Source: a virus. Taken from it: DNA of 31,869 nt. Made by a program: the position numbers and the translations under genes. The first letter of the stretch is position 1; every line of letters begins with the position of its first letter. Of this stretch, positions 1 to 31,869 are shown in pieces. The DNA is taken from the IMG/VR virus record IMGVR_UViG_3300017762_000034, positions 1-31,869 of that record; one strand, given 5' to 3'. Under the pieces are notes generated by a model, which was not told where the DNA came from, ran no database searches, and saw only the letters and a list, made by a program, of their open reading frames with translations.

Positions 1-78
1 AGAACCCATTACTACATCTACTGCCCATACTGGGGCAGCAAAAAATAACACAACCAGAATCGTAATTAAAGATTTCAT
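1..78 (-). CDS. Exported protein, N-terminus only (possible plastocyanin)
   Basis: Partial gene cut by the left edge; 26 codons are visible. The ATG overlaps the stop of the upstream 55-residue gene as ATGA, so the two are probably translationally coupled. The product begins MKSLITILVVLFF and continues AAPVWA then VDVVMGS. That is a textbook signal peptide: one Lys, a hydrophobic core, and a V-W-A cleavage site after residue 19. The visible mature residues VDVVMGS resemble the mature start of cyanobacterial plastocyanin, where a V-x-V-x-M-G-S-D strand opens the fold. Some cyanomyoviruses carry petE, and this is the region (after g15/g16) where they carry host-like genes. Seven residues cannot prove the family; another exported phage protein is quite possible. 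Export is well supported, plastocyanin is a guess. Confidence 0.7.
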   Translation of the reverse strand, partial: MKSLITILVVLFFAAPVWAVDVVMGS

Positions 79-242
79 TTCGCTACAGAATGTTGTTCTT
101 TGTAAGTGTTGAGTTTTTGAATTAAATCGTTATACTCGTCCCACATGTATTCAGAACCTGTCTTCTCTTGATAGAGTTGGCAGGCTTTAACTAAACGTGT
201 GATGTCGCTATCGTTTAAACGCATTGTCATATCAGAACTCAT
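75..242 (-). CDS. Small conserved-looking protein, 55 residues
   Basis: A complete small frame starting at ATG 242 and ending in TGA at 75. It reads MSSDMTMRLNDSDITRLVKA, then an acidic/aromatic middle (EKTGSEYMWDEYNDLI) and a short Lys/Gln-rich tail. Its composition is that of a soluble, mostly helical protein. It has one Cys, no signal peptide and no membrane segment. Starts at Met5 or Met7 are also possible; no clear Shine-Dalgarno sequence precedes any of them. Its stop overlaps the start of the exported-protein gene by four bases (ATGA), and a TATAAT box and a hairpin lie just upstream. I do not recognise a function. Small proteins of this style are common in cyanomyoviruses near the packaging genes. 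Confidence 0.65.
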   Translation of the reverse strand: MSSDMTMRLNDSDITRLVKACQLYQEKTGSEYMWDEYNDLIQKLNTYKEQHSVAK

Positions 243-248
243 AATGTA

Positions 249-254
249 ATTATA
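249..254 (-). promoter_or_regulatory. TATAAT (-10-like) box upstream of the 55-residue gene
   Basis: A perfect TATAAT on the minus strand ends seven bases before the ATG at 242. There is no recognisable TTGACA at the usual 16-18 base spacing, so a sigma70-type (early-style) promoter is only a possibility. Its position just after a terminator-like hairpin suggests a transcription boundary between the late block and the genes to the left. If transcription began 6-8 bases downstream, the leader would be almost absent, which weakens the case. Confidence 0.25.
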
Positions 255-283
255 GATTGTGTGGGTAAAATTGCTTTATTTTA

Positions 284-304
284 ACATACTTTTAATAAGT
301 ATGT
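284..304 (-). terminator. AT-rich hairpin after the small basic protein gene
   Basis: Perfect inverted repeat: ACATACTT, five-base loop ATTAA, AAGTATGT, an 8-bp stem on the minus strand. It begins at the stop codon of the 104-residue gene and is followed by TAAAATAAAG. The stem is weak (mostly A-T) and the downstream run is not pure T, so it may be a weak terminator or an mRNA 3'-end stabiliser. It lies in the longest intergenic gap of the window (243-303). Confidence 0.4.
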
Positions 305-618
305 CAGCAATTCCACGCACGTAATGATTTGTTGATCCTACTATCAGGATCACTGGCAGTTTTCTTTGAAGTTAATTTCTTTTTCATTCCTTTCATTCGA
401 GCGCAAAACGATGCCCTACGGGGATTTCCAGCCTTCTTGCTTGGTGCCTTGAGGTCAGATCCTGGATTTTCCTTCTCGTAAGACTTTCGTCCTTTCTCGT
501 TAAGTCCACCTTCTTTTGATTTGCCAGCCTTTTTTGTCCAGGCTGCACTTTCTAAAATCTCGTTCTCCTGAGCTTTGGCAGACTCAGCGAGTCTTTTAAA
601 TTCTTCGTATTTTTTCAT
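304..618 (-). CDS. Small basic protein of a cyanophage family (DUF6321-like)
   Basis: A 104-residue, very Lys/Arg/Ser-rich protein. Residues 1-25 form an acidic/basic helix (MKKYEEFKRLAESAKAQENE). A flexible basic stretch follows (KAGKSKEGGLNEKGRKSYEK), and a compact C-terminus carries FCARMKGMKKKL and DPDSRINKSLRAWNC with two Cys. I recall this gene type, with a GGLNxKGRxSY and a DPDSRINKSLRxWNC motif, as a recurrent phage family close to DUF6321; its function is unknown to me. The charge suggests nucleic-acid binding or interaction with the packaging machinery, which is inference. It lies directly after the small terminase gene with a 27-base gap holding a TAAATA late-type element. No good ribosome binding site is visible; the ATG at 618 is the only Met before the conserved part. 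Confidence 0.75.
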   Translation of the reverse strand: MKKYEEFKRLAESAKAQENEILESAAWTKKAGKSKEGGLNEKGRKSYEKENPGSDLKAPSKKAGNPRRASFCARMKGMKKKLTSKKTASDPDSRINKSLRAWNC

Positions 619-642
619 ACCAAGTATCAGGGTTAACTGGAT

Positions 643-650
643 TATTTAGC
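643..650 (-). promoter_or_regulatory. T4-late-like promoter element GCTAAATA
   Basis: GCTAAATA on the minus strand matches 6 of 8 positions of the T4 late promoter TATAAATA. Its TAA is the stop codon of the gp16 gene, and the ATG of the 104-residue gene is 25 bases downstream. The same element type recurs in four other gene junctions here. Confidence 0.35.
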
Positions 651-1053
651 GTTTTCCACCACTCATATCTTTTAACATCTTCTGTAGTTCTGATGTAGAA
701 CCTACAAACATAGCATTATTAGTAACCTTAGATGGACCTTTCTTTTCTTCGTCTAAGTCTTTCATATTCTTATGCAACGCTTGAAGTTTCTCTGTCATGT
801 CTGCGACGTGCTTCATTGCCGCTACAGCGACTTCATACGCTCTTGGGTGCCCTGACTCCTGAGCAACCTCTAAAGCGCCTCTGACCGCCTCCTGACCCTG
901 ATCTATGAGTGAGTACAATTCTCCGCGAGTATATTCATAGTCTTTTGTTTGATCATCCTTGTCATTTTTATGACCCGCAGGTTTGATAGGTTGCGACTCA
1001 ACATCAACACTGATGTTTAGCATCTCCTCCATGTTATCTTCTAAGCTACTCAT
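646..1053 (-). CDS. 16: Terminase small subunit (gp16 homologue)
   Basis: A 135-residue protein in the T4 order gp13-14-15-16, so it is assigned as the DNA-packaging small terminase subunit that recognises concatemeric DNA and regulates the gp17 motor. The sequence has an acidic N-terminus (MSSLEDNMEEMLNISVDV), a charged linker (residues 28-41), and a helical core at about 42-105 with GELYSLIDQGQEAVRGALEV and RAYEVAVAAMKHVADMTEKL. Such a pair of long helices is the oligomerising core of T4-type small terminases. A short tail follows (SELQKMLKDMSGGKR). It is a little shorter than T4 gp16, as in other cyanophages. The ATG overlaps the gp15 stop (ATGA), which implies coupled translation. gp17 is not in the window. 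Confidence 0.88.
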   Translation of the reverse strand: MSSLEDNMEEMLNISVDVESQPIKPAGHKNDKDDQTKDYEYTRGELYSLIDQGQEAVRGALEVAQESGHPRAYEVAVAAMKHVADMTEKLQALHKNMKDLDEEKKGPSKVTNNAMFVGSTSELQKMLKDMSGGKR

Positions 1054-1850
1054 AATATCTGAATCCCTTCATTAAATCCAAAGTCATCACCAGAGTCTAA
1101 CAATGCAGTATCTGCTGCATCAATATTACCATCAGTATTAATATCTGTTTTGGCAACTGGTGTATATGTTCGTGTAATTGCTCTACGATTAACTGCAGCA
1201 TCACCAAGTGTTTCATGAATGATTGCTTTCTTAATAACGTCAGCAGTATTGTAAGGACCGTACAGATAAGACTTCATTGTAAAGTTGAGAGTATAGATGA
1301 TATATCTACGCTCATAAAAACTGTCATCCCATTCATCTTCGTAGCTAACATTGTTCAGAACAATAGCAATATCTCTTTTCTCATCCATATCAGGAATCAT
1401 ATTGAGAGTTATAGAAAATGATGGTTGAAAGTATGGTAAGATTTGTTCAGTAATTTGTAATGCATCATCTTGAGATTTTGCCATTACTCCTAATTCAAAA
1501 CTTAAATTATAAGGAACAGGCACATACTGCACTCTTACTTCACCACCATTACCATCAATGATAGTTTTGTATTTTTGAATTGGAGATGTCTTACGAGTTG
1601 AATCATAGTCAATACTAGTCATCTCAAAATACAATCTTGGTAAAGTGATTGCTACTTTTCTATTAGATGCGTTCTCTTCTAGTCTAACAATAAACTTTTG
1701 TTTAGGACCATATGCCAATGGTACTTTTAATTCTTCTAAAACAGAACCATCGCTAGGATCTGTACTCTTCATAGTAATATTATTGAAGAGCGTACCAAAC
1801 GCTACAATGTTCTTGCGAACAATTTGATTATAAAAATGTGATCCTAACAT
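1050..1850 (-). CDS. 15: Tail completion and sheath stabiliser (gp15 homologue)
   Basis: A 266-residue protein, close to T4 gp15 in length. It caps the tail tube and sheath and forms the interface with the neck (gp13/gp14). The N-terminus, MLGSHFYNQIVRKNIVAFGT followed by LFNNI, is the characteristic opening of cyanophage gp15. Next come VPLAYGPKQKFIVRL and PRLYFEMTSIDYDSTR, a beta-rich core with VQYVPVPYNLSFELGVMAKS and EQILPYFQPSFSITL, and NFTMKSYLYGP near the end. The last 40 residues (about 226-266) contain DINTDGNIDAADTALLDSGD, a Ca2+-binding dockerin-like DxNxDGxxxxxD stretch that may be a local addition. The gene abuts gp14 (its ATG and the gp14 stop share the junction at 1850) and overlaps gp16 by four bases. 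Confidence 0.92.
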   Translation of the reverse strand: MLGSHFYNQIVRKNIVAFGTLFNNITMKSTDPSDGSVLEELKVPLAYGPKQKFIVRLEENASNRKVAITLPRLYFEMTSIDYDSTRKTSPIQKYKTIIDGNGGEVRVQYVPVPYNLSFELGVMAKSQDDALQITEQILPYFQPSFSITLNMIPDMDEKRDIAIVLNNVSYEDEWDDSFYERRYIIYTLNFTMKSYLYGPYNTADVIKKAIIHETLGDAAVNRRAITRTYTPVAKTDINTDGNIDAADTALLDSGDDFGFNEGIQIL

Positions 1851-2974
1851 TAGATACTACCTGTAAAATTACCAAATTCACCAAATGGGTTTCCTTCACT
1901 CCAATCTACGATATTGTCAGCATCATTTTCGATCTGTCTATTTTGATCGTAGTTGCTGTTGACGTTATTTAGAGTGTCGAAAGTTTCTGGACTCCACTTA
2001 GCACCTGAAGTTAAACCAGTGATTACTTCAGCAGTGGTGAATGTTCCAGTTCTATTGATGACTGACAGAGCTCTGGTTGTGCTATCCCAAGACTTGACTT
2101 CTGCTCTATTGTCTTTAGGTGAGTAATCAATAGTAATAGTAGGAGCGGAGGTATAACCACTACCTGCACTAGTGATAGTAATACCATTGACGATACCAGT
2201 GCTACTAACTGTTGCAGTCGCTGTTGCACCTGTACCTCCTCCTCCAGAAATAGTTACGGATGGTGGTGTAGCAACTTTATAATGTGCTCCACCATCTGAA
2301 ATTGTAATACCTGAAACAGCATCGCCTGTAATAGCAGATGTTGCTTTTGCTAAGAACTCATCACCAACAACTTCCTCCCCTACAGTAAAGTCTCCTGCAC
2401 CACCAGGATCCATTACCAGTTTGATTGCATTGTCAAAGAGTTGTTCTATTGCATCAATCTCAGTAATTCCAGTATCAAAGTCATCACTACCAACCTCATA
2501 GATCTCAGCAGTGATAGCATAGAATTGGATCTTACCAAATTGGAAGAATGGTTCTTCCTTACCAACAAATTTAATTTCGTAAATGTCTTGTGTTAATGGG
2601 AAGTACAGTAAGTCCCCTTCATTAGGTCTAGAACTTACTGTGAGATTGGGATTATGATCTGCTACCTCTTCATCCCAACGTCTTGTAGACACACGGAAGA
2701 TAATTTCGTCTGTAATTCTTAAACCGAACTTGGAGATGAACTCAGAGTTGTCACCAAAACCCATGACGTTCTGTAACAACATCTCAATTTGGAATTGTTC
2801 TTGATACTTAGTGTATCTAACTTCATCCAGAGTGCTGTCTTGTAGAACTATCTTGGGGATATAGTAAATATCTGTACCAAACAGTTTGATTTGCTCATCC
2901 ACAAGATCCTGAACGAGACCTTGTTCGCCACTGTGACCTTGATAGTATGTTGGAAAATAGGAACTGGTAGGCAT
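1850..2974 (-). CDS. 14: Neck protein gp14 homologue with an inserted beta module
   Basis: A 374-residue head-tail connector protein; with gp13 it forms the neck that closes the filled head and docks the tail. The conserved part is about residues 1-215: MPTSSYFPTYYQGHSGEQGL, the segment LVDEQIKLFGTDIYYIPK, then FGLRITDEIIFRVSTRRWDE and FPLTQDIYEIKFVGKEEPFF. Residues about 219-285 are two GSGYT-type repeats (SGITISDGG, PPSVTISGGGGTGATATATV, NGITITSAGSGYTSAPTITI) like those in the fibre genes upstream. They appear to split a small beta domain, FTVGEEVVGDEF before and AEVKSWDSTTRALSVINRTG after. The C-terminus (NPFGEFGNFTGSI) is typical of the family. T4 gp14 is about 256 residues, so this copy is long. 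The start lies one base after the gp13 stop (TAAAATG). Confidence 0.92.
   Translation of the reverse strand: MPTSSYFPTYYQGHSGEQGLVQDLVDEQIKLFGTDIYYIPKIVLQDSTLDEVRYTKYQEQFQIEMLLQNVMGFGDNSEFISKFGLRITDEIIFRVSTRRWDEEVADHNPNLTVSSRPNEGDLLYFPLTQDIYEIKFVGKEEPFFQFGKIQFYAITAEIYEVGSDDFDTGITEIDAIEQLFDNAIKLVMDPGGAGDFTVGEEVVGDEFLAKATSAITGDAVSGITISDGGAHYKVATPPSVTISGGGGTGATATATVSSTGIVNGITITSAGSGYTSAPTITIDYSPKDNRAEVKSWDSTTRALSVINRTGTFTTAEVITGLTSGAKWSPETFDTLNNVNSNYDQNRQIENDADNIVDWSEGNPFGEFGNFTGSI
2120..2320 (-). repeat. GSGYT-type double module inside gp14
   Basis: Codes for gp14 residues about 219-285: two copies of a ~33-residue beta unit with the pattern ITIxxxGxxYxxxPxITI, then a Gly-rich GGGGTGATATA turn. 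The unit recurs in the fibre genes at 19167-19400, 12560-12840, 11780-12000, 23990-25210 and 27740-27995. Confidence 0.7.
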
Positions 2975-2975
2975 T

Positions 2976-3788
2976 TTATCCGATCATATCCATAGGGGGA
3001 ATTGCATACTTACTGAGAACTTCGCTTTCGATTTTCTCAATTTCTGCTAGTGCGTCTGTATATAACTCTCTACCGTTAAGCGTGATGCCGCCAGGTAACT
3101 GAACGTTGTTGTACTTAATTAAGTTCTGACCCCACTGCTTCTTTAACAAAGCTGTGGCATACCGTTTAACAAACAAATCATTGTACATCTCAGTAGCATC
3201 ATTGGGGTCAATCATGCGATGACATTCAATAAGGATATTAGATTCTTTTTTCAAGAAATCCTTATCTAGATCCATATAAAGACGATCACGACGTGCTGTG
3301 AATCTAAACTGCTGGAAACTTCCATTGTTTAGAACCATATCTAGAGTTTCTAGATATTGCTTAGTCATATAATAGTTGAGGATATCAAGTGATCCAAATG
3401 CATAGAGATCATTCAGGAACATTTGATACTCAATACCAAATAGATTTGAACGGATTGAGTTACTGACAAGACCAAATACTTTACTAATACCAGTTACATG
3501 GGATGGTATAGGTATATAATTTGTAGTCTCTTTCCAAGTTACAGTATCGGCCCCATCTGTTTTGGTTGTGGATACACTAGCTGCAAACCTAGTTTTATCG
3601 TCTTCAGTTAATTCGTGATATAAAAAAGCACGCTCCATACCGTTGTAACAGTTCTCTTGAAAAAACTGAACGGTATCATCAATTACATTATTTACCTGTT
3701 CGTCATCAACATTAACCTGCAATACAGGTTCACCCAATTGCCTCTTGCAATATGTGATGAGATCAGCTCTTGAGTTTGGAGATGCCAT
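2976..3788 (-). CDS. 13: Neck protein gp13 homologue
   Basis: A 270-residue neck protein, partner of gp14 in the head-completion complex. The start is taken at ATG 3788 (MASPNSRADLITYCKRQLGE), which matches the family's usual N-terminus. An in-frame TTG at 3797 adds MCV and has a better placed purine-rich AAGGGA upstream, so it cannot be excluded. Diagnostic segments are VNVDDEQVNNVIDDTVQFFQ near the N-terminus, ERAFLYHELTEDDKTRF, SHVTGISKVFGLVSNSIRSN in the middle, RRDRLYMDLDKDFLK, and a helical end with KRYATALLKKQWGQNLIKY, GGITLNGRELYTDALAEIEK and PPMDMIG. The last two segments are strongly conserved in cyanomyoviruses. T4 gp13 is about 309 residues. The gene is followed after one base by gp14. 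Confidence 0.93.
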   Translation of the reverse strand: MASPNSRADLITYCKRQLGEPVLQVNVDDEQVNNVIDDTVQFFQENCYNGMERAFLYHELTEDDKTRFAASVSTTKTDGADTVTWKETTNYIPIPSHVTGISKVFGLVSNSIRSNLFGIEYQMFLNDLYAFGSLDILNYYMTKQYLETLDMVLNNGSFQQFRFTARRDRLYMDLDKDFLKKESNILIECHRMIDPNDATEMYNDLFVKRYATALLKKQWGQNLIKYNNVQLPGGITLNGRELYTDALAEIEKIESEVLSKYAIPPMDMIG

Positions 3789-3795
3789 TACACAC

Positions 3796-3825
3796 AAAAA
3801 ATCCCTTCGTTCCTATTTAGGAAGG
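3796..3825 (-). terminator. Hairpin plus T6 between the 73-residue gene and gp13
   Basis: On the minus strand CCTTC pairs with GAAGG (12-base loop), followed by GA and six T. A competing inner stem is TTCCTA/TAGGAA. The hairpin overlaps the TAA stop of the upstream gene and carries CCTAAATA in its loop. It could be a weak terminator, or it could simply hold the late promoter element and the gp13 ribosome binding site; an unconditional stop just before an essential neck gene is unlikely. Confidence 0.3.
3814..3821 (-). promoter_or_regulatory. T4-late-like promoter element CCTAAATA
   Basis: CCTAAATA on the minus strand matches 6 of 8 positions of TATAAATA. Its TAA is the stop codon of the 73-residue gene. 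The gp13 ATG is 26 bases downstream, a suitable distance for a short leader. Confidence 0.3.
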
Positions 3826-4038
3826 TTCGATGCTTGCAGGTGATGCTTCAGTAGGAGGTTCTGTAGGTTCTTCCTGTCCCTCTCCAGAAAGTAATCCAAT
3901 AGTCTCTAGACCACCTTCTAGTTTAATTTTATATTCTTTTGCTTTCGCTAAGTTTGTTTCCAGTTCGCCAATTTGCTTTACAGTAGTAGCAATTTGTTCT
4001 TCAAAATTCTTTTTGAGTTGTTCGGGATCCATGGTCAT
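3817..4038 (-). CDS. Small coiled-coil protein preceding gp13
   Basis: A 73-residue protein from ATG 4038 (MTMDPEQLKKNFEEQIATTV); the ATG at 4032 (MDPEQ) is nearly as good, and a TTG at 4047 would give 76 residues. Residues about 5-45 form a charged heptad-like helix (IGELETNLAKAKEYKIKLEG). It is followed by a Pro/Glu/Thr-rich tail (EEPTEPPTEASPASIEPS) that is probably disordered. I recall small proteins of this plan (MDPE..., helix, acidic tail) next to gp13 in cyanomyoviruses, but know no function. A GATAAATA late-type element lies 28 bases upstream, so this may be the first gene of the neck/packaging unit. Confidence 0.75.
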   Translation of the reverse strand: MTMDPEQLKKNFEEQIATTVKQIGELETNLAKAKEYKIKLEGGLETIGLLSGEGQEEPTEPPTEASPASIEPS

Positions 4039-4065
4039 TATTATCAAATATGATATTGTATACTG

Positions 4066-4073
4066 TATTTATC
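4066..4073 (-). promoter_or_regulatory. Late promoter GATAAATA ahead of the neck/packaging genes
   Basis: GATAAATA on the minus strand matches 7 of 8 positions of the T4 late promoter TATAAATA, the best match I found in the window. It overlaps the last codon of the oxygenase gene and lies 28 bases before the ATG of the small coiled-coil gene. It would let the gp13-gp16 block be transcribed separately from the enzyme couplet. Confidence 0.5.
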
Positions 4074-4713
4074 ATGTTGGAGAAACCCTATATGAATACT
4101 TATCATCAACAATTAATGAAGGCATGAAATTCATAGAGATAGAAACTCTACCATCTTTTCTGTTATCAGAATAACCATGGGTAAGATTAGATTGCCATAG
4201 CATCACCTCTCCTTCAGAAGGGTGCATGATAACATCACAGTTATATTTCCCTAGCTTATTCATGTCTGGTAGCAATGAAATTGATGGTGCTTGTGAATGA
4301 GTAGAACCATCTGGATGTCTGAAAAATAATGGTGCATGTCCTTCTTCATGACAAACATAATATGTTCCAGATATAAATGCATTAGTATGAAAATGTGGAT
4401 ACTGACTTCCACCAGTATCACATAAATTTAACCAGCTATCAGTAATAATCATTCTCTCAGGAAGATCATATCCCAAATCATCAGCAACAAAAGAAGTACA
4501 TTGATCTTCTAACCACTGTTTAAATTCTGACATTTCTTTTCTGTGTAGAAATGATCTACCAGATGTATTGTCGTAATGATGTAGGTTGTTATCCATTGCA
4601 TTAGTGATCATATTTTCACCTGTCATCATGTCGATAATTTCTTTCTTTACAACATCACTATTTGGGTAAAGTTCTCTACCAATAACTTTAGGAAAAATAT
4701 CAATTAAATTCAT
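4072..4713 (-). CDS. 2-oxoglutarate/Fe(II)-dependent oxygenase
   Basis: A 213-residue protein from ATG 4713 (MNLIDIFPKVIGRELYP). The ATG overlaps the stop of the upstream enzyme as TAATG, which decides this start over a longer frame at 4752. The fold is a double-stranded beta helix dioxygenase of the phage/marine type (TIGR02466/PF13759-like). Features seen: YPHFHTNAFISGTYYV at about 106-120 (His107/His109, first metal-ligand strand), PLFFRHPDG at about 128-136, and GEVMLWQSNLTHGYSDNRKD at 168-187 with His179 as distal Fe ligand. Arg189 (GRVSISMNF) is expected to hold 2-oxoglutarate. The family oxidises or hydroxylates a protein, nucleic acid or small molecule with O2 and 2-oxoglutarate; the substrate is unknown. 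Coupling to the U32-like/methyltransferase gene suggests a shared target. Confidence 0.88.
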   Translation of the reverse strand: MNLIDIFPKVIGRELYPNSDVVKKEIIDMMTGENMITNAMDNNLHHYDNTSGRSFLHRKEMSEFKQWLEDQCTSFVADDLGYDLPERMIITDSWLNLCDTGGSQYPHFHTNAFISGTYYVCHEEGHAPLFFRHPDGSTHSQAPSISLLPDMNKLGKYNCDVIMHPSEGEVMLWQSNLTHGYSDNRKDGRVSISMNFMPSLIVDDKYSYRVSPT

Positions 4714-6407
4714 TATTTTTTTAATACAAAAATGTTTATTCCATTCCACCAAGAATTTGTATCTTCAATTTCACCAGTAAGAATACTTCTTTCATACAAA
4801 ACTGTAATCTTATTCTCTTCAATAAAATCTTTTGTCGATGTCAATACACCATCAAGGTTTGCATCATCAACCACTAATATAAATTCATTCTCTGTATATT
4901 GAAGAATGTGATTTAAACAACTTCTCTGTACATTCAATTCATGATCTGCGTCATAAAAAATAGTATTTACTTTTTTATCTAAATTTTCTTCTGTAGCTTC
5001 ACGGATATCACCATTTAAAATTGCAATGTTGCTGTTGTCTGTCCATACAGATTTTACATTCTCAATGAAAGTTTCAATAGATCCTTCTTCATCATCCCAT
5101 GGAATGTCTTCTCTGATTGGTTTGATATCTACATCACGCCAATGATCTGCTGCATAAGCAGTAATATCATTACCTTGAATTGCTGCACAGAATGTGCTGC
5201 CATTAAACACACCAATTTCTAGATACTTTGTATCCTCGTAAGAACATAGATTGTTGAGGAAGTGCCTTACCTTATCAGAAGTTAGACCCTGAATGTCGTG
5301 ATCAAATTTTGACTTCCCTTCAATAGCTTTATCAATAGAGTCTAAACATCTGGTTACAAATGGGTGACATACTCTCTCTTGTTTTTTAAGATGTGCTTCA
5401 ACAACTGTATCGCAATAATTACATTCCCAGCAATCAAACTTACAATTTTTAATTTTATCTCTCCATATATCAATGGGACGATCTTTCATATTAAGATCTT
5501 CCATGTATACATTCATACGTGGGAAGAGAATTTCATCACCATCATTCCATTTTTTAATGATGTCCATAGACTCCATTAATCTGATAGCACTTTCTCTACC
5601 ATGCATTTTAAATACATCGATACCTAGATCAAGAAACTCTTGCCAGTCTTCTCTCCATGGCGGAATGTTTGCTGCTTTAAGAGATGCTGATGATTCTGTT
5701 ACATCCCAAGTAGAACAAGATACTCTACTGATTTCAGAATTAAAATATTGAGGACTATCATCTCTTGTGGCATTGTATTGATAATGCTCTGGCATAATAG
5801 GACAACCACCCCAGCAATTTTCATTAGCTAGCAATGATAGTTTTACTGGTTTATCAATAGATGCACAATATTCTTTTGCTTCGATAACTCTATTGAGAGC
5901 ATCTTTATCTCTCATTAAATCTCTATCAAGATTTACATAGTGAAATCCTGCTCTAGCACAAGCAACAATTTCATTTGCTTTTGTGACTTCTCTAAGGATT
6001 GTGTTTTTGATAAACAGTTCAGGAAATTCTCTTTGAATTTGTCCCGAAGAAACCCATGATGTGTGAGGTAGAGTTACAATACGAACACCCTTATCATACA
6101 AAGGTTTAAAATTTTCTATCCACAGATCTAGATTTTTTTGATCTGGTCTAATCCACATGTTATTAAATGTGGCAGACAAAGGAATACCTGTCTCTTGAGA
6201 AATAAACAATGCATTTCTTGTAGTTCCACTAACAGGATCAACTACAAAAATATCACCCATCGCATCCTGATTAAAAGGAGGAATACGACAGGTAAAATAT
6301 AGATCGTAAATTAAATGTTTATGCTCAATGAGGAATGGTATAAAAGTCTCCTCAGCAAATTTTTTATTGATCTTCGGGTTGATCGGCAGACTGAAGACGC
6401 TTGTCAT
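4713..6407 (-). CDS. Peptidase-U32-like domain fused to a SAM methyltransferase
   Basis: A 564-residue protein from ATG 6407 (MTSVFSLPINPK). A GTG at 6419 would add four residues; positions below count from that GTG. Residues ~20-345 resemble U32 TIM-barrel proteins: PLSATFNNMWIRPDQ, then GVRIVTLPHTSW, ARAGFHYVNLDRDLM and KLSLLANENCWGGCPIMPEH, ending in a Cys cluster CKFDCWECNYC (326-336). Known U32 members (RlhA, TrhP, UbiU/UbiV) are Fe-S enzymes that hydroxylate RNA or quinones; most are not peptidases. Residues ~380-568 are a class I methyltransferase: YLEIGVFNGSTF (SAM loop, 399-410), FYDADHELN (488-496) and ILVVDDANLDG, as in Methyltransf_24/CmcI-like enzymes. The start overlaps the upstream gene by 44-56 bases, and the stop overlaps the oxygenase start. 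Substrate unknown; a two-step modification enzyme is inferred. Confidence 0.8.
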   Translation of the reverse strand: MTSVFSLPINPKINKKFAEETFIPFLIEHKHLIYDLYFTCRIPPFNQDAMGDIFVVDPVSGTTRNALFISQETGIPLSATFNNMWIRPDQKNLDLWIENFKPLYDKGVRIVTLPHTSWVSSGQIQREFPELFIKNTILREVTKANEIVACARAGFHYVNLDRDLMRDKDALNRVIEAKEYCASIDKPVKLSLLANENCWGGCPIMPEHYQYNATRDDSPQYFNSEISRVSCSTWDVTESSASLKAANIPPWREDWQEFLDLGIDVFKMHGRESAIRLMESMDIIKKWNDGDEILFPRMNVYMEDLNMKDRPIDIWRDKIKNCKFDCWECNYCDTVVEAHLKKQERVCHPFVTRCLDSIDKAIEGKSKFDHDIQGLTSDKVRHFLNNLCSYEDTKYLEIGVFNGSTFCAAIQGNDITAYAADHWRDVDIKPIREDIPWDDEEGSIETFIENVKSVWTDNSNIAILNGDIREATEENLDKKVNTIFYDADHELNVQRSCLNHILQYTENEFILVVDDANLDGVLTSTKDFIEENKITVLYERSILTGEIEDTNSWWNGINIFVLKK

Positions 6408-7140
6408 TGAGTTGGTCACGGATTTGATCTAGGAGAGGGATGTTAAGGTTGTGTTCTACACCATGGAATGTAGGAACTTGAACGTCAGGAGATTCTGCAT
6501 ATGCTTGAAAATACTTCTCTGTTCTTCCTTGAATCTTATCCATAGAGATCTTCATCAAACAAGCATACTGAGATGCAACATCAAGAATACCAACTTGATC
6601 TTCTTCTTTCATCATAGCAATAGAATCCATGTTGCCAATACCGACTCTACCATTTGCCATAATATCTAAAGCAGCTTGTTTACCAAGTCTTGCAATCCAA
6701 TACTTTCTTTCATCTTCTTCATCCCATTCAACTGAATCCAATAGATCTTGTTTTGTTAGACCTTTGTCTTTAATATAATCTATGAAAACTTGAAGTTCAT
6801 ATTCTGCTTGACCCTTTCTTCTATTCCACATTTCTTTATCGAGTTCAGCAAACTCAACTTCAGCTGCAGCAAATTCAATATCAAACTCATCTCCATCTTC
6901 TGCTTGGAGTTTCTCTAGTAAAGCTTTATCACGACGCAAACGAATATCTCCCTTCTTTTCATCGAGGAGCATTTTTTCATATTGATGTGATCGATTCTCG
7001 ATCTCTAACAAAACTTGTTTTAGTTGTCGATCTTCTGTGACATGTGATTTGATCACATAGTCTAAAATTTGATTCTTCGACATACCAAGAGATACTCTTA
7101 CAGCAATATCTCTAATTTCTTTATCTGTAATTACACCCAT
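6364..7140 (-). CDS. Conserved-looking helical protein of unknown function, 258 residues
   Basis: Starts at ATG 7140 with MGVITDKEIRDIAVRVSLGM, a small helix-turn-helix-like opening (SKNQILDYVIKSHVTEDRQL). A long charged coiled coil follows at about 45-120 (LRRDKALLEKLQAEDGDEFD, AAAEVEFAELDKEMWNRRKG), then DLLDSVEWDEEDERKYWIAR, KQAALDIMANGRVGIGNMDS and an acidic C-terminus. No signal peptide, membrane segment or enzymatic motif is visible. Its position between fibre and neck genes suggests a virion or assembly factor (chaperone, scaffold), as for unnamed genes here in other cyanomyoviruses. Its last 44-56 bases also encode the N-terminus of the methyltransferase-fusion gene in another frame. 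The gap to the upstream gene is 20 bases with no promoter element. Role unknown. Confidence 0.75.
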   Translation of the reverse strand: MGVITDKEIRDIAVRVSLGMSKNQILDYVIKSHVTEDRQLKQVLLEIENRSHQYEKMLLDEKKGDIRLRRDKALLEKLQAEDGDEFDIEFAAAEVEFAELDKEMWNRRKGQAEYELQVFIDYIKDKGLTKQDLLDSVEWDEEDERKYWIARLGKQAALDIMANGRVGIGNMDSIAMMKEEDQVGILDVASQYACLMKISMDKIQGRTEKYFQAYAESPDVQVPTFHGVEHNLNIPLLDQIRDQLNDKRLQSADQPEDQ

Positions 7141-7160
7141 AATAAATCAAAAAATAATGA

Positions 7161-7925
7161 TTAGAACTTGATACCAGGAATTACCTCATCTCTAATTAAA
7201 ACACCCTGTTCGTTTTGGGTGTATTTATTTTCTTCTTTTGCCTGTTGTTCTGGCATTGGAAGACCAAGGTAGTTCTCATATAACCTATTTATCTTCCTAA
7301 TTGTATCGCAATCTGAGAACTCTTTTTTAATTTCTGAAGACTTAATGTAGAGTGCTTTTACATTTCTGTTGTAAGCATTTCTTTTTTCTTGAATTTTTGT
7401 TTTTAAATCAACTGGAGCTACACCCTTTGCTACTGACAATTCTCTGATGATGTAATCATTATTATTATCTACATCGTCATTTTGATATTCCCATGTCTTT
7501 TTCTCTAGTGCAGAAACACCTTCGTCTAAAGCTAAGAACCTTTGTTCAAAAGTTTGTTCTACAATTAACTTTGCTAGGAACTTCATAGTTCTTAGAATAG
7601 TATCATATCTCTTTTGTGTGACAGGAACTGCTACTTTAGGTCCTTCAGGTGCCATATCAGCATAAGATAGATTATCAAAATCTGCCTCATTTTTTAAATC
7701 ATCAGCAGGAACTTTAATGGTAGAACGAATATCACCAAGACTTCTCATACCAAATACTGCCATCTCTTTATCCATCTCGACAAATCTGTCTGATAAAGAA
7801 TTTATACCATTTACGTCTTCAGAATCCAACGAGAAAACATACCAATCAAGAACAGAGTTGATTGGTTGGTATGTAAGTAATTTTGTTAGATCGGGGAGTT
7901 TACCAACGAAATATCTTTTTGTCAT
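7161..7925 (-). CDS. Conserved-looking protein of unknown function, 254 residues
   Basis: Starts at ATG 7925, preceded by AGGAG seven bases upstream, the clearest ribosome binding site in the window. The sequence opens MTKRYFVGKLPDLTKLLTYQ, with mixed segments DWYVFSLDSEDVNGINSLSD and FGMRSLGDIRSTIKVPADDL. A mostly helical C-terminal half follows (YDTILRTMKFLAKLIVEQTF, EKRNAYNRNVKALYIKSSEI, CDTIRKINRLYENYLGLPMP). It has no repeats, unlike the fibre genes, and no catalytic motif I can name. The tight junction with the 381-residue fibre-like gene (TAA, two bases, ATG) suggests joint expression; a fibre-assembly chaperone or tail accessory protein is a guess from position and composition. Confidence 0.75.
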   Translation of the reverse strand: MTKRYFVGKLPDLTKLLTYQPINSVLDWYVFSLDSEDVNGINSLSDRFVEMDKEMAVFGMRSLGDIRSTIKVPADDLKNEADFDNLSYADMAPEGPKVAVPVTQKRYDTILRTMKFLAKLIVEQTFEQRFLALDEGVSALEKKTWEYQNDDVDNNNDYIIRELSVAKGVAPVDLKTKIQEKRNAYNRNVKALYIKSSEIKKEFSDCDTIRKINRLYENYLGLPMPEQQAKEENKYTQNEQGVLIRDEVIPGIKF

Positions 7926-7927
7926 GC

Positions 7928-9073
7928 TTATACTCCTGTGTAACCGCTAGCTAGTGTACCATATTCAATAGCAGCACCCGATGCTCTACCAGGTGTTCCC
8001 TGAGAGTTGAGACTGCCATTTAATCCAAATGAGTGTGTGGAGAAACTTACTTGACCACCAGTATTGTTCTGACCACCATCATACATACCGTTCATAAATC
8101 CATGTGTCATTCCCGTATGGAATGTTTCTTCACCAGTAGTTGCTGGTTTACTAACAGATCCTAGGTTAGAACCAGTAGTGTCATCTCTTCTTGAAAGTGC
8201 AGCGTTGGTTTGGTAACCACCTGCAGTGTTCCAATAAGAGAAATTAAGACGTGAGTTCCAAGTCTTGTTAGTTCCATCAGTGCCAGGAGCAGAACTCCAA
8301 CCAGACCACGATTGAGTTGACCAGTCAAAGCTGTATCCATTACCACCTTGCTTATACCAACCTTTAGTTTCGCCATAACCACATGCAGGGTTATCACCAC
8401 CAGTAGATCCGCCGCCACTAACAGTTGATACACTGTCATTAGTTAAGTCGTATCTGTCTGGGTTGTTGTTATTGTTTCCACAAACATATGCATACTTAAA
8501 GTCTCTCTTCATAACAGAAGTTCTGTTTCTTGAAGTCTGCATCGATGTTGCAGCACCAGCATTGGACTCAGTGACCATGCTGAAACTAGAAACATAGTTA
8601 CCAGTATTGTTCCAACCGTTTGCTGTGCAGAAAACATATGCTCTCATAGCAGAGTTTTGAGCACCTGCTGTGTATGCGTCAGACTGATCAATTCTGTCGC
8701 CAATGTTAGCGTTACTAAACGTAGCATGTGTACAACGGTTGATGTTTCTCCATGCAGCACCACCTCGGTAACCTGCTGCTGGATATCCTCTAGTAATATT
8801 AAAACCTTCGGCAAACTCAACAATGTTTTCCCAATAAGCGTTAGTACCATCTGATTTCAGTGTGGCTCCAACGGTGCTTGAATCACCAGCACTTGCAGGA
8901 AATTGCTCTGGTAAAGTTGAAAATGGCGCACCATTTACAAGCAAACTATTACTGCCAATATCAATATTACCACCGAAGGTACATGAACCATCCGTATTCA
9001 ACGAAATGTTGGGATTGGTTGAACTACCTGCGGCGGTATATTTAAGTTGATCTACTCTTAATTCTGATGCCAT
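7928..9073 (-). CDS. Fibre/adhesin-like virion protein, 381 residues
   Basis: Residues 1-83 are a fibre-type N-terminus: MASELRVDQLKYTAAGSS, then FGGNIDIGSNSLLVNGAPFS and a GDSSTVGATLKSDGTNAYWE repeat-like turn, as in cyanophage fibre proteins. Residues ~84-381 are rich in Gly/Ser/Asn/Thr/Trp and contain propeller-like units such as MRAYVFCTANGWNNTGNYVS, FKYAYVCGNNNNNPDRYD and FDWSTQSWSGWSSAPGTDG, with Cys at each YVC/VFC. The C-terminus (HTGMTHGFMNGMYDGGQNN) is Gly/His/Met-rich. I infer an exposed carbohydrate- or receptor-binding protein, possibly a beta-propeller. The ATG at 9073 follows a TCTAAATA late element and an AGGAG about 15 bases away. It is the smallest of the fibre-like genes and may be the distal tip. 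Confidence 0.7.
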   Translation of the reverse strand: MASELRVDQLKYTAAGSSTNPNISLNTDGSCTFGGNIDIGSNSLLVNGAPFSTLPEQFPASAGDSSTVGATLKSDGTNAYWENIVEFAEGFNITRGYPAAGYRGGAAWRNINRCTHATFSNANIGDRIDQSDAYTAGAQNSAMRAYVFCTANGWNNTGNYVSSFSMVTESNAGAATSMQTSRNRTSVMKRDFKYAYVCGNNNNNPDRYDLTNDSVSTVSGGGSTGGDNPACGYGETKGWYKQGGNGYSFDWSTQSWSGWSSAPGTDGTNKTWNSRLNFSYWNTAGGYQTNAALSRRDDTTGSNLGSVSKPATTGEETFHTGMTHGFMNGMYDGGQNNTGGQVSFSTHSFGLNGSLNSQGTPGRASGAAIEYGTLASGYTGV

Positions 9074-9098
9074 GGATAATAGGATCTCCTACCTTTAC

Positions 9099-9106
9099 TA
9101 TTTAGA
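9099..9106 (-). promoter_or_regulatory. T4-late-like promoter element TCTAAATA
   Basis: TCTAAATA on the minus strand matches 7 of 8 positions of TATAAATA. The TAA is the stop codon of the 3492-residue fibre gene; the next ATG is 26 bases downstream. It could drive the 381-, 254- and 258-residue genes and the enzyme couplet. Confidence 0.4.
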
Positions 9107-12100
9107 CGATGTTCCAGCTACCGCCATCAGCAACTGTGATCACAATATTGTTATTTATAGTGATAGGACCAAAACTACCACAGTTTGTTCCATTAGGAAC
9201 AGTAATGTTCTCAGCAACAACTTGACTGTTTGCTTTGAAGATACCGTAGGAGTCGATCCATTGCCTTACGCCGTTAGCGTAAAGAACGCTGGTGTTTGCT
9301 TGGTTAACGAAAGTTTGACCTTCGATGTTTGTAGATCCAAGGACATGTAAGTCGTATGTAGGATCTTGTTTCTTAACACCAACTTTGGACAATCTATAGA
9401 TGTCATTGCCGTTAGAAGCTTCTGTCCATCTAGATGTTACAAACTCTTGGTTGTTCTGGAAGAACTGACCATTCAAGTTAATATCACCTTGAACATTTAA
9501 TTGATAGTTTCTACTCTGGTTATTAGTTGGGTCGGTTCCAGAAGTTGCATTAGTGTTAATTGCAATTCTATTGTCACCCTTAACCAAGAATGCAGGAGTT
9601 CCATTCCAAGATTGTCCACCACCAGCAGTTGATGCAGTAATTTCAAATGCATCACTATGTCCAATCTGGTTACCAATTCTGAAGTTTTTCTGACTGGAGG
9701 AACCTAAGAAGTACATACCAGCACCAGAGTTATCATTAGCGGAATCTAACGTAACATAATTTCTAAATCTGGATGTACCATTAACATCTAACTTAAAGCT
9801 AGAACTTGGAGTTGAAGTTGAAATACCAACTGATCCATTATAATCAATGGTCATTGCCTCAGTTCCAACAGTTAGTGGAACCTCGTTACCACTTCTGCCA
9901 GGATCAACCATGAACGCAATGCGTCCATAAGAAGACCAAAGTGCCATTCTCTCACTGCCTCTATGGTCATAAAGTAGACCACCTCTTACAGTATCGTTAT
10001 AAGTGAGTGCAAGACCAAACTGAGAATCAGCACCACTAGAACCATCTACCCAGTTACCATTAAACTGAGCAATGTCCATTCCATGAACAGTACCATAACT
10101 GTTAAAGTTAGAAGGTCTAATTCTCAACTTAACGTATGACTCACCAGCACGGTTAGTAAATACAGTCTCGCCAATACCGATCTTATTCTCAGAAGAGTCA
10201 ACGAATAATGTATAGTTATCAACGTTAAGATCAGCAGTTAATGTTGTTGTATTGTTAACAGTTGCTGTTCCACTAACAGTGAGGTTAGAACCTGCACCAG
10301 TTAGGACAAGCGAACCAGTCATGGTATCACCAGTCTTCAGAACGTTGAGTGATGCAGCACCAGTTAGAGATGCGGTAATTGTTCCAGCGGAGAAGTTACC
10401 AGCAGAATCACGTTGTACTGCATAACTACCAAGGTTAGCACTACTAAATTGAATGTTACCTTCGTTCCATGCTTTCTGACCATTGATAGTAAATGCATCA
10501 GCATTTAGAACTGTCAATGCTAAAGTACCAGATCCTAAACTAGCATTACCACCAGCTGCTTCAAATTTAGCAGTATAGTGATCATCTGGAGTTGCCGATA
10601 CTAACTGAGAAGATCTAAAGTAAATTGCAGGACTAGATGATTGACCATCAGTTCTTCCAAGTCTTAGTTCACCAGATCCAGAGTTATTAACAATCTTACC
10701 AACGTCTACTGTATTACCATCTTCTAGAGTAAAGTCATCAAATGGTTGTCTGTTAGATGCACTACCAGCAGTAAGAGCACCAACAAAGTTACCAGAGTTG
10801 AGTCTACCAATTAGAATCGTAAAGTCGTTAAAGTTATCTGCTGTATCATCGTTAGTTACAACACTATCAATAACAAAACTACCAACAGCTTGTGCGTTGG
10901 CGTTATACAAGTTGATTGGATTACCTGCAGCAAATACTCCCGTTGCAGATGTGTCGAGGATAACTCCAGAGAAGTAAATTCTGAACTTAGGATCACCAAG
11001 GAATCCTTTAACACTTACGTTATCTCTAAAGTTAGTTGCACTAATGAATCTAGGAAGTCTATTATCAGATAAAGTTCCTTCATTAATGTTTAGAGCATTT
11101 TGATACCAAGTGCCCTGTCTATTGTCAAGTCTGTCAGCGTCAAGACCAGAGTCAAGACCATCATTCAATGATGTCCATACCTTCGCCCATGTACCGAAAG
11201 ATCCAACACCAGTTCCAGATCCACGGAGATACATGTTATCATTATCCGTGAATGCAAGTTGTCTTACACCACCAAATCCAGCATCGAAACCAGAACCACC
11301 ATTTCTGAAGGTTACAGTCATGTTTCTGGTGCCACCATCAGTTAGTCCATTAGCACTATTGAAGATTGTGTTAGCAACAATACCAGAACTGAAGTTGTTA
11401 GGAGCAGGAGAAGAGGACGGGTTGTTAGTACCTGTAAGAACACGAATCGTGTTACCTGCTGTACCAGAAATTGCGATGTTGTAAGTTCCAGCTAATCTAT
11501 CAGAAGATAGAGTACCAGCACTCATGTTACTAGCATTTAGATAGAATGTACCTTGTACACCGTCTAGTAAGTCAGCATCAAGTCCACTATCTGCACCAGT
11601 CTTAAGTTCAACAGATCCATTTCCTGCCTGACCAAGATTGAATTGTGATTTCTTATATCTAGAAACACCAATTGTACCGTAAAGGTCAGCAGAAATTGTA
11701 AGATCAGTAACTCTCTGAACGTCAATAGATACGTTTGCATACTGTCTGTTGACCGTAGAAACTTTTGATTCTAGTACAAGAGAGGATCCAGCACCAATGA
11801 CACCAGGAGCAGAGGTTACAGTAAAGTCTGAACTATATCCAGTACCACCATCAGTAACAGTAATTTCTGTTACAACGTTACCAGCAACAACAATATTAAC
11901 CTTGAGTCCAGTTCCTGTTCCACCTGTTAGCGAAACATCAAAGTATTGACCGTTGGTGTAACCAGAACCAGCGTTAGAAATAATAACATCATCAACAAAT
12001 CCACCTTGAGTGAATGTTGATTCAAATGATAGAGGAGATGCACCACGCTCAAACTCAATAATTGTTCCGAGAGGAATTGTTGCATTGACTGGGTTGTTTA

Positions 12101-15100
12101 GAGAGATCGTAGTTAGACCTGCTGCGGTAATAACACCAGTAATGTTTGTATTAGTCTGAATACCACTTACAGTATTCTTAACTTCATGACCAATAAGAAC
12201 ATCAGAGTTTGTAGTAAAGATCATCTGAGATGATCCTGTAGTACACTGAGATGCCAATCTTGCAAAGTACCTGCTTTCTGCACCTTTGAGTGACTGCATT
12301 GCTAGTGCAAAGCTAGAATCACCTCTTAAGAATGTGAAGGAGTTTGCAGATCCACCAACAGCAAGTCTGTCTGTTTCAATAACACCAGATGTAATATCGG
12401 AAGCAGCAATCTGATTGGAAGATAGTGATACCCAGTTGTTAGCATCGAAGGAAGATGTATTTACAACTCTAGTAATGTTAACTGTATTAGCAGTAGGTGA
12501 TGTACTATCATCAACAGTATCAGTATCTTCTATCTTAATGTTGTTGACGATATCACCATATATTCTGCTCTCAATTAGAGCATTACCTTGTGCTTGTGTA
12601 CCAGCTCCAGTAGGAGCAGCAAATGTAATATTAGGAGCAGTAGTATATCCTTTACCACCTCGGAATCCACCAAAGTCATTAATAGTAACAGTAACAACTT
12701 GACCATTAGCAATAGTACAAGTAGCAGCTGCAGAAACTGCACCAGCTTCTGGGTTACCACCAGCAAATGTAACTACAGGAGCAACAGTATATCCAGAACC
12801 ACCGTTACTAATATTAATTTGGAATACAACACCTTTTCTATATTCAGTTGATTGAATGCGTCCAGTAGTTAAACTACCAGTAAGGATGTCACCGATGGTG
12901 AATGTTAAAGCAGGATCTGGGTTAAATCCAAGGAACAGACTATCATTATCATTGTTTAGAATGAATGATGTTGATGTATCCTGTTGAATTGCAATGTCAC
13001 CAGCAAGTGCTCCTTCTAGTGCAGTTCTTTCTGTTTGGTTTGCAACAGTGAAGACACTGAATGGTCTGAGTGCTGGAATCTGATCAATAGAGATCTTACC
13101 AGAATCAGTAAGTTCAACCAATGCTCTAGGAACAGCGTTCGTAGAATATGGTTTGTTGATGTAAGGTCCTAAAGCATTAGTGATATAATCTTTAACTGCC
13201 TTTTGTGTAGGTAGTTTAGAATCACTAGAGTTAGCACCACCAAGTGTGTTGGATGCGTCAAAACCAGTAACAACAACGTCACCACCTTTCAGTTTCAAGA
13301 ATTCAACTTCAGAGATCGTAACCGTACCAGTGAAGGTAATGTTACCAGTTCTGTTTTCGATTCTAGCGAAAGTACCAACCTTAAAGTCACCAAGTTCATC
13401 AGTACCAGAAACATATACACGACCGTAGTTTTCAGATACCTGTTCGTATGCTTCGACTTTAGTACCACCGTTCTCAGGAAGAGCTAGGTAGTTAGTTCCT
13501 GAACCCGCAAATTCCCACGTATGAGAAGAAGAGTTAACAATCGATGGTCTGTGTAAGTTAATTGTTTTACCAGACAGAATACTGGTAGATACTGCCTGAC
13601 CAGTTGCTATATCTGTAAGATCCATGGCACCACCTGTGCCATCATCAATAGTTAATTGTGCAGAGAAAGGAGGACCAACTGTAACTCCAGCTACAACATC
13701 AACAAAGTATTCAATATCTACATTAGTGTTTCTATATCCATCAATCTTAACAACATAATGCTCTAATGGTTCTCTACCAAGTCCACTAAGTGTTAGGATA
13801 GTTCTACCAGTAGGAGTAGAAGAAACATTTGAAATCGTTGCAATATCAAATGCATATGGGTCCTTACGGAAACCTATACCTCTTAATGCAAATGTACCAA
13901 AGTTGGTAGCAGAGTTAGTGATTGAGCAGTAACCACCAGATTCAGCAAGAACACCATCAGCACAGAAGATAACGAAGACAGAAACTAACTGAGTATAACC
14001 ATCGTTGATAACCTTATATCCTGTACCACCAAAAGATACAATCGTGAATGCAGATGCAACCATCGACTTACCCTGATTGGGGAAGGATGCTGTTCCGTCT
14101 AACTCAAGACCAGGGAATGGGCAGTTGGGTTGTTTAACCTTGGCACCATCAACCTCAGCACCGCCACCACCTAGGAAGGAGATAACAGATGCGTTCTGGG
14201 TGTATGGAGATGCCTCGATAATTGGATAGTCATCGTAATCACCACGAATTGCTAGTCTGTTGTTATTAGCATCAGAAACAAAGTTATCTGGATACGAAAT
14301 AATTTGTGAAGTATCATATAGAGAATTGCTAGTTCTAGATGTAGCACCAGAAAGAACTGTTCCATCTAAGATATCTTCAAAAAGATCCATAGATGTATTG
14401 ATGGAAGAAGCAACGTTAGAACATTGTGAAGTTTGTCCCGTGCTGTATACAAGTACAGAGTTGTTAGTTGTTCTAACAAATGTATGTGCAGATTGTGGTA
14501 AATGCTTGAGGCAATTAGTTGCAGCAGTTACGAATGTATGTGCAGATTGTGAAATCTGAGTAATTGATCCTGCAGCACCACTTACAAAAGTATGTGCTTC
14601 ACCAGAAGCAGCACCACCAGCTCCTACGTTAACTGTAACAGTTCCAGTTTGTCTCTCGATACCATTAGCTAATGCACTTACAAAAGCATGTGTGCCTGTG
14701 TAAGAGGAAAGACCAGTATTAATTTCAAAAGTATCGGTAGTTACATTACTAATTTGTACCCATTTGTTACTCAACTTATCATAGTTGGCACGAGGATATG
14801 TTTTGTTTACTGAATTTCCATCCAGATCACAAGTAAAAGTTAGACTATCGTTAGCAATTTTTACATAATCTCCATTTGCAAAATTATGTCCAGCACTTGT
14901 TATAACTAACTTTCCACTAGATGCTGTGTAGACAGCATTGGTAGCTGTATGTTGACTAGAAGAAACTGCTGTGATATTTAAAGATGCACCTGAAGCGGGG
15001 TCAGATGGTCTTGGATATGTTTCTACAGTTGTATTACCATCACCATTATAGTCACATGTAAATGCTAGAGAATTATCTAGAATTACAATTCCTTTATTAA

Positions 15101-18100
15101 CATCAAGACCATGCTGAGTTCCAAGTTCTAGAACTAATTCACCAGTAGATGCATTGTAGGTAGTTCCTGTTTGTGCAGTAAGTAATTTATTTGCAGGAGA
15201 TACACCTACGTTTAATGTAATAGTTGTATCACTTACACTATCGATAGGTATAGATCTCAATGCGTATGGGTCATGACCTGCTCTTGGATATGTTTTAGTA
15301 GCAGTATTTCCATCCATCGTACATGTGAACGATAGACTATCAGTATCAAGTACAACACCTTCACCAATACTAAGTCCATGACCAGTACCAATAGTTAGAA
15401 CCAGAGCACCTGTAGCAGGATCATAAGTTGCATCACTTGGAGTCCACTGTTGATCAGGACCAGATACGCCAACATTAATTGTAAATGTATCTGCAGATGT
15501 TGATGTTACTGCCAGAGCATTGCCATATGCAGTTTGACCAGATTGAGGTAAACTATGCTCAGTGGCATTACCGTCCATTGCACATGTAAATGTGAATGAT
15601 TCTGGAGAAAGACTAATACTATTACTTGTAGTAACACTATGACCTGTCACAGTCATTGTGAAATCACCATTAGCAGGATTATAGGTAGCTGTTGATGGTG
15701 TATGCTGTGCTATTGGAGCGCCTGCATTTGGATCTGGAAGAATATTCCAATCTTCAAATCTTGGAATAGGTGAAGTTAGTACAGTAGGATTGTAAACAAT
15801 AATAGTTCCATCTGTTACTGCACTTACAAATGAATGTGATGAACCAGAAGCAGCTCCTGCATTACCAACGTTACAAGTAACTGTGGTGACACCACCAGAA
15901 GATTGAACATTAGTGATGGCATGACTCTTGCCATAATTATCATCAGTTTTTAATGGACTTGAGTGTGTTCCAGTAACACTGTTATATGTACATTGGAAGG
16001 CAATTGCTTCTTCTTTAAATGCAATTCTATCTCCTACATTAGGAGCAATGAGAGGATCAGGGAAGATTACCTCTAATGCACCAGTAGAAGCATTGTATGT
16101 TGCGTTAGTTGGAGTGAGATCAACATATGATCCATCAGTCCAGTTACGCATTGCTGCGATAGCATATGTTTTAGCTCTTTGATATGCAAAGATAGTTTCT
16201 GCTCTTTGTGCTTCTGGAATGCCAGTTAAAGCAGTTTGTGTAAAGTAAGATTCGGCAGCTATAACAATATTCTCATTACCACCAAATGTTAAATCTTTTG
16301 CTAGGTTACTTAGCGTAATACCAAGATCTCTTTTACATTTTCTTTCGTTTGTGTTATCAAGTGAGAATAATGGGAACTGACCTAATGTATCACGTAATGC
16401 TTGATCAGCAATTAGATACTTATTCCTTTCAATTAAGTATGCAGCATCCAGATAAGTTCCATTTTGATTCTTGGTAATAAGATCAACCCAAAGGAATGAT
16501 AAAGTATCAATTGCAGATTTAACATCAGCACAAGCTGGAGTACCCGCAGTTGCTGTGATGACTGTATCATCAAAGTATCTTGTTACAGAAGAATATACAG
16601 GAGAATAAATTGGATCTGATGGAGTACCGTCACCAGTTCTCCAGTTTCTCATTGCAAGGATACAAAGTTCTCGTGCATATTCAATCGCACGGAAGTTTTG
16701 AACAATTTCATCCTTGATGTATGCAATATCACCACCAAGAATATACTTCTTAGCTGCTTCAATAATGTTGAAGTTTGAACCAAATTCTAAATCTCTTACT
16801 AGAGCATTAACAAAGTGAATAACGTCTTGGCGGCATTGCTCATCACCGTCACTTCCTGTGTTATCTCCACTAGTTGGGGAACTATAAGAAGGGTAAGTTT
16901 TTTGACCAGCATCACAGGATAGTAGAATGTCTGCTAACTTAATGGTATCATCTTCTACTAAAGTTGATAAAGCAGAATCTACTGTGATAGTTGCATAACC
17001 TGTTATGATATTATCGTAACTAAAGTTAGTAATATTTACAGTTGTATTTTCAAATTTAACTGTACCACCAGAAACATAAGTATGAGTTACTGGAGTCTGA
17101 CCTAAGAATACTTTAAATGTATCTCCACCACCAGTGATTTCAGATACCTGATAATAGTCTTTAGCAAATTGTCTATTGATTCTTCCTACAACTTCATCTG
17201 CAATAAACTCTCTGTTATTACGTAGGAATACACAAGCATCTTGGAATCTTCTTTCTACAGGAGTAGATAGAGGGAATGTGTTTGGTGAGTTTAGTAGTGA
17301 TAGAGTAATTACTTTTGAAAAACTCTTAACAGTTGCAAATTGACCAGGATCTAAGTTAGCATCTGTGATAGATGGAACTTTTTTAGGAATTACAAATCTT
17401 CTGCAGCGACCATCTGCATCTTCTAAGACTTTATAAATTCTTTGCTTACCATTTAGAAGTGATAAGTCAGGGTTTGAAGTAGGAAGATTTTCAATTAAAA
17501 TTTCCTGACCTTCTTTAAACTCGTGAGTATTTGTTCTACCAACTAGTGCGTTAGTATAGAAGACAACACCACCAAGATCTTCTGCATTACCAAACTGAGC
17601 ATTTTGGAAACCACCTGTTGTAATACTTGGATCTCCTTGTAAAGAGAAATCAAGTCTAGAAATAGGTAGAGTTGTGGTGTAATCTTCATCTACTGCTACA
17701 ACCTCACCTTCTGCTCGAATTGATTTAATAGCAGTAGTGTCAATATTTTCAGTTTGTGCAGTAGCTTGATTGATTGCATATGTACCACCAACACCAGTTG
17801 CATCCCATGTGGGAGCATTTAGAATTGGGAAGAATGTTACATCCCAAATATTACTTGCAGATTGCGTAGAATCAATCGCAGAAACTTCATAGAATCCTGT
17901 AAAAGCATTACCTGTGGATGGTGTTCCTACTAATTGTACTACTGTACCACCAGGAATAGTTCCAGTTGGATCTTGTGTAAATCGTAAAGTGTTTGGTCCC
18001 TGTTGACCAGTAATAGCAAGGTTGATAGCACTACCTGCACCAGCAGATGTGATATATGAGAATTGCTCACCTTCAACAAAGGAACCAGATTGTAATTGGA

Positions 18101-19580
18101 CATCAATTGTACCATTTACATATGCACTAGCACCTATTGTAGTTGCAAATTTAACGTCAAATATTTTTGCTCTAGAACCAGTGTTAACACCTTTTACAAT
18201 TAAACCAGATACTAATGTAGCAAGACCTGTATTGTTTTGGAAAGAAACACGGAACTGCTGTGGTCCAAAAATTTGATGACCAACTGGGAATGATGTACCA
18301 AAATCACCATTAGCTTCTCTGTCAACGATAACTCTTTGCTTATCGTCAAAGACCATAGCAAAATCCCAAGTAGCAACTGCATCGCCATTGGAATCAATTT
18401 GGTCACGATAAGTAACACCAATTACATAGTTCTTATCACCAAACTTAACAATGTGTTTGCCAGGATTAGCAGGACGAATGATGACCAAACGTAGGTTATC
18501 ACCAACGATGGAAGAATCGGGTGGTAGTGAAATTGGGTTATCTTCTACATAATCACCACCAGATACAATAATAGTTTCTTTAACACCAGGCGTTTTCCAT
18601 GCCTCTTGTGCTGCTTTTTTAATTGTTCTAACAGGGTTTACAGCAGATCGACCATCATTAAGGTCAGAACCAATCTGTTGTGAAACGTAAATACGACCAC
18701 CAACGTCATTCGTTGCTAGGTTGAGGACGTATTCTGTAGTAGCAATCTTGTCTGATCTATCACCCAATAGAGGTGTAATAGATCTTGGGAATACACCAGA
18801 GTCTCCAGTATCATTATATCTAAACTCATTTGGATCGTTGACGCGGAAACCAATGTGTTTGAAGTCAACATCACCGTTTTTGATGATACCATCAACGTGT
18901 TCTGGAGCTTCAGAACCAGTTTGACCAGTATTTAATGCTTGATAAACATTAGCTCCAAAATATCTGTAAGAATCTTTTTGTAGAATAACATTAGCAGACC
19001 ATAAAATGCCTGTGTTATTCATGTAATTCTTCAGGTTTGGACCCCTGAAGTTAGCATCTGGAGTAATAAAGTTGTCAATATCTAGGTTTAGAATTCTTGC
19101 CGTATCAGAAATGATAGACGTAGATGTTCTAATAGCACCATTAATATCAAGTTCATAATCAACAGTATCAAGGAAAGCAGTAGCAGTAGCACCAGAACCA
19201 CCACCTTCAGAAATAGTAACAATTGGAGCAATGGTATATCCGCTGCCAGGATTATTAACAGCAATTGTAGTTACTTTGCCATTAAAAGTAAATGCGGAAG
19301 CAAGAGCTTGTATACCACCAGCAGCATTAGGAGGTCCGATAGTTACTGTTGGGTTTACAGTAAATCCACTACCTGCAGTGTCGAGAACGATATTATTAAC
19401 TCTTTGCCCAGTTCGGTTAATACCGACACGGGGTAATTGCGTAGTAGAGTCTAACTCAGTTCGCAAGACTTCTTTTTCGTCTGCTCCTGTGCCAACTCTA
19501 ATCGTGGCTTCATTATCACCGATAAGTTTAGGATTTACGCCCCTAATCTTTTCTTTATCGGAATTAATATGAAAACTCAT
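9102..19580 (-). CDS. Giant modular tail-fibre-like virion protein, 3492 residues
   Basis: Starts at ATG 19580 (MSFHINSDKEKIRGVNPKL). Order of modules: GSGYT repeats ~61-138; a YxxGxTGxxxPxH module ~193-240 (FGANVYQALNTGQTGSEAPE); a pectate-lyase-like beta-helix start ~293-397 (GRIYVSQQIGSDLNDGRS); and VFLRNNREFIADEVVGRI ~770-790. Next are two copies of a helical module ending AMRNW ~912-1150, five copies of a FTCxxDGN beta repeat ~1155-1640, HTFV mini-repeats, and a second beta-helix part ~1800-1912 (ADGVLAESGGYCSITNSATN). Then come two pairs of GSGYT repeats ~2248-2600, two LDADxLDxxQG fibre repeats ~2660-2845, and a fibre shaft. The end is TVPNGTNCGSFGPITINNN...GGSWNIV, a familiar cyanophage fibre C-terminus. 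No S74 self-cleaving chaperone domain is seen. It probably forms a long or tail-collar fibre for host recognition; the size is extreme. GGGA precedes the start by seven bases. Confidence 0.85.
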   Translation of the reverse strand: MSFHINSDKEKIRGVNPKLIGDNEATIRVGTGADEKEVLRTELDSTTQLPRVGINRTGQRVNNIVLDTAGSGFTVNPTVTIGPPNAAGGIQALASAFTFNGKVTTIAVNNPGSGYTIAPIVTISEGGGSGATATAFLDTVDYELDINGAIRTSTSIISDTARILNLDIDNFITPDANFRGPNLKNYMNNTGILWSANVILQKDSYRYFGANVYQALNTGQTGSEAPEHVDGIIKNGDVDFKHIGFRVNDPNEFRYNDTGDSGVFPRSITPLLGDRSDKIATTEYVLNLATNDVGGRIYVSQQIGSDLNDGRSAVNPVRTIKKAAQEAWKTPGVKETIIVSGGDYVEDNPISLPPDSSIVGDNLRLVIIRPANPGKHIVKFGDKNYVIGVTYRDQIDSNGDAVATWDFAMVFDDKQRVIVDREANGDFGTSFPVGHQIFGPQQFRVSFQNNTGLATLVSGLIVKGVNTGSRAKIFDVKFATTIGASAYVNGTIDVQLQSGSFVEGEQFSYITSAGAGSAINLAITGQQGPNTLRFTQDPTGTIPGGTVVQLVGTPSTGNAFTGFYEVSAIDSTQSASNIWDVTFFPILNAPTWDATGVGGTYAINQATAQTENIDTTAIKSIRAEGEVVAVDEDYTTTLPISRLDFSLQGDPSITTGGFQNAQFGNAEDLGGVVFYTNALVGRTNTHEFKEGQEILIENLPTSNPDLSLLNGKQRIYKVLEDADGRCRRFVIPKKVPSITDANLDPGQFATVKSFSKVITLSLLNSPNTFPLSTPVERRFQDACVFLRNNREFIADEVVGRINRQFAKDYYQVSEITGGGDTFKVFLGQTPVTHTYVSGGTVKFENTTVNITNFSYDNIITGYATITVDSALSTLVEDDTIKLADILLSCDAGQKTYPSYSSPTSGDNTGSDGDEQCRQDVIHFVNALVRDLEFGSNFNIIEAAKKYILGGDIAYIKDEIVQNFRAIEYARELCILAMRNWRTGDGTPSDPIYSPVYSSVTRYFDDTVITATAGTPACADVKSAIDTLSFLWVDLITKNQNGTYLDAAYLIERNKYLIADQALRDTLGQFPLFSLDNTNERKCKRDLGITLSNLAKDLTFGGNENIVIAAESYFTQTALTGIPEAQRAETIFAYQRAKTYAIAAMRNWTDGSYVDLTPTNATYNASTGALEVIFPDPLIAPNVGDRIAFKEEAIAFQCTYNSVTGTHSSPLKTDDNYGKSHAITNVQSSGGVTTVTCNVGNAGAASGSSHSFVSAVTDGTIIVYNPTVLTSPIPRFEDWNILPDPNAGAPIAQHTPSTATYNPANGDFTMTVTGHSVTTSNSISLSPESFTFTCAMDGNATEHSLPQSGQTAYGNALAVTSTSADTFTINVGVSGPDQQWTPSDATYDPATGALVLTIGTGHGLSIGEGVVLDTDSLSFTCTMDGNTATKTYPRAGHDPYALRSIPIDSVSDTTITLNVGVSPANKLLTAQTGTTYNASTGELVLELGTQHGLDVNKGIVILDNSLAFTCDYNGDGNTTVETYPRPSDPASGASLNITAVSSSQHTATNAVYTASSGKLVITSAGHNFANGDYVKIANDSLTFTCDLDGNSVNKTYPRANYDKLSNKWVQISNVTTDTFEINTGLSSYTGTHAFVSALANGIERQTGTVTVNVGAGGAASGEAHTFVSGAAGSITQISQSAHTFVTAATNCLKHLPQSAHTFVRTTNNSVLVYSTGQTSQCSNVASSINTSMDLFEDILDGTVLSGATSRTSNSLYDTSQIISYPDNFVSDANNNRLAIRGDYDDYPIIEASPYTQNASVISFLGGGGAEVDGAKVKQPNCPFPGLELDGTASFPNQGKSMVASAFTIVSFGGTGYKVINDGYTQLVSVFVIFCADGVLAESGGYCSITNSATNFGTFALRGIGFRKDPYAFDIATISNVSSTPTGRTILTLSGLGREPLEHYVVKIDGYRNTNVDIEYFVDVVAGVTVGPPFSAQLTIDDGTGGAMDLTDIATGQAVSTSILSGKTINLHRPSIVNSSSHTWEFAGSGTNYLALPENGGTKVEAYEQVSENYGRVYVSGTDELGDFKVGTFARIENRTGNITFTGTVTISEVEFLKLKGGDVVVTGFDASNTLGGANSSDSKLPTQKAVKDYITNALGPYINKPYSTNAVPRALVELTDSGKISIDQIPALRPFSVFTVANQTERTALEGALAGDIAIQQDTSTSFILNNDNDSLFLGFNPDPALTFTIGDILTGSLTTGRIQSTEYRKGVVFQINISNGGSGYTVAPVVTFAGGNPEAGAVSAAATCTIANGQVVTVTINDFGGFRGGKGYTTAPNITFAAPTGAGTQAQGNALIESRIYGDIVNNIKIEDTDTVDDSTSPTANTVNITRVVNTSSFDANNWVSLSSNQIAASDITSGVIETDRLAVGGSANSFTFLRGDSSFALAMQSLKGAESRYFARLASQCTTGSSQMIFTTNSDVLIGHEVKNTVSGIQTNTNITGVITAAGLTTISLNNPVNATIPLGTIIEFERGASPLSFESTFTQGGFVDDVIISNAGSGYTNGQYFDVSLTGGTGTGLKVNIVVAGNVVTEITVTDGGTGYSSDFTVTSAPGVIGAGSSLVLESKVSTVNRQYANVSIDVQRVTDLTISADLYGTIGVSRYKKSQFNLGQAGNGSVELKTGADSGLDADLLDGVQGTFYLNASNMSAGTLSSDRLAGTYNIAISGTAGNTIRVLTGTNNPSSSPAPNNFSSGIVANTIFNSANGLTDGGTRNMTVTFRNGGSGFDAGFGGVRQLAFTDNDNMYLRGSGTGVGSFGTWAKVWTSLNDGLDSGLDADRLDNRQGTWYQNALNINEGTLSDNRLPRFISATNFRDNVSVKGFLGDPKFRIYFSGVILDTSATGVFAAGNPINLYNANAQAVGSFVIDSVVTNDDTADNFNDFTILIGRLNSGNFVGALTAGSASNRQPFDDFTLEDGNTVDVGKIVNNSGSGELRLGRTDGQSSSPAIYFRSSQLVSATPDDHYTAKFEAAGGNASLGSGTLALTVLNADAFTINGQKAWNEGNIQFSSANLGSYAVQRDSAGNFSAGTITASLTGAASLNVLKTGDTMTGSLVLTGAGSNLTVSGTATVNNTTTLTADLNVDNYTLFVDSSENKIGIGETVFTNRAGESYVKLRIRPSNFNSYGTVHGMDIAQFNGNWVDGSSGADSQFGLALTYNDTVRGGLLYDHRGSERMALWSSYGRIAFMVDPGRSGNEVPLTVGTEAMTIDYNGSVGISTSTPSSSFKLDVNGTSRFRNYVTLDSANDNSGAGMYFLGSSSQKNFRIGNQIGHSDAFEITASTAGGGQSWNGTPAFLVKGDNRIAINTNATSGTDPTNNQSRNYQLNVQGDINLNGQFFQNNQEFVTSRWTEASNGNDIYRLSKVGVKKQDPTYDLHVLGSTNIEGQTFVNQANTSVLYANGVRQWIDSYGIFKANSQVVAENITVPNGTNCGSFGPITINNNIVITVADGGSWNIV
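11050..11600 (-). repeat. Two LDADxLDxxQG fibre repeats
   Basis: Encodes DSGLDADLLDGVQGTFY with NMSAGTLSSDRLAG, and about 150 residues later DSGLDADRLDNRQGTWY with NINEGTLSDNRLPR. This repeat is widespread in phage tail fibres, and supports the fibre assignment. Confidence 0.8.
11780..12000 (-). repeat. GSGYT-type double module in the giant fibre (third pair)
   Basis: Encodes VDDVIISNAGSGYTNGQYFD and VTEITVTDGGTGYSSDFTV with Gly-rich turns, two units of the same beta module found in gp14. Confidence 0.7.
12560..12840 (-). repeat. GSGYT-type double module in the giant fibre (second pair)
   Basis: Encodes INISNGGSGYTVAPVVTFAG and VTVTINDFGG...KGYTTAPNITFAAP, with Ala/Thr/Gly linkers. DNA here is rich in repeated GTAGCAGC/ACCACC-type words. 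Confidence 0.7.
14470..14710 (-). repeat. HTFV mini-repeats
   Basis: Four short units in a row encode THAFVSALANG, AHTFVSGAAGS, SAHTFVTAATN and SAHTFVRTTNN, about 20-30 residues apart. A related SHSFVSAVTDG lies earlier, near 15830. Two copies share the 18-base word AATGTATGTGCAGATTGT (plus strand), so at least that duplication is recent. Confidence 0.75.
14640..16120 (-). repeat. Five tandem ~80-residue FTC/YPR beta repeats
   Basis: Five units share an NATYNASTGALxL strand, a GHGLSxGxxVxLDxxSLxFTC strand, a DGNxxxKTYPRxxDP turn and a SVSxTTxTINVG strand. The FTC-type motif falls near 15988, 15590, 15317, 15053 and 14827. The first copy is the most diverged (FQCTYN, SSPLKTDD instead of YPR) and has a longer spacing. 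Confidence 0.8.
16130..16845 (-). repeat. Duplicated helical CRRD...AMRNW module
   Basis: Two copies, 16630-16845 and 16130-16347. Each begins C(R/K)xD, continues with a DLxFGxNxxIxxAAxxY helix, and ends with (Y)AxxxAMRNWxxG. They are about 500 bases apart, separated by a related helical stretch (ACADVKSAIDTLSFLWVDLI). Confidence 0.75.
19167..19400 (-). repeat. GSGYT-type double module at the N-terminus of the giant fibre
   Basis: Encodes residues 61-138: VNNIVLDTAGSGFTVNPTVT and TIAVNNPGSGYTIAPIVTIS followed by GGGSGATATAF. Confidence 0.75.
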
Positions 19581-19615
19581 GGTGTTCCCGTGCTTTTGAC
19601 TTTTTTCCTATTCTA

Positions 19616-19623
19616 TATTTAGC
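19616..19623 (-). promoter_or_regulatory. T4-late-like promoter element GCTAAATA
   Basis: GCTAAATA on the minus strand, 6 of 8 matches to TATAAATA, lies just after the TGA stop of the 166-residue gene and 35 bases before the ATG of the giant fibre gene. The 44-base gap is the second longest in the window and otherwise holds only a purine-rich leader. Confidence 0.35.
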
Positions 19624-19624
19624 A

Positions 19625-20125
19625 TCAAGCCCATGCAATACTGATAACTTCTGTGGATGAAACCCACTTAATAGTTGCAGTTGTACCAGCTCTTACTGTG
19701 TTATAGCTAAAAACGTTTGTTCCACCAGTAGGTTCAATCCCCCAAGTTTCACCTGTAGGAATATCATCTTTAATTACTGTTTGGAAACTAGACATAATAT
19801 TTACATTTCCTGATCCATCACATGAGACCGCAGTCTCAAATTTGACAGCATATACAGTTCCTGAATCATTAACTGCAATGATGTTTCCTGTGACAAAATT
19901 TAAAGTAGAATTTGCAATAGGAATTTTTGTTCCTAATCCATCCAAGTCAAGAGTAGAGGTGTTAAGACCTCGTAAAATATAACGAGTTTGTGAACTATCT
20001 GTGAAATGCCTGTTCTTTACTTCTAGAGTATTAAAATCTTTTGCATTTCTTTCTTCATCAACAATAACAGTTTTGCCGATAGCAAATCCACCTTTAGAAT
20101 CAAATTTTTCGGTTGTAGTTGCCAT
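19625..20125 (-). CDS. Small virion structural protein, 166 residues
   Basis: Starts at ATG 20125, two bases after the TAA of the 1795-residue gene. It begins MATTTEKFDSKGGFAIGKTV and IVDEERNAKDFNTLEVKNRH, a fibre-like opening used in several cyanophage structural genes. A beta-rich body follows (RYILRGLNTSTLDLDGLGTK, NFVTGNIIAVNDSGTVYAVK) and a C-terminus TVRAGTTATIKWVSSTEVIS...WA. One Cys, no enzyme motif. It sits between two large fibre genes, so a fibre-connecting or tip protein is the likely role; this rests on position and composition only. Confidence 0.7.
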   Translation of the reverse strand: MATTTEKFDSKGGFAIGKTVIVDEERNAKDFNTLEVKNRHFTDSSQTRYILRGLNTSTLDLDGLGTKIPIANSTLNFVTGNIIAVNDSGTVYAVKFETAVSCDGSGNVNIMSSFQTVIKDDIPTGETWGIEPTGGTNVFSYNTVRAGTTATIKWVSSTEVISIAWA

Positions 20126-20127
20126 TT

Positions 20128-23100
20128 TTATTTCTTAGTAATAGTAGATACGATAGTGATCTCGATTTGATGACCAGTGGTGAGGTCTGATCCAACTGTA
20201 AAATTGATTCTAGCAAAGTTGCCAGATGTTCTTTCAAAAGTAGGGACAATTAGTTGTTGTCCTGTTCTGACATTACCATACTCTGTATGGAAGATGTCTG
20301 TTCCATTATCTATAATACCAAACTCAAAGAATTCTCTATCATTATTATTTAAGTTCTCAGCAACTACAACTGTCTTAGCTCCTACCGCTGCTTGAGCATC
20401 GTAGATATCAGATCCACTGGAGTTTGCAGAACCTTTTGTTAGAGTTACTTTTTCTGTCAAGATCTTAGTGTCTGCAAGTTCAAACTCTTTGAGATCTCCA
20501 TCAAAAACTTTTACTCCAGTAAAGTTACCTGTACCAAATGAGGTATTGAAATAAACATCACCTTGATTGTCAAGTCTAAGAACTGGGTCAACTGATAAAC
20601 CACCTGAAAGACCTAAGTCAAAATATTGCTTACTGGTATGTAAGAATGTTCTATCTGTTTGAGTATTATCAAGAGTTGTTTCAGCATTATCAAATGTCAT
20701 CAAGCTTGCTGTAATTTCAAACTCGCTAGATGTGCTTGAGATAATAGTATCTACGCTGTAGAATTCAAGTGCGGATGCGGTAAGACGCATCGTATTTGTT
20801 CCATCATTGTAGAAGTATAATATGTTTTCGTTTGCACCAGGTGCAGTTTCGGGAATAATATAAGTGTTTTGATCAACGTCTTTTACTCCACCAAGAGAAC
20901 CCCAGTTGGTTCCGTCATATCCTTCAAACTGACCAGCAGTTGTATTGAATCTAACACCACCCTGTATTACTGAACCTCTGTCTGCATCAGAACCAGATGG
21001 AAGTGCTAAACTGGTATTTGTATTACATACAATTTTCTTACCAGAGTTTGGTTGTAAAGTAATATCATTAAGATCTGTAGAGATAATGTTATCTCTAAGT
21101 CTTAAATCTCCATTGATTACTAAAGGAGAAGAACCTAATGGATCTAATCTAATTTCTTCAACGTCAACAAATGTTAGAGGACCAACTGCAAGACCCCAGA
21201 AAGTTAATGTGCAGCTACCATTAGTTACAGCACCACTTGTATGTGTAGGTTCATTACCACTTGTAGCAGTGTTACCTGCTACTGTAACTTCGTATAAATT
21301 ATTTTTGTGCTTTAGATATGCACCAACTAGTACAGGTGCATTAGCAATCCAATCTGTAAATGCTGGAGCAGATGTATTTGCAGACTTGATAGTCTCATTA
21401 GTTCTAAACTCTAATTCATTTGGTGTAAATTTAACAGTATTAGATCCATCATTGTAGAACCAAAGTGTGTTATCATTAGAACCAATTGAAAGTTCTGCAG
21501 TAATGTAAGTATTACCATCTAGATCTCTAATACCACCAAGTGAAGACCAAGAAGAGGAAGAAGCACTATAACCTTCATATTGATTACTATCTGTGTTATA
21601 TCTGATCGATCCATTTTCTGCGGCACTAGCACCAGGACGTTGTGCAGATGTACCAGCAGGAATGTTGATAGAACCAAAACCAGTAACTTTGGTGACCTTA
21701 CCAGTAGGTGCAGTTAGAACTAGGTCACTACCAGCATCGGTAGAAATAACATTATTCTCAATAGTTATTTTGTCATTGATATTTAATTTATCTGTAGTCT
21801 TAAGTTCACCCGAAGTAAGAACGTTACCGTCTGCCTGAGTAACAGTCAATCCACCAACTGTAAAGTCTGCAGTAGACTCTACAGAAGTTCCTGTTAAAGT
21901 AAGAGCAGCATCTGAGGTAATTAATGGAGTTGTAACGCTAGTGGTTGCTGCAACAGTTGTAGAAGAAACATCAGGAGCACTGAGAGTATCAATAGTACCT
22001 TCAGTAGCTTTAATATCAGCAACAGTTACCTCACCAGTAAGAACTTCCATTGTGACGATATTCACAGATGAAATATCCGTAGCTCTTAGAATTAATCCAC
22101 TACCAAATACTTTAGGATTATTTGGATCAATGGTGATTAATGCTTCTTGATTATCTTCACCACCTTCATTTTCATGACCAATACCAGAATTACAGAAATA
22201 GTAAAGGTTTGGAGTTACAGAAGTAACAGTTAGATCGAGATAGTCATTACCTTTCTCTACACCATCAGTATATTCAACACCAGAGAAATTAACAACCACA
22301 GCACCTGCTGTAGTTGGAAGAAGAGAAACAGTTACTTGAGTAGCACTATCAATAGAAACAACTCTTGTATCAGATGCTAATACACCAGCACCGCTAACAG
22401 TTGAAACAAGCATTCCTTCTACAATTCCTGTAGTGGATGCCACGGTTAGAGTATAACTAGCTACATCTAATGTTGTGCTAACATTCTCTACTAAACTTGG
22501 AGCATATGGTCCGTCTCTAAATTCACTAAGAGCAAATTGGTGACCAGATACACTGTTATCACTCAAATCAAATCTATAAGTGTTACCAACATAAATTGTC
22601 CACGATGGAGTAATTTGTGGTCCAGATCCAACGTCAATTAAGAATCTAAATTCAAGAACAGATGCTGTATCAACTGTATATTGTGTTCCAGCAGCACCAG
22701 TCTTAACAAATGTATTTCCAGAAGTAAATAAAGTTGCTTGATCTACTTCAATTAAGATAGTAGAAATATTACCACTGCCATCTAAAGCAATATCTACAAT
22801 TGTAACTGGGGTGGCAACATTTACGGTGTCTGCTGTAATTGTAATATCATCTGCAGGCGTAGCTCCACCAATTAAGTTACCAGCAATAGTTAAAGTATCA
22901 CTATTAGAGTATCCTAGACCAGCAGCATTGAGAGTTACGCCAATAATTAAACCATTGGTGCTTCTCTCTACATCAAATGTTGCACCACTACCACCACCAG
23001 CAGATGTTGATGCAACACCAGTAAATGATCCCTGCTCATCTGATGTGAATGTTAGGTTGATACTAGCAGTTTGAAGGAATGCAGCAGATAGTGTTACTTG

Positions 23101-25515
23101 AGTTGCACTATCAACAGATGCAACAGTGACATTAACTCCAATGTTACCACTTGCGTCTTCTGTTACTTGGTCTCCAATATTAATACCAGTCGTGTCTGCA
23201 AGAGTTGCAGTAAACTGTCCTTGGACACAACTACAAGCAAGAGGACCAGTTGTAGCTGGTGTAATATCACCACCAGTAAATGAAATATTTGTAATATCTC
23301 CAGCTAACTCTTCTAGTGTATCGCTACTAGTAATTGTTGTACCAGCAATAGTTTGAATTGCAGTAATCTTTTGAACGTCTTTAACCGTTACTGGATAACT
23401 GATAGGTTGAGTTAGGTCACCAGCATTTGCTGTAAACTCATCATCTGCAGAGTAACCGTTACCTACGTTAACTAAAGTGAAACTTCCTACTTCGCCAAGA
23501 GTGTCAATTGTGTAACTAAAATCGTCCGCTGGGTCGCCAAATGCAGGAACAAAATTAACAACAGTCGGTCCAAGTGCAGTTGGAGCATCTGATAATGTAA
23601 CAGTGGTAGCACTATCAACGTTAGCAATAGTTGTGTCTGCTGTTAATACACCTGTACCACTTACTTTTTCTACTTTATATCCAATAGAAAGTCCTGTTGT
23701 ATCTGCAAGAGTAAGTTCGTTTGGATTTGAAGTAGAGAACGTTACATTTGCTGCACCAGCTACAATTGGATTTGAAGACAGTGTTAATTGTGTTCCACTA
23801 TCAATAGATACGATTGTGGTTGCCTGATCAAGTTGTCCAACGTCTCCAGCAGCTCCATTTGCGTTTAGTCCTGCTTGTAAACTAGATGTATCTGAAATAG
23901 TAATCTGAGCACTGCCTGTGCTTAGAGTTGCAGAGAATGCTGCAGATTCGCCAGGTAAGTATACAGATTGATTTGCAATTTGTGCAGGTAGTCTTAGTAC
24001 ATCACCAACTTGATATCCAGATCCTCTGTCATTTAGAATAAAATTAGTAAGATCACCAGGAACATTGGTAACTGTAAATTGGAACCCAGATCCACCACCA
24101 TTTCCTACAGTAGAATCAGCTACGCTAAGTACATCTGTATTTTGGTAACCAGCACCACTATCAGTAATTGTTACACTAGTAACTGTACCTGTATTAACAA
24201 CGTTGTTAACTGTGTAAAGGAATCCAGATCCTGTTCCGCCAATATTTACAAATGCTAATTGTAGTCTATCTCCATTTTTATATGTGATACCTGGATTAGT
24301 CCAAGTAACATCACTCACTATGCCTCCTGAAACAGTGACATCAGCAAAACCTTGCCATCCATAGTAAGTATAAGTTGATGTGTCTTGTAGGGTAATATTA
24401 CCGCCTGCAGGACCCATTCCAGGATGGTTTGCACAATCATAACGAACAATTTGAGTACCTGTATTACAATCAGGTTTCATTACAACATCAGTAAAGCATC
24501 CTGCCTGACCATGAACACCAGCAGTAAACCATTCAAACTTATCTCGGAAGTCAATACCGTTGCCATTAGCAAGTTGGAAAGTTAATCTATGATCACTTCC
24601 TGCTTGTCCTGGATTAGCTCCTGCTATTGATGCGTCAGAAAGATCAAACCTATACGTGTTACCAACATCTAATGTCAGTTGAGGTTTATCTGCTCCATCA
24701 ATGTTGTAGATAAAGTTTGGTTCACCTGCTTGTCCCGCATTGGGGTTAGCTACAGAAGTAACAACAAATGTTTGAACTGGTTCGTTGAAGAAAGATGATT
24801 GAGAATACACTGCGTCAGTGTATCCAGAACCAGCATTGGTAATAGTACCAGATGGTGTTGATGATCCATCAATTTCAATGGTAGCTTCTGCTCCAGATCC
24901 ATTCCCTCCTGTAAGAGGTACTGCAGTATAAGTTCCTGGAAAATAAGCAGAACCAGCAGTTGTAAGAGTACCTTCAAGAGCAGTAATCGTGAAACTAGCA
25001 GTTGCTCCAGTTCCATTGCCTCCACCAAGAGGAATTGTTAAATAATCGCCAGGTGTATAACCAGTTCCAGCATTTGTAATAGAACCATCAAATGATAGAA
25101 CTTCAATGTCTGCAGTAGCGTTTTGTCCAGTACCACCAATTAAAGGAACTTCTGTATATGTACCAGTATCATATCCACTACCACCACTAACTAAAGTAAC
25201 TAGCGATTGTGCTAGTTTTCTTTGCTGAATATTAAAATCTTGATATGCTGTAAGTTCTGATAACTTATAGTCAATAATTTTCTTACCACTATTGACAAAC
25301 CCTAGAGTTTTTATACCAGCTTTGTAGATACCTAATTGTGTATCTGTACTAAACTTAAGTGAAGGATCGCCAACTAGACCGTCTCCTAGTTGTAAGTTAC
25401 CTGTTGATAGATCACTACCACCAGATGTGACGTTGAAAAGAGCTGTGCTAAGTTGATTGATCTTTTGCCTTTGAGACTCAAAGGTATCAGTCTTAGCTAC
25501 GTTAATTGCTGGCAT
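20128..25515 (-). CDS. Large modular fibre-like virion protein with cupredoxin-like domains, 1795 residues
   Basis: Starts at ATG 25515 (MPAINVAKTDTFESQRQKIN), overlapping the 68-residue gene by 14 bases. In order: a conserved cyanophage N-terminus ~1-105; GSGYT-type repeats ~106-235; a cupredoxin-like domain ~247-380 with His309 and Cys361/His364/Met367 (YDCANHPGM); more GSGYT-type units ~440-510; and IDSATQVTLS repeats ~525-660 and ~765-830. A second cupredoxin-like domain (~970-1120: GNTYRFDLSD, SGHQF, NLYYFCNSGIGHENE) holds a further repeat copy inside it. Then a fibre shaft; two copies of RYNTxxxQ(F/Y)EGYxxxxW...SLGG with YFYNDGTN (~1285-1370, ~1503-1587), a YEVTVAGNTATSGNEPTHTS module between them; and a C-terminus ending EITIVSTITKK. 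Probably a tail fibre or baseplate appendage; it may be co-translated with its neighbours. Confidence 0.82.
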   Translation of the reverse strand: MPAINVAKTDTFESQRQKINQLSTALFNVTSGGSDLSTGNLQLGDGLVGDPSLKFSTDTQLGIYKAGIKTLGFVNSGKKIIDYKLSELTAYQDFNIQQRKLAQSLVTLVSGGSGYDTGTYTEVPLIGGTGQNATADIEVLSFDGSITNAGTGYTPGDYLTIPLGGGNGTGATASFTITALEGTLTTAGSAYFPGTYTAVPLTGGNGSGAEATIEIDGSSTPSGTITNAGSGYTDAVYSQSSFFNEPVQTFVVTSVANPNAGQAGEPNFIYNIDGADKPQLTLDVGNTYRFDLSDASIAGANPGQAGSDHRLTFQLANGNGIDFRDKFEWFTAGVHGQAGCFTDVVMKPDCNTGTQIVRYDCANHPGMGPAGGNITLQDTSTYTYYGWQGFADVTVSGGIVSDVTWTNPGITYKNGDRLQLAFVNIGGTGSGFLYTVNNVVNTGTVTSVTITDSGAGYQNTDVLSVADSTVGNGGGSGFQFTVTNVPGDLTNFILNDRGSGYQVGDVLRLPAQIANQSVYLPGESAAFSATLSTGSAQITISDTSSLQAGLNANGAAGDVGQLDQATTIVSIDSGTQLTLSSNPIVAGAANVTFSTSNPNELTLADTTGLSIGYKVEKVSGTGVLTADTTIANVDSATTVTLSDAPTALGPTVVNFVPAFGDPADDFSYTIDTLGEVGSFTLVNVGNGYSADDEFTANAGDLTQPISYPVTVKDVQKITAIQTIAGTTITSSDTLEELAGDITNISFTGGDITPATTGPLACSCVQGQFTATLADTTGINIGDQVTEDASGNIGVNVTVASVDSATQVTLSAAFLQTASINLTFTSDEQGSFTGVASTSAGGGSGATFDVERSTNGLIIGVTLNAAGLGYSNSDTLTIAGNLIGGATPADDITITADTVNVATPVTIVDIALDGSGNISTILIEVDQATLFTSGNTFVKTGAAGTQYTVDTASVLEFRFLIDVGSGPQITPSWTIYVGNTYRFDLSDNSVSGHQFALSEFRDGPYAPSLVENVSTTLDVASYTLTVASTTGIVEGMLVSTVSGAGVLASDTRVVSIDSATQVTVSLLPTTAGAVVVNFSGVEYTDGVEKGNDYLDLTVTSVTPNLYYFCNSGIGHENEGGEDNQEALITIDPNNPKVFGSGLILRATDISSVNIVTMEVLTGEVTVADIKATEGTIDTLSAPDVSSTTVAATTSVTTPLITSDAALTLTGTSVESTADFTVGGLTVTQADGNVLTSGELKTTDKLNINDKITIENNVISTDAGSDLVLTAPTGKVTKVTGFGSINIPAGTSAQRPGASAAENGSIRYNTDSNQYEGYSASSSSWSSLGGIRDLDGNTYITAELSIGSNDNTLWFYNDGSNTVKFTPNELEFRTNETIKSANTSAPAFTDWIANAPVLVGAYLKHKNNLYEVTVAGNTATSGNEPTHTSGAVTNGSCTLTFWGLAVGPLTFVDVEEIRLDPLGSSPLVINGDLRLRDNIISTDLNDITLQPNSGKKIVCNTNTSLALPSGSDADRGSVIQGGVRFNTTAGQFEGYDGTNWGSLGGVKDVDQNTYIIPETAPGANENILYFYNDGTNTMRLTASALEFYSVDTIISSTSSEFEITASLMTFDNAETTLDNTQTDRTFLHTSKQYFDLGLSGGLSVDPVLRLDNQGDVYFNTSFGTGNFTGVKVFDGDLKEFELADTKILTEKVTLTKGSANSSGSDIYDAQAAVGAKTVVVAENLNNNDREFFEFGIIDNGTDIFHTEYGNVRTGQQLIVPTFERTSGNFARINFTVGSDLTTGHQIEITIVSTITKK
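22170..22620 (-). other. Second cupredoxin-like domain, interrupted by a repeat
   Basis: Encodes TIYVGNTYRFDLSD, SGHQFALSEFRDGPY (His992), then a ~65-residue IDSATQVT repeat, then VEYTDGVEKGNDYLDLTV and LYYFCNSGIGHENEGG (Cys1108, His1114). No Met follows the His, so a type-1 copper site is unlikely here. Confidence 0.6.
22290..23945 (-). repeat. Four dispersed IDSATQVTLS repeats
   Basis: Units of about 65 residues at 23735-23945, 23545-23740, 23030-23225 and 22290-22492. Each shows LxDTTGLxxGxxV, VxSIDSATQVTLS and a final VNF strand. The plus strand repeats the word GCACTATCAA. The fourth copy lies inside a cupredoxin-like domain. Confidence 0.75.
23990..25210 (-). repeat. GSGYT-type modules of the 1795-residue protein
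   Basis: Two clusters. At 24800-25210: LVSGGSGYDTGTYTEVPLIG, SITNAGTGYTPGDYLTIPLG, GTLTTAGSAYFPGTYTAVPL and a fourth GTITNAGSGYTDAVY. At 23990-24195: TDSGAGYQNTDVLSVAD and NDRGSGYQVGDVLRLP. The cupredoxin-like domain lies between the clusters. Confidence 0.7.
24400..24780 (-). other. First cupredoxin-like domain of the 1795-residue protein
   Basis: Encodes VGNTYRFDLSDAS, SDHRLTFQLANG (His309) and QIVRYDCANHPGMGPAGG (Cys361, His364, Met367). This gives a His...Cys-x2-His-x2-Met set resembling type-1 copper ligands, but with shorter Cys/His/Met spacing than plastocyanin (Cys-x2-His-x4-Met). Fold assignment is from the pattern; metal binding is unproven. Confidence 0.55.
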
Positions 25516-25708
25516 TTTTTATTAATCCGTGCAGTAGTGATTTGAGTTCAGAGACTTCATTCTTCAATGTATTTATGTCGTCCAATGCGGAACTTAACTG
25601 CATAGATTTCCTTCTTGCAGCTATAGCAGAATCGTCCAAATTCAAGATGGCACCAGTGTTTTGGTCTCTTACGAGACCATCATGTCCATCAACTTTTACA
25701 AAGTCCAT
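25502..25708 (-). CDS. Small coiled-coil virion-region protein, 68 residues
   Basis: Starts at ATG 25708 (MDFVKVDGHDGLVRDQNTGA), nine bases after the stop of the giant upstream gene. The first 30 residues match a pattern I recall from cyanophage and other marine T4-like genomes: DFVKVxGHxxLVRDxxTGAILNxD. The rest (about 32-65, SSALDDINTLKNEVSELKSL) is a coiled coil. The 3' end overlaps the 1795-residue gene by 14 bases. It is probably a structural or assembly factor of the tail periphery, and might link or trimerise the fibre proteins encoded on either side; this is inferred from position and the coiled coil. Confidence 0.75.
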   Translation of the reverse strand: MDFVKVDGHDGLVRDQNTGAILNLDDSAIAARRKSMQLSSALDDINTLKNEVSELKSLLHGLIKNASN

Positions 25709-25717
25709 ATGCGGAAA

Positions 25718-28700
25718 TTAGAATGCAGCAACTGCACGGATGTCTTGGATCTTAGGTACATATGCTGGATCCACACCTTTCATTACAATTTTGATTGCAA
25801 ACGATGAATATTCTGGTAAATTTGATGCAGTATATTTAAGATCTTGATATGCAGATTGCTTCTCTACAATTCCAGAAATTGTGTTTTCACTAGTTGCAAT
25901 TTCGTATGTGTCTGGTTCTCCTTTTTTATTAAAGTAGATCCAATCAATATCGTCAAAGTTTTCTTGACTTGATGCTTTCTTAAACTTATAGAATACTTCT
26001 AAGTTTGAAATATCTTTGACGTTTGCAAGTAGATGTACATCAATTGCAGTAGCTGGACTTGTAATGGAAACTTCTTTGGTTATATACTTAGCAACAGCAG
26101 ATCCATTCTTAGATGTATCTTCACCAACAAAGTCTAAACCATTTGTATACATTACTTTACCAACCTCAAGATATGACTTCTCTTCATCTGGTTGATTAGG
26201 ATACTTAACAAAGTCTCCTACACGGAAGATATCAGCAATTTGATCTGCAACAACAGCATTTCTATTATATAAAGCACTATCAATAATTCTATCTGTGAAG
26301 TTATTATTGATAGGATTCGCATCAACTCTTAAAGTTAACTTTTGTGTTTGACTATTCCAGATAGTAGCTTTACCAGTGATAATATTATCATATGTCTCTA
26401 ACATAACAGATGGATTGCGTGCTACGATAGTTGCAGCATCTGCAATAGTTGTTAGAACTTGAGTTGGATTTGAATCTACTGTAACTGCACTAAGACCTAA
26501 TTGATTTCCTAGAGTTACAGTTTCTCCTTTCTGGAAGAATTGACTTGTCTTAACTCTTACGTATACAACTTGACCGACAACTCTAGCAATAGTTCCTACT
26601 GCTTTGGTAGTAGATCCTTTGATTGTCTGGTTATCTTGTAGATCAGTACCACCATTACCCGCAAGATTAAATTGATAAACTGGATAGAATTCAATAACTT
26701 GATCTCTTCTTCCAAATCTATCTTCTTGTCCAGTAGCATTTTCAATTCTATTTGATACTGTTTTAACAGTAGCACTAGAGAGATCAATAATTGGACTCAA
26801 ATGAGACACAGTAGACGATAGAGTCATCTTATATGTAAGTGACCGAGATAGATTGTTTAAAGTTTCATTAATATTAGATGCAATAAACTTCTGATTAGTG
26901 AAGTAATGTGGTTCATTCAAGAAAGTCTTTTCATAATCAGGTTGTGAATATGAAGTATAGTTAGTTGTAGTAGAGTCTACTGGAACAACATCAGTTGTTT
27001 TAACTTCTGTTGATAAAGTAGTTCCAGTAAATGATAGATAAGAAACTTGTGGATATAGAGTTTCATACTTTCTGTTTGTAGATGCATATACTGCAGATCC
27101 ACCACCAATAGAATTACCAGCAGCTTGAGAACTAGAAATAATATTATATGAATCAATACCAGAATTACTTACTTGGAATAATGTGCTATTTAAAACTGAT
27201 GATGTAATACCACCTGTTTCTAATGCAGTCCTATAGAAAACATAAGAACCACCAGTATCTTCAAAACTGTGATCTCTATGATTTACTTTAACAATAGAAT
27301 TATTATTCTTGAATAACTTAGAACTGGAGTTGGTATTAGCACTTGCGTTTGTCTCGAATGGATTTTGATCTAGAAGTTCATAACCAAGACCTTTATTCTT
27401 AACTAGAAGTTCTGCTGGTCTAGTTGTATCAAACTGAGCACGATACATAGTGAACTTAAGATCCTCGAAGATATCTTCAGTCCAACTTTCGGTATTCTGG
27501 GAACGGTATACCGAACCTAGAGATGGTTGAGTTGTAATAACCGTACTTGTAGCAATATCAGTATCACCAAGTTTAGAAGACCATAGTTCATAATCAATCG
27601 AATCTGTTTCAACAATAAGAGCATACTCTGTATTATTTTGTAGATATACAGGATAATCAAATGCAAAGTGTGTAGGTGTGGTAGATTGAGTTACTCCTGT
27701 TTGATCAGTAGCTACACCCATTCTAACTGCAGGTGTGTCAATCTCGATGAATGTCTGAATTTCACATCCTCCAGCACCATTACCAACACCTTTAATAACA
27801 ACAGAAGGTGCTTCTGTATATCCAAAACCAGATAGCGAAATCTCAGTATTGTAAATCTTACCACCTGATACTTCGATTCTTGCAGTAGCAGTAGAACCAC
27901 CAGGTAATTGTGGACTCTCAATAGTTAGAATTGCACTGTCATAGTTAAGACCAGTATTTGTAACTCTAATATCAGATAACTTACCACTATCTTTTGCAAT
28001 AGCAAGAACAAAGTCTGTTGCATTTGTTGCATTTGCAAGAGTTACAGACGGAATAGTTAGGTCTTCATTAGGACGGAAAGATTTTCCATTGTGGTTGCTT
28101 AGAACTACAGTATAAACTTGCTCATTGGTGAGACTATATTTACCAGATGCAGTAGCTACTAGTTCTACATTATTCTTATCAAAGATCTTGAGGATAGGAC
28201 CAGAAGCAGCAGAAGATGCACCAGTTACATTTTCTCCTTGGGTAACTGACATATTTCCACTAGCAAAACACTTGATAAAAGTATTTGGAGATAAGGTTTT
28301 TTCAGAACCAGGAATAATATTCTTGGCAGGTTTCTCTGCATCTACATTGGTGATGTAAGTCTTAACAGGAATATTTGTACTCTTCTTACTGAAATATAAA
28401 TCTAGACCAGTTACGAAACATCCACCATCTAAATTTTCAATTTTAAATGTTTGAGCTAGTGGATTTGGTCTAATAGGATTGTCAGTGTTACTTTCAATAA
28501 ACTGAACACCCTCATTAGATTTAAAGATTGATGGTTTTGTAGATACAATACTAGAGGGATTTTCTGGTAAAATACCAGTAGCATAATACTTAATTTCTGT
28601 ATAAGAATCTACACCAAGTTTTGATTCATTAGTTGCACTAGAAGTAAATCTAAATGTTAGTTCACCAGTAGTGAAGTTTAATTCTTCTGCATCTTCATCA

Positions 28701-31700
28701 TAAGATACAGTATCAACATCTCCAGACCATGTAGCATTTTGTGTTGGAGGATTGCCAGCAGGAATAATAATCAAACCAGATGCATTACCATATTCATCTG
28801 TAGTAATTGTTCCATTAAATGCAGATAGTGAGTTACCAGCAATGCCAGTATATCTCAAATCAGGATTGACCCAACGACTAATATCTCTTCCTTCTAAGAA
28901 CACATAGATTTTAGTGTTGGGTTTCATTCTACCAATTTTAAATTTAACAGGAAGACTTCTAGTATAGAAAGCTAAAGATGTAGAAACAATGTTATCACCA
29001 ACAATTTTAGTCTGTACACCTTTTCCTACCTCATTATTTTGAGGACTAATATTAGAAGAACTACCAACCGATGCTGATGTTACAGAAGTAGATGCAATTT
29101 GAGAATTAACACCACCTAAAGAATTAATTGATGTAAATGTCGAAGATGCTCCAACCCAATTGACTACAAAAGAATTAAAGAGACTGGAGAAACTCTCTTT
29201 TACATTTTCTTTAGCTAGGAAAATATTAAAGAGATCTGTGTTTGTATCAACAACTACAGGTTCTTCTGTTTGATCATACCATTGATCAATAGCAGGAGAA
29301 AGATCACTATCACCAACATATTGAAGAACAACAAATGGATTTGGATTTAATTTTCCAGAAGCAAAACTATTTCCTAATAGAGATAGTGGAGAGTATGGTA
29401 GAGTTACCATATTACCAATTTTCTTATAACCAGAAACAGTTCTTTGATCTTCTCTAGTATTAACTTCTACGAGATTAATAGAATCTTCTTTTGCTTGTGG
29501 ACGTAAGACACTTTGCTGACTGTCTACTGCACATCTGTAATCAAGAGAAGATAGATTGCCAACTCTATGTGCTTCAAAATTATCGACAAAGAATCCAGAC
29601 TTAAATCTATCAAGTCCAATCTCATCCTTAACTTGCATGTTAAGAGCTTGCTGTTCTAAGATGCTGAGTGTAGTATAATACTCAAGACGCTCAATACGCT
29701 TCTCCAATTTACCAATGTCACGCATTGTGTAACGACGGTTATCAACTGGAGTAATCCTTACATCCTTACTGGTCTTTGTGAATGCAGGAATATGTGCATA
29801 GAAAAGAGGCACAGCATCTTCAATAGGATCTGGTTTGGATGGGTTGAGTGAAGAGTTACCTTCTTTGATGATAAAGTTTCCATTCTGATCTAAGAAGATA
29901 CCATCAATACGATCCAAGTATTGTTTCTGACTGAAAGAGAATGTAAACTCTAGATTTATATCAGGAGCAGGACTACTTGCAATAATAGCACCAGAACCAG
30001 CAAAGGATCCTTGAGTTCGTTCTAATATTGCAGTATCAAGGAAACCAGGAATAATAGCAGTGGTATCTACTTTTGGTCTAAAATCAATAACATTTTTGAG
30101 TTCTGTAATACCAAGAACTGAAGAATTGAAGGAAGGAACTTCATCTTCAGCAACACCTGCATCATGCAGATAGCTATCGATTGTACAGAAATCACCTTGT
30201 GAATGCTCAAAGTAATCAAAAGCAATTACAAGTTGACCAGTTGTTTCTTCAAAACCAGGTTTTAGAACAATACGAGAAACATCATAGATTGTATCTCTCT
30301 GACCATCATCAAATGTATATCTTGATGTAACATCAGTACCAGAAATTAGATTACCAGCAGTATCAATCTGCGGTGGTTGAGAAGAAGTTCCCTCATAAAC
30401 ATATCTAAGTTTAAATGCATCAGAGTATGATAGAATTTCTACAACTTCTGTATCATAGTCTGTTCCTCTTAGAGGTACAACACGGTCACCAGCAGATGTA
30501 ACTGTAATTCTCTTATTTCTAACTACAGTCTTAAGTCTTGGTTTTGCGTTAGATACTTCTAAAGTTGCAGTCAACTTAAGTTTAGGGAATGTTCCATTAG
30601 CAGGAATAGTACCAAAGTATGTTGTTGGTAACTGTAAACTAATACTACCAGAAGTAAGACCACTGGATGTATCAGTAGAAGAAGTAATCTCTACATCATC
30701 TTCTTCTAAAAAGATAATATCACCCTTAACAATATCAGGTGCATCACCAGGATCAATAACAGTAATAATTAAATTTTCTTCACTGAATGCAGCAAACCTT
30801 TGTGTTCCAAATGGTAATTGTGCAGCAAAAGTAATAACACCACCACCAGAAGATGCAGTAGTTACAAAATCTCTACGGAAGAAATATTTGATCTTGGTGT
30901 CATCGCCACCAGCAGAAACTTGAGAAATTTGCTTGCTTCCAGTAGAAAACAGAAGTGTGCCACTTGTAGAATTGTCTACCTTTGGACGTAACCTTACAAT
31001 ACTTGCATTAGTAACAGAACCTGGTAAAGCTGTGTCTAGATAAATTCTAGATTTATATGCTCCCTCTTGTTGTGTAGCAAATTGTACAATTGCACGAACT
31101 AAGTTGTTGTCATCGTCAGAGAATTGAATTAGATCTCCTTGTTGTACATCAGTAGATGCATCAGCACTAAAACTAGTAGACTCAACAAAAGTAGAACCCT
31201 GAGTACCAAAGAATGTATAATTTGTTACAGTTTTAATTTGTGAATACTTTTGACTGTTAATTACAACATCTGCAGAGAAACTATTTGCATTTCCTGAACC
31301 ATAGGAACAACCAAGAGACTTGACATTCTGTGGAGTGTAAGTAGTTACTGTATCTCTATAAAGAACTGGAACAATAGCAGCAGCTGAATTTGGAGCTCCA
31401 GAAGCATCTGGATTCTTAGCTGTTACAGCTGGTGGTTGTGCATACTCTACACCAACAGCAGATCTATTGCTAATCGCTGCTTTATAAATTTTTCCATCAA
31501 CACTCTTTAATAATTCAATTTTAGAATTATCATATTCTAATCCATTAATTAAAAGTGTTACACCATCTGCATATCCTAAACCTCTATTCTGCACAACAAA
31601 ATGTGAGATAGTATTTTCTTTAGCAATTCTTACAGTATTACCATCTTCATCTCTAATTGTTTCACCAGGTAAAAATCTACCAGATAATGTTGTTACAAAC

Positions 31701-31869
31701 AGAATAGTTCCTGTAGTGTATACACCTGAAGGTGTTCCTTCTACAACACCATAAGCTCCACTGTCTACACCAAAAACATACTTACCTTCATCATATCCAG
31801 CTGGAGTTGTCTCAACAATAATCTTGGTGAAGAACTGTGGGTCGAAATAAGAAATTCCAAACGTTGTAT
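25718..31869 (-). CDS. Giant virion structural protein with DUF4815-like core, 5' end cut off
   Basis: The frame is open to the right edge, so at least 2049 residues are encoded and the true start is outside; a GTG at 31594 is only internal. N- to C-terminal as visible: GRFLPGETIRDEDGNTVRI and a GLGYADG unit (31600-31780); a DUF4815-like core at about 30500-29500 (SRYTFDDGQRDTIYDVSRIV, ELKNVIDFRPKVD, YLDRIDGIFLDQNGNFII, DNRRYTMRDIGKLEKRIERL); MKPNTKIYVFLEGRDISRWV; and NPLAQTFKIENLDGGCFVTG near 28430. An inserted GSGYT-type pair follows at 27740-27995, then DYPVYLQNNTEYALIVETDS, RAQFDTTRPAELLVKNKGLG, and the C-terminus YVPKIQDIRAVAAF. Proteins of this plan are large baseplate/tail-periphery components of cyanomyoviruses and related viruses. 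The role as fibre base or tail-surface protein is inferred. Confidence 0.85.
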   Translation of the reverse strand, partial: TTFGISYFDPQFFTKIIVETTPAGYDEGKYVFGVDSGAYGVVEGTPSGVYTTGTILFVTTLSGRFLPGETIRDEDGNTVRIAKENTISHFVVQNRGLGYADGVTLLINGLEYDNSKIELLKSVDGKIYKAAISNRSAVGVEYAQPPAVTAKNPDASGAPNSAAAIVPVLYRDTVTTYTPQNVKSLGCSYGSGNANSFSADVVINSQKYSQIKTVTNYTFFGTQGSTFVESTSFSADASTDVQQGDLIQFSDDDNNLVRAIVQFATQQEGAYKSRIYLDTALPGSVTNASIVRLRPKVDNSTSGTLLFSTGSKQISQVSAGGDDTKIKYFFRRDFVTTASSGGGVITFAAQLPFGTQRFAAFSEENLIITVIDPGDAPDIVKGDIIFLEEDDVEITSSTDTSSGLTSGSISLQLPTTYFGTIPANGTFPKLKLTATLEVSNAKPRLKTVVRNKRITVTSAGDRVVPLRGTDYDTEVVEILSYSDAFKLRYVYEGTSSQPPQIDTAGNLISGTDVTSRYTFDDGQRDTIYDVSRIVLKPGFEETTGQLVIAFDYFEHSQGDFCTIDSYLHDAGVAEDEVPSFNSSVLGITELKNVIDFRPKVDTTAIIPGFLDTAILERTQGSFAGSGAIIASSPAPDINLEFTFSFSQKQYLDRIDGIFLDQNGNFIIKEGNSSLNPSKPDPIEDAVPLFYAHIPAFTKTSKDVRITPVDNRRYTMRDIGKLEKRIERLEYYTTLSILEQQALNMQVKDEIGLDRFKSGFFVDNFEAHRVGNLSSLDYRCAVDSQQSVLRPQAKEDSINLVEVNTREDQRTVSGYKKIGNMVTLPYSPLSLLGNSFASGKLNPNPFVVLQYVGDSDLSPAIDQWYDQTEEPVVVDTNTDLFNIFLAKENVKESFSSLFNSFVVNWVGASSTFTSINSLGGVNSQIASTSVTSASVGSSSNISPQNNEVGKGVQTKIVGDNIVSTSLAFYTRSLPVKFKIGRMKPNTKIYVFLEGRDISRWVNPDLRYTGIAGNSLSAFNGTITTDEYGNASGLIIIPAGNPPTQNATWSGDVDTVSYDEDAEELNFTTGELTFRFTSSATNESKLGVDSYTEIKYYATGILPENPSSIVSTKPSIFKSNEGVQFIESNTDNPIRPNPLAQTFKIENLDGGCFVTGLDLYFSKKSTNIPVKTYITNVDAEKPAKNIIPGSEKTLSPNTFIKCFASGNMSVTQGENVTGASSAASGPILKIFDKNNVELVATASGKYSLTNEQVYTVVLSNHNGKSFRPNEDLTIPSVTLANATNATDFVLAIAKDSGKLSDIRVTNTGLNYDSAILTIESPQLPGGSTATARIEVSGGKIYNTEISLSGFGYTEAPSVVIKGVGNGAGGCEIQTFIEIDTPAVRMGVATDQTGVTQSTTPTHFAFDYPVYLQNNTEYALIVETDSIDYELWSSKLGDTDIATSTVITTQPSLGSVYRSQNTESWTEDIFEDLKFTMYRAQFDTTRPAELLVKNKGLGYELLDQNPFETNASANTNSSSKLFKNNNSIVKVNHRDHSFEDTGGSYVFYRTALETGGITSSVLNSTLFQVSNSGIDSYNIISSSQAAGNSIGGGSAVYASTNRKYETLYPQVSYLSFTGTTLSTEVKTTDVVPVDSTTTNYTSYSQPDYEKTFLNEPHYFTNQKFIASNINETLNNLSRSLTYKMTLSSTVSHLSPIIDLSSATVKTVSNRIENATGQEDRFGRRDQVIEFYPVYQFNLAGNGGTDLQDNQTIKGSTTKAVGTIARVVGQVVYVRVKTSQFFQKGETVTLGNQLGLSAVTVDSNPTQVLTTIADAATIVARNPSVMLETYDNIITGKATIWNSQTQKLTLRVDANPINNNFTDRIIDSALYNRNAVVADQIADIFRVGDFVKYPNQPDEEKSYLEVGKVMYTNGLDFVGEDTSKNGSAVAKYITKEVSITSPATAIDVHLLANVKDISNLEVFYKFKKASSQENFDDIDWIYFNKKGEPDTYEIATSENTISGIVEKQSAYQDLKYTASNLPEYSSFAIKIVMKGVDPAYVPKIQDIRAVAAF
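27740..27995 (-). repeat. GSGYT-type pair in the DUF4815-like protein
   Basis: Encodes LSDIRVTNTGLNYDSAILTI and NTEISLSGFGYTEAPSVVIK with Gly-rich linkers, between the segment LSPNTFIKC and DYPVYLQNNTEYALIV. Confidence 0.65.

Follow-up and report, generated by a model that had tools for sequence, protein, structure and literature searches.

A U32-like/O-methyltransferase fusion protein of cyanophages in an island of oxidative genes beside fibre genes

A gene that fuses a U32-like domain to an O-methyltransferase-type domain is widespread in cyanophages, beyond what chance would give, and stands together with several oxidative genes in one island, a grouping that is new here. We tentatively interpret the fusion as a two-step tailoring enzyme that may hydroxylate and then O-methylate a fibre-associated protein, which suggests that many marine cyanobacterial viruses would chemically decorate fibre-linked molecules.

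The fusion and its distribution

In the window, by which we mean the whole 31,869-nucleotide stretch analysed, the fusion occupies positions 4713..6419 on the minus strand (568 aa from a GTG start, with an in-frame ATG at 6407). Its stop overlaps the ATG of a 213-aa 2-oxoglutarate (2OG)-family protein (4072..4713, minus strand) at a TAATG junction read in the sequence, and both proteins and their overlap, as described in an earlier sequence-only reading of this DNA, were thus confirmed. Residues 54–568 match the full length of phrog_1458 (E = 2.7e-235), the same family as T4-GC 354 (GC number from phage records), which is listed with unknown function and without a name for the U32-like domain. 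We found the fusion in 123 cyanophage records, with a single location per record that spans 80% or more of the protein, and in 290 confirmed stretches of viral contigs. A further profile, phrog_36869, spans residues 9–345 of the fusion only, and a control search with phrog_1458 found an M. jannaschii protein.

A divergent U32-like domain

The N-terminal part was modelled as a U32-like TIM barrel (residues 1–350; 5370..6419, minus strand). Modelled by itself, this region reached a pLDDT of 81 and a pTM of 0.82, and its best solved structure was the U32 peptidase Mk0906 (5d88; Z = 16.6 over model residues 4–281, 221 residues, 3.2 Å), with the runner-up, MTHFR, well below (Z = 13.8). Identity to 5d88 is 9% over the aligned part, and the 5d88 chain is 247 residues long and has no methyltransferase. 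Structure searches with the full-length model were filled with methyltransferases and long, poor pyruvate-kinase alignments, and the U32 link was made by way of intermediate cellular proteins and by folding the domain alone. The U32 assignment proposed from the sequence therefore held for the fold but not for membership in PF01136, which gave no match to the window at E ≤ 10 and none in eight phage relatives. Among cellular relatives, PF01136 matched 20 of 26; a profile built from 29 diverse rows (A7) retrieved 5d88 at E = 5.3e-18 in a PDB sequence search, and the TrhP model matched 19 of these 29 rows at E ≤ 0.01, weakly. Comparison with a profile of seven known U32 sequences was weak (probability 3.6) but in the expected register, and no U32 structure emerged when the PDB was searched by sequence with the entire fusion, TrhP, UbiU or a U32 profile.

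Several motifs of the domain, all on the minus strand, are invariant in a 39-row alignment of the fusion. These include D165-R-D-L-M-R170 (5910..5927), which we liken to the RELS of U32 proteins in the same register; K271-M-H-G-R-E276 (5592..5609), of which K271 and R275 reach at least 90% in the 29 diverse rows; and C202-x3-C206 (5802..5816), candidate metal-cluster cysteines that likewise reach at least 90% in those rows. C235 (5715..5717) and C326-x3-C330-x2-C333-x2-C336 (5412..5444) are conserved in both alignments, giving the layout CX3CX28C plus CX3CX2CX2C, although the cysteine regions of the model, C202-x3-C206 included, have low confidence. Known U32 hydroxylases carry a CX6CX15CX3/4C motif (PMC6747719), and this motif is absent from the fusion, so the proposed likeness to these enzymes failed in the cysteine spacing (no CX6C). 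In TrhP, E162, C170 and C177 are essential (PMC6599085); in the 39-row alignment, the position eight residues before C202, which corresponds in spacing to TrhP Glu162, holds Leu194 in place of Glu, and the second cysteine lies at +4 compared with +7 in TrhP. The fusion thus has the U32-type TIM barrel, conserved cysteines and R(D/E)L register in common with TrhP, RlhA and UbiU–UbiV, but differs from them in lacking a PF01136 match, in cysteine spacing and in its fused methyltransferase. The domain represents a divergent subfamily of the U32 superfamily, set apart by its cysteine layout and found in phages and cellular genomes, and is not a TrhP, RlhA or UbiU orthologue. Its invariant cysteines probably bind an Fe–S cluster.

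The family name, the best fold match to a protein called a U32 peptidase and the position beside fibre genes could also point to genuine proteolysis, with a role in the maturation of fibre proteins. We consider this very improbable, as the U32 proteins characterised in PMC6747719 and PMC6599085 are Fe–S proteins involved in hydroxylation, and a fused methyltransferase would be unexpected in a protease.

An O-methyltransferase domain

Residues 363–568 (4716..5333, minus strand) form an O-methyltransferase-type domain, in agreement with the SAM methyltransferase read from the sequence. Methyltransf_24 (PF13578) matched residues 400–519 (E = 1.4e-6, 29.5 bits against a curated cut-off of 26.3) and was found at E ≤ 0.01 in all six full-length relatives, five of them over the cut-off. 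The SAM motif E401-x-G-x3-G407, D490, H493 and D518-D519 are invariant in the 39 rows, and D490, D518 and D519 align with acidic/amide residues of YrrM that we take to be metal ligands. The structure search placed the domain in the same fold as TrmR (YrrM), MycF, SpnH, NovP and COMT-type O-methyltransferases (Z of about 15–16), at 9–16% identity in the named rows, among which the closest cannot be picked.

TrmR, at Z = 15.5 and 15.0, belongs to this group of tied structural matches and is one of three PDB sequence matches to the methyltransferase part (E = 0.026). Together with the weak matches of the TrhP model and the TrhP–TrmR logic (PMC6599085), in which trmR shares an operon with trhP1/trhP2 and trhO–trmR fusions exist, this would suit an RNA-modifying enzyme, that is, a fused TrhP/TrmR analogue that would introduce methoxylated pyrimidine into the RNA of host or phage during infection. 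Such a function appears quite unlikely to us: no tRNA genes were found in the window, the fusion sits in the virion block and is linked to GC353 (see below), its cysteine motif differs, and the oxidative neighbours would be left unexplained.

Oxidative genes in the adjoining slot

The 213-aa protein encoded directly after the fusion in the window belongs to PF13759 (E = 2.7e-15, 57 bits, cut-off 27) and TIGR02466 (E = 4.4e-18), and to phrog_81 among the cyanophage 2OG-Fe(II) oxygenases; phrog_61 occupies the slot in other loci. The canonical iron site of 2OG oxygenases is HxD/E...H plus a 2OG-binding Arg. In 13 rows, the site is instead an invariant H107-x-H109 with H179 and R189, and we regard HxH as a family trait because 3bvc and 2rg4 also read HxH.

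To describe the next-gene slot (+1), we used contigs from the best 80 per list of related loci, a sample that leans to near relatives; 136 loci gave 132 contigs without the duplicates L102, L111, L114 and L134, and two had no ORF in the slot. Among the matches listed, the +1 gene was an oxidative-type enzyme in 102 of the 132 contigs, most clusters being identified through a handful of scanned members: phrog_81 through the window and L023, a P4H-type 2OG protein through L049 and L127, DUF6445 through L043, tryptophan halogenase through L066, phrog_274 through L082 and L147, and phrog_2954 through L074. Restricted to firm profiles, namely two 2OG families and the tryptophan halogenase, the count is 79 of 132, which leaves out the phrog_274, phrog_2954-type (L074) and DUF6445 clusters. 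The two scanned phrog_274 members score 19.9 and 25.7 bits, under the Pfam cut-off of 27 bits, and the L074 protein matches nothing in Pfam and was judged 2OG-like by eye. DUF6445 has no assigned function, yet is counted as oxidative-type in the larger figure.

The sequence-only reading had coupled the fusion to a 2OG oxygenase. Adjacency is conserved beyond the window, with the 2OG gene directly following the fusion in further contigs; as a fixed partnership, the coupling was not upheld. We rejected a fixed U32–2OG pair because the neighbours swap, other lineages having in this slot a DUF6445 protein, a tryptophan halogenase or a 2OG protein of the P4H type, and because P-HM2 has no 2OG gene near the fusion (none of its seven 2OG places lies within 10 kb).

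Dispersal of this kind would fit loose auxiliary genes: a variable site behind the fibre genes would accumulate oxygenases and the fusion, each with a function of its own, such as in 2-oxoglutarate/NtcA signalling, a role for cyanophage oxygenases proposed in 2010 (PMC3037559). Across six phages, only 11 of 47 2OG places are found no more than 10 kb away from the fusion, a count that missed the phrog_274 gene adjoining the fusion in P-SSM4. Some oxygenase runs follow fibre genes with no GC351–354 annotated beside them; in the stretches read of S-SM1 and S-SSM7, for instance, the annotation shows no GC354. Against this stand three features of the slot. A start codon lies at or just before the fusion stop in 41 of 44 oxidative loci compared with 2 of 19 loci with other neighbours (dereplicated; the Fisher p takes no account of relatedness), the slot family changes at least eight times on a quick tree with some forks open, and oxidative genes become scarcer away from positions +1 and +2, accounting for about 5% upstream (−1 to −3), the +1 value being given by construction as the models were built from the slot. 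We therefore hold separate action to be unlikely.

Tryptophan halogenase fills the slot in nine contigs, among the matches listed. With the MycF-, SpnH-, NovP- and COMT-type matches and a PF00891 O-methyltransferase gene directly upstream of three of the five nearest cellular relatives, this could indicate small-molecule tailoring, in which the island would, during infection, produce a metabolite bearing hydroxyl, methoxy and in some cases halogen groups. However, the families scanned revealed no gene for building a scaffold, and the fusion overlaps a gene of the structural block, GC353; a metabolite product is accordingly improbable.

Linkage to a fibre gene module

As read from the sequence, the fusion lies between fibre and neck genes. 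Upstream in the window, all on the minus strand, are GC353/phrog_1409 (6364..7140), whose 3' end overlaps the fusion start, GC352/phrog_1604 (7161..7925; profile match and neighbourhood) and GC351/phrog_1417 (7928..9073), a G/S/N-rich protein called 'sericin 1 precursor-like' in named phages, followed by a 3492-aa protein. On the downstream side are phrog_580, head-tail adaptor Ad2, head closure Hc2, gp15 and the small terminase. GC353 occurs in 123 phage records, the same total as the fusion, with equal organism tallies (totals and tallies were compared, not accessions one by one), and its stop falls inside the fusion gene in 34 of 46 loci. This equal distribution and overlap strengthen, but do not prove, the argument that the target of the fusion is virion-linked.

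A possible two-step modification of fibre proteins

In the reading we tentatively prefer, the fusion would be expressed late, among oxidative genes (2OG oxygenases, and a flavin halogenase in some lineages) beside the fibre genes. The U32-like domain, probably with its Fe–S cluster, would hydroxylate an aromatic or similar position, and the O-methyltransferase domain would then cap the new hydroxyl. This logic is borrowed by analogy from TrhP followed by TrmR on tRNA and from UbiU–UbiV followed by O-methylation on ubiquinone. The likeliest substrate would be a fibre-associated protein of the GC351–353 module, with GC351 a candidate. The hydroxylase/O-methyltransferase pairings seen elsewhere, in the trmR operon and trhO–trmR fusions and in the PF00891 genes upstream of cellular relatives, speak for this reading too, as do the overlap with GC353 and the frequency of oxidative genes at +1. 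Against it count the missing PF01136 match, the weak comparison with known U32 sequences, the deviating cysteine spacing and the scatter of 2OG genes over the genomes.

A broader version, which we regard as decidedly more doubtful, is that the cyanophage island as a whole, with its fusion, 2OG oxygenase runs and flavin tryptophan halogenase, would place hydroxyl, O-methyl and halogen groups on side chains (aromatic ones, perhaps) of a fibre protein such as GC351. Cyanophage phrog_81 and phrog_61 oxygenases and PrnA are treated as metabolic genes in the literature consulted; if the broader version were true, the long-puzzling 2OG-oxygenase and prnA genes would act in the chemistry of virion adhesins and not in host metabolism. 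Their grouping in one island with a fusion gene that overlaps a fibre-module gene makes the puzzle directly testable as mass shifts on virion proteins.

Collagen-like repeats as a proline-hydroxylase substrate were rejected, since six G-x-y units in a row occur nowhere in the 3492-aa protein. Against the preferred reading, tyrosine is no more abundant in GC351 (5.1%) than in the neck protein (5.6%).

Gene order at the fusion locus

On the minus strand of this 31,869-base viral record, large fibre-type proteins are followed by phrog_1417 (GC351), phrog_1604 (GC352) and phrog_1409 (GC353), then by the 568-aa U32-like/O-methyltransferase fusion (6419..4713(-)) and a 213-aa 2-oxoglutarate (2OG)-family protein (4713..4072(-)), and last by phrog_580, head-tail adaptor Ad2, head closure Hc2, gp15 and the small terminase; GC numbers were assigned to window genes by homology to named phages. 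The fusion stop lies in a TAATG whose ATG starts the 2OG gene, and the end of GC353 overlaps the fusion start. Across 46 dereplicated loci with both genes present, 34 have the GC353 stop past FSxPxN, the conserved motif at the start of the fusion. GC351 is G/S/N-rich, with 2.3% Trp in 41 homologues compared to 0.9-1.5% in Ad2, GC352, GC353 and the fibre set, and with Tyr (5.1%) no higher than in Ad2 (5.6%).

Both PF13759 and TIGR02466 match the 2OG protein, which has solved relatives (3bvc and 2rg4) and invariant H107, H109, H179 and R189 (13 rows). The canonical iron site of 2OG-Fe(II) oxygenases is HxD/E, whereas this protein has HxH, as do 3bvc and 2rg4.

Domain composition of the fusion

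The sequence-only reading had placed a methyltransferase in the C-terminal part of the fusion, and a profile search of that part, the METHYLTRANSFERASE, matched PF13578 above the cut-off. Full-length relatives matched in 6/6 cases at E <= 0.01, five of them above the cut-off. The C-terminal part of the model resembled O-methyltransferases at Z ~15-16, with MeT1, MycF, TomG, SpnH, NovP and TrmR tied, and its PDB sequence matches were weak (3ntv, E 0.011; YrrM/TrmR, E 0.026; YecO, E 0.45). D490, D518 and D519 are invariant in the fusion alignment and align with YrrM residues that we take to be metal ligands.

For the N-terminal part, the proposed U32 assignment failed at the profile level (no PF01136 match in the window) and was borne out by structure prediction. 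Modelled alone from a 49-row alignment (pLDDT 81, pTM 0.82; low confidence at ~residues 200-250 and 300-350), this domain had U32 peptidase Mk0906 (5d88) as its top structural match (Z 16.6, 221 residues, 3.2 A), with MTHFR second at Z 13.8; Foldseek ranked 5d88 sixth. A profile of 29 diverse rows also found 5d88 (E 5.3e-18). Judged by its predicted fold, the N-terminal part is a U32-superfamily domain.

DRDLMR, C202-x3-C206, C235, KMHGRE and C326-x3-C330-x2-C333-x2-C336 are invariant in 39 full-length sequences, of which the others are 47-95% identical to the window fusion, and conservation across the 29 diverse rows is >=90% for all seven cysteines and for K271 and R275. PF01136 matched 20 of these 29 rows (20/26 cellular rows), leaving unmatched the three phage rows and cellular loci L155-157, L184, L185 and L200. 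The TrhP model matched 19/29 at E <= 0.01, with scores far under its own cut-off where visible. The fusion, when tested, lacked the CX6CX15CX3/4C motif that available text of PMC6747719 gives for known U32 proteins, and departed from the TrhP Glu162 spacing in that of PMC6599085. Since profile, motif and spacing all failed, the domain should not, on sequence grounds, be filed under PF01136.

Several relatives were observed in passing. BFVD A0A3G3MCS7, a 'Peptidase' of Escherichia phage OLB35 (E 2.4e-8, 17% identity), is by structural match a predicted further phage U32-type protein. A cellular relative (L155:1183-2505) adjoins a gene resembling, by eye, a reductive dehalogenase with anchor, and lies near a dihydroorotate dehydrogenase-like gene (by eye). 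A longer U32-like protein (L175:73-2457, a 795-aa ORF) has PF01136 at residues 483-542.

Proposed activity and substrate

Characterised U32 proteins participate in the hydroxylation of aromatic rings or pyrimidines, after which an O-methyltransferase modifies the hydroxyl just introduced (available text of PMC6599085 and PMC6747719). In B. subtilis, trmR shares an operon with trhP1/trhP2, and trhO-trmR fusions are known (PMC6599085, in part); a UbiU-UbiV assay followed C6-hydroxylation and then O6-methylation (PMC6747719, in part). For three of the five nearest cellular relatives (L156, L157 and L184), the adjacent upstream gene encodes a PF00891 O-methyltransferase; L155 and L185 have no such gene in that position. 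Because U32 hydroxylases are known to pair with O-methyltransferases and PF00891 genes lie beside cellular relatives, the fusion can be read as a hydroxylate-then-O-methylate enzyme, in which the U32-like domain would hydroxylate a substrate and the O-methyltransferase domain would then methylate the new hydroxyl. Given the ties of the fusion to fibre-module genes, a fibre-associated protein is the likeliest substrate; RNA or small molecules may be substrates instead.

Oxidative genes after the fusion

Among the matches listed, 132 distinct contigs or records included the fusion 3' end. The next gene encoded a phrog_81-type 2OG protein in 50, a P4H-type (PF13640) 2OG protein in 20, DUF6445 in 10, tryptophan halogenase (PF04820, E 1.4e-90) in nine, phrog_274 (named 'DNA endonuclease V', weak PF13640) in nine and phrog_2954 in four; phrog_580, a fibre-like, another or no ORF accounted for 30. 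The neighbour was thus of an oxidative family in 102/132 cases (79/132 on the firm profiles, namely the two 2OG families and the halogenase), or 44/63 after dereplication (33/63 firm). The adjacency to a 2OG gene seen in the sequence recurs beyond this genome, but as no strict pair, since partner families vary. On a quick 63-row tree, the oxidative family changed at least eight times among oxidative rows, and oxidative and other neighbours interchanged at least ten times.

Oxidative families occupied positions +1, +2 and +3 in 44/63 (by construction), 23/60 and 13/54 loci, and positions -1, -2 and -3 in 3/57, 2/49 and 2/47. A start codon lay between 15 nt before and the third base of the fusion stop for 41/44 oxidative compared to 2/19 other neighbours (Fisher p 1.7e-10, kinship among loci ignored). 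L127 carries five consecutive 2OG-type genes, one recognised by phrog_274 alone, and in L121 the fusion is preceded by 2OG, halogenase, 2OG, DUF6445 and 2OG genes.

Tandem arrays of ~170-210 aa ORFs were seen between fusion and phrog_580 at L127:2513-5901 (five ORFs 2OG-type by scan), L132 and L136. The flavin tryptophan halogenase gene directly follows the fusion at L064-L070, L073 and L075, with a 2OG gene further on in several. Proteins of phrog_274/T4-GC 100 (L082:9713-10210, L087:8707-9213, L147:7712-8233) are labelled 'DNA endonuclease V' or 'tail fiber protein'; from weak, below-cut-off matches to 2OG-FeII_Oxy_3 (E 0.0015 at L082, 2.3e-5 at L147), they are probably misnamed 2OG-type proteins. 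A 'Ferrochelatase' label occurs at L074:7644-8276 (phrog_2954) and in S-SM1 at L204:20634-21750 (T4-GC 615); the L074 protein has no Pfam match and by eye resembles a small 2OG-type protein.

Six complete genomes contained 47 distinct 2OG places (E <= 0.01), 11 of them within 10 kb of the fusion, about twice the uniform expectation (Syn33 2/7, S-RIM12 2/8, P-HM2 0/7, S-ShM2 3/7, S-CAM4 3/11, P-SSM4 1/7). These counts speak against a strict fusion-2OG pair, as do S-SM1 and S-SSM7, where oxygenase-gene runs follow fibre genes and GC351-354 are unannotated in the stretches read. ACG-2014d has a tandem 2OG pair amid small genes ~2.4 kb before a baseplate gene. From these phages and the six-genome counts, oxidative genes collect behind fibre genes beyond the fusion loci, the fusion being the component that accompanies GC353.

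By title and abstract, none of the papers found in literature searches treats a U32 protein or fibre modification in these phages. The available text of Sullivan et al. 2010 (PMC3037559) lists cyanophage 2OG oxygenases, prnA, a ferrochelatase-domain protein and denV, proposes 2OG/NtcA modulation and reports ten virion structural proteins of similar distribution in nine cyanophages. S-SCSM1 has 24 2OG genes (PMC9602691, in part) and S-CREM1 has ten plus prnA (PMC9964418, in part).

Distribution

By tblastn, the fusion occurred in 123 phage records, each at >=80% coverage and each bearing the name of a cyanophage or of a Synechococcus or Prochlorococcus phage. GC353 likewise occurred in 123 records, its tallies by first word of the organism name being identical, and GC351 in 117. 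The neck protein occurred in 1705 records (by first word, 378 Synechococcus and 61 Cyanophage), far outnumbering the fusion, which thus marks a minority of neck-protein-bearing phages. At E <= 10, one further weak, partial match appeared in the U32-like part (23%, E 0.08), on MT835898.1, an unannotated human-gut phage scaffold (L088).

The U32-like domain profile found relatives in 5/201 genomes of one phylum, including the MAG with phage-like contig L089, and a mixed profile found them in 12/243 and 26/245 genomes, seed genomes counted. The phage-type domain also occurs, at 67% identity, on L089 and L090, contigs of MAGs named Dehalococcoidia and Euryarchaeota. Since L089 has homologues of GC351-353 as well, it looks like a misbinned phage contig.
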